Below, piece by piece: positions 1 through 64,000 of a DNA stretch of 64,000 nucleotides. The notes beneath the pieces are model-generated. The model was not told the origin of the DNA and searched no databases. It saw nothing but the letters and a program-made list of their open reading frames with translations. The stretch covers positions 62,001 to 126,000 of the forward strand of contig NZ_BAOS01000003.1 of assembly GCF_002443295.1 (NCBI RefSeq), written 5' to 3'. Position 1 is the stretch's first letter; every line of letters starts with the position of its first letter. Made by a program: the position numbers and the translations under genes. Source of the DNA: Candidatus Scalindua japonica (GTDB lineage: Bacteria; Planctomycetota; Brocadiia; Brocadiales; Scalinduaceae).

Positions 1-383
1 ACGCCAATATTGAAGACTTTAGCGGTCTCGGTCAGAAACATCCTCTGCTGGCGGTAGTAATGTCCATATTCATGTTCTCCCTGGCAGGCATACCGCCATT
101 AATAGGGTTTATGGGAAAATTCTACATCTTCAGTGCTGCTATTAAATCTGGATTTCTCATACTGGCGATTATTGGTGTAATCAACAGTGTGATATCCGTT
201 TACTACTATTTAAGAGTTACCGTTGTAATCTATATGAAAAACCCTGAACGAGAATTCACGCCGCTTTCACTTTCACCATTCATCATCTTTGCTATCCTGG
301 TTACCGTCTTCGGCACAATATTTTTCGGTATTTTCCCCTCAAAGATAATCGCGTTCGCCCAGAAGTCTGCTGTTTTGTTTTAA
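1..383 (+). CDS. nuoN: NADH-quinone oxidoreductase subunit N, C-terminal part (5' end outside window)
   Basis: This is the C-terminal end of a NuoN-type proton-pumping subunit of respiratory complex I, an inner-membrane antiporter-like protein. The frame is open from the window edge (first full codon at base 3), so the true start lies outside. The segment FSLAGIPPLIGFMGKFYIF is a hallmark of the NuoN/NuoM/NuoL family, and the rest is strongly hydrophobic, consistent with about three membrane helices ending at a short polar tail. The upstream nuo genes should lie to the left. A weak hairpin (7-bp stem, 396-412) follows the stop. NuoN is preferred over NuoM/L because of the short tail after the last helix and the wording of the motif. 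Confidence 0.85.
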   Translation, partial: ANIEDFSGLGQKHPLLAVVMSIFMFSLAGIPPLIGFMGKFYIFSAAIKSGFLILAIIGVINSVISVYYYLRVTVVIYMKNPEREFTPLSLSPFIIFAILVTVFGTIFFGIFPSKIIAFAQKSAVLF

Positions 384-972
384 CATATCCTCGTGCTAAT
401 TTGTGAAATTAGTGTCTAAAGCCTTCTTTGTCAATCTCTTTTTTCTTAACATAAAAAAACTGTATGATTATTATCACCTTTTTCTCAATTCAACATACAT
501 AAAACTATTCCGCACACAGGATGGAGTGGAGAGCTATTCTATACTAGATGTTTAAGTTAAAAAAGGATTTAGACACATGAAACGTCTTGCCTGAAACCAT
601 TTTACTCGAATCATAACCTAAGTTCGACAAACAATTCTAAGAAAAGAGTGTAAAGTCGACTGAATCAAATAAAAACAAGTTGTAATTTAATTTTATTGTT
701 TACCCAGTCACAGTGATGTGTAGTACTTGCTCTTGGAAATAAATTGCTCTGCTTGCCAAAGTCGCCCCCCATTGCGATAATCAGTATCATTATGTTTATT
801 CGCGAAAAGACAAAAAAGTCCAGGGGCAAAAAGATATATATTTGACATCAGCTGATAGAATCAGTTCGCACCACAGCAGGCCCGAGACAGCAAATAGTTT
901 TAAATCCTGGATAGCTTCAGCTACCTGAAGATAAATGGAAAGAGCTTGCCAATTGTATTGAAGAATTGTTAA
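384..972. other. intergenic, no gene recognised
   Basis: About 590 bases separate nuoN from the transposase remnant. There is a short stem-loop at 396-412 (CTAATTT-gtg-AAATTAG) that could end nuoN transcription, although no T-run follows. Minus-strand open frames here show no recognisable motif. The last 100 or so bases probably belong to the decayed transposase, since a readable stretch (KELANCIEELL) appears just before a stop at 970. Confidence 0.5.
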
Positions 973-1623
973 CCAATTAAAGACGTTGCAGTAAAAGAAA
1001 ACACTCAATATGAGCAAGGAGCAATAGAACGAGAGTTGTCGAATCGTGCGAAGGAGATATTTTCTCTAAAAGAGATAGAAATTTTATATGATTTAACGAA
1101 TACCTATTTCGAAGGAAGCAAGAGGGGTAGTATAATAGCCAAGCATTACAAGTCAAAGGAGAAACAGGAAGCAGACGGACGGTAAAGTGACTGATAATCA
1201 ATTTGAAAAAAATGAGCAATGCGCACAAATGAGGCATCGCTTGGTACCTATGTGTTACGGACAAACCGTCCTGATCTTTGTTCTGAGGAGATATCCAGCA
1301 TTCATAGATCTCTGACAACACGAGTAGATAGTTTTAGAAACATGAAAGGCAATCTGGGTTTGCGTCCAAACGTTCATCATGCCGATATCCCAACTCTTGC
1401 CCATGTACATATCGCAGTATTGGCTTATCATATGCTTACAGGCATATTAAAAAAATTACGAACAGCGGATGTTCATTATAATTGGAATACGATTCGTAAT
1501 ATTCTTGCAACACATGTAAGGGTAACAACCAATATGAACACAGAGGATGGACACGTTATTGACGTCAGAACATACACAACCAACAGAAAAGCAGCATATG
1601 ATTTACAAAAAGCTACATATTAA
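973..1623 (+). pseudogene. IS1634-like (IS4 superfamily) transposase remnant
   Basis: Two pieces of one transposase lie in different frames. The first (973-1182) contains LYDLTNTYFEGSKRG, the stretch around the first catalytic Asp of IS1634-type DDE transposases. The second (1219-1620) has GTYVLRTNRPDL, FRNMKGNLGLRP and HVHIAVLAYHML, the C-terminal block with the catalytic Glu region of the same family. The middle of the protein, including the second Asp region, is missing, so the gene is dead. No terminal inverted repeats are evident. A different, separately truncated member of the family lies near 47.5-48.0 kb. Confidence 0.75.
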
Positions 1624-1773
1624 ACATACACCTTTAGGAAGGAAATACATGAAATCATCTGTTAAAATGCAAAGATGTAGTGCCGAAAATTGAGACACGG
1701 AAAACTTAATTACCTGTAATTATGAGAGCTGAAAATTTTATTTGTTGAACTTCGGCTAATAACCGTTCTCCTT

Positions 1774-1818
1774 TATGAACAGCTTAAACAGTTTAAACAA
1801 TTTCTTTACAATTTTTAC
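1774..1818. repeat. 9-bp phased degenerate repeat array (5 units), upstream of the four-helix-bundle gene
   Basis: Read in steps of nine bases from 1774 the units are TATGAACAG, CTTAAACAG, TTTAAACAA, TTTCTTTAC and AATTTTTAC. The array runs up to the ribosome binding site (GGAGG) of the gene at 1833. Similar arrays in the same step of nine lie at 2293-2382, 3661-3723 and 3822-3956. Confidence 0.7.
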
Positions 1819-1832
1819 ATGGAGGTAATACA

Positions 1833-2288
1833 ATGTCTGCTAAATATTTCGAAGATTTAGAAGCCTGGAAACTGTCAAGAAAATTGACAAATCAGATTTA
1901 TAAGATAAGTAATGATGGCAGATTTGCCAGAGACTACGGTCTACGTGATCAGATAAGGAGGGCCGCGGTTTCAATCATGTCAAACATTGCTGAAGGATAT
2001 GAAAGAAACGGTAATCAGGAATTTATTCAATTTCTCTCAATAGCAAAAGCATCATGTGGCGAAGTAAGATCACAACTATACGTCGCTATGGACCAATCCT
2101 ATATCATCAAAACAAAGAGTGAGCAATTAATTGATGAATGCAGGAAACTTTCAATCATGATAAATAACTTTATTGAGTACCTGAAAGGAAGTAAATATAA
2201 AGGTACTAAATACAAGATACCAGAGCAGAAAACCACAAAAGAAAAACTGGATGAAATGGTAAAACAGATTAAAGCAAAGTCTAAGTAA
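1833..2288 (+). CDS. four-helix bundle protein (23S rRNA intervening-sequence / S23-like family)
   Basis: The 151-aa product matches the four-helix-bundle family first known from 23S rRNA intervening sequences and related to the bAvd accessory proteins of diversity-generating retroelements. Key wording is FEDLEAWKLSRKLTNQIYK near the start, then LRDQIRRAAVSIMSNIAEGYER, FLSIAKASCGEVRSQLYVA and a closing helix; the last 35 residues are a Lys-rich tail. The start is supported by GGAGG nine bases upstream. No rRNA gene and no reverse transcriptase lie nearby, so this is a stand-alone copy of unknown role. It is closely bracketed by 9-bp repeat arrays, one ending at its ribosome binding site and one beginning five bases after its stop, which suggests the arrays and gene may travel as one unit. 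Confidence 0.85.
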   Translation: MSAKYFEDLEAWKLSRKLTNQIYKISNDGRFARDYGLRDQIRRAAVSIMSNIAEGYERNGNQEFIQFLSIAKASCGEVRSQLYVAMDQSYIIKTKSEQLIDECRKLSIMINNFIEYLKGSKYKGTKYKIPEQKTTKEKLDEMVKQIKAKSK

Positions 2289-2292
2289 ATTG

Positions 2293-2382
2293 TATAAACA
2301 GTGTAAACGGCTAGAACAGATTAAAAAGTTTAATCCGTTTAAACCGCTTAAACCGTTTAATCGGATTAAACGGTTTGAACGG
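2293..2382. repeat. 9-bp phased degenerate repeat array (10 units), downstream of the four-helix-bundle gene
   Basis: Ten consecutive nine-base units in perfect register: TATAAACAG, TGTAAACGG, CTAGAACAG, ATTAAAAAG, TTTAATCCG, TTTAAACCG, CTTAAACCG, TTTAATCGG, ATTAAACGG, TTTGAACGG. The consensus is close to TTTAAACCG. The array starts five bases after the stop codon. Within it lies a perfect 13-bp inverted repeat (see 2350-2376). Confidence 0.85.
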
Positions 2383-2389
2383 CTTTTTA
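2350..2389 (+). terminator. probable intrinsic terminator formed by repeat units
   Basis: AAACCGTTTAATC (2350-2362) and GATTAAACGGTTT (2364-2376) are perfect reverse complements separated by one base, so the real loop would be a few bases. GAACGGC and a run of five T follow. The stem is built from the 9-bp repeat units, and could end the transcript of the four-helix-bundle gene. Confidence 0.45.
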
Positions 2390-2881
2390 TATTTCCATTT
2401 AGCCCTGAGGATCTGAACAAGTGTAGTAGAGAAAATACGGGAAAAATAGTCTTAAAAGCAATTGTTTCAATAATCAACATAGTGTTTAAAAAGGTAACAC
2501 AATGATGGAAGTAAAAAAATATTGTGTTAATTCTGTGTTATTTTAAAAAATTAAAATCAGCTTAAGGCTGAGGTGATTAACCTGGCCCGGTCGGAACTGA
2601 TTCATCCGGGCAGGAGGGGAAACTCTTTCTGCAAAAACTCTGTTTTTTTTGAAGGCCGGTTTTCTTATCCAACACGAATATTGAAACTGATACTATTAAA
2701 ATTAACAATTGGCAACAATTTTGCAAATCAAAGAGAATCTTACAAAATCCTAAATTACGACCTGCATAATTCTAAAACTAAAGCTCGATGAAATTTAAAG
2801 TCACCTGATAAGAAACACGACATGTTTTATCAGACAGAAATACGACGCAGTAATTTTCGTCGATGGCTTAACTTGAATATC
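2383..2881. other. intergenic upstream of cas6
   Basis: About 500 bases without a gene I can support. A GC-rich imperfect hairpin lies near 2581-2615 (GCCCGG paired with CCGGGC). The short open frame at 2573-2791 has no recognisable motif. The promoter of the cas operon is presumably here, but I cannot place it. Confidence 0.4.
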
Positions 2882-3658
2882 ATGAAATTGAAAATATCTC
2901 TTATTTCGGACAAAGAAGTTGTTCTACCAAAAGAGTTTAACTACATAACCCAGGCTCTGATTTATCAGCTTATTGACAAAGTGCCTGCCCAATGGCTGCA
3001 TGAAGATGGTTTTAAAGTAGAAAAACGATCTTTCAAACTATTTGTATTCTCATCAATTCTTGAAAAAGCTAAATATTATAAGCAAAAGGTGATTTTTACC
3101 TTTCCTCACGCAATCAGTTTTTACATTTCTTCCCCTGTTTCCTGGATTCTTGAGCAGGTGGCAAAGAATACGGTTTTCCCTGCCCGACATCTTTCTGGTG
3201 GGAGCGAGAGGATAATGTTTGGTCAGAACAAAATGAGTATTTCATCAGTTGAAATCATAAAGAATGATGAAATAACAGAAAACAAGATAAGGATCAACGC
3301 TCTGACTCCTATAGAAATCCATTCAACTCTTCTGAAAGGAGACGGCAGTAAAAAAACCTACTACTACTCTCCATCAGAAACAGAGTACAGCGAATTAATA
3401 AGCGAAAATCTCAGAAAGAAATGGGAAGCATATTACAAAGAAAATTGTCCATACAATATTACAACCGAACCGGTACAGATTAAATATTGCAGGGAAAGGA
3501 TAAGGTCTTTCAAAGGCACAGTCATAAAGGGTTGGACAGGCCATTTCTGGATTGAAGGCGAACCGGAGTTCCTGCAGTTTGCATTCGCAGTGGGACTGGG
3601 ATCGAGGAATAGTAGCGGGTTTGGGTTTATTGAAAAAGTAGAGAGAGCAGGAGTTTAA
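2882..3658 (+). CDS. cas6: CRISPR-associated endoribonuclease Cas6
   Basis: Cas6 cuts the CRISPR transcript inside each repeat to make crRNAs that keep an 8-base 5' handle (ATTGAAAC for this array's repeat). The 258-aa protein begins MKLKISLIS, has LPKEFNYITQALIYQLI as the usual opening helix of the first RAMP fold, and ends with the glycine-rich loop AVGLGSRNSSGFGFIEKV typical of the family. I chose the ATG at 2882 because Cas6 proteins normally begin at this beta strand; an in-frame ATG at 2822 would add 20 unrelated residues. No strong ribosome binding site is visible for either. It is separated from cas8b by 660 bases that contain repeat arrays and a decayed duplicate of its own 3' end. 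Confidence 0.9.
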   Translation: MKLKISLISDKEVVLPKEFNYITQALIYQLIDKVPAQWLHEDGFKVEKRSFKLFVFSSILEKAKYYKQKVIFTFPHAISFYISSPVSWILEQVAKNTVFPARHLSGGSERIMFGQNKMSISSVEIIKNDEITENKIRINALTPIEIHSTLLKGDGSKKTYYYSPSETEYSELISENLRKKWEAYYKENCPYNITTEPVQIKYCRERIRSFKGTVIKGWTGHFWIEGEPEFLQFAFAVGLGSRNSSGFGFIEKVERAGV

Positions 3659-3660
3659 GT

Positions 3661-3723
3661 AATTTTTACAGTTCTAACGCTTTTACAACTTGAACAGTTT
3701 GAACAATTTAAATCATTTATATA
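3661..3723. repeat. 9-bp phased degenerate repeat array (7 units), downstream of cas6
   Basis: Units in steps of nine: AATTTTTAC, AGTTCTAAC, GCTTTTACA, ACTTGAACA, GTTTGAACA, ATTTAAATC, ATTTATATA. The array begins two bases after the cas6 stop, repeating the arrangement seen after the four-helix-bundle gene. The unit AATTTTTAC also occurs in the array at 1774-1818. Confidence 0.65.
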
Positions 3724-3821
3724 TGGCACGAAAGCAGATCACCCGCACTTGTTATTTGCCTTGTGACTGACGACCTTTTTGTTGATGCAAAGTATCTGAT
3801 TCGAATGACAAAATTGCTTAC

Positions 3822-3956
3822 GTTGAACTGTTCGAACAGTTTGTATTCATTTGCTCCGTTTGAACAGCTTAAACCACTTGAACTGCTTAAACAACTTAAC
3901 CTGTTTAATTGGCTTGAATGGTTTAAGCTACTTAACCCGTTTAAACAGTTAGTATA
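3822..3956. repeat. 9-bp phased degenerate repeat array (15 units)
   Basis: Fifteen nine-base units in unbroken register, from GTTGAACTG (3822) and TTCGAACAG through GTTTGAACA, GCTTAAACC, ACTTGAACT, GCTTAAACA, ACTTAACCT, GTTTAATTG, GCTTGAATG, GTTTAAGCT, ACTTAACCC and GTTTAAACA to GTTAGTATA. Because nine is a multiple of three, both strands give false leucine-rich open frames, which explains apparent ORFs at 3763-3960 (plus) and 3717-3971 (minus). Confidence 0.85.
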
Positions 3957-4132
3957 TTGAAGAGTAAGCACAGATTTGACTCGACGTACACTGAAGAAAC
4001 TGAGGGCATCCGTCCAGGTAGAATGTCTCGGAAGAAGTCAGCATGTTAAATGGCAGAAGACAAAAAACGGGAATCAGGTTATACCCGATTATATAGGTAA
4101 TTAGTTGGGTAATAAAAAAATTGATCATGTGT

Positions 4133-4312
4133 AGATGATATATTGCGTGCAAAGGATTAGGACTTTTAAAAGCCACAATCATAAAGGTCTGGACCGGTCA
4201 CTTCTAGCTGGAAAGAAAACCGGAGTTACTACAATTTGCGATTACGGCTGGATTGAGATCGAGGAATAGCAGCGGGTTTGGGTTTGTTGAAAAAGTGGAG
4301 AAAAGAAAGGGA
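4133..4312 (+). pseudogene. decayed second copy of the cas6 3' end
   Basis: This stretch aligns almost without gaps to cas6 bases 3474-3655. Shared blocks include ATCGAGGAATAG, AGCGGGTTTGGGTTT and TTGAAAAAGT. The copy carries an in-frame TAG where cas6 has TGG in its HFWIE segment, plus other substitutions, so it is not functional. It still contains the sequence for the Gly-rich loop. It directly precedes cas8b. The gap between the real cas6 end and this copy is filled by two 9-bp repeat arrays. Confidence 0.85.
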
Positions 4313-4320
4313 ATAAAAGA

Positions 4321-6342
4321 ATGCTGAAAGAGATTGTTGAGTTTTCTACGAAATTAGAAGATGCCGGGATTTATGAAATGGTTAACGAAGAAGAGAAGAA
4401 ACTTGATAAACCTGTTATGGTTATTCCGGTCACCGATGATCTGAAAGAAATTAAAACGGATGATATATATTTTGTTTTTAAAGACATAAAAGATGGGGCG
4501 GTTGAAAACGGAGTTACTGTAAAAAAGCAATATGTCATTTTAGATGGAAAGAAAGAAAACGAGATCAAATGGGAAATGAAGAATAGCGAAGACAACCCAT
4601 CAAATTTGAAAAATTGTTCTAATGAAAACGTACAATGGCAGAATATACTAAAGTCGTTATCTATTTATACAAAAAAACCGTCTAATGATCCTAAGGGTAA
4701 TAAAAGCATAGGGAGTAACAAAGGTACAAATTCATACAGTCTACTTATTTTTGAAGGCAAGTTTGACAGTGGTACATTAAGTAACAGGAAGTTTAAAGGC
4801 GACATCTTTAATTGCAAGCAAGGTTTTTCACAAAAACTGGTAGACACATACAGGAAATCAAATATTCTAAAAGGTCTGCCGGCTGATTTAAATGAAGAGT
4901 TGAAGGATAATTATTTAAAGTTGTTTAGTTCTGTAGGTTCAGATGCCAATATAACTGACATCTGGAAAAAAATTGATGGATTAAAAAACATGCTATCCGT
5001 TTTAGATGAAAAAAAGAATGAGTGGAAATTTCCTGGCAATGCAATGTTTGTTATATTTAAACTTCCTGATATTTTTTATTCACAAGAAAACAATTACAAG
5101 ATATGGCATGATAAATATCTACAAAAGAAGATATTTAAAGAACAATTGGACAAATATCCACAGGGTGATTGTTGTGCTTGTAATAAAAAAAATATAAGCA
5201 TTTATATTCCCAATGCATTTCATAATTTGGATCAAGGAAAACCTTTTTTAAAGCATCATGATAGATTTGTCGATTACAACATTGAGGTATGTGAAACATG
5301 TTCACTAGACATTTATAAATTTCAGGAATATTTTTTAAACAAACTTAAGGTCACATTGTTCCCTCTGTTTATCAATACAAATGACAGAGAAAATGTCATT
5401 AATTTTTTTAAGAAGGAAGGTAAGGTAACGAAAAAAGGATTCAAAGAGATTATTCATGAAGTTTATAAAAACAGTTCAAACGAAGAATTAGACTTTTATC
5501 TGATTATTTATAATTGGAATGATAAAATAATCGCCTTTGACTATATTACAGGTTTTAAATTTAAAATGTATGGAGAAATTATATTTTCAATTGAGAGTAC
5601 GCTTGATAAGTTCTTTTTTAATAAAAAACTTATAAATCACTACTTTTCAGAAATTAAAGAGAAAAAAAAGAAAGGTTCTAAAAAAGAAAGCAAGGTACCA
5701 AAAGGTGCCGAACGTGGTAATCATCAAATGGATATTCTTGTATACAAATATAGGCAACAGCTTTTTGATTATTTTTATAGAGCAAAATATACAGGATTAT
5801 CACAAAAAATCTTAGCTGATATCTATTTTGATTCTCTGAAAGTGAGACTTAGGGAGTTTTTCGATAAAAAAGAGGATAATAAAACAACGTATTACAACCT
5901 TAAAAATATGAGCGATGTCTATTTTGATTTAGACAGTATATTCAGCAAAAAGGAGACAAAAATGGAAACCGTAGAAAGGATTAAAAAGGAGGGGAAGATT
6001 ACGGATAAAGAGAGTTTCGCCTATTATGCAGGACAAATAGCCTACTATCTTTTAAACCAATCAAAGTCCTCTGAAAAAACACATGCCATGATAGAGCCAT
6101 TCATAAACATGAATAATTTTGGACTACTTGCTGAAAGGATTAAGGAATTGTTTAATTCCTACAAACATGCCATTCCGCTTAATGCTAAAAGATTTAATGA
6201 AATGTTTTCAGGAATGTCGGGATTCCTTTACGACAACAAAGAAGAGAAGTTCACCAGGGAGTTAATAACTCTTTTTTATGCCGGTTATTTTAATAGTAAC
6301 GAAAATATTTTTTATGCTTCGTCAAAGGAGGGAGAAAAGTGA
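4321..6342 (+). CDS. cas8b: type I-B Cascade large subunit Cas8b (Csh1/TM1802-like)
   Basis: Large subunit of the type I-B interference complex, expected to recognise the PAM and recruit Cas3. The 673-aa length and position directly before cas7 and cas5 fit the Csh1/TM1802 family. Two Cys pairs (C283/C286 in CCACNKK and C324/C327 in CETCSLD) form the zinc-finger typical of this family. The protein is Lys-rich and diverged, so the name rests on architecture and neighbours more than on a long conserved motif. An AG-rich ribosome binding site precedes the ATG. The stop overlaps the cas7 start (ATG... GTGA), indicating translational coupling. Confidence 0.8.
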   Translation: MLKEIVEFSTKLEDAGIYEMVNEEEKKLDKPVMVIPVTDDLKEIKTDDIYFVFKDIKDGAVENGVTVKKQYVILDGKKENEIKWEMKNSEDNPSNLKNCSNENVQWQNILKSLSIYTKKPSNDPKGNKSIGSNKGTNSYSLLIFEGKFDSGTLSNRKFKGDIFNCKQGFSQKLVDTYRKSNILKGLPADLNEELKDNYLKLFSSVGSDANITDIWKKIDGLKNMLSVLDEKKNEWKFPGNAMFVIFKLPDIFYSQENNYKIWHDKYLQKKIFKEQLDKYPQGDCCACNKKNISIYIPNAFHNLDQGKPFLKHHDRFVDYNIEVCETCSLDIYKFQEYFLNKLKVTLFPLFINTNDRENVINFFKKEGKVTKKGFKEIIHEVYKNSSNEELDFYLIIYNWNDKIIAFDYITGFKFKMYGEIIFSIESTLDKFFFNKKLINHYFSEIKEKKKKGSKKESKVPKGAERGNHQMDILVYKYRQQLFDYFYRAKYTGLSQKILADIYFDSLKVRLREFFDKKEDNKTTYYNLKNMSDVYFDLDSIFSKKETKMETVERIKKEGKITDKESFAYYAGQIAYYLLNQSKSSEKTHAMIEPFINMNNFGLLAERIKELFNSYKHAIPLNAKRFNEMFSGMSGFLYDNKEEKFTRELITLFYAGYFNSNENIFYASSKEGEK

Positions 6343-7301
6343 ACGAAACTAAAGAAACAAAACAAGATGAAAGTGAATTCAAAAGCAGATGTTATGGAAT
6401 TATTGTAATAAAGAGTGAAAACAGTAATTTTAATGCTGACTTTACCGGTAATCCAAGAAGGTTGCCTGATGAAAATGGGACTATCTACGCAACTGATAAG
6501 GCATTAAAGTATGCCATTAGAAAATACTGGGTAGATAACAGTCAGAATGTCTTTGTCTGGAAAACCTTCAGAAAAGATAACGGTAAGTATCTGCCATATA
6601 CTCTTGAAGAAAGATACAAAAATATGAAAGAAAAACTAGAGAAAGAGACGCCTCTGGAAGTTTTCGCGGAATGTATTGATACAAAACTGTTTGGGATTAC
6701 CTTCGCAATGCAATCCGCTACAGAAGGAGAAAGTAAAAATATATCTCTTACCGGCCCTGTTCAAATAAGCTATGGAGTAAACAAGTATGTAGAAAATATT
6801 ATTTTCTCAAATGACATACTTTCTCCATACGCTACAGATTCCGGAGACAAAAGTTCAACAATAGGAAATGAAAACAAGGCAAAGGAGATTTATTATGTGT
6901 ACGATTTTGTAGTAAACCCTTCAAACATACTTAACCATTATGAAGATAATCCCGAAGTGCAGGAGAAAATGATGCTTAGGGTAGGAGATATAGACAGCCT
7001 GAAAGATGCTCTTAAAAATGCCGTAACAAACCTGAACACCGCATCAAAGGTTGGGTCTGAAAACATGCTTACTCTGTTTATAACGATGAATGAAGGATCA
7101 AAAGTACAAATCCCTACCTTAAAAAGTCTTGTAAGGATAACAAAAAACAGTGGAAATCCTACAATAGATTTTACATCAGTAGTGAAAACGCTTAATAATT
7201 ATGGAGAAAAGAGTATGGAATTGTATTACGATAACACTTTGATTGATGTGAAAGGTTGTGACCAAATTGATAACAAACATCAATCAAATAACAAGTATTA
7301 A
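6339..7301 (+). CDS. cas7: Cascade backbone subunit Cas7 (Csh2, type I-B)
   Basis: Cas7 polymerises along the crRNA to form the Cascade backbone. The 320-aa product has the opening strand SRCYGIIVIKSENSNFNADF followed by GNPRRLPD, characteristic of Csh2/Cas7b, and NISLTGPVQISYGVNKY in the middle, matching the conserved GPVQ segment. It begins at a GTG four bases before the cas8b stop. The next gene in line is not cas5, as usual in I-B operons, but a toxin-antitoxin pair. Confidence 0.85.
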   Translation: MNETKETKQDESEFKSRCYGIIVIKSENSNFNADFTGNPRRLPDENGTIYATDKALKYAIRKYWVDNSQNVFVWKTFRKDNGKYLPYTLEERYKNMKEKLEKETPLEVFAECIDTKLFGITFAMQSATEGESKNISLTGPVQISYGVNKYVENIIFSNDILSPYATDSGDKSSTIGNENKAKEIYYVYDFVVNPSNILNHYEDNPEVQEKMMLRVGDIDSLKDALKNAVTNLNTASKVGSENMLTLFITMNEGSKVQIPTLKSLVRITKNSGNPTIDFTSVVKTLNNYGEKSMELYYDNTLIDVKGCDQIDNKHQSNNKY

Positions 7302-7351
7302 TTGTTGTTCTCATTTATTTCATTAATAATATTATATTGGAGGTAACTTTT

Positions 7352-7546
7352 ATGGCTATTACTGCAATACAGGGCGTTTGTCATGATGGTAAAATAGAAC
7401 CATTGGAAAAAATTCCTTACAAAACGGATAAGAAGGTTATCATTGTTTTTCTGGATGACGCAGAAGATAGGATATGGGAAAACGCTGTAGCTGAAGATTT
7501 TGTGAAGGGATACTCGGAAAAGGATACCGCTTATGACAAACTATGA
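7352..7546 (+). CDS. antitoxin of a MazF/PemK-type pair (DUF104-like)
   Basis: A 64-aa protein with the pattern GKIEPLEKIPYKTDKKVIIVFL, as in DUF104-like antitoxins, then an acidic C-terminal part ending DFVKGYSEKDTAYDKL that is expected to wrap the toxin. Start chosen at 7352, preceded by TTGGAGG at a good distance; an upstream in-frame start at 7337 would overlap that ribosome binding site. It overlaps the toxin gene by 14 bases. The pair sits between cas7 and cas5 in the same orientation, an unusual location. Confidence 0.75.
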   Translation: MAITAIQGVCHDGKIEPLEKIPYKTDKKVIIVFLDDAEDRIWENAVAEDFVKGYSEKDTAYDKL

Positions 7547-7865
7547 TTTTGGCGATATATTACTCGTGAAATTTCCCTATAGCGAAGAAAAAGGAGAAAC
7601 TAAAAGGCCAGTGGTTGTTTTAGCACAGACAGATGTAAAGGACATTGTTGTGGCAAAGGTGACCAGTATGGAACAAAGAGGCGAATATGATATAGCAATA
7701 GATAATTGGAAACACGTGGGCTTATTATATCCCTCCATTGTTAGAATAGATAAATTGGCTACTCTTTCAAAAGAGAGATTGACAAGAAAACTTGGAGTGC
7801 TGAATGATTCATATAAGCCCAATATAATCTATAAGATAAAACAACTGTTTAAAATAGAGAATTAA
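7533..7865 (+). CDS. MazF/PemK-family endoribonuclease toxin
   Basis: The 110-aa product starts YDFGDILLVKFPYS and continues TKRPVVVLAQ, the N-terminal signature of PemK/MazF-like toxins, then VGLLYPSIVRIDKLATLSKERL, which matches the second conserved block with the catalytic region. Such toxins cleave mRNA when the antitoxin is lost. The start overlaps the antitoxin end, as usual for these pairs. The gene is 21 bases from cas5 and would be co-transcribed with the cas genes. Confidence 0.85.
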   Translation: MTNYDFGDILLVKFPYSEEKGETKRPVVVLAQTDVKDIVVAKVTSMEQRGEYDIAIDNWKHVGLLYPSIVRIDKLATLSKERLTRKLGVLNDSYKPNIIYKIKQLFKIEN

Positions 7866-7886
7866 AATGAATACTGGAGAAAATCA

Positions 7887-8684
7887 ATGAACGTATTCTC
7901 TTTTGACATTGCCGGAGATATGGCATTCTTCAAAAAAAACGATGCCAATGACATGGTGTATACAAGCTACAACTTTCTGCATAAACCGGTGACATTGGGT
8001 ATTATTGGTGCTATCCTTGGAATTTCCGGTTACTCGAAATCCAAGTCAAATCAACATCCTGACTTTTACACAAATTTAATGGATATGAAAATTGCCATAC
8101 TTCCCCATTATGAGAAACCTTTAAAAAAAGTTATTACAGGTTTTAATAATGCTTCTGGGCTTGCATCAAGAAGTACAAAGAAACAAGGCGAGACATGGCA
8201 GATAAGAGAGCAAATTCTTATGGGAGAACCGGAAATCAGATATACGGTGATTATTCTTAATAATGATTCAATTCAGGACAACTTGATGAGTAATCTGAAG
8301 CACTTATTAAAAAACAGAGAATCCGAATATCCTCTCTATTTCGGTAAAAATGAGTTTTTTGCCTATCATGAGAAATATCAAGAATATGAAGCAACACCAT
8401 TGTCCGATACAGAGGCATCTGTCTGTAGTTTAATTAAAACAGGTGATGAAAATACAACAATTTTTAGAGAAACAACTTTTGAAAATTTTGACCCATTTGA
8501 AAGAACATCAAATAAAGGCTATACAATATTTGAATACCTTCCTTACGATTTTGATGAACGGGGCTTTTACAAAAAGGATATGTTCGTCCTGACTCAACGA
8601 GAAATAATAATAAAAGATAAAACAGGCTTTTATACACTTGTAACTAAAAACGGAGGAGAACCGTTCAATGTTCAGTTTATTTAA
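7887..8684 (+). CDS. cas5: Cascade subunit Cas5 (type I-B)
   Basis: Cas5 caps the 5' handle of the crRNA in Cascade. The 265-aa protein opens VFSFDIAGDMAFFKKNDAND and continues KPVTLGIIGAILGISGYSK, the two conserved blocks of I-B Cas5 (the GxxxGIxG segment after the first strand). The ATG follows TGGAG. The end overlaps the start of cas3 by 17 bases. Confidence 0.85.
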   Translation: MNVFSFDIAGDMAFFKKNDANDMVYTSYNFLHKPVTLGIIGAILGISGYSKSKSNQHPDFYTNLMDMKIAILPHYEKPLKKVITGFNNASGLASRSTKKQGETWQIREQILMGEPEIRYTVIILNNDSIQDNLMSNLKHLLKNRESEYPLYFGKNEFFAYHEKYQEYEATPLSDTEASVCSLIKTGDENTTIFRETTFENFDPFERTSNKGYTIFEYLPYDFDERGFYKKDMFVLTQREIIIKDKTGFYTLVTKNGGEPFNVQFI

Positions 8685-11237
8685 TGTAGATTTAAAAGGT
8701 ATTAAAGCGTTTGCTCATTCAAAGAAAGATTGCCTTAAGGAGCAGTTCCACATACATTGTGATAAAACATTGTCCCACTTTGACGACATAATAGACACTT
8801 ATGAAATTGAGAGCATCTTCTACCAGCTACTAACAGATATCGATGAGGACGATAGTGTTGACATCGAAAAGCTTTTAAAGATTATGCGGGAATTTGTGAT
8901 TTTTCATGATATTGGCAAATTAACTCCTGAATTTCAGGCAAAACTGGATGGTGAAAAGAATAAGACAACGCATAGTGATAAAAGTTTTTTTGTTTTGGTA
9001 TATGCGGTTCTGAAATTGAAAAAAACTGATAATATCAACAACAAAGAGTTCATAATACTTTTCCTTCTTCTCTATTCAGTATACAAACATCATGGCAGGT
9101 TAAATGATATACTTGATGACATTCAAAACTTTTCATACAGGGTTGATAGTAACGTTTTGGTTGACATTCTTAAACAACTTAATGAAGCGCCGAATGACGA
9201 TATTCTTGAAATAATGTCGGCAAGAGGATTCTGGCAAAAATGGAACGATCGCGGCACAAGAGAGCTTGTAAGAAAGCTATCGAAAGACTCCCTGTCATTC
9301 TTTGTCCTTGTAAAGATGTTTCACTCCTGCCTGATTTCATCTGACTATTTTGCAACAATGGAATATAAGACAGGACAAAAACCTAATTACGACACTCTTA
9401 ATAATGTATTAAATGAAGAAATTTCTAAAAATTTCCATGAAACTGACGAATTTGAAATTAATCTAGAAAAGGAAATAAATTTTAATGTAAATATTAATAA
9501 AGAGAGAAATAGTCTCAGGAATACAAATATTGATGATCTTAAATGGTCTGATAATCTGGAGCGGAAAGAAACGCTCAACAAGATGCGTTCAATTTTAAAT
9601 GTTATTACGGAAGACAATATTGAGGATATCCTGAAAGAGCAATCCGATAGTAGAACGTTTTTTCTCCACATACCTACGGGTGGAGGTAAAACAAATATTT
9701 CACTACGTTTAGCATTAAAGATTATGGAAAAGAGGGAGATAAAAAAGATATTCTATGTTTTTCCTTTTATTAATTTGATTGAACAAAGCTATGAAGCACT
9801 TGGAAAGTTTATAGGTTTGGGAAATATGGCCCGTCTGGATTCGAGATTTATCGATTCTTCAGACAATGAAGAGAAGTATCAGGACGACAATACAGTATTT
9901 GCAAATTATGTTGAAAATCTGTTTTTCAACAAACCTGTTCTTTTCATGAGCCATGTAAAATTCTTTGATCTTTTCTTCAGGAATGACAAAAACTCCAATT
10001 ATAACTTTTATCAATTGGCCAATAGTGTTGTCATAATAGATGAAATCCAGGCATATAAAGATACTGTATGGACAGAAGTCGCTCATATTTTTAACATAAT
10101 AGGTAGATTTCTTAATACCCATTTTATCGTAATGAGCGCAACGCTTCCAAGGCTGGATATACTTTCGAATTCATTATTTCATCAAATAATACCTGAAGAC
10201 ACATCCAGCAAAGTATTCAAACATGAGGTGTTTAAAAGGACAAAAATAATACCTGACAAAAAACTAAAAATCAATGATTCAAAGGATAAAAACAAATTCA
10301 ACAAATTGGTAAACCGGATAAAAAAACTTGATAAAAAAACAAGATTCTTGTCGTTCTGAATACGGTAAAAGACTCTTTCGATTTATACTTAAAAATACAG
10401 AGTGAAAAAACAATATCTGGAAAATATGAGATTTACCTACTTAATTCAACAATTATAGATACAAGAAAAAAAGCTATACTTAAAATATGTAAAGATAAAA
10501 ACACGAAGGTTATCCTTGTATCTACTCAATCAGTTGAGGCCGGCGTTGATATTGATTTTGATATAGGGTTTAGAGCTTATGCACCATTCGATAGTATCGT
10601 TCAGGTCGCAGGTAGGATAAACAGGAATAGCAGCAAAGAGTGCTGTGAAATGTTTGTATTTGAAGACGGTACAAGCAAAAACGTTTACAGAAAAGATTCT
10701 AAATCAATAGAAACGAATGATGATACTTCTGTCAAATCCTTCTTTAGTAAAAAAATCATTGATGAAAATAGTGAAATAAAAGAATTCTACGAAAGGGTTA
10801 TAACTGGAATTGATCAAAAAAACAAGACACCATTTATTGATAACTCTCAAACAAACATATCCGATATCAGGAATCTGTTTTTAAGACAGGTAGATCGAAA
10901 TGTACATCTGATTGAAGGTGATACAATTTCTCTTTATATCCCTTATGATGAAACCGGTGAAAAATTATGGAGTGAATACAAAGCGCTCCTTGACGAAGAA
11001 AAATGTCTTGAAAATGCGATACTAATCAAAGAATTTAGAAAACAATTGATACCTTACTCAATAAATATTTTTAACCGCTATACAAAGTACGGAAAATTAA
11101 AACAAATAATTGATGAAGAAATAAGGTACGGATTTTACTATTGTGAAAACTGGCCTAAATATTACAACCTGGAGACGGGACTTGATCAGGAGGAATTTAA
11201 AAGGATAGTCGGAGAAAGAGAGGCTCTTTTTGTATGA
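8668..11237 (+). CDS. cas3: CRISPR nuclease-helicase Cas3, frameshifted at an A-run
   Basis: Cas3 unwinds and degrades target DNA recruited by Cascade. The HD nuclease domain is N-terminal (FHDIGKLTPEFQ near residue 78). The helicase follows with Walker A HIPTGGGKT (about 335-343), Walker B VVIIDEIQAY (about 457) and motif III VMSATLP. The first frame stops at 10359, but the C-terminal RecA domain continues from about 10341 in the -1 frame (VVLNTVKDSFDLYL, STQSVEAGVDIDFD, IVQVAGRINR with the Arg finger) to 11237. Inserting one A in the A7 tract at 10333-10339 restores a single protein of about 856 aa. It is either a real inactivating mutation, a slippage site or a base-calling error. The protein carries HD and helicase on one chain, as usual for I-B. 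Confidence 0.85.
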
Positions 11238-11733
11238 CTTGGCAAGAGTAACAGGTTCAATTTTGCAGGCATTTGTTATCTGCCCGAGACAGGCATGGCT
11301 TATGTCAAGGAATATATCCGGCAATCAGTATAATGAATTTATCGCAATCGGCCGTTTGCTTTCAGGTGAAACATACAAAAGGGACAAGAAAGAGATAATG
11401 ATAGGCGGTAACAAAATTGACGTCATCAGACAGAAAAATGGCATTATCAATCTGATTGAAACTAAAAAGAGTTCCCGGATGCTCGAAGCGTCACAGATGC
11501 AACTGCTCTTATATCTCTATAATTTCTCAAAAAAAGGCCAAACCATCAAAGGTGAAATCAGAGTACCAAAAGAAAAAAAGGTGATTCCTGTGGAATTATC
11601 AGATGAACGCATTGTTGAGGTGGAAAATTTGATATCAGAAATTAAGTGTATGCTTCAAAAGGAATCTACGCCTGCTAAAGTATGGATTAAGTTTTGTAAA
11701 ACATGTTCCTATCTGGAATTCTGCTGGTCATAA
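11230..11733 (+). CDS. cas4: Cas4 exonuclease (adaptation)
   Basis: Cas4 trims prespacers and helps select PAM and orientation with Cas1-Cas2. The 167-aa product has the first iron-sulfur Cys in VICPRQ (C18) and the remaining three in FCKTCSYLEFCWS at the C-terminus (C156, C159, C165). The RecB-type core is visible as IDVIRQKNGIINLIETKKSS (Asp, then E-x-K) followed by SQMQLLLYLY. The start appears to be TTG at 11230, overlapping the last codons of cas3; no ATG lies nearby in frame. Confidence 0.9.
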   Translation: MYDLARVTGSILQAFVICPRQAWLMSRNISGNQYNEFIAIGRLLSGETYKRDKKEIMIGGNKIDVIRQKNGIINLIETKKSSRMLEASQMQLLLYLYNFSKKGQTIKGEIRVPKEKKVIPVELSDERIVEVENLISEIKCMLQKESTPAKVWIKFCKTCSYLEFCWS

Positions 11734-11739
11734 ACAATC

Positions 11740-12735
11740 ATGAAAGAAACCATATATATATTTTCAAACGGACGCCTTAAACGGAAAGACAACACTCTTT
11801 TCTTTGAAACCGAAGATGGGAATAAGAAATTTATTCCTGTTGAAAATACAAAAGAGATCTTTATGTTCGGTGAGAACGACCTGAACTCTAAGGTACTCAA
11901 CTTTCTCTCTCAAAACGAAATAGTCCTCTCATACTTCAATTACTTCGGCTACTACGCGGGTAGCTTTTACCCCAGGGAGCATTATAACTCAGGCTTTATG
12001 ATACTCAAACAGGCAGACCATTATACCGATGAAACGAAGAGGAAGTTTATCGCTAAGAGATTTATTGAAGGTGCCGTGAAAAACTGTCTGAAAATCCTGA
12101 AATATTATGAAAGGAGGGGAAAAGACCTGATACAACATATTGACGATATAGAAGAGACTCTTGCTAAACTTGAAGAACAGGAAAGTATTGAGAAGGCGAT
12201 GGCAATCGAGGGTCAGATAAAGCAGATATACTACAACACTTTTAATAATATTATTGACAATCCTGAGTTCTCCTTTGAAAGGCGGACAAAAAGACCACCC
12301 AGGGACTATTTGAACACGTTGATAAGTTTTTCAAATTCAATGATATATACCTATGTGCTTTCAGAGATATACCAGACTCATCTTGATCCGCGTATTGGCT
12401 TTCTACATACAACCAACTTCAGACGGTTTACACTCAATCTTGACGTGGCCGAGATATTTAAACCTGTTATCGGCGACAGGACAATCTTCTCGGTAATTAA
12501 CAAGAAGATCATTACGGAGAACGATTTTGAAAGACAGTTGAATGGGATATTGCTGAAAGACACCGCCAGGAAAAAATTTATTCAATATATGGAAGAGCGC
12601 CTTAAACAGACAATTAAACACTCCGGCCTGAAGAAGCAGGTAAGCTATAGAAGGCTCATGAGGCTGGAACTTTATAAACTGGAGAAACATCTCATGGGTG
12701 AGGATCAATACAAACCCTTTGTTATGGAGTGGTAA
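11740..12735 (+). CDS. cas1: CRISPR integrase Cas1 (type I-B)
   Basis: Cas1 with Cas2 inserts new spacers at the leader end of the array. The 331-aa length and opening KETIYIFSNGRLKRKDNTLFF are typical of I-B Cas1. The metal-binding triad is recognisable in order: Glu in YVLSEIYQ, His in GFLHTTNF and Asp in LNLDVAEIFKP. It follows cas4 by six bases, and its stop shares one base with the cas2 start. Confidence 0.95.
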   Translation: MKETIYIFSNGRLKRKDNTLFFETEDGNKKFIPVENTKEIFMFGENDLNSKVLNFLSQNEIVLSYFNYFGYYAGSFYPREHYNSGFMILKQADHYTDETKRKFIAKRFIEGAVKNCLKILKYYERRGKDLIQHIDDIEETLAKLEEQESIEKAMAIEGQIKQIYYNTFNNIIDNPEFSFERRTKRPPRDYLNTLISFSNSMIYTYVLSEIYQTHLDPRIGFLHTTNFRRFTLNLDVAEIFKPVIGDRTIFSVINKKIITENDFERQLNGILLKDTARKKFIQYMEERLKQTIKHSGLKKQVSYRRLMRLELYKLEKHLMGEDQYKPFVMEW

Positions 12736-13001
12736 TGTTTGTAATTCTTTATTATGATGTTAATAGTAAGCGCTGTGGAAAAATGCTTAAGACCTGCAGG
12801 AAACATCTCCAGTGGGTACAGAACTCGGTTTTTGAAGGTGAAATGTCTGATGCCGGATATGAAAAAATGATTTTAGAGTTGAGAAAAATTATTAAAGTAG
12901 ATAGCGAAGACTCAATTGTTGTTTATAAATTCAGGCACATGAAGTACTACGACAGATGTGTCTATGGTACGGATAAAAAAGAGGATATTAAATTCATCTA
13001 A
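12735..13001 (+). CDS. cas2: Cas2
   Basis: The product is 88 aa from the ATG at 12735, which overlaps the cas1 stop (TAATG). It begins MFVILYYDVNSKRC with the conserved Asp of the ferredoxin-fold Cas2 family. Cas2 dimers bridge two Cas1 dimers in the adaptation complex. A GTG two codons earlier is possible, but ATG gives the usual family start. It is the last gene of the cas operon before the CRISPR leader. Confidence 0.92.
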   Translation: MFVILYYDVNSKRCGKMLKTCRKHLQWVQNSVFEGEMSDAGYEKMILELRKIIKVDSEDSIVVYKFRHMKYYDRCVYGTDKKEDIKFI

Positions 13002-13140
13002 TATCTGTCGACCTTAAATAGTGTAAAAAAGGTTGAGGACCGACAGAAACAGACCATAATCTAATGGTTTTATTGATCAATTTGCTATGTGACATTATAA
13101 CATATAAGCAAAAATCTGCCGTATCCCGCTTAAAAGGCGG
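13002..13140 (+). promoter_or_regulatory. CRISPR leader
   Basis: This is the 139-base stretch between cas2 and the first repeat. Its location beside cas1-cas2 and the orientation of the repeat (ending ATTGAAAC, which becomes the crRNA 5' handle) show that the array is transcribed rightward from here, with the newest spacers at the left end. The last bases (GCTTAAAAGGCGG) touch the first repeat. Confidence 0.75.
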
Positions 13141-16100
13141 GTTTTTATATTACCTATGAGGAATTGAAACGATTTCCCTTGATGAACATTTTTTGCGCTA
13201 CTACCTCCGTTTTTATATTACCTATGAGGAATTGAAACAATTATTAGAAAGGAAATTAAAAAAATATGATTAATGTTTTTATATTACCTATGAGGAATTG
13301 AAACAATTATTAGAAAGGAAATTAAAAAAATATGATTAATGTTTTTATATTACCTATGAGGAATTGAAACCTAGAAGCCAAAATACCTGTTCTTCTGTAT
13401 CTTTCCGTTTTTATATTACCTATGAGGAATTGAAACTTTTTAAACTATTATTTTTTTCAAATTGGGTGTCGGTTTTTATATTACCTATGAGGAATTGAAA
13501 CATTGGTCTAGGTGACAGATAAATTAATAAATTTTATGTTTTTATATTACCTATGAGGAATTGAAACTCCGCTATGGCGGTAACTCTTGCGATTGGAGGA
13601 TTGGTTTTTATATTACCTATGAGGAATTGAAACGAATCAGGCACAACTCCACAGGGAAATCTAGCAGCGTTTTTATATTACCTATGAGGAATTGAAACGG
13701 GGTTCTGTGATATCGGCAATTGAATTAAAACGTGTTTTTATATTACCTATGAGGAATTGAAACGAGATTCGGTACACAAGCTATTGTCAGACCGCATCGT
13801 TTTTATATTACCTATGAGGAATTGAAACTTGCGCTAGTGCGCATTTAACGTACCGTGATAATAGTTTTTATATTACCTATGAGGAATTGAAACGTTATAG
13901 AAATCTAATCGTTGCCGCCACAGGAACTGGTTTTTATATTACCTATGAGGAATTGAAACTTATAAATAAATTATCAAGTGAAAAACAAAATAAACGTTTT
14001 TATATTACCTATGAGGAATTGAAACCAAGCAGATCACCGCGCCTGTCACCTGTAAAGGATTGGTTTTTATATTACCTATGAGGAATTGAAACATGGAATG
14101 TTCCTAGAGATGAAAGACACGAAAAAAACGTTTTTATATTACCTATGAGGAATTGAAACCGATATTTAACAACGAAGATTTTGAACAATCAGCAGTTTTT
14201 ATATTACCTATGAGGAATTGAAACGTGTTTTAACTTTTGTTATAGTTGCTGCATAATCTAGTTTTTATATTACCTATGAGGAATTGAAACCACACAGACC
14301 GTTTATAATATTTTCTACCTTTGCCGTTTTTATATTACCTATGAGGAATTGAAACCCCACTGTTTAAGCTTACCCGGCTTAAACTCAAGCGTTTTTATAT
14401 TACCTATGAGGAATTGAAACCACATTATTTCACGTGCCATTATTACCCTCCTTACAGTTTTTATATTACCTATGAGGAATTGAAACAGCTGTGATTCTCT
14501 ACCATGACATGTCTGTTTTGGGTTTTTATATTACCTATGAGGAATTGAAACAGCTACAGTCGTAGCGACATCGGCTAATGGTTATGAGTTTTTATATTAC
14601 CTATGAGGAATTGAAACTGCCGTAGTTCACGACTATTGTTCCGGCAAAGTAGGTTTTTATATTACCTATGAGGAATTGAAACAAACTACAATGTCTGGCT
14701 GGATATCATACCTGGTACGTTTTTATATTACCTATGAGGAATTGAAACTTCGCATCTGTTTTGCCTGACATGTATCTTGACAGGTTTTTATATTACCTAT
14801 GAGGAATTGAAACTCACGTACAAACAGTCGCGCAGAGAGTATCCGAAGGGTTTTTATATTACCTATGAGGAATTGAAACAAGGTACTGTGGGAAGAGGAA
14901 GATTGCACGGGTCTGGTTTTTATATTACCTATGAGGAATTGAAACATAGTACGATTCATAAAAGTAACACGAATCTTGCAAGTTTTTATATTACCTATGA
15001 GGAATTGAAACTCAAGGTTGACGGAAACAGGCAAAGAGTGAAGGGAAGGTTTTTATATTACCTATGAGGAATTGAAACTTAGCGGTTCCGTCGGAATATA
15101 TTTCTTTGTTTAACGTTTTTATATTACCTATGAGGAATTGAAACTTTTATGGAGATAAAGAAAAAGAATTTGCTCTTATGGTTTTTATATTACCTATGAG
15201 GAATTGAAACTCTTTTAACAGAACTCATGGTCATAAGACTGCATTCGTTTTTATATTACCTATGAGGAATTGAAACCGAAACAGCATCCGCAAAAGCTAA
15301 TTCAGTTTTAAAGTTTTTATATTACCTATGAGGAATTGAAACATCTTTCTTCAGTATTGTCATCTAGTTTTTCTAATACGTTTTTATATTACCTATGAGG
15401 AATTGAAACCAGTTAAAAAAATTAGTTTTTAGGGTAAAAATTCCGTTTTTATATTACCTATGAGGAATTGAAACAGTAAGGCAATTGGTCTAGGTTTTTT
15501 TTGAAAGGAAAGTTTTTATATTACCTATGAGGAATTGAAACCAGATTAATACTGGATCGCATCCTTCGATACAACCTGTTTTTATATTACCTATGAGGAA
15601 TTGAAACATCTTGGAGGTTTCTTAAACTTAAATAAAAAGAAAGTTTTTATATTACCTATGAGGAATTGAAACAAATTTACAAGATTCTCCAATTATTAAT
15701 ACAGATGAGTTTTTATATTACCTATGAGGAATTGAAACCAAGTAAATATAAGTCAAGTCGAACAAACTTCAGAAGTTTTTATATTACCTATGAGGAATTG
15801 AAACGGTTATTTGATACCTATATTTTGCGACGAAGCTCTGTTTTTATATTACCTATGAGGAATTGAAACAGATTTTTTCAGAATAATCATTTTTTCCACT
15901 TTTTTGTTTTTATATTACCTATGAGGAATTGAAACATGGGAAAACAGTAAGAGTATATCAAGACAAATAATGTTTTTATATTACCTATGAGGAATTGAAA
16001 CATAAGCTTCTCTTTTGCAGCTTGTACGTAATAGTCTCGTTTTTATATTACCTATGAGGAATTGAAACAGATATTGCAGAAGAAATGCTGGACCTAGAAA

Positions 16101-16660
16101 GTCAGTTTTTATATTACCTATGAGGAATTGAAACATTTGTAAAGTGACAAATATCTTCCTGTCTAATATTGTTTTTATATTACCTATGAGGAATTGAAAC
16201 AAGCTACCAGGATCATATATTGTAAGGCATACCAGGTTTTTATATTACCTATGAGGAATTGAAACATATCCTTGATTGTTGATTCTGTGCTGAATTGCCA
16301 AGTTTTTATATTACCTATGAGGAATTGAAACCCTGTATTGCCAAGAAATGTGTTGGCTTTTGCTATGGTTTTTATATTACCTATGAGGAATTGAAACATC
16401 GCTCTACCAAACTTCGTCTCTTTGTATAAAACAGTTTTTATATTACCTATGAGGAATTGAAACCGCTAGGGATAACCTGCCACCCTAGCGTGTGTACTCT
16501 GTTTTTATATTACCTATGAGGAATTGAAACATACTTGCCACCTTGATAAATGTCTCTCCTGTCTCGTTTTTATATTACCTATGAGGAATTGAAACATACT
16601 AAAAGTGTTCTTGTTTGGCATCGCCCATTTGTTTTTATATTACCTATGAGGAATTGAAAC
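13141..16660 (+). CRISPR. CRISPR array: 54 repeats of 30 bp, 53 spacers
   Basis: The 30-base repeat begins GTTTTTATATTACC and ends TATGAGGAATTGAAAC. I located 54 copies by position, the first at 13141-13170 and the last at 16631-16660, and saw no variant among them, including the last. Spacers are mostly 35-37 bases (the first is 38). Spacers 2 (13239-13274) and 3 (13305-13340) are identical. Short open frames within the array arise from the repeat (FYITYEELK on one strand, FQFLIGNIKT on the other) and are not genes. The repeat end ATTGAAAC fits the type I-B cas genes next to it. Confidence 0.98.
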
Positions 16661-17210
16661 AATATTCAACGAGATCATACTGCTTCTTAAAGAGTACTCT
16701 TGACATGGAATTTTCTCAGGGATACAATTGGGTTTGTTCATTGATCAGAGTGATAGTTGATGAGAGAGAATTTCCTCTGTGACGAGCATGTATATCAGTA
16801 TATGATATTTCTTCATAAAATCTTCGTTGTAAACTCTATCCATCTTATGTGACGGCTACTCAATGGAAACATAGATGTTTTTTTGTATAATAGTAATGCT
16901 TAGTCAGATTGTTGTTTGTTAAAGGAAGTAATAAAATTGAGAATAGTTTCGATAAAGAGGTTTCACGTAAGTACTGTTCGGGATTTGGCATAATAGAGGT
17001 AGGCAGATGGTTTATAGCTGCAGATAATCCGAAAGGGGCTTTTGGGGAGGCAAGCTGACGATAATCTTTCAGGCAGACAGCACAGGCTGATAGGGAGGAT
17101 ATCCTTTACGAAAGGTTGGATAAATGATAAATAGATTGATATTGTGTTAAATGAACCGGAACGGTCAAGCGGAAACATTTTTATTCTTATGAAACGGGGG
17201 GGGATGTGTT
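16661..17210. other. intergenic between the CRISPR array and the PII genes
   Basis: About 550 bases with no supported gene. The minus-strand open frame at 16963-17178 has no recognisable motif and overlaps the likely PII promoter region. A strong ribosome binding site (run of eight G) precedes the first PII gene. Confidence 0.45.
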
Positions 17211-17585
17211 ATGAAACTTATTAAAGTAATATTGAAACCTGAAAAGACAATGGACTTGAAAGACTTACTGACAAATTTAGGATATCACGGGATTACAACA
17301 AAACACACTTTTGGATATGGAGAAGACAAGAAAATAGTTAAACAGATATATCGGGGAAAAGTGTATGAGCAAAGGACTGATGCGGTAAAAAGAGAAGAAC
17401 TGGAATTTGTCGTGGCCGATTATAGAGTAAAAAGTGTTATAGACTCTATCAGGAGTGTTACAAAAACTGATGAGGGTGGAGATGGGAGAGTATATGTCCT
17501 CCCAATAGAACAGTCGATCCACATTCATACAGGTGACAGACATATAGGCGATTCCACTGAGACAGGTTTTTACGGTGATATATGA
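17211..17585 (+). CDS. PII-family nitrogen regulator, copy 1
   Basis: A 124-aa PII protein, a trimeric sensor of 2-oxoglutarate and adenylate nucleotides that binds target transporters or enzymes. It begins MKLIKVILKPEKTMDLKDLL. The T-loop region contains QIYRGKVYEQR, with the YRG-x2-Y arrangement around the usual modification Tyr, and the C-terminal part has GGDGRVYVLPIEQSIHIHTG with the nucleotide-binding GDGR. No amt gene is adjacent, so the partner is unknown. It is followed 91 bases later by a second PII gene whose first bases and ribosome binding region are almost the same, suggesting tandem duplication. Confidence 0.9.
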   Translation: MKLIKVILKPEKTMDLKDLLTNLGYHGITTKHTFGYGEDKKIVKQIYRGKVYEQRTDAVKREELEFVVADYRVKSVIDSIRSVTKTDEGGDGRVYVLPIEQSIHIHTGDRHIGDSTETGFYGDI

Positions 17586-17676
17586 AAGTGTTATTAATCT
17601 GTAATTTTGTCTTAGAGGAAATGTAGTGTAATAACGAGAATCCAAAATGTCATTATTGAAGATGGGGAGATGTGTT

Positions 17677-18051
17677 ATGAAACTTATTAGAGCTATTGTA
17701 AGACCAGAAAAGGCATTGGAACTGAAAGACCTTTTGTCAGGCTCAGGGTATCATGGGATTTCAACTACAGATTGCCATGGTTATGGTGAAAGTAAAAAAA
17801 TAGTTAAGCAGGTATATCGTGGAAAAGTTTATGAACAGAGAGCAGATGCGGTCAAAAGAATAGAAGTTGAATTAGTTGTACCGGATGATAAAGTCGACAA
17901 TGTTATAAGGACAATTAGAAACGTTGCCGTAACCAATCATGGCGCTGACGGGCGTATATACGTATTTGGAATGAGTGATTCAGTTCATATTCATTCAGGT
18001 GGAAAACATATGGGTGATTACAGTGAAAAGGAGTTGAAAGATGAATTTTGA
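17677..18051 (+). CDS. PII-family nitrogen regulator, copy 2
   Basis: A 124-aa paralogue of the preceding gene. I place the start at ATG 17677 (MKLIRAIVRPEKALELKDLL) because the leader GATGTGTTATGAAACTTATT repeats that of copy 1; an in-frame ATG at 17647 would add ten unrelated residues. The T-loop QVYRGKVYEQRADAVKR is nearly the same as in copy 1. The C-terminal loop differs (GADGRIYVFGMSDSVHIHSGG), so the two may differ in ligand or partner binding. The two probably form mixed or alternative trimers in nitrogen control; the target is not visible here. Confidence 0.9.
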   Translation: MKLIRAIVRPEKALELKDLLSGSGYHGISTTDCHGYGESKKIVKQVYRGKVYEQRADAVKRIEVELVVPDDKVDNVIRTIRNVAVTNHGADGRIYVFGMSDSVHIHSGGKHMGDYSEKELKDEF

Positions 18052-18241
18052 AATTCCGTTATTATAGATAGACTCTTGTTATACAAAATAGCACAGATGG
18101 ATGATGAGAAAACTGTCCTCCCTTTCGAGAAGGCAGTTAAATCACTCTGTAGTGTTAGCTTTTTAAAAGCCTCCTTTATCAGGGGCGGTTCTCCCAATTT
18201 CTCTATTCTGATTTATCAGCAAACAGATTAAAGCATTCTCA

Positions 18242-18643
18242 TCAATAGCCATGCCTCTCAAGTTCCGGATAGAAATGTTCTTCTTCAAAGGATATTCTGT
18301 CTAAAACCGCACCTTTTATACCTCCAAAATCGCCCATAAACTCTTTACTATCAACAGAATCACACGAAGAGTATTTATCAAAAAACGGTATTAACGCTGC
18401 CTGAGCAATATTGCCAAGTTCATCCAGAAAGTTTTGCGCTGACGATTTAAAAGAACTATCCGCATCGGGTTTTTCCATTGCTTTCTGTATTACACTGTTC
18501 TCTTCCCCAACATGTGCCAGTAAAGCCTCCTTCAGGCTATTAAGTTTATCAACTCTCTGTTGTCCACTCGTCGAATTAATTTGTTCTAATAAATCTTCTG
18601 CTACCCTGTGAATTGTTGTAAAGTCGTCTACAGTTGCCCCCAT
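18242..18643 (-). CDS. hemerythrin-like (HHE) domain protein
   Basis: A 133-aa helical protein with metal ligands in the pattern of HHE/hemerythrin domains: H12 in TIHRVAEDL, H44 with E47/E48 in LLAHVGEEN and EEEHFYPELE (H123) near the end. Such proteins bind a di-iron centre and may sense or handle oxygen or nitric oxide, which matters in an organism using nitrite chemistry. No signal peptide is visible, so it should be cytoplasmic. AAGGAG precedes the start. It is a single gene pointing left, toward the PII genes. Confidence 0.7.
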   Translation of the reverse strand: MGATVDDFTTIHRVAEDLLEQINSTSGQQRVDKLNSLKEALLAHVGEENSVIQKAMEKPDADSSFKSSAQNFLDELGNIAQAALIPFFDKYSSCDSVDSKEFMGDFGGIKGAVLDRISFEEEHFYPELERHGY

Positions 18644-19250
18644 ATGGACCTTCTCCTTATTTATATTAAAAATTAACTCTGAATAAATGAATCCTTACAC
18701 AGAGACATGGAGATTACGGAGAAAACACAATAAAGAGATTAAATGATAAATGTATTTATTCTCCCCACTTCTGGATCTGGCTTGGTCAGGTTGTGTTTGG
18801 GTTTTGTGTTTAATAACTCCCGCCTGGATAAGGCTTCCCAATTTAGGGTAATTTAACAATATTCGGATTAGATAACAACAAAAAATATTATTAACAGTTA
18901 TTTGATAATGGGTGATATGATAATCATAACATAGGAATTTCTCTATTATTTATTCAAATTATCTGTTGAATAAGTGGCGTTGTTGTAATTATTAATTCAT
19001 AATTCCTTTTAGATGTTTGAGTTGCTTTTTTTCAAATACTCTGTATATTTTCAGTTTACATTACTGGATGATTACCATTGGCGTGCATATTTTTTGATAT
19101 TCTGAGAAAAGCGGAGAATTTCGTTTATTAGTGGTTGAAGTACGCCTGGGTCGTAATTTACTCCTGTCAGACAGTTATACCGATACCATAAGAAGTGAAA
19201 ACTAATGGTGCTTGATAATTATTTTGTGATTTTGTTGTGGGAGAAAACTG
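18644..19250. other. intergenic, divergent promoter region
   Basis: About 600 AT-rich bases between the divergent hemerythrin-like and DUF1326 genes. I found no gene, tRNA or clear hairpin with T-run. Promoters for both sides should lie here, but I cannot place them with confidence. Confidence 0.45.
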
Positions 19251-19940
19251 ATGGTTCTAAATAAAAAATATTTATGGATAGGCATCTTTGTTTCATTATT
19301 CCTTTTAAGTTTAAGTGGCAAAGTCTTTGCTGGTACTTCCTGGTCTATTAAGGGTGAGTACTTTGAGGGGTGTACATGTAATCCCGGCTGTCCATGCCTT
19401 TTTGGTAGTGAACCCACGCACAATAGAACATGTAAGATAACCGGTGTATTTAATATTCATACAGGGCACTATGGACAGAATATATTAGATGGTCAGACTG
19501 TAATCGGGATTACCGATTTGACTGCCGGGCCGGATGAGAATTGGATCGTGTTTTATATTAATGGAGACGGATCTACAAGTGTCAGAAACAAGGTATTATT
19601 AGATATCTTTCAACATCATGTCTTTGGTTTTACCAGTGTCCCGTCAGAGAGGACCACTGTAAAGTATCTGCCTGTTCATGTGGAGTCATCTGCGTGGCGT
19701 AAGAAGGCAGTGGTAGAAGATAACCTGATTCTGGATGTGGAATTGTTAAAGGGCACGGGAGATCCTGACAAACCGACACAGATTGTTAATAAGAGCTTCC
19801 CGGTCTGGGCGGATGAGTTTGATACAACACTTAATATGGGAAAGGCCTCTACGCATAGGTACCAGGATGTTGGCCATAAGTGGAATTATGATGGAAGAAG
19901 TGGCTTTTCAACAAACTTTCACTTTGAAGACAATGAATAA
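19251..19940 (+). CDS. secreted DUF1326 protein
   Basis: A 229-aa protein with a Sec signal peptide (LWIGIFVSLFLLSLSGKVFA, cleavage after about residue 27). The mature part starts TSWSIKGEYFEGCTCNPGCP, the diagnostic opening of DUF1326, with the Cys cluster CTCNPGCPCLFG. Members of this family have no agreed function; the Cys cluster suggests metal binding. A ribosome binding site (GGGAG) precedes the ATG. It lies 17 bases before the ammonia-lyase and is probably co-transcribed with it. Confidence 0.75.
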   Translation: MVLNKKYLWIGIFVSLFLLSLSGKVFAGTSWSIKGEYFEGCTCNPGCPCLFGSEPTHNRTCKITGVFNIHTGHYGQNILDGQTVIGITDLTAGPDENWIVFYINGDGSTSVRNKVLLDIFQHHVFGFTSVPSERTTVKYLPVHVESSAWRKKAVVEDNLILDVELLKGTGDPDKPTQIVNKSFPVWADEFDTTLNMGKASTHRYQDVGHKWNYDGRSGFSTNFHFEDNE

Positions 19941-19957
19941 GTATGTATGATTTTGAT

Positions 19958-21493
19958 ATGAAAAATATAATTATCAATGGTGAGGGTCTGACAGTTTCAC
20001 AGGTAGAGAGTGTCGTTAGAGGTAAAGTAAAGATATCTCTTGGTAAAGAAGTGAGAAAAAGAGTGAACTCTGCGCAAAGAATTATCCAGAAAGCTATAGA
20101 TGAAAAAAAGGTGATTTACGGTGTGACAACAGGATTTGGGGCATTGAGTGGGAAGTTAATTTCTAAAGACAACAGAAAACAGTTGCAGAAAAATATTGTT
20201 TTAAGCCATTCTGCCGGTGTGGGTAGTTATTTTGATGAAGAGATTGTCCGTGGTGTAATGCTGCTGAGAATAAATGACTGTGCGAAAGGCCATTCATGTA
20301 TCAGGTTTGAGACACTACAGACATTAGTGGAAATGTTGAATAAAGGGGTACATCCGGTTATTCCTGAAAAGGGTTCTGTAGGGGCGAGTGGCGATTTAGC
20401 GCCATTGGCACATCTGGCATTGGTATTAATTGGAGAAGGTAAGGCTGTTTTTGAAGATAAAGTGCTATCTGGCAGAAAAGCGATGAAGAGTGCGGGAATT
20501 GAGTTGCGCGAGCTTGAGGCTGGTGAAGGGTTGGCGCTGATTAATGGAACTCAGGTGATGACCGGTATTGGGTCAATTGTGGTTGCAGATGCTGTCAAAT
20601 TACTGAAAAGCGCAGAGATAGCTGCGGGAATGAGCCTGGAGGTGTTGCGGGGTTCGAATATAGAATTAAACGAGAGAATTCATAATGTAAGGCCGCATAA
20701 GGGACAGAGAATCAGCGCAGATAATTTAAGAAGAATAACAGAGAATAGTGATATAATCTCCTCCCACGAGGATTGTTCAAGAGTACAGGATGCGTATTCG
20801 ATAAGATGTTGCCCACAAGTACACGGCGCTTCCATAGACACTTTGAACTATGTCAAGAATGTAATAGAGACCGAAATGAATTCTGCAACGGGTAATCCGT
20901 TGATTTTTCATGATACCAATGTGGTGTATAATAACGGTGGTAATTTTCATGGTCAACCTGTCGCTCTGGCAATGGATTTTCTTGCAATTGCACTATCTGA
21001 GATTGCTGACATATCAGAAAGGAGAATAGAGAGACTTGTGAATCCTCTCCTGAGCGGATTACCGGCATTTCTGGTAGATGAACCCGGCCTTAATTCAGGT
21101 TTAATGATAGCACAATATACGGCTGCTTCACTGGTTTCAGAGAATAAGGTCCTGGCACACCCTGCCAGCGTTGATTCCATACCTACATCTGCCAATAAAG
21201 AGGATCATGTAAGTATGGGCACTATTGCGGCAAGGAAGTGTAGACAGGTGCTTTTCAATACAGAAAATGTAATTGCAATTGAATTGTTGTGTGTTGCCCA
21301 GGCTCTTGATCTCTTTACAAATCTCAAAGCCGGCAGCGGAAGCATTTGCGCTTACAGGGAAATAAGAAAACATGTTCCACATCTGAAAGAAGATAGAATT
21401 ATTTCAGATGATATCAAAATAGTGCATAATCTGGTCAGAGATGGAATTATAGTTTCTTCGGTAGAAAAAAAGACCGGTGCGCTAAGTCTTTAG
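19958..21493 (+). CDS. hutH: histidine ammonia-lyase (HAL/PAL family)
   Basis: This enzyme removes ammonia from L-histidine to give urocanate, using the MIO cofactor formed from an Ala-Ser-Gly triplet. The triplet is present in GSVGASGDLAPLAH (near residue 142). YGVTTGFGALSG near the start and NGTQVMTG, HGASIDTLNYV, HGQPVALAMDF later are standard family blocks. The full length of about 511 aa matches HAL. I prefer the ATG at 19958 (MKNIIINGEGLT); an ATG five codons upstream is possible, and neither has a good ribosome binding site. The rest of the hut pathway is absent nearby, so a role other than histidine breakdown, or an aromatic amino acid as substrate, cannot be excluded. Confidence 0.88.
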   Translation: MKNIIINGEGLTVSQVESVVRGKVKISLGKEVRKRVNSAQRIIQKAIDEKKVIYGVTTGFGALSGKLISKDNRKQLQKNIVLSHSAGVGSYFDEEIVRGVMLLRINDCAKGHSCIRFETLQTLVEMLNKGVHPVIPEKGSVGASGDLAPLAHLALVLIGEGKAVFEDKVLSGRKAMKSAGIELRELEAGEGLALINGTQVMTGIGSIVVADAVKLLKSAEIAAGMSLEVLRGSNIELNERIHNVRPHKGQRISADNLRRITENSDIISSHEDCSRVQDAYSIRCCPQVHGASIDTLNYVKNVIETEMNSATGNPLIFHDTNVVYNNGGNFHGQPVALAMDFLAIALSEIADISERRIERLVNPLLSGLPAFLVDEPGLNSGLMIAQYTAASLVSENKVLAHPASVDSIPTSANKEDHVSMGTIAARKCRQVLFNTENVIAIELLCVAQALDLFTNLKAGSGSICAYREIRKHVPHLKEDRIISDDIKIVHNLVRDGIIVSSVEKKTGALSL

Positions 21494-21959
21494 ACTGACA
21501 ATTTCCTGTCTGTCGTAGGTAATATCATTAAATTAACGGTAGATATCGAGTGCTGTGTATCGTTCCTGTCCCATAAATAGCAGGAGGGATTGATGATCCA
21601 GATTTAAGGAGTGACACGGTTGCTGCACTCCTTAAAGAAAAATGTTTCATAATAAACCAAACAATCTTATAATGTATCTTCTATTTTTCTATAAATATGA
21701 TCCACCTCTCTTGCTGTCAGGGATCCAGAAATTGGAATCCTCTTGACAGACTCTTGGTCTCTTTTGTCCAGGGAAGAGAGGTTTTCCCCCTGTATCTTTG
21801 TATTAAATCAGGGATAGAGTAATTATCTTTATTTTTGAAACCGCACTGACAGAACTCATCTTTGGCGGGGTGAAGCCCGTACAATCGGAATAGGCGGGCG
21901 GACAAAGACAAGAAGTTGGCAGCTTTAGAAGTTGACTTCTTGAATGAAAGGAGTTGTTA
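21494..21959. other. intergenic with a possible structured leader
   Basis: No gene is supported. Bases about 21855-21920 could fold into a GC-rich stem (TCTTTGGCGGGG region pairing with GGCGGGCGGACAAAGA in part) upstream of the secreted protein at 21960, but I recognise no known riboswitch class. Confidence 0.35.
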
Positions 21960-22472
21960 ATGAAAGTAATAATAAAAGTCAAAATAGTTTTGGCTCTCTC
22001 TGTTTTTTTTGCCTGCATTCATGGCTTTGTTTTGACTGATATTCATGCGCAGCACACAGATGTTTTCAATCTTTACCAGGACAAGGGGCCAAATAATCAA
22101 AATAATGATGACACGACAAAAGATGTTAAACCTGGTGCTCCTGAAGCGGAATGGATTGAAGTAGAAAATCATATTAAGTACAAAGTATCAGTTGATAAGA
22201 GTAAATACGAGGCAAAGGACCTTACTATGGCCGATATAGAACTGTGGGAAATTGTTGATAAGACACCGTTTGAATGGCATCAGGTCGATTTTTATCTGGA
22301 AGGTGATATAGAGGAGGTTCATACGAGGACATTTGGTAAACAGGAATGTATTCGCAAGCGAAAGGGAAGTCTGTTCTGGCTTAAGGATGGAAAGAAATGC
22401 GTGTATTGGACACCATGGTCTACATGGGATTGCAGGTCTGGAGAAGAAAAGGAAGGTGCTGTTTATCCCTGA
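21960..22472 (+). CDS. secreted protein of unknown function
   Basis: A 170-aa product with an N-terminal hydrophobic signal (VLALSVFFACIHGFVLTDIHA, cleavage near HAQ). The mature part begins with an Asn/Asp-rich linker and then a Trp-rich region with four late Cys (QECIRKR, KKCVYW, TWDCRSG). I do not recognise the family. Start chosen at ATG 21960, six bases after AAAGGAG. It probably acts outside the cytoplasmic membrane; in an anammox cell that could mean the anammoxosome lumen. It ends at a strong bidirectional terminator. Confidence 0.55.
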   Translation: MKVIIKVKIVLALSVFFACIHGFVLTDIHAQHTDVFNLYQDKGPNNQNNDDTTKDVKPGAPEAEWIEVENHIKYKVSVDKSKYEAKDLTMADIELWEIVDKTPFEWHQVDFYLEGDIEEVHTRTFGKQECIRKRKGSLFWLKDGKKCVYWTPWSTWDCRSGEEKEGAVYP

Positions 22473-22612
22473 TTATTAGGTATGGGCATCAATTTATCTT
22501 TTTTCATGATAAAGCTCGTCACGCAATAACCCTTGAAGGGTTGTGTAAGCGATAATTTTGAATATAACTACATTTAAGAGCGATTCTGTTTCACAAATTT
22601 TCTTGTTTTAAA

Positions 22613-22642
22613 TGGAAAACCTGATGAAAATCAGGTTTTCCA
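22613..22642. terminator. bidirectional terminator hairpin
   Basis: TGGAAAACCTGAT (22613-22625) and ATCAGGTTTTCCA (22630-22642) form a perfect 13-bp stem closed by the tetraloop GAAA. It lies between two converging genes, the secreted protein on the plus strand and the histone-fold protein on the minus strand, and can serve both. Confidence 0.7.
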
Positions 22643-22684
22643 CTCATATTTATTTGTTGGACACTTCATTTGAGCTGTGAAGAC

Positions 22685-22885
22685 TCAGGTAAAATCTCTA
22701 TCCATCACGGTCTTACGCCTGTCCGCCTTTGCATTCTCAACTGCCTGATCACATAAATTACGAATAGTATCGGACAATGCCGGAGCAACGTTGGCGGAAG
22801 TGCTCAGTCCTGATGAAGAACGGATATACTTCTTTAGTTTGGATGTAACTATCAGCACTTCTTTATCACTGTTAGAATCACTCAT
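22685..22885 (-). CDS. bacterial histone-fold protein
   Basis: A 66-aa protein that reads as a minimal histone fold: helix VLIVTSKLKKYIRSSS, loop, long helix TSANVAPALSDTIRNLCDQA, then AKADRRKTVMDRDF, where RRKTV and the closing D-x-D-F match the DNA-contacting second loop of archaeal and bacterial histones (compare the Bdellovibrio and Leptospira type). It has no tails, like those proteins. AAAAGGAGT stands before the start. It probably binds or bends DNA as a dimer; in this organism the effect on nucleoid structure is unknown. Confidence 0.7.
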   Translation of the reverse strand: MSDSNSDKEVLIVTSKLKKYIRSSSGLSTSANVAPALSDTIRNLCDQAVENAKADRRKTVMDRDFT

Positions 22886-22996
22886 TTATGTAAACTCCTT
22901 TTGTTTGAATTATTTTGTGATTTTAGAAAAATACCATTGCATAACGGTTGGTTTTATACCATTGACTTCTTAATAATAGAACAATTTTTTTTGGAC

Positions 22997-23332
22997 TCAC
23001 GCGTAGGAAATCTTTGTTATAGGATAGTTGACACTTGTGCCACTCCTGTCTTTCGCCTGTATATGTGTCCACGGCTCACAGCCATCTGTCATTCGTACGA
23101 AGTGGAAAGGTAGTGGTTGTCTCTGCTTTGGTCCACCACTTGGATTAATGGCAATATTTATTGTTAAAATCTTTTCGTTGACTGCATGGTCTTCATCCTG
23201 TTCTGCTATTACCTCGTCATCAAAGGAATCAACCATCACAATACCATCCACTCTCAGAAATTTTGTTTTTGCTCTTAAATCCCATTCAGCTTTTGTTACC
23301 TTGATCTTCATAGTTTCCATATGGTTAGCCAT
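22997..23332 (-). CDS. protein of unknown function
   Basis: A roughly 111-aa product ending VNYPITKISYA. The start is unclear: ATG at 23332 (MANHMETMKIKV) directly follows AGGGG, so ATG at 23320 (METMKIKVTKAEWDL), about 12 bases from it, may be used. The longer open frame reaching 23449 adds an AT-rich, hydrophobic stretch that looks like translated promoter DNA. The body is acidic with GGPKQRQPLPFHF in the middle; I do not recognise the family. It may form an operon with the histone-fold gene that follows on the same strand. Confidence 0.5.
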   Translation of the reverse strand: MANHMETMKIKVTKAEWDLRAKTKFLRVDGIVMVDSFDDEVIAEQDEDHAVNEKILTINIAINPSGGPKQRQPLPFHFVRMTDGCEPWTHIQAKDRSGTSVNYPITKISYA

Positions 23333-23688
23333 CCCCTTTATTTTATTAAAATAATTTGAATAAATTGCACTTATGGAATTAATAGCGAAACTAAAGATTT
23401 GCAATATTAATTGCTTCAAGTACCTTAGCAAATACCTATGGAATTGCAAGTCTAAAACATGTAGTATTCGGTTGTGTATTTGTATACTTCTCTTTTGTCA
23501 TACCTGAATGTTATAAGTGGAAAATTGACAGGAATGACAACATTGGAGCAAAATAAATTATACAAATATATAACCGGGAACTATTAAGAAAATTGGTGAC
23601 TTTAATAAATTTCTCTATAAAATAAAGTATTAGCATAAAGTATTAGCGAAACTATAATTCTCATCAGACTGAAATGGAGGAGCGTGAG

Positions 23689-24825
23689 ATGTATGTTACT
23701 GGAATTGGGAGAACAAAGTTTGGGACTCTTACAGAGTCCATGCCGGAACTGATTTATCAGGCAATGTATAATGCCATTAATGATAGTCCGATTCCAATTG
23801 AAGAGATAGGTGCGGTTTACGTCAGTAATTTCATTGGAGGTCCTTCTGAGAAACAGTTGCATTTGAACTCAGTCGTTTCCAGTCTTCTTCCGGAACTTAG
23901 ATTGCCGATTATACGTGTTGAAACGGCGTGTGCTTCCGGAAGCAGCGCTCTCTATCAGGGGATAATAGCTTTATCACGATTTGAAAACATTCTGATAGTA
24001 GGTGTTGAAAAAATGACTGGTTCCACATCTGCCGAAAGTTCTCAGAACCTTGGAATGGCGGGGGACCGGACAGCTGACCAGATGCAGGGTTTGATTTTTC
24101 CAGCGCATTATGCACTGGTTGCCCAACAACACATGAAGAAATACGGCACTACCCATGAAGACCTGGAGTTAGTCGCGTTTAAAAATCACAATAATTCCAG
24201 ATTAAACCCCTTAGCTCATTTCAATCATAAAGATGTAACTCTCGAAATGATAAAGAACGCCCCTGTGATAGCCTCTCCTTTGAACCTGTTTGACTGTTCG
24301 CCTATTTCAGATGGAGCTGCAGCCGTTGTAATTTCAAAAAACAGCAATAGTGACAGGGATGTGAAAGTGACAGGTTCCGCTCTGGCAACAGATCATATCT
24401 CTCTGTCGCACCGAAAAGAACATACATCTCTTGAAGCTGCTAAGGTGGCCAGCACTCAGGCATACGAGCTGGCGGGAATTACTCCGAAAGACCTTGATAT
24501 TGTGGAAGTGCATGACTGTTTCACGATCAATGAGCTTGTCGCTATGGAGGACCTGGGAATATGTAATCCGGGAGAGAGTAAAAATTGGATCCGGGAGGGG
24601 AGGACATCGATCAAAGGCGATGTTCCAATAAATACCGACGGAGGCTTAAAGGCAGACGGGCACCCAATAGGGGCAACAGGGCTTGCCCAGGTATTTGAAG
24701 TTACAACTCAGTTAAGAGGTGAAGCTGGAGAACGTCAGGTAGATGGGGCTGAGATCGGCCTTACACACAACATCGGCGGTGTTGGTGGAACGGCCGTAGT
24801 ACATATTCTTGAAAGGAGGGGTTGA
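23689..24825 (+). CDS. thiolase (SCPx/archaeal acetyl-CoA acetyltransferase type)
   Basis: A 378-aa thiolase, expected to condense or cleave acyl-CoA. The nucleophilic Cys is in VETACASGSSAL (about C81), and GHPIGATG near the C-terminus gives the catalytic His. The last block reads THNIGGVGGTAVV, with Asn where classical thiolases have Cys; this is usual in the SCPx/archaeal branch that works with DUF35 zinc-ribbon partners. The start at 23689 has GGAGG seven bases upstream. It is followed five bases later by a gene whose N-terminus is such a DUF35 domain, which supports a complex. Confidence 0.85.
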   Translation: MYVTGIGRTKFGTLTESMPELIYQAMYNAINDSPIPIEEIGAVYVSNFIGGPSEKQLHLNSVVSSLLPELRLPIIRVETACASGSSALYQGIIALSRFENILIVGVEKMTGSTSAESSQNLGMAGDRTADQMQGLIFPAHYALVAQQHMKKYGTTHEDLELVAFKNHNNSRLNPLAHFNHKDVTLEMIKNAPVIASPLNLFDCSPISDGAAAVVISKNSNSDRDVKVTGSALATDHISLSHRKEHTSLEAAKVASTQAYELAGITPKDLDIVEVHDCFTINELVAMEDLGICNPGESKNWIREGRTSIKGDVPINTDGGLKADGHPIGATGLAQVFEVTTQLRGEAGERQVDGAEIGLTHNIGGVGGTAVVHILERRG

Positions 24826-24829
24826 CAGC

Positions 24830-25936
24830 ATGGTATACGAGTGTGAAGATTGTCATAAACAATGGTACTATAATGTAAAGAAGTGTATCTTCTGCCAGGG
24901 GGACGTTACGGAACTGGCACCGGCGAAGAGCACTGTCAGAGGATTTACGAAAATAGAGATCCCCTCACCCGGGCATACAAGAGTTCCTTATTGTGATCTT
25001 CTGCTGGAGGACGAATATGGGAATTTTGAAATACGAAAGTCTTTTGCAGATCATGAACTGGGAGATATTCTGGCGGCCGAGCCGAAAGAGGCTAAAAAGG
25101 TAGCTAAAGAGAGAACGGTTGGAATAGTAGGTGCGGGGACTATGGGTGGCGGTATCGCTCAGATTTGTGCTCAAACAGGATATCATGTTCTCATGATTGA
25201 CAGACACATAGAGACGTCAAAGAAAGCTCTGGTAAAAATCGATAAGGCTCTTTCCAAAACAACAAAGGACGAAGTGAAACATGAGATTATGGGTAGGATT
25301 AAAGCTACTGCAAATCTGTTTGAAATGGAGCATTCGGATCTTGTCATAGAGGTCTTGACAGAGGATATGGAGCTTAAGAAAGAGGTTTTCAGGGAGCTCG
25401 ACAATGAGTGTTCCAAAGATACAATCTTTGCGACCAATACATCATCGCTTTCAGTAACTGGGTTATCTGAGGTGCTTGAAGATCCCGGCAGGCTTGTTGG
25501 CCTTCATTTCTTCAATCCGGTTCCGAGAATGAAACTTGTTGAGATTATAAAGTCAAAAAACACATCTGATGAAGCAGTAGAATATGCTAAGGAGGTTGCG
25601 TTCGAACTGGATAAAACACCGGTGATTACGGGTGATGCGCCTGGTTTCATAGTAAATCGTCTTCTTCTGGTATTTCTGAATGAAGCGATGGATAAATTTG
25701 CTGATGGCACTTCAACTGCGGAGGACATTGATAAAGCGGTAACACTGGGACTTAATCATCCTATGGGGCCGTTAGCGTTATCAGACTTAATTGGTCTTGA
25801 TGTCTGCAAAGCGATTCTGGATGTGTTGTACAAGGGCTACAAAGACCATAAATACAAACCATGTAAAACACTCTGCGAGATGGTTGAAAAAGGCAATCTT
25901 GGAAGAAAGACTGGGGTTGGATTTTATAAGTATTGA
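24830..25936 (+). CDS. fusion of DUF35 zinc-ribbon/OB domain and 3-hydroxyacyl-CoA dehydrogenase
   Basis: A 368-aa two-part protein. Residues 1 to about 85 are a DUF35 unit: zinc ribbon C-x2-C (ECEDC) and C-x2-C (KCIFC) followed by an OB-like segment. From about residue 95 there is a complete 3-hydroxybutyryl-CoA dehydrogenase: Rossmann motif GIVGAGTMGGGIAQICAQTG, catalytic block GLHFFNPVPRMKLVEII (His), PGFIVNRLL and NHPMGPLALSDLIGLD. The enzyme reduces or oxidises 3-oxoacyl/3-hydroxyacyl-CoA with NAD(P). The start at 24830 follows AGGAGGGG; it does not overlap the thiolase gene. DUF35 domains normally dock on thiolases, so this fusion would tether the dehydrogenase to the thiolase upstream. 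Confidence 0.85.
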   Translation: MVYECEDCHKQWYYNVKKCIFCQGDVTELAPAKSTVRGFTKIEIPSPGHTRVPYCDLLLEDEYGNFEIRKSFADHELGDILAAEPKEAKKVAKERTVGIVGAGTMGGGIAQICAQTGYHVLMIDRHIETSKKALVKIDKALSKTTKDEVKHEIMGRIKATANLFEMEHSDLVIEVLTEDMELKKEVFRELDNECSKDTIFATNTSSLSVTGLSEVLEDPGRLVGLHFFNPVPRMKLVEIIKSKNTSDEAVEYAKEVAFELDKTPVITGDAPGFIVNRLLLVFLNEAMDKFADGTSTAEDIDKAVTLGLNHPMGPLALSDLIGLDVCKAILDVLYKGYKDHKYKPCKTLCEMVEKGNLGRKTGVGFYKY

Positions 25937-26120
25937 TATAACGCGGGGGCACGCTGTTGTGTCCCCTTTTTTATACTGTTAAGGTTAAATTAATATGATT
26001 GAGTCAGCAAAGTATGGGTCGGTTTGGTGCTACCCACCGGTTATTGAACACAAATAAAGGAATTTGGCTGGCAATGCCCACCATGTTTACTTATTACGTC
26101 TCTTGAAGGGAAGATAAAAC

Positions 26121-27482
26121 ATGAATGATAACAAAAAACTTGTTGAAGAACTTGCGGGTAAAATCAAAACCGGTGAGGTCCAGCCATGGAAGACGGAATC
26201 AGTTCTGCTGGAAGAATACAGGGTCAATACTCCGGATCACTTTCAAATTGCGGCACTGAGCAGAAGGAAGTGCATAGAGGAACTGACCGGACAGAAGTTT
26301 AACTATCTGGAACTACCTGATAAACCCTATTTGATGCAATGGTGCTGTCCGAATGATAACTCTATCTGGCAACTGGAAGCGAGGGATGCGGATACTACCT
26401 GTACTCAGTGTGGATCTGATCTGGCGCCTTATGGGGCTGAATCAGAAAGATATCTGCCTCTGGTCAACAATTATATTGGTGGTAGAGAAGAGTACTACTC
26501 ATCTGCAGGTCAGATAAAGGTCCGTGGTGATATTGACAAAATTTTTACAAATATTTTAGCTTATGGCCCGGGATTCGGCTCTATTGGAATAAGCGTAGGT
26601 TGCTTCCGTATTAATAAACTGGGGGGGGCTGAGGTGAAAATAGGTAAATGGGCTGGAGCTGCGCGTAATTTAGGATATATCTTTGCCAGTGAAGAAGAAC
26701 GCGATAAGGCGGTTTCAGTTGTAAAGACATCTCTGCCTTCTTTAAGAAAGGAGATGGAGGAAAAATACCTGTCGGAATTCAGAGGAGAAATTTATGAGGT
26801 TGAGTTTGTAAGAAGACAGCATCACGGGCAGTATTTTATCTATATCTGTTTTTATACCAGGTTTGAAAATGCTCGTGGACATGGCGATACTTCCAGGGCC
26901 GTAGGTTTTGCCAGAGGCCGTTTGGATGATGAATTTAATTCTCAGGGAATTGCATACATACAGAGTCTGATTGCAATGGGTTTTGATGGCGATCTTAAGC
27001 CGTCTTCCAGGAACCGGCGTGGACGTTATGTATCCGCGCAGGTTAAAGTATCCATACCTGCTTATGAGAAAATGAGTAAGGCTGGTATTGATAAATTAAT
27101 GTCATACATGGAAATTGATCGTCAGGGTGTCATGCAGGAACAGGGTTATTTTCTCTATTCCGGAATGGGAGGGGAAATTATCCCGGCACTCTACCGTGGA
27201 ACAAAAGTCAACCCGCGCCCGTACAATGTCTCCTGTACCGAAAACGTTTACGTTGAGATTAATGGCGATGAACTGATTTTTGGTGTAGAATTGCCTAATC
27301 TTGAGGTTGGCGCCACTTCAAACAGAGAAGGACCGATCTGTCCGACTGCCAGGGAAGTTCTCAAGGTTATGGGAATAGGGACGTCTAAGGAGTTTGCGGC
27401 GGCAGCAGCCGCGATAACGCTGGCGGGAGAATTCAACTTTACACTACTTCACCTGCGTGGTGAGATGTATGCCGGTAAATAA
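26121..27482 (+). CDS. HMG-CoA-reductase-like protein with zinc ribbon, diverged
   Basis: A 453-aa protein. Its C-terminal 70 residues (ELPNLEVGATSNREGPICPT, AREVLKVMGIG, AAAAITLAGEFNFT) follow the closing block of HMG-CoA reductases, in which xxLEVGTVGGGTxLPTxxxxLxxxG is followed by AxxLAGELSLL. GRYVSAQVKVSIP may match the strand GKSVVAEAxIP of the same family. However, the catalytic Lys (KNL) and the C-terminal catalytic His (GHL) do not appear; GEM stands in the latter place. Near residues 74-97 there is a zinc ribbon (CCP, CTQC). It is probably an acyl-CoA-related enzyme or partner of the thiolase/dehydrogenase pair, lying 185 bases downstream. Activity cannot be assigned. Confidence 0.5.
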   Translation: MNDNKKLVEELAGKIKTGEVQPWKTESVLLEEYRVNTPDHFQIAALSRRKCIEELTGQKFNYLELPDKPYLMQWCCPNDNSIWQLEARDADTTCTQCGSDLAPYGAESERYLPLVNNYIGGREEYYSSAGQIKVRGDIDKIFTNILAYGPGFGSIGISVGCFRINKLGGAEVKIGKWAGAARNLGYIFASEEERDKAVSVVKTSLPSLRKEMEEKYLSEFRGEIYEVEFVRRQHHGQYFIYICFYTRFENARGHGDTSRAVGFARGRLDDEFNSQGIAYIQSLIAMGFDGDLKPSSRNRRGRYVSAQVKVSIPAYEKMSKAGIDKLMSYMEIDRQGVMQEQGYFLYSGMGGEIIPALYRGTKVNPRPYNVSCTENVYVEINGDELIFGVELPNLEVGATSNREGPICPTAREVLKVMGIGTSKEFAAAAAAITLAGEFNFTLLHLRGEMYAGK

Positions 27483-27850
27483 TAAACAGCTACTACATGC
27501 TTTTCTTTATTTTATCATCTTCAAAATGTTTTATATAAAAACCGTTACCTCTTGTTAATAAACAGTCCCATTGTTTAACTGCGAACTAAATATTTTATGA
27601 TTGATAATGATGTGTTTGCGACAACAAAAATTATAACCTATATGTAACAAATGCCATAATGGCAGCAAAAAAAATAATTTATGGCCTTGTTTGTCAATGT
27701 GGCAGATTGAACATTACCTGTCAAAATATGTAAGCAGTTTCTATTAAATGGCTTCCGTTGTATTTATTTTGAAAAACCATATAATAAATATTGGCATTTT
27801 GTTTGCGTATGTTTACGTAATACGTAAATTATAAAAATGTTAAATATCTT
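27483..27850. other. intergenic upstream of the receiver-groESL genes
   Basis: An AT-rich region of about 370 bases without genes. It has a small palindrome TGCCATAATGGCA at 27652-27664, which could belong to a transcript end for the upstream gene, and a 17-bp palindrome at 27812-27828 listed separately. I did not find the CIRCE element common before groESL. Confidence 0.5.
27812..27828. promoter_or_regulatory. candidate operator palindrome
   Basis: TTTACGTA-A-TACGTAAA is a perfect 8+1+8 palindrome ending 22 bases before the start codon of the receiver-domain gene. A repressor bound here would block transcription or the ribosome site. The binding protein is unknown. Confidence 0.5.
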
Positions 27851-28255
27851 ATGATGACACTATTAAAGCGAGATAAGGCGGATTACCGAATTTTAATAAC
27901 GGATGATGACGACGATTGTCGTATCGGCCTGAACGATATTTTTGAGCCTGAAGGTTATACTACATACCTGGCTAGCTGTGGTAGAGAGGCCGTTGAGATT
28001 GCGAAGAATAAAATATTGCATTTGCTGATTTTGGATGTACATATGCCGGATTTCAGTGGGTTTGAGACGTTTGAATTCATTAAGGAGGAAAAGAAGATAC
28101 AGATTCCCTGTATCTTTGTGTCCGCGGACACCTCTAAAGATTTAAAGTTTGAGGCAATTGAAGCGAATGCTTACACATTGATATCAAAGCCGATAAAAAA
28201 AGAGATAATTAAGTACGCTGTAGAACAATCACTTGAAAAGTATTATTGGAAATAG
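27851..28255 (+). CDS. single-domain response regulator (CheY-like receiver)
   Basis: A 134-aa receiver domain without an output domain. The acidic pocket is in ITDDDDDCR, the phospho-acceptor Asp in LLILDVHMPDFSGFE (about D64), Thr/Ser in FVSADTS and the conserved Lys in LISKPIKKE. Such proteins relay phosphate or bind partners directly. It lies 41 bases before groES in the same direction, below a strong palindrome, so chaperonin expression may be tied to this signal. No kinase is adjacent. ATG ATG gives two possible starts, and no strong ribosome binding site is seen. Confidence 0.85.
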   Translation: MMTLLKRDKADYRILITDDDDDCRIGLNDIFEPEGYTTYLASCGREAVEIAKNKILHLLILDVHMPDFSGFETFEFIKEEKKIQIPCIFVSADTSKDLKFEAIEANAYTLISKPIKKEIIKYAVEQSLEKYYWK

Positions 28256-28296
28256 ACCGTTAAGTTAATCAAACCTTAGAAAGGAGACAATAAGCA

Positions 28297-28584
28297 ATGA
28301 AGACAAAACCGTTAGGAGAAAAGATTTTAGTTAAAAGATTTGATGCTGAAGAGAAGACTGCCGGAGGTATTGTATTGCCTGATGCAGCTAAAGAGAAACC
28401 AAAAGAGGGAAAAATTATTGCTCTGGGTGATGGAAAATTGTTGGATAGCGGTGAGAGAGCAACATTTCAGGTTAAAAAAGGTGATAGGGTCGTATTTACT
28501 TCTTACGCGGGAACTGAGATTGATATTGATGGTGAAGAGTACCTGTTAATGTCTGAAGATGATATCCTTGCAATCATTGAATAA
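28297..28584 (+). CDS. groES: co-chaperonin GroES
   Basis: A 95-aa GroES that caps the GroEL ring during folding. It begins [25 protein letters not shown], the mobile loop region with GGI, and ends [14 protein letters not shown] as in other GroES proteins. AAGGAG precedes the ATG. It is followed 13 bases later by groEL. Confidence 0.97.
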
Positions 28585-28597
28585 TTGGGAGAACAGA

Positions 28598-30190
28598 ATG
28601 GCTGGTAAAAAAGTGCTATGTGGTCATGATGCCGGTATGGCCATAAAAGCGGGAATAAATAAGTTAGCAAATGCTGTCAAAATAACCATGGGCCCAAAAG
28701 GCAGGAATGTAATTATTGAAAAGAGCTTTGGTTCTCCGACAATTACGAAAGATGGTGTTACTGTTGCAAATGAAATAGAGCTTGAAGATGCTTATGAAGA
28801 TATAGGTGCCAAGCTGGTAAAAGAGGTTGCATCTAAAACCAATGATATTGCCGGTGACGGAACAACAACTGCAACGGTCTTATCTGAGGCAATATACACA
28901 GAAGGGTTAAAAAGCCTTGTTGCCGGGGCAAATCCGCTTGGCATCAAGCGTGGAATAGAGAAAGCCGTGGAGGCCGTGACCATGGACCTTATTAAGAGGA
29001 GTAAAGGTGTTTCCGGAAAAAAGGAAATTGAGCAGGTGGGCACTATTGCGGCTAATAATGACCCGGAGATTGGAAAGCAGATAGCAAATGCCATGGAGCA
29101 GGCCGGTAGCGACGGCGTAATAGCTGTTGAAGAGGGCAAAGGTCTTGAAACAACTGTAGATTTAGTTGAAGGAATGCAGTTTGACAAGGGGTATCTTTCT
29201 CCATACTTTGTTACAGATACAGAGAAAATGCAGGTTGTTTTTGAGGATCCTTATATCCTTATTCATGAAAAGAAAATCTCTGTAATAAAGGACCTTTTAC
29301 CCATATTAGAGAAGGTATCGCAGTCGGGAAAACCATTTTTGATTATTGCTGAAGATATCGAGGGTGAAGCGCTTACAACTCTTGTGGTGAACAAGATGCG
29401 GGGAACATTGAAATGTGCTGTAGTGAAGGCCCCTGAATTTGGGGATAAGCGAAAGGCAATGTTAGGAGATATTGCGGCGGTAACGGGCGCTGATGCTATA
29501 TTTGAGGACCTGGGAATTGGATTAGACACTCTTAAGCTGTCTGATCTTGGTGGGGCTAAAAAGGTAGTTATCGATAAAGAGTGCACGATGATTATTGAAG
29601 GTAGTGGTTCGAAAAAGGAGATCCAGGGGAGAGTTGAACAGATAAGAAATGAGATTGATAATTCTACTTCTGACTATGATGTAGAGAAGCTGCAGGGGAG
29701 ACTCGCGAAGCTTGCCGGTGGAATTGCAAAGATAAATGTTGGCGCGGCGACAGAGGCTGAGATGAAGGAAAAAAAGGCGCGGTTAGAGGATGCGATGCAT
29801 GCAACCAAAGCTGCCGCTCAGGAAGGAATTTTACCTGGCGGAGGCGTTGCTCTGTTAAGGTCGGTGAAAGCATTGGAAAAAGTGGATGCCGGGATTGATG
29901 ATGATGAAAAAGTCGGAGTTAACATAATACGGAAAGCGCTCGAAGTTCCACTCAGGCAGATTTCCGACAATGCCGGTCTTAATGGAATTTTAGTTGTTCA
30001 GAAAGTTAAGGAGATGGAAGGGGATAACGGTTTTGATGTTGTAAGTGAAAAGTATACTGACCTGGTAAAGGCAGGTGTTATAGACCCTACAAAGGTTGTC
30101 AGAACCGCACTTCAGAATGCCGCAAGTATTGCGGGGTTATTGCTGACAACCAATGCTATAGTCAGCGACGCTCCTGAGAAGGATAATTAA
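28598..30190 (+). CDS. groEL: chaperonin GroEL
   Basis: A 530-aa GroEL, the 60-kDa chaperonin. Start at ATG 28598 ([20 protein letters not shown]) after GGGAG. The ATP-binding motifs [12 protein letters not shown] and [12 protein letters not shown] are present, as are the apical domain and PGGGVALLR. It ends APEKDN, without the Gly-Gly-Met tail of E. coli GroEL, as in many secondary or non-proteobacterial chaperonins. A perfect terminator follows at 30232. Confidence 0.97.
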
Positions 30191-30231
30191 TAAAGTAGAC
30201 GTTGAATAACATTCAGAGGTTTCATATTATG

Positions 30232-30267
30232 AAAATGCCATCTTTAATACTAAAGATGGCATTTTTT
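30232..30267 (+). terminator. intrinsic terminator after groEL
   Basis: AAAATGCCATCTTTA (30232-30246) pairs perfectly with TAAAGATGGCATTTT (30251-30265) over 15 bp with loop ATAC, and the downstream arm runs into six T. It should end the groESL transcript. Confidence 0.85.
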
Positions 30268-30275
30268 CTTGATGA

Positions 30276-30339
30276 TTCTTCGACTTCGCTCAGTGTGACG
30301 TCATCCCCTGCCTGCCGGCAGGGGAGCGGAGTCGAAGGA
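30276..30339. repeat. dispersed palindromic element (REP-like)
   Basis: Outer arms TTCTTCGACTTCGCTC (30276-30291) and GAGCGGAGTCGAAGGA (30324-30339) pair with few mismatches; between them lies a second stem CCCCTGCC/GGCAGGGG with loop TGCC (30305-30324). The wording matches short palindromic repeats scattered between genes in many bacteria. No coding role. Confidence 0.55.
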
Positions 30340-30521
30340 TTGTCCTGTTGTGAACGTAACCTGGCTTGAAAAATATTTTATCAGTCAATAATAATTAATG
30401 CAGAATTGTGTACAGATCGACTACTTTCCGACAGTTCTCCTTTCGGACATATGAAATTGTAGCAGATGACCACATGGAGCGAAAGCTGACGGTGTATTGT
30501 AATTGTTCAATGGTACTGTTT

Positions 30522-30572
30522 TAGCTAGAGTAGAACTCTGGCATCTTACTGTTCAGCAGTAAAACGGTGGAA
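30522..30572. repeat. 51-bp direct repeat, left copy
   Basis: It begins TAGCTAGAGTAGAACTCTGG and ends AAAACGGTGGAA, and differs from the right copy (32539-32589) at one base. It contains two small hairpins, AGAGT-aga-ACTCT and TTACTG-ttcag-CAGTAA. The pair flanks the IS transposase. Confidence 0.85.
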
Positions 30573-30826
30573 ACGCAAGCTCACCAGTTTTCACTATTTG
30601 CGGTAGCGCAACACCAGTGTTCACTTTATGTTATAAAAACAGCAAAAAATAGTGAAAAAAGCAAATAAACAAAATTCTTCAGGCTTCGATAGTAACTACA
30701 ATGAAATATTAGAGAAATTGCAAAAAAATGTGAAAAAATCAGGAGAGGATAATAGATCAACAATTTACAAAGAGGTATAATGATTCCTTAGTATGTAACA
30801 AATCAACATAATAAGGAGAATTTTAA

Positions 30827-32361
30827 ATGCAAAACATTCAGCCAATTTCACTGCTAAACGGCATATTCTTACCAGTAGCAGAAACAGGATTCAGAGATTA
30901 CTTAAGCGTGTGCGAGGAACTAATAGAACGGGAACCCGAAATATTAGAAATGGTGAATAGCGATTTAAACCAACATGCAAAACAAGAGAAGAAAAGCCGC
31001 CTGAAAGATCAGGAATGGAATAACCGACATACAAAAACATTTCCCTGGGTTGTAAACCAGGATGAGATAGTTGCAGAGGAGTTAGAGTTAAAAACAGGCC
31101 GCCCTCGGATGTCTGCCTATTTAGTGTTTATGTTTACTATGGTAAGAGGGTATGTAGGTAGTATAAAATCTCAACAGGCAAAAGTGTTTATAAGCGAATC
31201 AATAACATTGAGATTACTAATAGAGGGCAAAGGAGTAAAGATGCCTGGCTTTAGCACGATACTGGAACTAGTAAACATAGTAAGTAGTGAAACAATGCAG
31301 GCGATATTTGATGCACAAATCCGAATGGTATTAAGAGAAGAGTTAGACGACTTTAAAGAGTTGACGATAGATAGTACAAGCGTAAAAGGGAATACATCAT
31401 GGCCAACGGATTCAAAGGTATTAACAAGGTTGGTAGGACGGGCCTATAAAAGAATTCAAACGATAAATATATTCACAATAGAAACGAGAAAGAGCACAGA
31501 AGTCGAATGGAAATTAAAAGAGATGACCGGTTTATGTAAAAGCATAGATTTAAATGTGGGCAAGAAGAATGCCAAAACGAAGCGCAATAAGGCCTATAAG
31601 AGATTGTTAAAGCACGCAAAAAGAGCAAATAAACTATTACGCAAAGAGCTACAAAGGATAGAGAAAGCTGCGGCAGAAGTCGATATAAAACCTACACAAA
31701 AGGTACGACTAATTCGAGTAATAGAATTAATAACAGAGGATCTCAATAATTTAGAAAAGGTAATGGATTATTGTCCCAAGAGAGTATTTAAGGAAGAGAA
31801 GATAAAATCATCAGATAAAGTGTTAAGTCTCTCAGATGGAGACGCAGCATTTATAAAGAAGGGGGGTCGTGAGCCTAAAATAGGATATAAGCCACAATTA
31901 GGGCGTAGTAAAAACGGATTTGTATCAACCTTGGTAGTTCCAAAGGGAAATGCGGCAGACTCAGGTGAATTGAATGGAACGATTGAAGATCATATAATGC
32001 GGACAGAAGTAATACCTCAAAAAGTTAGTACGGATGATGGATATGCGAATGCAAAGATACGAACAAAATGGCTATCAGCAGGAGTCGAAATATTTAGTAT
32101 AGTGGTTCCAAGGGTAAAAACATGATAACAGAAGAGGAGTGGGAGAGTGAGGAGTACAAAGAATCCCGAAATAATCGTTCGGCAGTCGAATCCATGATGT
32201 TTACGATAAAACATAATTTTGAATTTGGTGTTGTGATGCGCCGAGGCATAGAGAATGTTAGGGCAGAGTTATTAGAGAAAGTTATCGCATACAATTTCTG
32301 TAGAATATTAGAGGTAAAAAAACAGAATAGAAAGCGTGAGTTACAAAAAGTAGCAGCTTAG
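30827..32361 (+). mobile_element. DDE transposase of an insertion sequence, split by a -1 frameshift
   Basis: The first open frame (30827-32125) holds two catalytic Asp regions (LTIDSTSVKGNT and STDDGYANAKIR). The second (32122-32361) holds the region with the catalytic Glu (SAVESMMFTIKHNFEFG, followed by VIAYNFCRILE). The frames meet at ACATGA, where the stop of one overlaps the ATG of the other, next to GGTAAAAAC; a -1 step on the A5 run joins them. This could be programmed frameshifting, a dead gene or a missing base. It is an IS4/IS5-superfamily transposase; I cannot name the family. No terminal inverted repeats were found, but 51-bp direct repeats bracket the region. AAGGAG precedes the start. 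Confidence 0.75.
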
Positions 32362-32538
32362 AAGTATATAGATTTTAGATCTAAAAAAGATAGACAGTAC
32401 TGGTATGCCTACAGAAGCAATAATCATGCGGAACACACATAAATTTTTAATGAATTATAGTTACTAACGTAAATTCAGACACTTTGGTATATGCCGAAGG
32501 CCTATGGCTGTTGACTGTACCCCTTTTCGGCTAAGCTC

Positions 32539-32589
32539 TAGCTAGAGTAGAACTCTGGCATCTTACTGTTCAGCAGTAGAACGGTGGAA
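32539..32589. repeat. 51-bp direct repeat, right copy
   Basis: It matches 30522-30572 at 50 of 51 positions and ends 17 bases before the purB start codon. The two copies are about 2.0 kb apart, with the transposase between. It may be part of the purB leader. Confidence 0.85.
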
Positions 32590-32606
32590 CAGTAAAGGAT
32601 AAAATT

Positions 32607-34073
32607 ATGAAGAAGAAAAATAATAGATCAATGGATAAAAAATATCATAAATACCAGAGTCCGCTTGCCGAAAGATACGTGAGTGAAGAGATGAGTTATA
32701 ATTTTTCAGATCATTTGAAATATAGCACATGGAGAAAACTCTGGATCGTGTTGGCCGAAACAGAGAAGGCCCTTGGAATTAAAGCAATATCTCGAAAACA
32801 GATTGATGAAATGAAAAAATTCCAGGATAATATAAATTTTGATGTAGCCAGAAAGCATGAACTCAGGGTAAAACATGATGTAATGGCACATGTTCACGCT
32901 TTTGGTGAACAGTGTCCCGCTGCAAGTCCGATAATCCATTTAGGTGCAACAAGTGCGTTTGTACAGGATAACGCTGATTTAATAATTATGAAAAACGGTA
33001 TGAATATCCTGTTAAAAAAACTGATTAATATTATCGATGCGTTGGTTGTGTTTGCCAGAGAGTATAAAGGGTTGATTACATTGGGTTATACCCATTACCA
33101 ACCGGCCCAGCTTACTACCGTTGGAAAAAGGGCGTGTCTGTGGATGCAGGACTTTATTATTGATGTGGAGGATCTGGAAAACCGGATAGATAATTTAAGG
33201 TTTAGGGGCGCTAAAGGTACGATAGGGACGCAAAACAGTTTTATGACCCTGTTTAACAGAGATGAAGAAAAGGTAAAACTGCTTGATAAGCAGGTATCAA
33301 AAAAGATGGGATTCGACAAAATCCTGCCTGTCGCGGGTCAGGTCTACACTCGTAAACTGGATAGTCAGATTTCAGATGTTTTGTCCGGTATCGCTCAATC
33401 GGCACATAAGTTTTCTAATGATCTCAGGCTTTTGCATAATTTGAGAGAAATTGAAGAGCCGTTCGGGAAGAAGCAGATTGGTTCTTCCGCCATGCCGTAT
33501 AAACGAAACCCTATGCGTTGTGAACGGGTGGCATCTCTTGCCCGCTACATAATCTGTAATGGTTTGAATACAGATTTTACGAGTAGCGTACAGTGGTTTG
33601 AAAGAACGCTTGATGATTCTGCGAACCGGCGACTTGTCTTGCCGGAGATGTTTGTCGCGACAGATGCAATGCTGGATATTGTCCTTGGCGTTGTTCGTGA
33701 TTTAAGTGTCTATCCGAAAGTAATTGAGAAACGAGTTAATGAGGAGTTGCCGTTTTTGGCCTCGGAAAGCATATTGATGGAAGCTGTTAAGGCCGGTGGA
33801 AACAGGCAAAAGCTCCATGAAAAGATACGTAAATACTCTATGGAGACTGTTACGCTTATCAAAGAAGAGGGACTGGATAATGATTTCATTGAGCGAGTCA
33901 AAAAGGACAAGGATTTTGCGGTGATTAAAGAGAGGTTGGATGACATATTAAAACCGGAAAACTTTACAGGCAGGGCTCCAAAGCAGGTGACTGAGTATAT
34001 CTCCGGGGTTGTAGCTCCCATACTGAGAAAATTCAAAAAACTGATTGGTGTTAACATAGAGTTCAAAGTGTGA
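32607..34073 (+). CDS. purB: adenylosuccinate lyase
   Basis: PurB catalyses two fumarate-releasing steps of purine synthesis (SAICAR to AICAR and adenylosuccinate to AMP). The 488-aa protein carries the signature loop SSAMPYKRNPMRCER, the catalytic segment HVHAFGEQCP and TLGYTHYQPAQLTTVGKR. An in-frame ATG at 32631 (MDKKYHKYQSPLAERY) would remove eight Lys/Asn-rich residues and gives the more usual family start; AAAGGA stands before the upstream ATG. The length fits the eukaryotic-like branch of PurB. Confidence 0.93.
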   Translation: MKKKNNRSMDKKYHKYQSPLAERYVSEEMSYNFSDHLKYSTWRKLWIVLAETEKALGIKAISRKQIDEMKKFQDNINFDVARKHELRVKHDVMAHVHAFGEQCPAASPIIHLGATSAFVQDNADLIIMKNGMNILLKKLINIIDALVVFAREYKGLITLGYTHYQPAQLTTVGKRACLWMQDFIIDVEDLENRIDNLRFRGAKGTIGTQNSFMTLFNRDEEKVKLLDKQVSKKMGFDKILPVAGQVYTRKLDSQISDVLSGIAQSAHKFSNDLRLLHNLREIEEPFGKKQIGSSAMPYKRNPMRCERVASLARYIICNGLNTDFTSSVQWFERTLDDSANRRLVLPEMFVATDAMLDIVLGVVRDLSVYPKVIEKRVNEELPFLASESILMEAVKAGGNRQKLHEKIRKYSMETVTLIKEEGLDNDFIERVKKDKDFAVIKERLDDILKPENFTGRAPKQVTEYISGVVAPILRKFKKLIGVNIEFKV

Positions 34074-34086
34074 GGACTTTAAAGTT

Positions 34087-34131
34087 GTAGCCGCGGACTT
34101 TAGTCTGTGCAGGCTAAAGCCATGCTGCTAC
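34087..34131. repeat. imperfect inverted repeat after purB
   Basis: GTAGCCGCGGACTTTAGTCTG and CAGGCTAAAGCCATGCTGCTAC pair with a few mismatches. This type of GTAGC...CTTTAG...GCTAC palindrome is a common dispersed intergenic element; it may also act as a weak transcript end. Confidence 0.5.
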
Positions 34132-34178
34132 TTAATTCGTTTCTTTTTAAAACCTGACACAATTTAAGAATTCAACTT

Positions 34179-34829
34179 ATGAAAATTATGAGTGATTCGT
34201 CAGAAGGATTGGGTTTTATTCTGATAACAGACAGGAAACTCTGTGAAACAAATCTCACGGATATAATAAAACAGGCAATTGAAGGAGGAATCGGGACTGT
34301 CCAGTTAAGAGAAAAGGGTCTGAGCACGGTAGCTCTGTATCGGTTGGCAAAAGAGATTCGTGAGATAACAGATAAAAGAAATGTAAAGCTGATAATTAAT
34401 GACAGGGTTGATATAGCAATTGCTGTTGGAGCGGATGGTGTTCATCTTGGATGGCAATCCATGGAAGCAGGCATAGTACGGAGTATGGTCGGGCAGGATA
34501 AATTGATTGGTTTTTCGGCTCATAGCCTTGCTGAAGCCGAGAGGGCCGAAAACAGTGGAGTGGATTACATTACCATTAGCCCTGTTTTTGATACCGCAAA
34601 TAAAGATTATTACCTAACTCCCTTGGGAGTGGATGAAATAGGGAAGATAATGGAGCAGATAAATATTCCTGTAATTGCGTTGGGGGGTATCAATGAAAAC
34701 AATGTAAATATAGTGCTTGATAGCGGTGTTGATGGTATTGCCGTAATTTCTGCTATACTGCAGTCTGATAGCCCGGTACAATCCGCAACACGGATTTACA
34801 GGAAAATTATAGAGTTTAAATTGAAATAA
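34179..34829 (+). CDS. thiE: thiamine-phosphate synthase
   Basis: ThiE joins the hydroxymethylpyrimidine and thiazole moieties to make thiamine phosphate. The 216-aa TIM-barrel protein shows LITDRKLC at the first strand, TVQLREKGLS, LIINDRVDIAIAVGADGVHLG and VIALGGINENNV, all standard ThiE blocks. No other thi gene and no TPP riboswitch were recognised in the 100 bases upstream. The start may be 34179 or an ATG four codons later. A very strong terminator follows. Confidence 0.92.
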   Translation: MKIMSDSSEGLGFILITDRKLCETNLTDIIKQAIEGGIGTVQLREKGLSTVALYRLAKEIREITDKRNVKLIINDRVDIAIAVGADGVHLGWQSMEAGIVRSMVGQDKLIGFSAHSLAEAERAENSGVDYITISPVFDTANKDYYLTPLGVDEIGKIMEQINIPVIALGGINENNVNIVLDSGVDGIAVISAILQSDSPVQSATRIYRKIIEFKLK

Positions 34830-34846
34830 TATTACAATAGGCCAGG

Positions 34847-34896
34847 TTTACCACCCCATTAATCCCTTAAAATAATTAGATTAATGGGGTGGTAAA
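34847..34896. terminator. 18-bp stem terminator between thiE and hisI
   Basis: TTTACCACCCCATTAATC (34847-34864) pairs perfectly with GATTAATGGGGTGGTAAA (34879-34896) around a 14-base loop; an A-run follows on the plus strand, and T-rich sequence follows further right. Confidence 0.7.
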
Positions 34897-34942
34897 AAAC
34901 TCTATATTTATTTTTTAAAAGTATATTTTTTCAGGAGTGGAG

Positions 34943-35329
34943 ATGCAATTATTTGATAACATTAAATTTGATGATAAAGGCCTGATACCGGCCGTAATAG
35001 TAAATGTGGCTGATAACAGAGTATTAACGCTCTGTTTTATGAACCGGGATGCAGTGGACAAGACAATTGAAACAGGTAAAGTACATGTATTTAGACGTTC
35101 ACAAAACAGATTAATGATTAAAGGAGAAACGTCAGGCCATACACAGTTGGTAGAGGAGGTTTTCTTTGATTGTGAAGGCAAATCCTTAGTTCTTAAAGTT
35201 AAGCAGAATGTTGCGGCATGTCATGCCGGTTACATGTCATGTTACTATAGAAAGTACAATAGTAGTACTGACAGTATCGAAATAAACGAAGAGAAAATCT
35301 TCGATCCGGAGAAAACCTATAAGACTTAA
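34943..35329 (+). CDS. hisI: phosphoribosyl-AMP cyclohydrolase
   Basis: HisI opens the purine ring of phosphoribosyl-AMP in the third step of histidine synthesis. The 128-aa protein has LCFMNRDAVDKTIETGKVH, RLMIKGETSGHTQ, the metal-binding FFDCEG and ACHAGYMSCYYRK, i.e. the zinc and magnesium ligands of the family. Start at ATG 34943, five bases after CAGGAG; a GTG six bases earlier is in frame. No other his gene is nearby and the PRA-PH (HisE) domain is absent, so this is the single-domain form. Confidence 0.92.
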   Translation: MQLFDNIKFDDKGLIPAVIVNVADNRVLTLCFMNRDAVDKTIETGKVHVFRRSQNRLMIKGETSGHTQLVEEVFFDCEGKSLVLKVKQNVAACHAGYMSCYYRKYNSSTDSIEINEEKIFDPEKTYKT

Positions 35330-35541
35330 TCAGGTTGTAATAAGAAAATTTACCAATTTCAGATGTTCCTGAAACCCAGTATAAAGGAGTAGAGGTTAAT
35401 TACTTTTTTTAGTAAAATTTAGTACCTGGTAATAGTCAAAAATTGCTTGCAAAGGGTATTATCACGTGTTATATTTGTTTCTTAATATTGTCTGTCTTTG
35501 CTAACTATATTTTTGAAATTAGTGAGGGGAGGAAGCATGAC
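35330..35541. other. intergenic before the lipoprotein gene
   Basis: About 210 bases. An in-frame upstream extension of the lipoprotein (from 35443) would give a second hydrophobic stretch ahead of the lipoprotein signal, so I treat it as untranslated leader. GGGGAGG just before the start is the ribosome binding site. Confidence 0.5.
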
Positions 35542-36219
35542 ATGAATAAAAATATAGGTCGTTTTGGACTCGTGTTTTTAGCGATAGCAGTATTGTTAGT
35601 GCAGGGTTGTGCTGAGATGACTGAGTTGAGGACTGCCAATAGGCGTCAGGCAATTACCGTCCGCGATCAAATGACTGAGCTTGATAAGTTGAGGGCGAAA
35701 TTAGAAGCTGCCGATAAAGTTAACAGAGCTTATGCAGATCGCGCACAGTCAGATGCGAGAGAGAAGAATAGACTTCGTGCCGAATTGGAAAGACTTGTTA
35801 GTTCTATCGGAGAAGGCGCTGCTGTAAGAGATACATCTGAGGGTCCTATGATTCAGCTTCCGGAGACAATTTTATTTGATTCCGGTCTCGCAAAGTTAAA
35901 GGCTAAGGGTAAGGTGGCTCTTGAGAAGATTGCCGGCCATCTGAAATCTCACCCGTCAGCCATAGTAAGAGTTGATGGGCATACGGATAATGACCCTATA
36001 GTAAAATCAAAATATCTGTGGGAATCGAACCATCATTTATCTGCCGGAAGGGCGTTAAGTGTTTTTCATTATCTTGTAGGAAAAGGGCATCTGGAAGAGA
36101 ACAGAATACACATAGCCGGCTTTGGCCCAAACAGGCCGATAGCCTCTAATAATAATAAAACCGGTAAGAAACAGAATAGAAGAGTTGAGTTTCTTATTTT
36201 ATCTCCAAAATCCGGTTAG
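35542..36219 (+). CDS. OmpA/Pal-like lipoprotein
   Basis: A 225-aa lipoprotein: signal FGLVFLAIAVLLVQGC with the lipidated Cys at residue 23, a coiled-coil segment (about 30-90, rich in Leu, Arg and Glu), then an OmpA C-terminal domain that binds peptidoglycan (IQLPETILFDSG, VRVDGHTDNDPI, KKQNRRVEFLIL). The presence of this domain is notable because anammox bacteria were once thought to lack peptidoglycan. It is a stand-alone gene before resB. Confidence 0.85.
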   Translation: MNKNIGRFGLVFLAIAVLLVQGCAEMTELRTANRRQAITVRDQMTELDKLRAKLEAADKVNRAYADRAQSDAREKNRLRAELERLVSSIGEGAAVRDTSEGPMIQLPETILFDSGLAKLKAKGKVALEKIAGHLKSHPSAIVRVDGHTDNDPIVKSKYLWESNHHLSAGRALSVFHYLVGKGHLEENRIHIAGFGPNRPIASNNNKTGKKQNRRVEFLILSPKSG

Positions 36220-36330
36220 AGAAACTGAACAGTAATAAATAAATTTTATTTAAATTGAAACACTTCTTACAAAGCTTAAAAGCCTTGCTATAAGTAGAGG
36301 AAGATGTTGTGGAAGAAAAAGTAAGGCCGT

Positions 36331-38208
36331 ATGTCAAAAGAAGCAAAACTACAAGAAAAAAAGGCAAAAACTAGTAATAGCAAGATTTGGGATATACTCT
36401 GTTCTGTCAGGCTTGCTGTTATAATAATCATCATAATGGCCGTTGCATGTATTTTGGGAACGGTCATTCTCCAACAGAAATCTCCTGAAGAATATGTAGG
36501 CAGGTACGGAGCAGGTCTTGCTAAATTCTACTCTGCAATCCAGTTTACCGATATATTTCACTCCTATTGGTTCTCGTTCCTTCTGGTGTTATTGTGTGTA
36601 AATTTAGGTTGCTGTACTATTAAGAGGTGGCGCAATACGCTACTCATGATCGGTTTCCTGGTTACACATATCAGTATAATCATGATCCTGATAGGCTGTG
36701 TTGTGGACCTTCTTACAGGTGTAAAAGGTGGTGTTAATGTTTATGAGGGGCGATCGGTAGACTACTATCTGAATCGGGCTGACTATCAGAAGGTACCGCT
36801 AGGTTTTCAGGTGTTTTGTGATGATTTTATCATAGAGAAGCATCCTCCCAAATATAAGCTGATCACTTACGTTAAAGACAAAGATAAGCAAAAAGCGGTT
36901 CCTGCAAAAGTTGGTAAGAGGATTAGCGTCCCCGGCTCTAATTATGCGGTTACCGTTAAAGATTTTATATCTGATGCGGAAATTCAACATGAGCCGATAA
37001 ACCTGTCCGATAAACCTGATAATCCGGCTTTATATATTCAGCTTGCAGAGAATGATCAAGTTACTGCAGAAGGTTGGCTTCTTGCTAAAGACCGGAATTG
37101 GTATAATGATACAAGGCGTAATCTGAAAATAGACTATGTCTGGGCTGACACAGATAAGGAGCATGAGAAACTTGCGAATGCTGCGAGTAAGAGCACTAAA
37201 CCGACGCTGGAGATCAGGATTGAAGGGAAAAATATTGTAAAAAGTATGCCGGTTGTAGTAGGGGGAAAAATTCAGATAGAAGGTGCTGAATATGTAATTG
37301 AGATAAAAGAGTTTGTGTTGGACTACTCCAAGAGATTAGTGCCATTAAGTGAGCAGGAACCAAATAACCCCGCTGTAATGGTAGAAATCAGTGGTCCCGA
37401 CGGAAAAGACTCTCGCTGGTCGTTTGCGAAGTATCCGGATTATCAGGATAAGTCTCATCAAATAATCTATAAGGATGTTAAACTTTCCTGTACTGTGCCT
37501 GAGAACTTTTCAGACTCAAAGCATAGAATCAGAATTGTCCAGAATAAAAGTGGAAAAAAGACAATTACCTATATTAAGGATGAAAAGGTAATTAGTACCA
37601 ATGAATGGGAACTTGACAAAAGTTATGATATTGTTGATTCAGAGTTGAGCATCAGGATTGCAAAGTTTTTCCCATCACATAGTTTAAAAAAGATGGTTGT
37701 TAAAAGGGTTGGCGGACATGAGGGCCATAACCATGGTCCTGGTGAACATGTCGGAAACCCTGCTGTTTTAATAGAGATGGAAGGGCCGAGAGGGAAGGTT
37801 GCTGAGTGGGTCTTTGCACATACTCCTCCACATTGGTATCCCGATAACAACTTTGCTGTATTGTATGAAAAATCCGGTATGGAGGTTAAAGATTATAAAA
37901 GTATACTGAGAGTTGTGGAAAACGGCCAAACTATGGTGACAAAGACTATTGAAGTCAACAACCCTCTGAAGTATAAAGGTTTTGTTTTCTACCAGTCCAG
38001 TTATGACCCGGAGGGGGAGAGATACACTGGCCTTCAGGTTACAAAAAACCCAGGTATTATAGTGGTGTATGCCGGATTTATTCTTTTGTGTCTGGGGATA
38101 GTATTTATCTTCTATATAAAGCCTTTCCTGAGAAGGAAATTGAATAAAGGGAAAAAGATAGAAGAGTATTATTCTGAAGAAGAGATGTTAGCGGAACATA
38201 TTGAGTAA
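36331..38208 (+). CDS. resB: cytochrome c biogenesis protein ResB (system II)
   Basis: ResB (Ccs1) works with CcsA to carry heme across the membrane and attach it to apocytochromes c. The 625-aa protein has an N-terminal helix (LAVIIIIIMAVACILGTVIL), two more helices (about 85-130), a very long soluble loop on the outer side (about 150-570) and a C-terminal helix (IIVVYAGFILLCLGIVFIFY). EEYVGRYGAGLAKFY and FHSYWFSFLLVLLCVNL fit the family. Anammox bacteria rely heavily on c-type cytochromes, so this gene and ccsA downstream are central. The loop contains a His-rich insert (GGHEGHNHGPGEH). Confidence 0.88.
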   Translation: MSKEAKLQEKKAKTSNSKIWDILCSVRLAVIIIIIMAVACILGTVILQQKSPEEYVGRYGAGLAKFYSAIQFTDIFHSYWFSFLLVLLCVNLGCCTIKRWRNTLLMIGFLVTHISIIMILIGCVVDLLTGVKGGVNVYEGRSVDYYLNRADYQKVPLGFQVFCDDFIIEKHPPKYKLITYVKDKDKQKAVPAKVGKRISVPGSNYAVTVKDFISDAEIQHEPINLSDKPDNPALYIQLAENDQVTAEGWLLAKDRNWYNDTRRNLKIDYVWADTDKEHEKLANAASKSTKPTLEIRIEGKNIVKSMPVVVGGKIQIEGAEYVIEIKEFVLDYSKRLVPLSEQEPNNPAVMVEISGPDGKDSRWSFAKYPDYQDKSHQIIYKDVKLSCTVPENFSDSKHRIRIVQNKSGKKTITYIKDEKVISTNEWELDKSYDIVDSELSIRIAKFFPSHSLKKMVVKRVGGHEGHNHGPGEHVGNPAVLIEMEGPRGKVAEWVFAHTPPHWYPDNNFAVLYEKSGMEVKDYKSILRVVENGQTMVTKTIEVNNPLKYKGFVFYQSSYDPEGERYTGLQVTKNPGIIVVYAGFILLCLGIVFIFYIKPFLRRKLNKGKKIEEYYSEEEMLAEHIE

Positions 38209-38399
38209 ACCCTGATTTTATAAATTTATATTATACTAATTATAATTTTATTTCATATTCCCTGTTAAAAGATTTTTTGTTGGTGGGTGAAAATCATAAA
38301 ATATGATTTCGTAGAAAATAGTGTTGAATTGTTAATTTTTTAATATATGATTAATAAATAATGATTATTGTTTAGTAAAATATAGAAGAGAGGTTTATT

Positions 38400-39266
38400 A
38401 TGCTGAGTTTAACATTCTATGTGTATATTGCAGCTATAGTTGCTTATATCGTCAGGGAAGTCTGGAGAGCGAAAACTATACGTTGGATCGCTTTTGGCAT
38501 TTTTGCCAGTGGTTTTATATTAAATACAATTGTAGTCCTGAACAGATGGGCCGAAGCAAATCATGCCCCAATGTCTGATAAATATGAATCATTTGTTTTT
38601 TTTGCATGGAGTATAGCGCTTGTTTATCTGATATTTGAACTTGTTACTATCTTTATTGTCAAAGTCCATGAATCCCGTATTGGGATTATTGGTGCATTGC
38701 AAGGTGTTCTGGCGGCATGGATGATCTGCTCTGCGCTTGGTATTGATAATTCAATAAAGGAGTTACCCCCTGCTCTGCAAAGTAACTGGCTGGTCACTCA
38801 TGTAATATGTTATTTCCTCTCTTATTCAGCGTTGAGTATGTCTTTCTCAGCTGCGATAGTTCATTTAATACGTAAAGCTTTTGTTTCTGACAAACCAAAA
38901 GAAGCTGATGCAGGAAGCCATATAAAGAAAGACTATAGTTTTGACAAACTCGCCTATATTGCAGTTTCTATAGGATTTCCTTTTTTAACTATAGGATTGA
39001 TTACCGGTTCGATCTGGGCAAAAGGGGCATGGGGTACATATTGGGGATGGGACCCTAAAGAGATCTGGTCTCTCATCAGCTGGCTTGTTTATCTTACTTA
39101 TATGCATCTACCATTGATGTTGCCTAAAACAAGTATTAAGAAATCATTCAGACCTATATTGCTTTCAATTATCCTCCTGATCGCCTTTCCAATAGTTCTG
39201 TTTACCTTTATGGGGCTACATAAGCTTCCAAGTTCTGCGGATAGTGACCACATATATGCGGAATAA
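38400..39266 (+). CDS. ccsA: cytochrome c biogenesis protein CcsA/ResC (system II)
   Basis: CcsA is the heme-handling partner of ResB. The 288-aa membrane protein has seven or eight helices and the tryptophan-rich WWD signature KGAWGTYWGWDPKEIWSLI that binds heme. Conserved His are present before and after it (WLVTHVICY and YMHLPLML). It begins 191 bases after resB in the same direction with AGAGAGG upstream, and is probably in the same transcript. A hairpin follows at 39305. Confidence 0.92.
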   Translation: MLSLTFYVYIAAIVAYIVREVWRAKTIRWIAFGIFASGFILNTIVVLNRWAEANHAPMSDKYESFVFFAWSIALVYLIFELVTIFIVKVHESRIGIIGALQGVLAAWMICSALGIDNSIKELPPALQSNWLVTHVICYFLSYSALSMSFSAAIVHLIRKAFVSDKPKEADAGSHIKKDYSFDKLAYIAVSIGFPFLTIGLITGSIWAKGAWGTYWGWDPKEIWSLISWLVYLTYMHLPLMLPKTSIKKSFRPILLSIILLIAFPIVLFTFMGLHKLPSSADSDHIYAE

Positions 39267-39304
39267 AACTTAAATTACTAATGCATGTTTTAGTAAAAAT
39301 TCTA

Positions 39305-39347
39305 TCAGATCCTTCAGTTGCATACTTAGATGTGCTGAAGGGTCTGA
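39305..39347 (+). terminator. probable terminator after ccsA
   Basis: TCAGATCCTTCAG and CTGAAGGGTCTGA form a 13-bp stem with one mismatch (G-T pair in RNA) around a 17-base loop. The following sequence is AT-rich but has no long T-run. Confidence 0.5.
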
Positions 39348-39583
39348 ATTAAATATCTCCTCTTATTTCACTCCTTCTACACAGATAAACGGTTTGTTAA
39401 AATTGTAAAAATTATATTTACAATTTGTGAGAAATAACTATATTCTAGGTTTTAGCTGTGCAAGTTCCGAAAAAATATCGTATATCTTTCAATGTTGATC
39501 GTACTTTCAACCTCTGTAAGACAGACCTACTGTCAGACATACAAAATAGTAGCAATTCTACTGCGACCATATGGAGTAAATTA

Positions 39584-39862
39584 ATGGAAATTACCAGGTT
39601 GCATATCGTTATCGAAGGAATAGTTCAGGGTGTCTTCTTCAGGGCCAGTACAAAAGGAGAGTCTGAGAAGCTGGGTCTTACCGGTTGGGTAAAAAATTGT
39701 CCAGACGGAAGAGTCGAAGCCGTTTTTGAAGGAGATATTGATAAGATTGACAGGATAATAGAGTGGTGTAAGAATGGGCCTCCGGGAGCAGTGGTCAGAA
39801 ATGTGGAAACGGTCTGGGAACAGGCAACCGGTCAGTATGATACATTTTCTATAAGGTATTAA
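39584..39862 (+). CDS. acyP: acylphosphatase
   Basis: A 92-aa acylphosphatase hydrolysing carboxyl-phosphate bonds. HIVIEGIVQGVFFRASTKGE contains the phosphate-binding VQGVxFR with the catalytic Arg, and GWVKNCPDGRVEAVFEG holds the catalytic Asn. I place the start at ATG 39584; a longer frame from 39458 adds 42 residues with no family match. A small housekeeping-type enzyme of uncertain physiological substrate. Confidence 0.9.
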   Translation: MEITRLHIVIEGIVQGVFFRASTKGESEKLGLTGWVKNCPDGRVEAVFEGDIDKIDRIIEWCKNGPPGAVVRNVETVWEQATGQYDTFSIRY

Positions 39863-39898
39863 AATACTTCGTGTAATTAGTGAAATTCGTGTACCTTC

Positions 39899-40183
39899 AT
39901 GATTAACATAAATGCTGTTAAAGACGGAATCGTTGTATCAGTAAAGGTACAGCCAAACGCAAGTAAGGAGAGAGTTGTAGGGGAGTATGCTGATCAGATA
40001 AAAATTGCTGTTACTGTTGCACCAGAGAAGGGAAAGGCGAATAAAGCGGTAGTTAAAGTACTTTCACAGTGGCTTGGTATAAAAAACTCAGATATACAGA
40101 TAATTTCAGGTGAAACATCAAGAGATAAAAAAGTATTTATAAGAAATATTAATGAAGAGGATTTTAGCAGGATTAAAATATGA
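39899..40183 (+). CDS. DUF167 (YggU-like) protein
   Basis: A 94-aa member of the YggU/DUF167 family, small alpha-beta proteins of unknown function. VSVKVQPNASKERVVGEY and APEKGKANKAVVKVLSQWLG are the conserved blocks, followed by IISGETSRDKKVFI. Its end overlaps the ileS start by four bases (ATGA), so it is translationally coupled to ileS. Confidence 0.9.
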   Translation: MININAVKDGIVVSVKVQPNASKERVVGEYADQIKIAVTVAPEKGKANKAVVKVLSQWLGIKNSDIQIISGETSRDKKVFIRNINEEDFSRIKI

Positions 40184-42993
40184 GTTATAAAGATACGATA
40201 AATTTACCAAAAACAAAGTTTTCCATGAAAGGGAACCTTGTTCAAAGAGAGCCTGAATTCCTGAAAAAATGGGAAAAAGAGGGCCTCTACGCACAAATTC
40301 GGAAAGCTAAAGAGGGTGCGGACAAATTTATTTTACATGATGGACCACCGTATCCTACTGGTGATCTTCACATTGGGACCGGATTAAACAAGATATTAAA
40401 AGATATAATTACCAGATTCTATACAATGAAAGGTTATGACACTCCCTATATACCCGGCTGGGACTGTCATGGCTTACCAATTGAACACAGAGTGTTACAG
40501 GAACTGGGAACAAAAGCGAAAGGTATGGAAAAACTTGAGATTCGCAAAAAATGCAAGAAATATGCTGAAAAATTTGTGAAAGTACAAATGAATCAGTTTA
40601 AGGCACTGGGAGTTTCCGGTGATTGGGACTCCGCATACCTGACATTTACTCCTCAATATGAAGCGGGAATCATTGAAGTGTTTGGCAGGCTGGTGGAGAA
40701 AGGATACGTTTATAGGAGCCTGAAACCCATTCACTGGTGTATGCGCTGTGAGACTGCTCTTGCCGAGGCAGAGTTGGAATATCAGGACCAGACCAGTCCT
40801 TCAATCTACGTTAACTTTAAATTAATAGAAGTGCCCAAAAATCTTTTTCCGGGAATGGGGGGAGAAGATATTCATATGTTGATATGGACTACTACTCCAT
40901 GGACATTACCGGCAAACCTGGCTATCGCGGTACATCCGGAATGTCAATACACAGCAATACGATACATAAATCCGAAAACACAAAAAAGACAGGTTTCAAT
41001 ACTGGCAGAAGACCTGGTGAACTCCGTCATGAAACTGAGAGAAATAGAGGGATATGAGAGACTGGGTTGTGTCAAAGGCAGCGCGCTGGAAGGCTTGAAA
41101 TATCAACATAAGATTATGAAGCGGGAAGGGTCTGTTGTTCTCGCGAATTACGTAACTCTTACTGATGGTACCGGTTGTGTGCATACCGCTCCCGGACACG
41201 GTCAGGACGATTACCAGACGGGTTTGAAATATAACCTGCCGATAGTAAGTCCTGTTGACGCAACTGGCGTTTTTACGCAAGAAGCCGGAGATTTTGTAGG
41301 GCTGAATATATATGACGCTAACAAATCAATCACTGAAAAACTTGATGAATTGGGTCTTCTGTTCCATATGGATAAGATCGGTCACTCATATCCTCACTGC
41401 TGGCGTTGCAGGAAACCGGTAATTTTCAGGGCAACAGAACAGTGGTTTGTGGGTATTGACCATCATGACCTCAGAACAAACGCTTTGGATCAGATAAAGA
41501 ATTCAAATTGGATTCCGTCATGGGGTGAGGTTCGACTCTCAAATATGATAAAAGACCGCCCGGATTGGTGTATATCTCGTCAACGTTCCTGGGGGGTGCC
41601 GATACCGGCTTTCTATTGTACTCATTGTGAAGAGACACTTTTAGACGTGAATGTTGTTAATCATGTTCGTGACATGTTTCTTCAACATGGCGCGGATAGC
41701 TGGTTTTACAAAGAGACGAATGAGTTTCTGCCGGAAGGTACAAAGTGTCAGAAATGTGGTTCTACCAATTTTGAAAAAGAGAACGACATATTTGATGTTT
41801 GGTTCGAGTCCGGTTCCAGTCATCACTCTGTGTTGAACAAACGTGACGCATTATCCTTCCCGGCTGACATCTATCTTGAGGGAAGTGATCAGCATCGCGG
41901 ATGGTTTCAACTCTCACTACTTCTTTCTGTTGCCGCGTGGGGGACTGCTCCATTCAAAACGGTACTGACTCACGGTTTTGTAGTGGACGAACACGGTAAG
42001 AAGATGTCTAAATCGCTGGGGAACTTTGTATCGGTGGGAGATGCCTTGAAACAACTGGGTGGCGATATTGTAAGGCTGTGGACTGCTTCGATGGAGTACC
42101 GGAATGAAATGCACGCTTCACCTGAAATAATTTTAAAAACTTCAGATCCCTACAGGCGGATCAGAAATACTTTCAGATATATTCTGGGCAACTTATCCGA
42201 TTTTGATCCTGAAAATGATTCGGTAGAGTACGCGCAAATGCCGGAGATTGACCGTTGGGCGCTGCACAAGACTGATGAACTCATTACCTCTGTGACGTCC
42301 GCGTATGAGTCTTTCCAGTTCCACCGCGTCTATCACAATATCCTCAACTTTTGTGTGGTAGAGATGAGTTCATTCTATTTTGATATTATGAAGGACCGGC
42401 TATATACTTTTTCAAAGAGTTCTGTTGAAAGGCGTGCAACACAGACTGTTCTTCATAAGATAAATTCAGTGTTAGTTAGGCTTATTGCTCCAATTCTTGT
42501 GTATACTTCCGAAGAGGTGTGGATGGAGATCAATCCGGGTGGCAGTAGTGTTCACCTGTCAGAATGGCCTGTTGCTGTTGAGCAACACAAAGATATAACC
42601 CTTAACGATAAATGGGAAAAGATTATCAAGATCAAAACAGATGTAGCAAGAGAACTTGAAAAAATGAGAGTGGCCAGGCAGATCGGCAGTTCCCTTGAGG
42701 CTGCGGTTGATCTTTATTCTGAAGATTCCGGATTACTTAATTTGTTAAAAGAATACGAGCATGATTTTGCAATGATCTTTATCGTTTCAGAAGTAAATAT
42801 AAGCAATTCACCCCTTGACTCTGGAAATAATGGAGAAATATTTGATACACTCTCTATTAAAACACGGGTTTCAGATAGCGGTAAATGTGACAGATGCTGG
42901 AACTTCCGCAAAGAAGTTGGCAAGATAGAAAAATACCCGACACTGTGTAATCGATGTGCAGAGGTTATTGCAGAAGTTGAGGTTAAAAAATAA
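40180..42993 (+). CDS. ileS: isoleucyl-tRNA synthetase
   Basis: IleS charges tRNA-Ile and edits misactivated valine. The 937-aa class I synthetase has DGPPYPTGDLHIGTGLNK (the HIGH-type motif), the editing domain (WTTTPWTLPANLAIAV), KKMSKSLGNFV (KMSKS) and a C-terminal zinc-binding module (CDRCW and CNRCAEV). All four regions are intact and the length is usual for bacteria. Confidence 0.98.
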   Translation: MSYKDTINLPKTKFSMKGNLVQREPEFLKKWEKEGLYAQIRKAKEGADKFILHDGPPYPTGDLHIGTGLNKILKDIITRFYTMKGYDTPYIPGWDCHGLPIEHRVLQELGTKAKGMEKLEIRKKCKKYAEKFVKVQMNQFKALGVSGDWDSAYLTFTPQYEAGIIEVFGRLVEKGYVYRSLKPIHWCMRCETALAEAELEYQDQTSPSIYVNFKLIEVPKNLFPGMGGEDIHMLIWTTTPWTLPANLAIAVHPECQYTAIRYINPKTQKRQVSILAEDLVNSVMKLREIEGYERLGCVKGSALEGLKYQHKIMKREGSVVLANYVTLTDGTGCVHTAPGHGQDDYQTGLKYNLPIVSPVDATGVFTQEAGDFVGLNIYDANKSITEKLDELGLLFHMDKIGHSYPHCWRCRKPVIFRATEQWFVGIDHHDLRTNALDQIKNSNWIPSWGEVRLSNMIKDRPDWCISRQRSWGVPIPAFYCTHCEETLLDVNVVNHVRDMFLQHGADSWFYKETNEFLPEGTKCQKCGSTNFEKENDIFDVWFESGSSHHSVLNKRDALSFPADIYLEGSDQHRGWFQLSLLLSVAAWGTAPFKTVLTHGFVVDEHGKKMSKSLGNFVSVGDALKQLGGDIVRLWTASMEYRNEMHASPEIILKTSDPYRRIRNTFRYILGNLSDFDPENDSVEYAQMPEIDRWALHKTDELITSVTSAYESFQFHRVYHNILNFCVVEMSSFYFDIMKDRLYTFSKSSVERRATQTVLHKINSVLVRLIAPILVYTSEEVWMEINPGGSSVHLSEWPVAVEQHKDITLNDKWEKIIKIKTDVARELEKMRVARQIGSSLEAAVDLYSEDSGLLNLLKEYEHDFAMIFIVSEVNISNSPLDSGNNGEIFDTLSIKTRVSDSGKCDRCWNFRKEVGKIEKYPTLCNRCAEVIAEVEVKK

Positions 42994-43764
42994 TCAATTA
43001 ACAGTCTCTGTAGTGGTTTATTTATCAAAATAATGTTTGTCAACGCCAGATTGGACCCACACATCTAATTTGTGAATCTGTATGAAGAGTTGCGTGTGGT
43101 ATTACATTTTTCATATTGCTAAAATGTACTTATAAACCGATTCAGGTTTAAGCGTAAGCCCTCGATAATCGCATATCTGGTTAACTCAGATTTTCCTCTG
43201 AAGAGTATTGTTGTCATTATATGATTACAAGTCAGATCAGTAGTAACCAGTTAGGTTTTTGTATATTACAAATTAATGCTATAGAGCTGTCATTCCCGCA
43301 TGCTTTAAGCGGAAATCCAGATTGAACGAACCACCTGGATACCCGATAAAGGAATTCGGGTATGACAAAAGCGGTATCTGCAAAAACCTAAGCAGATGTA
43401 CTTCAGCCAGATAGAAATCTATCTTCACTATTATGATCTAATTTGAATCTTTCTTGATTTTTTTCTGCAATAATACTCATATCATGTTCCTGAGAAGTAA
43501 CAAACGATTTAAAAATGGCAAGAGCCATCGGTAATGGAAACGTAAGACTCAATGATCTGCAAATAAGAAACTCTCGTCAATGGGGAGCTTGTTGGTTATT
43601 TTGTGAACTCTGGAATTTATTAGAACTGGATCAATTCTCTCCAATAGAGCAAGACATCTCTTCATCAACTCAAGATTACAGATTATTATATTGATGCCCG
43701 TTTCACCTGCTTCAATTCTCACGTTTGGCGCATCTACGGTTGAATGAAGTAGCAATTTTACCTT
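42994..43764. other. intergenic, start of the accessory stretch
   Basis: About 770 bases with no supported gene. At 43289-43366 there is a dispersed palindrome: GTCATTCCCG at one end and CGGGTATGAC at the other, with ATCCAG/CTGGAT inside. The minus-strand open frame at 43549-43755 has no recognisable domain and I leave it out. Confidence 0.45.
43289..43366. repeat. dispersed palindromic intergenic element
   Basis: GTCATTCCCGCATGCTTTAA at the left and GGAATTCGGGTATGAC at the right are nearly complementary, with AAATCCAG and CTGGATACC forming the inner arms. This wording is frequent in intergenic DNA of many bacteria and is not specific to this locus. Confidence 0.5.
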
Positions 43765-44028
43765 CTATCGCAAACTACGTAAAACTGGATTCAGTAAACG
43801 CAGCCCAAACATAAATCGACCAACAATATATAATGGGGAAAAAATATATGCCAAAATTCGATTTAACAACATATTTCTTGCATAAGAAAATGCAACTGGA
43901 ACAATAAAATCTCGATTCCAACCGCGTAGCACCAAAGCTATAAACACGATAATATACAGAAAAATAAACCCAATAAATAACTCAATCATACTCATGCCAA
44001 ACACTCCATTAATCTTTAACTTAACCAA
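43765..44028 (-). CDS. small membrane protein of unknown function
   Basis: An 87-aa protein with one clear membrane helix (ELFIGFIFLYIIVFIALVL) and a second hydrophobic, Arg-containing C-terminal half. An internal ATG (MSMIELF) may be the true start. Its beginning overlaps the end of the minus-strand gene at 44016-44534, so the two form an operon. I do not recognise the family. It may be an anchor or partner for the upstream protein. Confidence 0.45.
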   Translation of the reverse strand: MVKLKINGVFGMSMIELFIGFIFLYIIVFIALVLRGWNRDFIVPVAFSYARNMLLNRILAYIFSPLYIVGRFMFGLRLLNPVLRSLR

Positions 44029-44534
44029 GTAAGACGCGCTAACTCTATCCGCATATTGCTACAAACAATAGAAGAGAAATAACCTATATGACGAGCTAGT
44101 TCCCTCGTGGTACTTTCGTTTGCAACATCCAGAACACTATCAGGTGTGGGGTGTGTCCAGTCATAATCTGCAATTACATGAACGCCTATTTCGTGAGCAA
44201 TGGTATTGGCCATAGCAGCATCAGCATCGCCACCTGTTACGTTCGCAGCATCTGATTGGACACTACTAACATTAATGTTGCTCTCATAACCAGCACTTTG
44301 TCCGTTCACACCATTTGCTTTTAGTTTGTTATTAAGATTAATATGCCACTCCGTTAGAGACTGTTTTCTTCCAGTATCTTTGTCTGGTACTGTACCTGCT
44401 ACCCATGTAAAAAATACTTGGTCATTCTGTAATGTTTCAAAACAAGTAGCAAAAATCTGTTCTACCAAATCTCTAACTCGACTGTTAAATGCAGGATCAT
44501 TGGCATAATGGATAACAATATTAATTGAAGTCAT
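44016..44534 (-). CDS. unknown protein with a metalloprotease-like His cluster
   Basis: A 172-aa protein with no signal peptide. The centre reads ANTIAHEIGVHVIADYDWTH. This resembles a metzincin zinc site but has one residue too many between the first His pair (H-E-x-x-x-H rather than H-E-x-x-H), so protease activity is doubtful. The N-terminal half (NIVIHYANDPAFNSRVRDLV) looks like an alpha-beta fold. It is followed by the small membrane protein. Both lie next to transposon genes and may be part of an acquired island. Confidence 0.5.
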   Translation of the reverse strand: MTSINIVIHYANDPAFNSRVRDLVEQIFATCFETLQNDQVFFTWVAGTVPDKDTGRKQSLTEWHINLNNKLKANGVNGQSAGYESNINVSSVQSDAANVTGGDADAAMANTIAHEIGVHVIADYDWTHPTPDSVLDVANESTTRELARHIGYFSSIVCSNMRIELARLTWLS

Positions 44535-44636
44535 TTTTTTACCATATTCGTTGCAATAAAATTAGTTGGACGAAGCCGCTATCGCGGAGAACAAAATCGG
44601 AAATTTATTATATAATGTAACCTCACACCCTCAACG

Positions 44637-44655
44637 GGAGGGTGAATCTATTAAC
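44637..44655. promoter_or_regulatory. hairpin upstream of the integrase
   Basis: In the stretch just before the integrase, CACCCTC and GAGGGTG flank AACGG, giving a 7-bp stem about 30 bases before the start codon. Together with a nearby CCGC-TAT-CGCGG hairpin it may belong to the end of the IS91-type element. Confidence 0.4.
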
Positions 44656-44675
44656 AAATAGGAGGTTACAGGTCT

Positions 44676-45583
44676 ATGAAAACATTATCTCAATCCGATT
44701 TCAACAAAAATTACCAAACGCATCTAAAGCACCTACGCTTGAAAGGACTCCGGCCAAAAACAATCGAGGCTTATTCACGTGCCATCCGACGGATCGGTGA
44801 TTATTTTGACAATCAGATACACGATCTATCTGAACAGCAACTACTTGACTATTTTTCCAATCTCCTCAATACCCATTCATGGAGCGCAGTCAAATTAGAC
44901 CTCTACGGACTAAAGTTTTTCTACACTCATGTGCTTCATAAGCGTTGGGAGCAAGTAAATCTTATTAAACCACCCAAAACGCAACGTTTGCCCGATATTG
45001 TCACCATTAATGAAGCCCACCAACTTTTCCAGGTGACGAGAAAACTCAGTTACCGGGCCTTCTACTTTGTTCTTTACAGTCTTGGTCTCCGCCTGGGTGA
45101 AGGACTACGTCTTGAGGTTAGCGATGTCGATTCTCAGCGAATGCGGGTGCATATCCGCGATAGCAAAGGCAATAAAGACCGTTTCGTACCCCTGCCAAAG
45201 GTAACCCTGAATCTCTTACGCCGTTTTTGGCTTGTTCATCGCAATCCTGTCTTTCTATTTCCAGGCCGTCATGGTGGCTTGAAATCAGCCCACCTGGCAA
45301 AAACACCTCTGAATAGAAATGGCGTTCAGGCCACTCTGCGTAAGGTAGCCCGGGAGTGTGGAATTAAAAAAAAATTACACCACACAGTCTGCGACACAGC
45401 TACGCAACCCATCTGATTGAGGCGGGTGTTGATCTGCTTGAAGTACAAAAAATCCTCGGCCACCACAGTATTTTAACCACTGCCAAATATACCCACCTGA
45501 CCTCTCATACAAATCGTAATGCCTTGCAATTAATTAATGATTTGATGAATGGTTTTTCCATAGAATGGGGGAATGTTATATGA
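44676..45583 (+). pseudogene. tyrosine recombinase/integrase, frameshifted, partner of the IS91 transposase
   Basis: A phage-type integrase: SAM-like N-terminal domain (HLRLKGLRPKTIEAYSRAIR) and catalytic domain with the first Arg in LGLRLGEGLRLEVSDV. The first frame stops at 45416. The remaining signature, [18 protein letters not shown] and [15 protein letters not shown], with the HxxR, His and Tyr, lies in the -1 frame to 45583. Adding one A to the A9 run at 45366-45374 restores a full protein of about 302 aa. Its stop overlaps the ATG of the transposase (ATGA). Such integrases accompany some IS91-family elements. Confidence 0.8.
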
Positions 45584-46698
45584 TATCTCTCTCCTCTATA
45601 ATTGAGACCTTCATTGCTGACTTTATCACTCTTTATCATGGTTCGATCCTGCCAAGTCAATTCAAAGCCCTGGCAGCCATGAAGGATTGTCGCACTACGC
45701 AAAGCCGCGTCATGCTGGTCCAATGTAATGACTGTGAAAAACAGGTTTTTGTACCGCACTCCTGCGGTAACCGCAATTGTCCTCATTGTCAGAGTCATGA
45801 GTGTCAGCAGTGGTTGGAGCGTCAACTGAAAAAAGAAGTGCCTGCTGACTATTTTATGCTCACCTTTACTATACCCAAAGAGCTTCGATCATTAGCATGG
45901 CAGCATCAACGCTTGCTTTACTCGATAATGATACAGTGTTGTTGGGAAACCGTAAAAACCTTTGTCCAAAATGACAGCGTATTACAAGGAAACGCTGGAG
46001 CCATCACTGTTTTGCACACCCACTCTCGCTCTCTCGATTACCACCCGCATATCCATCTGGTAATGCCAGCCGGGGCCATCAATCAGAAGAAAAAGCTTTG
46101 GAGCTTCAAAAAAAGCGAAGGAAAGACGCGGTACCTTTTCAATCACAAAGCGCTGGCTAAAGTGTTTCGAGCAAAAATGCTCGATGCCGTGAACAAAGCG
46201 GCTCTTACGCTTCCAGTTAATTATCCCAAAACATGGGTCGTCGATTGCAAATTTGTCGGCAACGGTGAAAAGGCACTGGTCTATCTTGGTCGTTATCTCT
46301 ACAAAGGGGTCATTCAAGAGAAAGATATTATTACGTGCAAAGATGGTCAGGTGACCTTTCGTTACCAGGATAGTAAGAGCAAAAAAATGCTCACAAGAAC
46401 ACTTCCCGGCCCGCAGTTTCTCAGGTTGATTCTCCAGCATGTTCTACCCAAAGGTTTCAGGCGAACACGGAACTTTGGTTTCCTCCACCCTAATAGCAAA
46501 CGCTTGATTGCATTGCTTCAGTACCTTACCGGTATCAACCCGAATAAGTCGTCAGCCTGGTTCAGAGAGCGTCCAAAGCTTACGTGCAAATGCTGTGGAG
46601 GAATAATGAAGATCATAAAAACGATGATACCTCCATCACACAAATCCAGGTCTTTCCCCTACAAGTTAACAAAAGAGGAGGCTGTTCTGGTTATGTAA
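45580..46698 (+). mobile_element. IS91-family transposase (HUH, Y2-type)
   Basis: A 372-aa rolling-circle transposase. The N-terminal zinc-finger Cys set is in RVMLVQCNDCEKQ and CGNRNCPHCQSHE. HTHSRSLDYHPHIHLVMPAG holds the HUH metal site, and LVYLGRYLYKGVI carries the first catalytic Tyr. The start overlaps the stop of the upstream integrase. The rolling-circle mechanism leaves no target duplications; the ends (ori and ter) are not identified. The pair defines a mobile element between about 44.6 and 46.8 kb. Confidence 0.88.
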
Positions 46699-47507
46699 TC
46701 GAATCCGCTATGCATCTAAGATTTGCAAAAACGGCATTATCGGGTCGAGATGGCCCCCGTTTGCCCAAATTTGAGGTAAAATGGCCGAAAAACCATGTTC
46801 TGTAGCTCCTAAAGCATGACGACAGCAATTGAAAAATCCACTTCTTTGGCTTCATAGCTTCTGCGGTAAAAAAGAGAAGCAATCTTCATAAGATATTTTC
46901 TTATACAATGTTTAGCACCCAAACAACGGGCTTGTCCAACAAACGGTTCAGATTGTGGTTCGTCCCTCACACAATCTAACCTTATTCGTTGTGCATCGAT
47001 ACGTTTCATTGGACATAATGCCGGAGTTGAGGAGTAATCTCTAAGATGTTGTCTGTTCAAACGACTTGTTCGCCCCGTCTGAGGCGGCAAGAACACAGCG
47101 CTTCAACTCCAGCATTCGTTCTGCCGAAGGCGGGGCGAACAAGTAGATAAACAGTTTCTGGATAACGCGATTATTGCAATGATATCCAAATAAACCTGTA
47201 TTAATATAAGAAAGTACAACATAAACGCCCTTATCAGATGGTAACAATCACGGTATAATACAAAAAATAAAAATGATAAGCCATGATAAAATTCACGATC
47301 CTGATCGAAAAGCATTGTAATTCCATTTATAACGTTCTTGTTCATATCAAAATAAGTAATTTAAAAGCTCTTTATTATTGAGTTCAGATTGCCACTTTTG
47401 GTGCCTTTTCACAGGTTCTATACTCACCCGGTATGGAAACGACAAAAACCTATTTGTCTCTATTGGCCCTATTTTATCATTAAACATCACGCCTTGCTCT
47501 GGAACAA
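46699..47507. other. intergenic within the mobile-element stretch
   Basis: About 800 bases without a supported gene. There is an imperfect inverted repeat at 47065-47143 whose outer arms are CTTGTTCGCCCCG and CGGGGCGAACAAG. Minus-strand open frames here have no recognised motif. Confidence 0.4.
47065..47143. repeat. 79-bp imperfect inverted repeat
   Basis: CTTGTTCGCCCCG (47065-47077) and CGGGGCGAACAAG (47131-47143) are perfect reverse complements; the inner parts (GGCGGCAAGAAC and GTTCTGCCGAAG) also pair in part. It may be a transposon end or a cruciform element. Confidence 0.5.
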
Positions 47508-47978
47508 CAAGCTACTGCCAAGTCGACAAGGGCTCGTTGGCTGAACGTTTTTAAAACACTCACCGCTTATCGGTTAATAGACCCTGGGAGTGAGTGGCGT
47601 TTACATAGATTATGGTATGAACAAAGCGCTATGGGAGATTTGTTAGGAGAAGACTTTGGTTTGGCCCAAAAGGACAAACTATATCGTTGTCTTGATAAAC
47701 TTATTGAACATAAAGAAGAGCTATTCTCATTTCTCCGAGAGAGATGGCAAAACCTGTTCAATGCTGAATTTGCTGTTTTACTTTATGATTTTACCAGTAC
47801 CTACTGTGAATGCGATCCACCTGATGAAGGGATACGGAAATTTGGTCATAGCAGAGATAAGAGATCGGATTGTGTTCAGGTTGTAATAGCGCTTATTGTG
47901 ACGCCAGAGGGGTTTTCTCTGGCGTATGAAGTAATGCCTGGCAATACGAAGGACTCTTACACGCTTGAAGGCTAATGT
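47508..47978 (+). pseudogene. IS1634-like transposase remnant
   Basis: An open frame from about 47508 reads STRARWLNVFKTLTAYRLID, then LLGEDFGLAQKDKLYRCLDK and the first Asp region AVLLYDFTSTYCECD, then IALIVTPEGFSLAYEVMPGN, all as in IS1634 transposases. It stops at 47978, before the rest of the catalytic core, and the beginning of the protein is also absent. It is thus a two-sided truncation. It resembles, but is not the same copy as, the remnant near 1 kb. Confidence 0.75.
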
Positions 47979-48134
47979 GAAGTATTAAGATTGCAATTTG
48001 TAGTGTAGACTTTATAAATAATACAAGATACTTCTATTGCTAAAACTCTAAATAAAGTTTTTATTCTGGACATCATTTTAGATTGCTTTTAGAATTTACA
48101 TCTTATAATTTATTCAGTATTAACTTAATTTTGA

Positions 48135-49667
48135 GTGTACATATATTTGAACGACTCTGCGGCAAAAAAGGTGTTATTTATAAAGGCAATCGAGGAGGGC
48201 GATCCGGCAGGAGAAGTTTTGTCAAAGGCAGATCGTTTAGTCGCGACACAGAAGACACAATCTATATTACAGAGGGTATCTGATAAACAGCTTAACAACA
48301 GAATCTCCAAACAGAGCAAGGAAGCCTTTTTAACAAAACGAGCGGAACTGCTTTTTCAAATAGTGGGGGTTGTTTACCCTAAAGCAAGAACAGACATTAA
48401 CAGAATACAATGGAGTGGCTGGTTTACCGTGTTGCTGTTAATTCTGTTATCTGTTTCAGGATTTATAGCGAATGAATTTGAATCAGGAAAAAGGTTGAAT
48501 TTATTGGCTTTTCCGGTTATTGGAATGCTTGGTTGGAATTTGTTTGTTTATAGTTTAAAGGTTTTTACACAAGTTTTTTTCATTTTTAGAAAGAGGTACA
48601 GTGGCACAAATCAAGGGTTCTTTTTGATTTTGATTTCAAATATATCTATACGACTACTAAAAAAAAAATGTACACACTCTTCTGACAAAACTTTAGTATA
48701 TAATAGATGTTTCCGGAACTATTATATTGAATGGTTAAAACTCTCATCATCAATTTACCGAATCCATGTTTCAAGAGTATTTCATCTGTGCGCGATACTC
48801 TTTGCCTTAGGTATTATTGGTGGTATGTATTTAAGGGGATTGACTACAGAATATTACGCTGGATGGGAGAGCACATTCTTAGAGACGGAAACTGTACACA
48901 ATTTTTTGAGTATAGCTCTCATGCCGGCTGCCATTATTACAGAGCAGCAATTTCCAACATTGGAGCGGGTAGCGTCCATTCGATGGGGAAACGGTGGCTT
49001 AGGAGAAAACGCTACTGACTGGATTCATCTTTTTGCTAAGACAATTTTTCTTTTTATTATTGTTCCTCGATGTTTTTTATCTGTTATCGCTTTTATCCGT
49101 GAAAGACATTTGCGAACTCACTTTCCAATTCAATATGATAAAGACTCTTATTTTACAAAGCTGTTTATTAGTAAACCGGGTCAAAGGGAGCTTATGCATA
49201 TTATTCCATATTCAATTGAACTTACAGATCAACAAAAGGATGTTTTGCGTTCCTTGTTTGCTCAAGTGCTTGGTTGGAAAGCACAAGTTGAATTTCATAG
49301 AACTATATCCTATGGAAGAGAGGACCAGTTTTGCAGAGAATTTACATTCTCAGCAAAAGATCCTGTCGAGTCCTTAGCTATATTGTTCTCTTTATCCTCT
49401 ACTCCTGAAACCGAAATTCACAATGCATTTATCAGTACATTGTTTAAAATGGTGACAGATAACAATATGGTTGTACAAATTTTGATTGTAGTGGATGAAT
49501 CTGATTTCAAAACCAGGTTTTCTCGACAGAAAGGCGCCGAAGAGAAGCTCGAATCACGTAGGGAATTGTGGAGGCGAACAATTACCAGCAAAAACGTTAA
49601 ACCTGTTTTTGTCAATCTTCATAACCCTGATACTAACGAATGGCAGAACGCAATCAACCTGACATAA
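48135..49667 (+). CDS. DUF2868 membrane protein
   Basis: A 510-aa protein with several membrane helices (WFTVLLLILLSVSGFIA, LNLLAFPVIGMLGWNLFVY, and a pair around residues 210-330) and a soluble C-terminal domain. The arrangement and the neighbour match the DUF2868 family, which is usually encoded directly before a DUF3482 GTPase. I use the GTG at 48135, which has no strong ribosome binding site; the N-terminus (FIKAIEEGDPAGEVLSKADR) matches the family start. The function is unknown. Confidence 0.7.
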   Translation: MYIYLNDSAAKKVLFIKAIEEGDPAGEVLSKADRLVATQKTQSILQRVSDKQLNNRISKQSKEAFLTKRAELLFQIVGVVYPKARTDINRIQWSGWFTVLLLILLSVSGFIANEFESGKRLNLLAFPVIGMLGWNLFVYSLKVFTQVFFIFRKRYSGTNQGFFLILISNISIRLLKKKCTHSSDKTLVYNRCFRNYYIEWLKLSSSIYRIHVSRVFHLCAILFALGIIGGMYLRGLTTEYYAGWESTFLETETVHNFLSIALMPAAIITEQQFPTLERVASIRWGNGGLGENATDWIHLFAKTIFLFIIVPRCFLSVIAFIRERHLRTHFPIQYDKDSYFTKLFISKPGQRELMHIIPYSIELTDQQKDVLRSLFAQVLGWKAQVEFHRTISYGREDQFCREFTFSAKDPVESLAILFSLSSTPETEIHNAFISTLFKMVTDNNMVVQILIVVDESDFKTRFSRQKGAEEKLESRRELWRRTITSKNVKPVFVNLHNPDTNEWQNAINLT

Positions 49668-49688
49668 TTACTTTAAAGGAATTAATGG

Positions 49689-51173
49689 ATGAGCTTAAAT
49701 GATTCTAAACAAACAATCACACTAAGCCTGATTTCTCATACTAATGTGGGTAAGACCACTTTGGCGCGAACACTACTGAAAAAAGATATTGGAGTTATCC
49801 GTGATGATGCTCATGTAACAGACACTAGTGAAGCTTATATCATGCTGGAGACGAACAACGGATTTGTTTTGCGATTGTGGGACACACCTGGCTTTGGTAA
49901 TTCTGCAAAATTACTGAAACGTCTTCAGAATATTCCCAGGCCTACAGGTTGGTTTGTAAATGAAGTTTGGGACCGAATTGACGATCGTGCAAACTGGTGT
50001 AATCAACAAGCTTTACGAAATGTTCGAGAGGATGCGGATGTTGTTCTATATCTTGTCAACGCTGCTGAAAATCCTATAGAAGCGGGATATGTAGATTGTG
50101 AAATGCAGATATTGGATTGGCTTAGCAAACCGGTCATCGTTCTCCTGAATCAGACTGGTCCTCCCCGTGAAGCTGTTGTTGAGGCTGGTGAAGAAAAGCT
50201 ATGGGAAGACCACCTCCAACGATTTGAAGTCGTGAAATACGTAATGAGTCTGGATGCCTTTGCACGTTGCCGGATACAGGAAAATATACTCATGAAGACG
50301 ATTGAAGGTGTTCTTCCTTTTGCCAAACGGAACTCATTTGATGAAATCTGGAAAGCCTGGGCAATTAATAATAACTCTGTTTTTGAAAGATCAATGGATT
50401 CCCTTGCAGGACAAATTACAGCCGCATGCTGTGACCGGGAACATATTACCCAGAAATCAATATGGGAATTAGCTCAATATAAGGTGCCCATACCCGGAAT
50501 GTCTTCAGATATAAAAAAAGAGAAGGAAGATGCCATGAAAAAACTGGCCGATAGGTTAGAGGGAGAAGTAAAAAGTTCACTGGATGAACTTATTCAATTG
50601 CATCAACTGAAAGGTAATGCGGCTGCAGAGATTTTAAAAAGACTCTCGAGTGATTATTTATCAAATAAACCTGTTAATGAGGGAGTCTCCGCTATTGTAG
50701 GTGGTTTTTTTACCGGTGCGATAAGTGGTGTGGGTGCTGATTTTCTGGCTGGAGGTTTAACATTTGGAGGAGGGGCTGTGGTGGGAGGAATTCTAGGTGC
50801 TGTAGGGGCCGCTGGTCTGACCAGGGGTTACAACTATTTCCGTGGCGATAACAACTCTTTTATCCGATGGTCACTGCCGTTATATCAGGAATTATTCAGT
50901 TCAGCACTACTCCGCTATCTTGCTGTCGCCCATTTTGGAAGAGGCAGAGGTGAATACACTGAAAGTGAATATCCAGAATTTTGGAAGTCGTCGGTCCTGC
51001 AAATTGTTCATGAGCGGCAAAAAGAGATTAAAGCCCTGTGGCAGGCTGGTAAACGTGAAACAAATACGTCTCGATTAACAGTACAAACGAAAAAGCTTCT
51101 CACCGATATGGTGCAGCAGTTGTTAAAAGAGTTTTATTCAGAAGCATATCACATTGATCCAACTTTTAAGTGA
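49689..51173 (+). CDS. DUF3482 GTPase
   Basis: A 494-aa GTPase with a G1 loop SHTNVGKTTLARTL, G3 RLWDTPGFGN and G4 VLLNQTGPPRE, followed by a C-terminal DUF3482 region containing a glycine-rich hydrophobic segment (FTGAISGVGADFLAGGLTFG) that may insert in membranes. It lies 21 bases after the DUF2868 gene, and the pair occurs together in many bacteria, which argues for one complex. The role is unknown, perhaps in membrane stress or remodelling. An ATG at 49689 is preceded by AATTAATGG; a ribosome binding site AAAGGAA lies near 49675. Confidence 0.8.
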   Translation: MSLNDSKQTITLSLISHTNVGKTTLARTLLKKDIGVIRDDAHVTDTSEAYIMLETNNGFVLRLWDTPGFGNSAKLLKRLQNIPRPTGWFVNEVWDRIDDRANWCNQQALRNVREDADVVLYLVNAAENPIEAGYVDCEMQILDWLSKPVIVLLNQTGPPREAVVEAGEEKLWEDHLQRFEVVKYVMSLDAFARCRIQENILMKTIEGVLPFAKRNSFDEIWKAWAINNNSVFERSMDSLAGQITAACCDREHITQKSIWELAQYKVPIPGMSSDIKKEKEDAMKKLADRLEGEVKSSLDELIQLHQLKGNAAAEILKRLSSDYLSNKPVNEGVSAIVGGFFTGAISGVGADFLAGGLTFGGGAVVGGILGAVGAAGLTRGYNYFRGDNNSFIRWSLPLYQELFSSALLRYLAVAHFGRGRGEYTESEYPEFWKSSVLQIVHERQKEIKALWQAGKRETNTSRLTVQTKKLLTDMVQQLLKEFYSEAYHIDPTFK

Positions 51174-51557
51174 TACAATTGATTAATGGGAATGCAATTT
51201 ATTGATGGTAAAAACGAGTCAACTCTATGTCAATAGAATAAATTGTCGTATTGAAAACCTTACATTCTCTTTTCTGGATTAGCGCAAATTATTCGCAATA
51301 ATTGTCCTTTTTCCTTATTGCTTTGCGCTATAATTTCGTATAATCTTTTTTTTATTAAAAGTTTAATTGTATCATATCAGTTCTTTGGTAATAGTTTTTT
51401 TAGTTTGTTGTGGTAATACATTATTGGTGAAAGTCTTATAGCGTTTTGCCTTTCCTTGGATAAGATCAGGGTCAACTAATGGTATGAATATTGCGAGCTA
51501 TCTCTCTACGTATTTATTTGTGTTTTACTTTTGTATATTTATATAAGGAGGAGTATA
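51174..51557. other. intergenic upstream of the multicopper-oxidase-like gene
   Basis: About 380 AT-rich bases with no supported gene or RNA. A consensus AAGGAGG ribosome binding site lies just before the next start. I could not place a promoter. Confidence 0.45.
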
Positions 51558-52787
51558 ATGTTCTGTTCATTTTCTAATTTTATCAAAGGTGTTTCACGTG
51601 TCTCTGGTATGTGCCTGGTACTGCCTTTCTTGCTTGCTGCTATTATCTGTTTTTCTATGGTAGCAAGTGCTGCTGAAAAGCTGATAGTTGGTGATGAGAA
51701 GGTAGCTGCGGATTTCCATAAGTTGCATGAGAAGGGCGAAATAGAGAGGGAATATCATATCTATGTTACTGACGGATACATAGAGATGGCTGACGGAGAG
51801 TATATCTACCAATGGGGTTTTACTCACGCACCGAACTGGGAGAATGTTGGAGAGATTAAAACAGTTGAGGAGAGAGACGCAAAACTACTTCCAATTAAGG
51901 TCCCTGGTGATGAAATGCGTTTTCATTCCGGTAGGAACTATATTGTGGTCTTGCATAATGCAGGTTGGTATGAAGCAGAAGAGCACTCAGGTATTTCACA
52001 CGTAGCACATACCATTCACTGGCACGGACTTGATTTAATACCGGCAGTTGATGGTATTCCTAATATTCCATACCCATCTGTTTTCCCTCATGAAACATTC
52101 AGATATTTTTTGTCAATTCCTGATGATATAGAAGGTTCATATATGGGGCATTGTCACGTCGATTCAACCAACCATATTATGGCAGGTCTTTTTTTTCCTG
52201 TTGTCATCGAAAAGGAGAAAAACGAAATTTATGGTTATAAGTATGACAGGGAGTACACCCTGTTCTTTTCTGAGGTAGATAGTGAATATATGGAAATGTT
52301 GAGAGACAAAGGAACTATAAATGATTGTTTGAGTTGGAAATCTAATTACTTTACCCTGAATGGCAGAATTTTTACTGATAAGCTGGATAACCCTTTGTCT
52401 ACAATTAATGACCCGAAAACAAGACTGGTTGCATACGATGGAGAGACTGTATTGGTAAGATTAATGGCAATCGGATATGATCACATATTTGCATGGCATC
52501 CACACGGTTATCACGGACTTATCATTGGGACAGATGGGAGAAGACACCCTGCTCCGTATCAGAAAGATACCATATTAATAGGTTCAGGTGAAAGATATGA
52601 TATTTTGTATAATATCCCGAATTTTTCATCTCAGTCCACATGCCTCTCTTGTAACCGTGGTCCCGGTATAACCATCGCTCATGACCATAATTTGAGGGGA
52701 ATGGTTAGTGGAGGAATATATCCTCACGGTGGCTTAACAATCTTTGATGTGAGACCTAAGACTGAAAAGATGTTGAGTAACAATTAA
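51558..52787 (+). CDS. secreted multicopper-oxidase-like protein
   Basis: A 409-aa protein starting at ATG 51558, seven bases after AAGGAGG, with a signal peptide (VLPFLLAAIICFSMVASAA). Copper-ligand motifs occur in order: HTIHWHGLDL (about 152), MGHCHVDSTNH (about 198), FAWHPHGYHGLIIG (about 313) and IAHDHNLRGMVSGG (about 375). In a standard multicopper oxidase the last site is HCHxxxHxxxGM; here the Cys of the last motif is missing, while GHCH has a Cys in the second site. The protein may therefore have a changed or incomplete type 1/trinuclear arrangement. The substrate is unknown; it should act outside the cytoplasm. Confidence 0.72.
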   Translation: MFCSFSNFIKGVSRVSGMCLVLPFLLAAIICFSMVASAAEKLIVGDEKVAADFHKLHEKGEIEREYHIYVTDGYIEMADGEYIYQWGFTHAPNWENVGEIKTVEERDAKLLPIKVPGDEMRFHSGRNYIVVLHNAGWYEAEEHSGISHVAHTIHWHGLDLIPAVDGIPNIPYPSVFPHETFRYFLSIPDDIEGSYMGHCHVDSTNHIMAGLFFPVVIEKEKNEIYGYKYDREYTLFFSEVDSEYMEMLRDKGTINDCLSWKSNYFTLNGRIFTDKLDNPLSTINDPKTRLVAYDGETVLVRLMAIGYDHIFAWHPHGYHGLIIGTDGRRHPAPYQKDTILIGSGERYDILYNIPNFSSQSTCLSCNRGPGITIAHDHNLRGMVSGGIYPHGGLTIFDVRPKTEKMLSNN

Positions 52788-52907
52788 GGATTCAAGACGT
52801 TTTAAGATTAGCACGAAATGATAGTTTTTTACTGTTTTTTTGTGGGGGGGGAGTGGATGATAAATATCTGTTCCTCCCTATTTGGCAGTCAGCGTGCATA
52901 CCTTTAT

Positions 52908-53945
52908 CTAATTTTCTTTAGAATTCGAAAAGGTAATACTGGTTATTATGTTTTCGACTAATAAATTAATATTCAGGTTGAAGCCAATAAATTTGATAGA
53001 CTCTAATATTTCATCAATTATGTTTATTATCTGTTCCTGGGTCAAGTAATTGATATATCTTCTCATTGCATCTTCATGGTCAGCATTGAAAAGTGTTATT
53101 CTCTTCTGGCGGGTATTATTCCTACTCCTGATTTTTACTATCAACAGGTCTCGATAGAATTGCAAGATGCAATTTAAGATTCCTTTAAAAACCTGCCTTT
53201 TTTCTTCTAAAGACTCTCCGGTACTTAAATACGAATTGATGATTTCCTCCGCAAAAACAAGGTTGTCTATACCTGTTTCTGTCAAACGGGAGACAATGTT
53301 ATTGTTGATTTCGTAATAATTTTGGTCCAGCAGCTTCAGCGCGTCTCCAAGGCTTCCGTTACAAAACGTTGATGTCCATGCAATTTTATCTGGATCTGCA
53401 TCCGATTTACCGGCTAACTGGTTTTCAATTATATGGCTTGGTAATAGATGGAACCTGATAATCTGGCATCTTGATCTGATAGTTTCTTTAACAGAGCTGA
53501 TTGAGTTGGCAATGAGGACAATTATGGTGTTCGGCGAGGGTTCTTCAAGTGTTTTCAACAGGCAGTTTGAGGCTTCTTCATTCATCATGTCCGCGTCTGC
53601 AATAATGTAAATTTTGTAGTCAGATTCAAGAGGGCTCAGTTTTGCAGAGTTTTGTAAATTTCTGATATTTTCAATTTTGATAAATTTTGCTTTCTCTTCT
53701 ATTTCGATCCAGGAAACATCAGGGTGACTGTTTGCATTTATGCGAATGCAGTTGTGGCAAGAGTTACAGGGATCACTTTTGTCATTCATGCAATTAAGAA
53801 CTTTTGCAAATTCTTTCGTGAACAAAGTCTTTCCAACTCCACGCTGTCCGGTAAAGAGATATGCATGAGAGAGATGATCAGTTTCTATCGCTTTCTTGAA
53901 ATGGTCAATAACATGGTCTTGTGCAAGAATATCGGTAAATGGCAT
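52908..53945 (-). CDS. holB: DNA polymerase III delta-prime subunit
   Basis: HolB is part of the clamp loader. The 345-aa protein has Walker A TGQRGVGKTLF, a zinc module CMNDKSDPCNSCHNC, and the SRC-type arginine-finger segment SSVKETIRSRCQIIRF. It is the second gene of a short minus-strand operon, two bases after the lipoyl-domain gene. The next minus-strand region downstream is short and convergent with the multicopper-oxidase-like gene. Confidence 0.92.
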   Translation of the reverse strand: MPFTDILAQDHVIDHFKKAIETDHLSHAYLFTGQRGVGKTLFTKEFAKVLNCMNDKSDPCNSCHNCIRINANSHPDVSWIEIEEKAKFIKIENIRNLQNSAKLSPLESDYKIYIIADADMMNEEASNCLLKTLEEPSPNTIIVLIANSISSVKETIRSRCQIIRFHLLPSHIIENQLAGKSDADPDKIAWTSTFCNGSLGDALKLLDQNYYEINNNIVSRLTETGIDNLVFAEEIINSYLSTGESLEEKRQVFKGILNCILQFYRDLLIVKIRSRNNTRQKRITLFNADHEDAMRRYINYLTQEQIINIIDEILESIKFIGFNLNINLLVENIITSITFSNSKEN

Positions 53946-53947
53946 AA

Positions 53948-54196
53948 TTAAGTATTTATTTTCTCTAACATGGCTATGACATCACCAATCGTTACAACAT
54001 CGCCTTCCTGGGCAAGGATCTCAATTAGTTTTCCTGTGTATGGCGCGGTAACATTCAAATTTGCTTTATTCGTAGAAACTTCCAGAATGTCATCCCCTTC
54101 TTCGAACTCTTCATCTTCTTCTATATACCAGAAAGAGACAGTGATTTCAACATCCGCTTCAATTCCGATGTCAGGCAGTTCAAATTCTTTTTCCAT
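53948..54196 (-). CDS. lipoyl/biotinyl-domain protein
   Basis: An 82-aa single lipoyl-type domain: MEKEFELPDIGIEADVEITV, then ILEVSTNKANLNVTAPYTG, where the Lys of TNKAN is the expected attachment site, and a closing GDVVTIGDVIAML. It is very acidic around residues 28-37. No dehydrogenase E2 core is attached. It may act as a free swinging-arm carrier or be a remnant of an E2. It precedes holB in the operon. Confidence 0.75.
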   Translation of the reverse strand: MEKEFELPDIGIEADVEITVSFWYIEEDEEFEEGDDILEVSTNKANLNVTAPYTGKLIEILAQEGDVVTIGDVIAMLEKINT

Positions 54197-54769
54197 TATT
54201 TAATAGTTAATGCTTGAAATTAATGATAAATGCTTACGTTGTTCATGTTGTATGAATGCTGAAACTATTTCCTGATTGCAGTTGTCCCCAGGCTGAAAAA
54301 TCGTGGAAACATTACTCGTTAATAATTATTTTTGATTATAATAAATTCAACTTTGAGATGAGAATAAAAGCTGAAATTTGATTATACAAATGGTAAATTT
54401 GTTGTCAATAGTCTGTTGTACAAAAATAATCATCTAATTTTTTTCCAAATTTATCGTTGTGATGAAATATTTTGTGACTCTTGTTATACTGATTCTTATT
54501 TTTTTATTGACTTTGCAGTGATGAAAAGATATCGCTATAGTAGTAGGGTAAATTGTTGGTTATCGATCCAGGATCACGTTATGCCACTGCCAGAGAGGTG
54601 ATATGTATGAATCGAACAAATGGGCACTGAATATATGATTTGATGCCTGGTCTCGCGAAAGATACAGAATGAGTTTGCGGAGAGAAATTTTTGTGACGTT
54701 CGGTGTTTCTCTATTATTATAATTTCGAATAACAAGCACTTGTTATAAACTAGACAGGGGCCAGTATAG
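54197..54769. other. intergenic, divergent
   Basis: About 570 bases between the divergent lipoyl-domain and histidine-kinase genes. The open frame at 54416-54601 has no recognisable motif. I found no sigma-54 promoter match here. Confidence 0.45.
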
Positions 54770-56449
54770 GTGTTTAAGGAAAATTTAAAAAAAACAGAAT
54801 TGGTAGAGCGAATACACTGGTTGATTTTTCTGCGTTGGATTGCTGTATCGGGTTTGTTTATTACTACTTATATCTTCAGTAGCGTTTTTAATGTTGTGGA
54901 GCGGGTGATTCCGTTATATACCATAGGAGTAATTATTGGGTTAACCAATGCGGGTTTTCGTTACTATACAACTATTCTCAGAGCAAAAACATTTGTGTCT
55001 GTACAGATGCATGCGGGCATACAGATCATGGTAGACCATTTTTTTCTTATTTGCCTGATATATTTCGCAGGCGGTATTGAAAATCCATTTATCTTTTACT
55101 TTTTATTTCATGCTATTATAGCTGGTATATTTCTGGAGAAAAAATATAGTTATCTACAAGCGCTTTTTGCGGCAAGTCTTTTTGCGTTGCTTTTATTACT
55201 GGAGTATTATTCTATAATACCTCACCAGCCTTTACAGACACTTTCAGCTTTCAGATATAGCGATGAGCTCTGGCATTCTGAAGTTTACTTACTGTGTGTT
55301 TTCTTTGCGCTTGCCAGTACAATATTTATTTCGGTATATTTTGTAACATCGATAATGGATAGATTAAGAAAAAGCAGAGATGATGTGTTGTTTGAGATAA
55401 AATCAACATTAGAAAATATGGCAGAAGGTGTTATCTTTATCGATCCTGATGATAAGGTGACAATGTGTAATAAGGAGATTGAGAAGGCATGGAAAGTAAG
55501 GAGCGACGAACTGTTAAATAAATCAGTGAAAGACGACCATGTTCCTTATATAGGAGGGATAGCATCTAATATAACCGGAAGTTTCAGAAAGGGAATAGAA
55601 ACCTCGCAGCATCAGGAAATAAAGACGAAAGATGGCTTTCTATACAATACATATTCTGCGATAATAGATCCCAGTGGTAAATATTGGGGTACAGTTTTGA
55701 CAAGTCATGATATTACAGAAAGAAAAAAACTGGAACAGCGGCTATTGCATTCGGAACGTCTTGCTACTATTGGTGAAATGTCTGCAAAGGTGGCCCATGA
55801 AATAAGAAATCCATTAAGTTCGATTAGTTTAAATACAGAGTTATTGTATGACGAAATCAGCAATGATAATGGGGGGGAAAAGAGTGATGTGGAAAATCTG
55901 ATCCAGTCTATTTTGAATGAAGTCGATACATTAACTGAAATGAGTGACGAATACCTTCGGTTTGCAAGATTTCCAAGGTTGGAAACGAAACCGGCCTCTA
56001 TTAATAACATTTTAATCGAGCTTTCAAAATTTTTTAATAAGGAGAGGTTGCAGAGAGGTATTGCGTTAAAAGAGCATTACACACCCGATCTGCCCATGAT
56101 ATCGCTCGATACAAATCAGATAAAGCAGGCATTTCTTAATATACTTAAAAACTCATTTGAGGCAATGCCTGAAGGTGGTAAGGTAAGCATCTCTACAAGA
56201 CTTAAGGGTAATAATATTGAAGTGAATATTACTGATACCGGTCATGGTATCAGTAAAGATGATATTCAAAGAGTGTTTGATCCGTTTTATAGTGTAAAAG
56301 TTAATGGTACAGGTCTGGGGCTTGCCTTGACGATGAAAACTATAGAAGGGCATGGTGGCGAAATAATTTGTAAAAGTGCGATAGGCAAAGGAACAACTAT
56401 GGTTATTGGTTTTCCTGTTGAAAGTTGCGGAAAGGATATAATTGAATAA
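54770..56449 (+). CDS. membrane sensor histidine kinase with PAS domain
   Basis: A 559-aa two-component kinase. Six hydrophobic segments span about residues 15-200; a PAS domain follows (about 205-325, MAEGVIFIDPDDKVTMCNKE); then HisKA with the phospho-His in VAHEIRNPLSSISL (about H343) and a HATPase domain with N-box QAFLNILKNSFEAM, DTGHGIS, and GTGLGLAL. The start is a GTG at 54770 after GGGG. The stop overlaps the start of the sigma-54 activator, so the two form a pair. Its signal is unknown; the location before nxr suggests nitrogen-oxide, redox or membrane-state sensing. Confidence 0.9.
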   Translation: MFKENLKKTELVERIHWLIFLRWIAVSGLFITTYIFSSVFNVVERVIPLYTIGVIIGLTNAGFRYYTTILRAKTFVSVQMHAGIQIMVDHFFLICLIYFAGGIENPFIFYFLFHAIIAGIFLEKKYSYLQALFAASLFALLLLLEYYSIIPHQPLQTLSAFRYSDELWHSEVYLLCVFFALASTIFISVYFVTSIMDRLRKSRDDVLFEIKSTLENMAEGVIFIDPDDKVTMCNKEIEKAWKVRSDELLNKSVKDDHVPYIGGIASNITGSFRKGIETSQHQEIKTKDGFLYNTYSAIIDPSGKYWGTVLTSHDITERKKLEQRLLHSERLATIGEMSAKVAHEIRNPLSSISLNTELLYDEISNDNGGEKSDVENLIQSILNEVDTLTEMSDEYLRFARFPRLETKPASINNILIELSKFFNKERLQRGIALKEHYTPDLPMISLDTNQIKQAFLNILKNSFEAMPEGGKVSISTRLKGNNIEVNITDTGHGISKDDIQRVFDPFYSVKVNGTGLGLALTMKTIEGHGGEIICKSAIGKGTTMVIGFPVESCGKDIIE

Positions 56450-57899
56450 TTCTTTAAAACAGACAGTTCTGGTTGTTGATGACCAGGAAAGTATCAGGCT
56501 CGCATTGTCCAGGATGCTTTCAAAAGAAGGCTATGAAGTTTTTGTGGCTGAAAGCGGTGAGAGCGCTTTGGATATTTTACGTGAAAAGAAAATAAATGTA
56601 ATGCTTTCGGACCTGAAGATGCATAAAATGGATGGCCTTCGACTGCTTAAAGCGTCAAAGTTGATCAAACCGGAAGTGGAGGTTATATTGATAACAGCTC
56701 ATGGGACAATTGAGAAGGCTGTTGGCGCAATGAAGGATGGCGCTTATGATTTTATAACAAAGCCATTCAAGAAAATCGTAATTACCAATATGATAAGAAA
56801 GGCTATTGAGAAGCAGGCCCTTGTTGTTGAGAATAAATATCTGCAAGAGCAGCTCGCGCATTCAGAACAAGATAGACATGCAGACATCATCGGGCAAAGT
56901 GGTGTAATGTGTGAGGTCGTAAAGCTGGCGGAACAGGTCGCGCCAAGCCAGGCCTCAGTGTTGATTCAGGGTGAAAGCGGCACTGGAAAAGAGGCCATAG
57001 CGTCACTTATACACAGTATTGGGGCCAGGATGGATAAGCCATTTGTAAAAGTAAGCTGTGCTGCGTTGCCGGATTCACTTCTTGAATCTGAGCTTTTTGG
57101 TTATGAGAAGGGGGCGTTTACAGGTGCTGTTAATCAGAAAGAAGGGCGTTTTGAATTGGCCCACAATGGGACTCTTTTTCTTGACGAAATTGGAGAGATA
57201 ACGCCATCTATTCAGGTCAAGCTGTTACGGGTCCTGCAGGAGGGCGAATTTGAGCGTTTAGGAGGTACCAGTGTTTTAAAAAGTAACGTTCGTATAATTT
57301 CGGCAACGAACGTTGATCTTGCAAATGCTATAAAAGAAAAGAAGTTCAGAGAAGATTTGTTTTATCGCTTGAACGTGATTACCATAGACATTCCTCCGCT
57401 AAGGGAGAGAAGGGAAGATATTCCACTACTGATAAGTCATTTTTTTAAAATATATCAGAAAAAGAATAACAAGAGAATAGAGGGTATTTCTGAGGAGGCG
57501 TTGGATATTATGACCGGTTATCAGTGGCCTGGCAATGTGCGCGAATTAAAAAATGTGATTGAAAGGGCTGTTGTCCTGGCGCAAGATATGGTTATTACTC
57601 AAAAGGATCTTCCGGGAAATATTGCTGGTGGCAGGATAGAGGAAAAAAAATTCTTTATTCCATTTGGTATGCCGTTACGTGAAATTGAGACGAAGATAAT
57701 TAATGAAACTTTAAAACGATCAAAAGGCGACAAAGAGGTTACCGCAAAATTACTGGGTATTACCCCAAGAACTATCTACAGGAAAATGAATTCACTGGAA
57801 GAAGGGGGAAAAAGGGAAGAATTAAACAGGCAAGAGGCTAGCAGGGAAGAGTTAAGAAGAAAAGAAGAAGAAGAAGCAAATGATAATATAAATAGTTAA
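56442..57899 (+). CDS. NtrC-family sigma-54-dependent response regulator
   Basis: A 485-aa activator. Receiver: VVDDQES and phospho-Asp in MLSDLKMHKMDG (about D57). AAA+ domain: Walker A GESGTGKEAIA (about 177), GAFTGA loop (about 225-230, which contacts sigma-54), Walker B LFLDEIGEI. C-terminal Fis-type helix-turn-helix (VTAKLLGITPRTIYRKM). A Glu/Arg-rich tail of about 35 residues follows. It starts at TTG 56442 overlapping the kinase stop. Downstream of its gene there are two dyads and a sigma-54 promoter match leading to nxrC, so nxr is its likely target. Confidence 0.95.
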   Translation: MNNSLKQTVLVVDDQESIRLALSRMLSKEGYEVFVAESGESALDILREKKINVMLSDLKMHKMDGLRLLKASKLIKPEVEVILITAHGTIEKAVGAMKDGAYDFITKPFKKIVITNMIRKAIEKQALVVENKYLQEQLAHSEQDRHADIIGQSGVMCEVVKLAEQVAPSQASVLIQGESGTGKEAIASLIHSIGARMDKPFVKVSCAALPDSLLESELFGYEKGAFTGAVNQKEGRFELAHNGTLFLDEIGEITPSIQVKLLRVLQEGEFERLGGTSVLKSNVRIISATNVDLANAIKEKKFREDLFYRLNVITIDIPPLRERREDIPLLISHFFKIYQKKNNKRIEGISEEALDIMTGYQWPGNVRELKNVIERAVVLAQDMVITQKDLPGNIAGGRIEEKKFFIPFGMPLREIETKIINETLKRSKGDKEVTAKLLGITPRTIYRKMNSLEEGGKREELNRQEASREELRRKEEEEANDNINS

Positions 57900-58040
57900 T
57901 ACACAATCAATATAATTAATATTAAAATCTGTCTTGTGTTTTTGAGACCAACTTGCATGTAAATACAAACAAAATGTGTGGATTAATACATTAGTTTTTC
58001 TAAGCGTCTGATTTTGCAGTGGTTACTGGTCAAGGCGGTT

Positions 58041-58053
58041 TGACATTATGTCA
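58041..58053. promoter_or_regulatory. upstream activating dyad 1
   Basis: TGACATTATGTCA, an inverted repeat TGACA-N3-TGTCA. It lies about 170 bases upstream of the sigma-54 promoter match and 40 bases left of a second dyad of the same form. It is a candidate binding site for the NtrC-type regulator next door. Confidence 0.6.
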
Positions 58054-58080
58054 TAGTGATTTTCTGTATCTGGCAAAAAG

Positions 58081-58093
58081 TGACAGTTTGTCA
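58081..58093. promoter_or_regulatory. upstream activating dyad 2
   Basis: TGACAGTTTGTCA, the same TGACA-N3-TGTCA form as the dyad at 58041. Spacing of 40 bases puts both on nearly the same face of the helix, suited to oligomer formation of a sigma-54 activator. Confidence 0.6.
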
Positions 58094-58218
58094 GTCGTGT
58101 TGGTGTTTTAGTGATTATGTGTTCGTCTTAAGGCCTTTGGGGGTTTTTGTCATATATATATGTAATCATATGTGTTATGTTGAGGTATTAAATCAGTGTT
58201 TTTGAATATATTTTATTA

Positions 58219-58234
58219 TGGCACATTTATTGCA
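58219..58234 (+). promoter_or_regulatory. sigma-54 promoter for the nxr operon
   Basis: TGGCACATTTATTGCA agrees with the -24/-12 consensus TGGCACG-N4-TTGCW at every defined base except the G after TGGCAC. Spacing between the GG and GC elements is correct. Transcription would begin near 58246, giving a leader of about 500 bases before nxrC. A 12-bp AT palindrome (CATATATATATG, 58151-58162) lies between the dyads and the promoter, where an IHF-like bend would be expected. Confidence 0.75.
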
Positions 58235-58382
58235 ATTCCTGAATATCTTAAGTTTATTAAGAAAGCCAATTCCTGGTTTTCATAATAATTTGTTATTAGT
58301 TAACTTTTGAATTTGCAGATAATTCTCAAGTGGTCGTTAGTAGTTCTTTCTTCTGGAGGGGAAGAAGCTTAGAGGTTAACGT

Positions 58383-58502
58383 ATGGACATTCTATTAGGG
58401 ATTTATGCGAATAGTGGTATTTATCTAATTATTTCATTTTGTTTAAGATCATTTCGATGCACACCACAGTTTCCATGTCCATTTCCAGAAAAAGAACAAT
58501 GA
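58383..58502 (+). CDS. candidate 39-aa leader ORF in the nxr 5' region
   Basis: A short open frame from ATG 58383, eight bases after AGAGG, ending TGA at 58500-58502. The product (starting MDILLGIYANSGIYLIISF) has one hydrophobic stretch and three Cys in the C-terminal half. It lies inside the predicted sigma-54 transcript. It may be a regulatory leader peptide or a small subunit, or it may not be translated; I do not recognise it. Confidence 0.3.
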   Translation: MDILLGIYANSGIYLIISFCLRSFRCTPQFPCPFPEKEQ

Positions 58503-58746
58503 GCAGTTTGTTTTTTTATAATAACCGCTTTTATTGTAGATGTTTACAATAACCATTGTTCGTCTGGATAGCATTAAGTCAAAAACATTATTTTGAAATT
58601 TCATATTTAATCATTTTTGCTGTTGAGTTTTTGTCGATTTGACTTATAATGTCTTTGTCTTTTTTTAATTAGTATATCATGTGTAAATATATCAGGTACA
58701 TCTTTTAAGTTAAGTTCATTTTAAATTTTTAGTGGAGGTAATAGTC

Positions 58747-59697
58747 ATGTTGAGAGGCCTTATACGAAAGTCTGTTTTCCTGGGAAGCGCTTTTGTCGCA
58801 ATGTTCTATCTATGTAGTGGTGAGGTTTTCTCACAAAGCCTTGAGCAGGAGGCAACAGTAGAAGAGAACATTCCTACTGATGAAGGGGTTACCGCTAAGT
58901 ACGTAGCTGTAGATATTGATGGGGCAGCTGAAGCCCTTGCGCAGGCGGAATCATATAAAGTTAATTTGCAGATACAGGATAGAGCATTTCCAAACGGTGG
59001 AGGCTCTGTTGCGGAAGTTGAGGTTAGTAGTATTCATAACGGTGAAACGATTTTCTTTTATGTCACATGGAACGATGCAACAAAGAATGATAGGGCGATT
59101 AAACATGAACAGTTCAGGGATGCAGTTGGTTTTATGTTCCCTTTAGGTATTGTTGAAATATCTCCCAGGACTCCTTTCAGTCCAAGAATGGGAGATAGGG
59201 GAAAACCGGTAAATATCTGGCATTGGAAAGCTGACTGGGAACGCGATTTACATGCAGATGGTAAATATGAGCACATGGAAGATCAGTATCCAAATATGTT
59301 TACAGATTTTGATTTTGATCCTAATCCGGATTATTTTAACAAAAAAGTACACGATAGTGTTCCGCTTATGTCTGGAGGGATAGCTGCGGGATCTTTACTG
59401 TCTACTCCCAGGGGTAGGTCTGTGGAAGATCTGAATGCTATCGGTTTTGGTACGCTGACCGCCCAGACCCATCAGGATGTTAATGGTACGGGTTATTGGA
59501 GTGAAGATAAATGGCATGTTATGGTCTTCAGGCCATTGATGACTCCGGATCCTAATGATGTTCAGTTTGTACCGGGCGAAACAACTTTCTTTAATATGGC
59601 AGTCTGGAATGGTGAAGAGGGTGATAGAAACGGTCTAAAGTCTGTCAGTATTAGGTGGAGACCGATAACGTTAGAACCAACGAAATATACTGAGTAA
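58747..59697 (+). CDS. nxrC: nitrite oxidoreductase subunit C (heme b subunit)
   Basis: NxrC is the gamma-like subunit of the NXR complex, expected to carry a b-type heme and pass electrons from NxrB to soluble carriers. The 316-aa product starts at ATG 58747, eight bases after GGAGG. It has a signal peptide (SVFLGSAFVAMFYLCSGEVFS) and a soluble beta-rich body with the ethylbenzene-dehydrogenase/dimethylsulfide-dehydrogenase gamma layout (SVAEVEVSSIHNGETIFFYVTWNDATKND, then VNIWHWKADWERD and WHVMVFRPL). It is the first structural gene after the sigma-54 promoter, followed by nxrB after 50 bases. Confidence 0.88.
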   Translation: MLRGLIRKSVFLGSAFVAMFYLCSGEVFSQSLEQEATVEENIPTDEGVTAKYVAVDIDGAAEALAQAESYKVNLQIQDRAFPNGGGSVAEVEVSSIHNGETIFFYVTWNDATKNDRAIKHEQFRDAVGFMFPLGIVEISPRTPFSPRMGDRGKPVNIWHWKADWERDLHADGKYEHMEDQYPNMFTDFDFDPNPDYFNKKVHDSVPLMSGGIAAGSLLSTPRGRSVEDLNAIGFGTLTAQTHQDVNGTGYWSEDKWHVMVFRPLMTPDPNDVQFVPGETTFFNMAVWNGEEGDRNGLKSVSIRWRPITLEPTKYTE

Positions 59698-59747
59698 ATA
59701 ATTTAGTGAAACGACAAATAATTACATAGATAATAAGGAGGAATATT

Positions 59748-61010
59748 ATGACGCTTGTTCACAACTGGCACCTTGGGAGAACGATGGAGTATCCATACTT
59801 TGAGTCAAGGCCGGAACATCAGTTTGCTGCAGTTTTTAATACAAACAGGTGTATTGCCTGTCAGACCTGTACGATGGCCCACAAGAGTACCTGGACTTAC
59901 AGTAAGGGGCAGGAGTATATGTGGTGGAATAATGTTGAAACAAAGCCGTATGGCGGATATCCTCAGCATTGGGATCAAAAGATTTTGCAGATGTTATGGG
60001 ATAACGGTAATAATCCTATGGAATGGTTTACCTCTGAAGATGATAAAAACGAAGCTACTGCTCCTTACGGACTTTATAATGGTGATACTATTTTTGAGCT
60101 GGCAAAAACGAAAGGCCTTAACCAGGTAGCAGTGGGATATATCCCTGATGATAAAGAGTGGAGATTCCCCAACATATACGAAGATACTGCTGCCAGTGAA
60201 AAGACAAATTATGAGACTGGGCCGGCTGCGGAGTCATCTGAGTTGCCTGAGCATAAGAGATGGTTTTTCTATCTTCAGAGGGTATGTAATCACTGTACTT
60301 ATCCTGCATGCCTGGCTGCGTGTCCCAGGAAGGCAATATATAAACGTAAGGAAGACGGTATCGTTCTGATAGACCAGAAACGCTGCAGGGGCTACAGAAA
60401 GTGTGTTGAGCAGTGTCCATATAAGAAGCCGATGTACAGAGGTGAAACAAGAATGTCTGAAAAATGTATTGCTTGTTACCCCAGAGTTGAAGGGAAGGAT
60501 CCTATTACAAAAGGCAGAAGGATGGAGGCTCGTTGTATGGTTGCCTGTGTGGGTAAGATCAGATTGAATGGTCTTCTGACCGGTGATTATAAGAAGCCTG
60601 ATCCTAAGAACCCGATGGACTGGCTGGTTCATGTGCATAAAGTTGCATTGCCACTGTATCCGCAGTTTGGTACTGAGCCTAACATTTATTATATACCGCC
60701 GAGATGGGCGCCAAGAAGTTATTTGAGGCAGATGTTCGGTCCTGGAGTTGACGAGGCTCTTGATAAATATGCTTCACCTTCAAGAGAACTTATGGCTGTT
60801 CTCGCGCTTTTCAGATCTACGCAGACTATGCTTTCGAGATTTGAGATTGAGGATGGTCCTAAGATTTATGAGACAGAAGTAATGGGAAAGAAGGTCGAAG
60901 TGTATAACGATACCGTGATCGGGTTTGCTGCCGACGGCACGGAGATGGTCAGGTTAAAGGTTGAAGAGCCAACTTGGGAGAGTGACGAAAAACGAATGGT
61001 CACATATTAA
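59748..61010 (+). CDS. nxrB: nitrite oxidoreductase subunit B (iron-sulfur subunit)
   Basis: NxrB relays electrons from the molybdenum subunit NxrA to NxrC through four iron-sulfur clusters. The 420-aa protein has Cys sets CIACQTCTMAHK (C35, C38, C41), CNHCTYPACLAACPRK, CRGYRKCVEQCPYKK, and CIACYPRVEG with CMVACVGK. The wording TNRCIACQTCTMAHKSTWT is characteristic of the anammox/NxrB branch of the DMSO reductase family beta subunits. It has no signal and would be exported together with NxrA. AAGGAGG precedes the ATG. Confidence 0.97.
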   Translation: MTLVHNWHLGRTMEYPYFESRPEHQFAAVFNTNRCIACQTCTMAHKSTWTYSKGQEYMWWNNVETKPYGGYPQHWDQKILQMLWDNGNNPMEWFTSEDDKNEATAPYGLYNGDTIFELAKTKGLNQVAVGYIPDDKEWRFPNIYEDTAASEKTNYETGPAAESSELPEHKRWFFYLQRVCNHCTYPACLAACPRKAIYKRKEDGIVLIDQKRCRGYRKCVEQCPYKKPMYRGETRMSEKCIACYPRVEGKDPITKGRRMEARCMVACVGKIRLNGLLTGDYKKPDPKNPMDWLVHVHKVALPLYPQFGTEPNIYYIPPRWAPRSYLRQMFGPGVDEALDKYASPSRELMAVLALFRSTQTMLSRFEIEDGPKIYETEVMGKKVEVYNDTVIGFAADGTEMVRLKVEEPTWESDEKRMVTY

Positions 61011-61066
61011 ATTAAAAGTAATTACACAATTAACTTGAAATCTGATAAATGGAGGAAATTAGAGAT

Positions 61067-61663
61067 ATGAAATATCCGAAAATACTATGTGTTCTTAGTA
61101 TATTCATTTTTATGGGTATTGGGATCACAGGGGTTAAGCATGTAGTGGCGGAAGAGTGGGCTCCAAGCTTTGAGGCCTTTAAGTCTACAAATGAACCGGA
61201 TTATCATCAAAGGCGTAACGGCAATATTGAATGGCATTTGTTCCATGATGCACCTGCGCCGGAAACAAAAACTGACAAACCGAACAATTCCGATTTTTAC
61301 TGGATAGAGGGTGATGGTGCATGGCATAAAAGAATATTGGAAGTTGAAGATACTTCTGCGCTAAGTCATTTGACTCCGGCGAATGTTCCGGAATCAAAAT
61401 ATCATAGTCCTTGTCCATTATGTGGTTATGCCACATATTTCTGGTTGAATACTGGTGACATGGATGATGATACTGAAACGCATGTAAAAGGTGATTTCCC
61501 GGGTTGGAAGAGAGCTGACGGTATCTGTCGCAACTGTTTTGAATGTTATCAGCTCAGGGCTGGTAAGTTTTATGAAGGTAGTGCTGCATCTGCAACTGAT
61601 GAATATGTTATCGGTTATATGAAGTCTCCACAGATACAGGATTATTTCAGCAATGTGAAGTAA
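61067..61663 (+). CDS. secreted protein with a CPLCG domain, nxr-cluster accessory
   Basis: A 198-aa product from ATG 61067 (GGAGG upstream), with a signal peptide (ILCVLSIFIFMGIGITGVKHVVA). The C-terminal domain has CPLCG and CRNC (C116, C119, C154, C157) and GWKRADGICRNC, and it shares its Cys spacing and several residues with the C-terminus of the protein at 62547-63530. The rest contains Trp- and His-rich segments (NGNIEWHLFHDAPAP). It is located between nxrB and the chaperone; one known tubule-forming NXR-associated subunit (NXR-T) is also encoded in such clusters, but I cannot say whether this is it. Confidence 0.6.
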   Translation: MKYPKILCVLSIFIFMGIGITGVKHVVAEEWAPSFEAFKSTNEPDYHQRRNGNIEWHLFHDAPAPETKTDKPNNSDFYWIEGDGAWHKRILEVEDTSALSHLTPANVPESKYHSPCPLCGYATYFWLNTGDMDDDTETHVKGDFPGWKRADGICRNCFECYQLRAGKFYEGSAASATDEYVIGYMKSPQIQDYFSNVK

Positions 61664-61716
61664 TAGATTCAGGCAGTGGTGTCATCCGAGACGTTACTTA
61701 AGTTTTTAGAATTTGT

Positions 61717-61765
61717 TTTTCTTTATCCAGCCACTTATTAAGAAAGTGGCTAAAGATAAAGAAAA
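61717..61765 (+). promoter_or_regulatory. intercistronic stem-loop before the chaperone gene
   Basis: TTTTCTTTATCCAGCCACTT and AAGTGGCTAAAGATAAAGAAAA pair over nearly their full length (a C faces AAA in the middle). It lies 16 bases before the start of the torD-like gene. It may slow transcription or protect the upstream nxrCB message, so that fewer chaperones than enzyme subunits are made. Confidence 0.55.
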
Positions 61766-61780
61766 TATAAGAGGAAAGTT

Positions 61781-62554
61781 ATGGTAATTAAAATTAATGA
61801 AAATGTAGGCGATTTGCTTGCGGCAAGTCAAATCTATCAATTCCTTTCAACATGCCTTCTTGAGCCAAATAAAGAGGCTTTAGATCTGCTGCTTAATGAT
61901 GACTACATGGCCGAGGTGAAAAACTGCATTGAAATAAGTGGAAGTAGTCAAATGCTGGAAACCTTCGATCTGCTGCAGAGGAGGGTGGAGGGTGTTGATG
62001 TTGAGGGGCTGGCGTGGAGCTATCGTGCTACATTTGGCGGTTCTACTGTTGCGATGGATTGCCCCCCTTATGAGATGTACTACAGCGGTTCGCAGATTTG
62101 GCAACAAACTCAAGATCTTGCCGATATCTCAGGAATGTATAAGGCTTATGGGATAGAGATTGAAGAGGACACGACCACAAGTAGATGGGACCATGTAGCG
62201 GTTGAATTGGAATTTCTGCATTTTTTGACTTATAAAATTGCATATGCAATAGAAAACCACAGCGAAAAGGAACAGGAGTCCTGTATTTCAGGTAAAAAGA
62301 AATTTTTGTATGCCCACATCGGCAGGTGGATAAAGGCATTTTCAACGTCAGTTATTAAGAAAACACCTGAAGAGTTCTATCGCCATGCTTCGGCATTGGC
62401 GAGCCTTTTTATTCATATAGAAATGCTCAAGTTGTCTGTTGACGCGGAAGAGATAGATGAATATATGGGTAACGAACCTGATTATCTTCAGAGGCTTGAA
62501 GGTAAAAGCGCTATGGCTTGTGATTCATGCATGGATGAGGAAAAATATGACTGA
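61781..62554 (+). CDS. TorD/NarJ-family maturation chaperone for NxrA
   Basis: A 257-aa cytoplasmic chaperone. DCPPYEMYYSG matches the CPPYE signature of TorD/NarJ proteins and TSRWDHVAVELEFLHFL the conserved DH-x3-ELEF helix. These proteins hold the molybdoenzyme precursor and its Tat signal until the cofactor is inserted. The C-terminus has a Cys pair (CDSCMDEE) which is unusual. It overlaps the next gene by eight bases. Its likely client is NxrA, which starts 1 kb downstream with a Tat signal. Confidence 0.9.
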   Translation: MVIKINENVGDLLAASQIYQFLSTCLLEPNKEALDLLLNDDYMAEVKNCIEISGSSQMLETFDLLQRRVEGVDVEGLAWSYRATFGGSTVAMDCPPYEMYYSGSQIWQQTQDLADISGMYKAYGIEIEEDTTTSRWDHVAVELEFLHFLTYKIAYAIENHSEKEQESCISGKKKFLYAHIGRWIKAFSTSVIKKTPEEFYRHASALASLFIHIEMLKLSVDAEEIDEYMGNEPDYLQRLEGKSAMACDSCMDEEKYD

Positions 62555-63530
62555 ACTACAGGAAGAACAAGTTGAAACTCTTGAAATTGAATATGATCAT
62601 CAGTTGGTTGATGATATTGTGTGTAAGGGATTGTTGCGGCAGGAAACATCTGGAGACTCCGCTTTATACAATGAGTATCATAAGAAAAGAGATGCTATTT
62701 ATGAAATGGAGGAAGAGAAAAGGCCAAGGCGTTTCAGGGAACTTGATGTGGAGTTCTTTAATCGATTAGGTTATGGAGCCTTCCTGAGAGATGCATTCGA
62801 TGAGTATCCTGACATAGAGGAAATGGTTAAGGAGGTTCATGTCAGGAGAGCTACGACACGGAAGAACGAGGGTTCTAATCTTGTAGATGAGGGTACTAAA
62901 GTCATCATCAGGCTATATCCCGAGCTTTTTATTGAGGGTCGCGATGAAATACGTAAAGTTATCAGGCATGAACTTATGCATGTTTCTGACATGATAAATA
63001 GTGCCTTCGAATATAACGTACATGAGGAATTTGCGACCTCTCCTATGGAAGAGCGAATAATCACTGATAGATATAGGCTTTTCTGGGATATTTCTATTGA
63101 TGGCCGTTTAACTAAAAAAGGACTCGAGACTACCGCATCCAAAGAGGAGAGAAAGAAAGAATTTGATTCATTCTTTAGTAAAATCCCTGAAGAGACAAGG
63201 ACTGTAATATTTGATAGAATATGGAATGCGGATGAAACTTTTACACATAACAGAATGGTTGAATTATCTAAAGACACAAACAAAGTCCTTGCATTAGCTG
63301 CAGGGAGCCGTTCTGCTGAAGAACTGGTAGAAGAATCAAAGGCCCTTGGTCCTGTTCCTGGAACGACCTGTCCGCTTTGTGGTTTCCCTTCATTTGATTG
63401 GATAGAGGAAGTTGCCCAAGATGAGGACATTGCCAAAATAATTAATGAAGAGTTTCCGGATTGGAAGCCACAGGATGGAGTCTGCGAAAGATGTGCGGAA
63501 TATTATAAGATTAAAGCAGGTAAGTGGTAG
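62547..63530 (+). CDS. zincin-like protein with CPLCG domain, nxr-cluster accessory
   Basis: A 327-aa cytoplasmic protein (no signal), start at ATG 62547 overlapping the chaperone stop. Residues 141-145 are HELMH, the HExxH zinc site of metallopeptidases, in the context VIRHELMHVSDMINSAFEY. The C-terminus has a four-Cys domain (C275, C278, C313, C316; CPLCGFPSFDW, then DWKPQDGVCERC) with the same spacing as the secreted protein at 61067. A protease or zinc-binding scaffold for NXR assembly is conceivable. I know of no characterised homologue. It is 48 bases before nxrA. Confidence 0.65.
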   Translation: MTELQEEQVETLEIEYDHQLVDDIVCKGLLRQETSGDSALYNEYHKKRDAIYEMEEEKRPRRFRELDVEFFNRLGYGAFLRDAFDEYPDIEEMVKEVHVRRATTRKNEGSNLVDEGTKVIIRLYPELFIEGRDEIRKVIRHELMHVSDMINSAFEYNVHEEFATSPMEERIITDRYRLFWDISIDGRLTKKGLETTASKEERKKEFDSFFSKIPEETRTVIFDRIWNADETFTHNRMVELSKDTNKVLALAAGSRSAEELVEESKALGPVPGTTCPLCGFPSFDWIEEVAQDEDIAKIINEEFPDWKPQDGVCERCAEYYKIKAGKW

Positions 63531-63578
63531 TTTAAAAGTGCGAATAAGTATTTTTTATATAAAAATAGGAGGATATGT

Positions 63579-64000
63579 ATGAAGCTAACGCGAAGGACGT
63601 TTATGAAGGTTGCGGGAGGTGTTACTGCGGCTGTCTCAATACCTATGAGAAATGCTCTGGCTTTTAATTCTTTAAAGCCGGCAGTAGAGGTAGATAATCC
63701 TCTCGATTCTTATCCCGACAGAAACTGGGAAGACGTGTACAGAAATCAGTACAAATATGACCGTTCATTTCCATTTGTTTGCTCACCAAATGATACTCAT
63801 CAATGTCGTGTAAGAGCATTTGTGAGAAACAGCGTCGTAATAAGGGTGGAGCAGGATTATGAGCATCAGGATTACGGTGATATTGAAGGAAGAAGACCAC
63901 AGAGGTCTTGGAACCCGAGGATGTGTCTGAAGGGTTTTACTTTTTTCAGAAGAGTATATGGACCACATAGGTTAAGGTTCCCACTTCTTAGAAAAGGCTG
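63579..64000 (+). CDS. nxrA: nitrite oxidoreductase subunit A, N-terminal part (continues past window)
   Basis: NxrA is the molybdopterin (bis-MGD) catalytic subunit that oxidises nitrite to nitrate. Only the first 140 residues are in the window. It starts at ATG 63579 after AGGAGG. MKLTRRTFMKVAGGV is a twin-arginine (Tat) signal with the cleavage region near NALAFN. Next come VCSPNDTHQCRVRAFV and NPRMCLKGFTF, which hold the His/Cys ligands of the first iron-sulfur cluster (FS0) of type II DMSO reductases. Its order after nxrC-nxrB-accessory-chaperone is the anammox arrangement. Confidence 0.95.
   Translation, partial: MKLTRRTFMKVAGGVTAAVSIPMRNALAFNSLKPAVEVDNPLDSYPDRNWEDVYRNQYKYDRSFPFVCSPNDTHQCRVRAFVRNSVVIRVEQDYEHQDYGDIEGRRPQRSWNPRMCLKGFTFFRRVYGPHRLRFPLLRKG

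Follow-up and report, generated by a model that had tools for sequence, protein, structure and literature searches.

A MazF/PemK-type toxin–antitoxin pair at the cas7–cas5 junction of a type I-B CRISPR–Cas operon, conserved in three anammox-group genomes

The window analysed here (the whole stretch of 64,000 nucleotides) is part of a 4.8 Mb genome from the anammox order. It carries a type I-B operon at 2822-13001 with the gene order cas6-cas8b-cas7-antitoxin-toxin-cas5-cas3-cas4-cas1-cas2, followed by a CRISPR array, all on the + strand (Table 1). The toxin–antitoxin pair is complete, lies on one strand and is flanked on both sides by cas genes, and the ORF coordinates bore out the location, orientation and operon spacing that the first-pass annotation had claimed for it. 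The antitoxin starts 50 nt past the end of cas7 and is preceded by a GGAGGT site, the antitoxin and toxin ORFs overlap by 14 nt, and the toxin ends 21 nt before the start of cas5. Scans for promoters and terminators returned hits no more numerous than those in shuffled sequence. Between cas6 and cas8b, the window also holds a decayed 3' fragment of cas6 (4165-4301, 79% to the intact cas6) near a tract of 9-bp-period TTTAAACCG-like repeats; the insert with this fragment is absent from the two related genomes described below (G016 and G026). Spacers 2 and 3 of the array (13239-13340) were found to be identical adjacent units.

Table 1. Features of the type I-B operon and of the pair embedded in it (window positions).
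Feature	Position	Strand	Evidence or remark
cas6	2822..3658	+	PF01881 E 2e-33, TIGR01877
cas8b	4321..6342	+	PADLOC Cas8b E 5e-39
cas7	6339..7301	+	PF05107 E 4e-34
cas7–antitoxin spacer, carrying the GGAGGT ribosome-binding site	7302..7351	+	homologous in three genomes
antitoxin gene, 64 aa, no Pfam model for its family	7352..7546	+	
MazF/PemK-type toxin gene, 110 aa	7533..7865	+	PF02452
toxin–cas5 spacer	7866..7886	+	homologous in three genomes
cas5b	7887..8684	+	TIGR02592 E 3e-24
cas3, frameshift-broken	8668..11237	+	
cas4, cas1, cas2	11230..13001	+	
CRISPR array, 54 repeats of GTTTTTATATTACCTATGAGGAATTGAAAC	13141..16660	+	

The toxin was confirmed as a member of the PemK/MazF family, as had been claimed from the sequence, with a PF02452 E value of 5.3e-13 and a score of 49.6 bits, above the curated cut-off of 23.1. 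The toxin profile also matched MazF and EndoA structures, with E values of about 2e-5, and residues R25 and T44, which correspond to the Arg and Thr of EndoA in the alignment, did not vary among the 11 proteins aligned. These two positions match the catalytic residues of MazF; the active-site residues have been kept, and the toxin is probably active. It therefore shares its protein family and the aligned catalytic Arg/Thr with the MazF/EndoA (PemK) mRNA interferases, such as Bacillus subtilis EndoA (4me7), but the sequence identity is low and the antitoxin is unlike the MazE models. When compared with viral contigs, the toxin profile gave no match, and the plasmid search with the toxin returned only distant PemK toxins, the best at about 40% identity.

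The antitoxin had been described as DUF104-like. No Pfam match was obtained for it up to an E value of 10, none of 12 family members matched PF01954 (DUF104) up to the same limit, and a PF01954 search of this genome did not recover it. When compared by hhalign with DUF104 proteins of the same order, 33 N-terminal residues of the antitoxin aligned with a probability of 70–77%. Since PF01954 leaves the antitoxin unmatched and the profile alignment covers just these 33 residues, the earlier description holds as a remote N-terminal resemblance and fails as membership of the family. The C-terminal half, presumably the toxin-binding part, contains the invariant residues W42, F50, G53, Y54, D58, Y61 and L64. 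Structure prediction of the antitoxin and the toxin from four-sequence alignments reached a pLDDT of about 46 and was set aside.

The same pair was found at the cas7/cas5 junction of two further genomes, the Scalindua SCAELEC01 assembly from the family of the window's genome (G016, L043/L047), with values of 95% for the toxin and 90% for cas7, and a closed 4.4 Mb genome from another family of the order (G026, L046), with values of 77% and 75%, respectively. Because the identical junction holds the same pair in these two genomes, its presence in the window is not a matter of chance. Both the cas7–antitoxin and the toxin–cas5 junctions align across the three loci, and in the tree the three nested pairs lie together on one side of a split from the copies found elsewhere (SH-aLRT 96.6, bootstrap 83), so that a single insertion explains all three. 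A related complete operon from another planctomycete family (G130, L058) has the same gene order, with about 13 bp between cas7 and cas5 and no pair, and the operons of Arcobacter cloacae pACLO and of a Fusobacteria plasmid, with cas7–cas5 gaps of 0–4 bp, also have none. As cas7 and cas5 are adjacent in related operons that are free of the pair, the pair represents the derived state. Outside the operon, the neighbouring genes are not the same in the three genomes, except for a 23S_rRNA_IVP gene common to the window and G016, and the pair stays with the operon at these differing chromosomal sites, which indicates that the operon moved or was transferred carrying the pair. Recent transfer of the pair alone, considered because of the low synonymous divergence between the window and G016, was rejected, as the high-identity block spans from the end of cas8b to well past the pair. 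The G016 operon bears two toxin–antitoxin pairs, and in the second (L047 7843-8471) a small ORF resembling an antitoxin is combined with a TumE toxin (PF20126 E 2e-12) that overlaps the start of cas6 by 4 bp.

Values of dN/dS, determined by the Nei–Gojobori method among the three loci (window, G016 and G026), were 0.08–0.11 for the antitoxin and 0.14–0.28 for the toxin, compared with 0.02–0.24 for the cas genes. Both genes of the pair are under purifying selection and are kept as proteins, and the pair is no recent accident of one strain. The link with Cascade proposed in the first-pass annotation survives to the extent that the insertion is ancestral to three loci and both of its genes are under purifying selection, which goes beyond a chance event in a single genome; the more specific proposal of a guard or of abortive infection was not supported. 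The state of cas3 bears directly on this role. In the window, an A7 run (about 10333-10339) is the site of a frameshift in cas3, and in G016 the same A run is longer and is accompanied by an additional in-frame stop; the cas3 of G026 is intact (852 aa). Both breaks come from metagenome assemblies and that of the window could be an assembly error, yet two separate assemblies are affected. If the breaks are real, two of the three operons combine a disrupted cas3 with an intact pair, and the downstream effector gene is therefore not preserved by the pair. This contradicts the idea that the pair locks the whole CRISPR system, and serves as a caution that operon membership does not equal operon protection.

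Above 55% identity, only six copies of this subfamily were found, half of them in the single lineage of this cas operon and half elsewhere. The latter adjoin an IS110-family transposase in Nitrospirae SZUA-224 (L044), lie within an hdr cluster, downstream of a ParD-like ORF, in bacterium Dive96_bin3.184 (L045), and stand alone in G021 (L048), where the toxin is interrupted by a stop. The phyla of the first two (77 and 9 genomes, respectively) yielded no further copies above 55% identity, and the distant relatives (36–42%) that were read had no type I-B cas genes alongside. The varied non-cas sites of these copies show that the subfamily is mobile and not CRISPR-specific. A similar frequency of the pair outside cas loci had been named beforehand as the outcome that would make the link with CRISPR accidental, and the count came out about even.

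In a survey that covered 63 Cas7 loci from 59 genomes (a phylum sample with G016, G021 and G061 added by hand), a PemK toxin lay between cas7 and cas5 in this lineage alone. PemK toxins within 10 kb of a Cas7 gene numbered five in the survey set, with about 0.7 expected by chance; they comprise the three nested copies (one event), a copy about 6 kb upstream in G021 and a copy upstream of a type I-C operon in G015, which was missed by the genome search yet scores against PF02452 with an E value of 2.8e-6. Counted as independent events, these copies are mildly in excess, as they would be if such pairs collected in defence regions. In G015, a type I-B cas6 remnant lies between the PemK pair (L067 6284-6813 and about 7457-7597) and the type I-C cas operon, and this remnant of the present operon type beside another cas locus suggests that the operon can be lost. 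In G021, two pairs, one PemK and one TacA/GNAT, are located directly upstream of cas6 in another type I-B operon (L108 14-2222).

The abundance of type II pairs (147 PemK matches in the 59 genomes), the other pairs near cas loci in G016, G015 and G021, and the close relatives at unrelated sites would all suit a passenger, kept solely by the harm that the toxin does on loss of the antitoxin and affecting neither CRISPR maintenance nor defence against phages. This explanation is possible though doubtful, since one site has been retained across three loci at about 25% protein divergence with the frames intact in all three, in contrast to the stand-alone G021 copy with its interrupted toxin.

A dedicated guard or abortive-infection backup was also considered, in which Cascade or the output of the operon would control the pair, and inhibition by a phage or loss of Cascade would free MazF and arrest the cell. 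The position between two Cascade genes, the exact site kept in three genomes and the purifying selection on both genes accord with such a role, for which the RNA-based CreTA and CrePA provide a precedent as CRISPR-linked guards (PMC12737573). A crRNA-like repeat was sought over positions 1-13100 and none with 11 or fewer mismatches was found, a limit that more strongly degenerate repeats would escape. The search for a CreA-like RNA was negative, and the array spacers showed no match within the pair, the short matches elsewhere (14–19 bases) looking like chance. With no degenerate CRISPR repeat near the pair, a CreTA-like arrangement is not supported. The even distribution of the subfamily inside and outside cas loci and the broken cas3 genes also argue against a guard, as does the fact that the pair brings its own antitoxin, so that Cascade is unnecessary for silencing; this explanation is accordingly regarded as unlikely. 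A protein-based form of it, in which an excess of antitoxin would depend on Cascade assembly or operon output, and MazF would be set free once the operon was lost or collapsed under phage attack, is considered decidedly unlikely; if true, it would amount to abortive infection or addiction to CRISPR.

The evidence points, with moderate confidence, to a captured mobile type II pair with at most a generic cis-addiction effect, favouring retention of the surrounding operon segment. The relatives found by an IS110-type transposase, in an hdr cluster and alone with a toxin stop behave as mobile pairs do. The ancestor of the type I-B cassette that is now present in three anammox-group genomes received, in a single insertion between cas7 and cas5, a self-contained type II pair made up of a MazF-type mRNA interferase and a small antitoxin. 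The pair has the same orientation as Cascade and is probably transcribed together with it from the operon promoter; the antitoxin would be made first, and the toxin start overlaps the antitoxin end, as in ordinary pairs. It would persist because the toxin stays active, so that the antitoxin must remain alongside. Removal or silencing of the stretch would starve the cell of a probably short-lived antitoxin and free the toxin, which would then cut mRNA and stop growth. Such cis-addiction would incidentally favour keeping the operon segment around the pair, and none of its steps would require Cascade or crRNA. Nevertheless, purifying selection at one conserved site could equally reflect a Cascade-related function, even generic protection would not reach the downstream cas3, broken in two of the three operons, and the lineage was found at three loci only; all three points weigh against cis-addiction.

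Zhang, Doak and Ye described toxin–antitoxin pairs in cas loci in 2013, eight MazE antitoxins among them; all belonged to type I systems, and most lay on the strand of the cas genes (PMC3936711). Like the 2013 cases, the present one is an exception with respect to Makarova et al. It differs from them in its antitoxin without a Pfam family, in its site between cas7 and cas5, and in the demonstration of a single origin and of retention across three genomes. Type II pairs within cas cassettes are also known from the Sulfolobales, where interspersed vapBC pairs were suggested in a review to maintain the cassette (PMC4390879); those are VapC-type toxins in archaeal cassettes, sometimes several in each, whereas the operon here is a bacterial one of type I-B with a single MazF-type pair. 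CreTA, which guards type I-B Cascade by means of RNA, is similar in being a toxic element within a type I-B locus that could make survival depend on keeping it (PMC12737573, PMC9458426), but it needs a crRNA-like antitoxin and repression by Cascade. Here, both components are proteins, with nothing resembling a repeat nearby. CreTA and CrePA are the counterparts with RNA antitoxins (PMC12737573). Maintenance of a CRISPR cassette by a type II pair has already been proposed in print (PMC4390879; PMC3936711). The present pair is of a known type, and its conservation is unusually clear. With a single insertion shared by three genomes, two genes under selection and related operons free of the pair, this is a well-documented protein pair fixed in a Cascade operon, and the earlier proposal of a stabilising effect on CRISPR cassettes becomes testable through a defined comparison of operons with and without it. 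Upstream of cas6, the window also encodes a four-helix protein of the 23S_rRNA_IVP family (1833-2288; PF05635 E 7e-37), which is present in G016 too and belongs to a family known from cas loci (PMC3936711).
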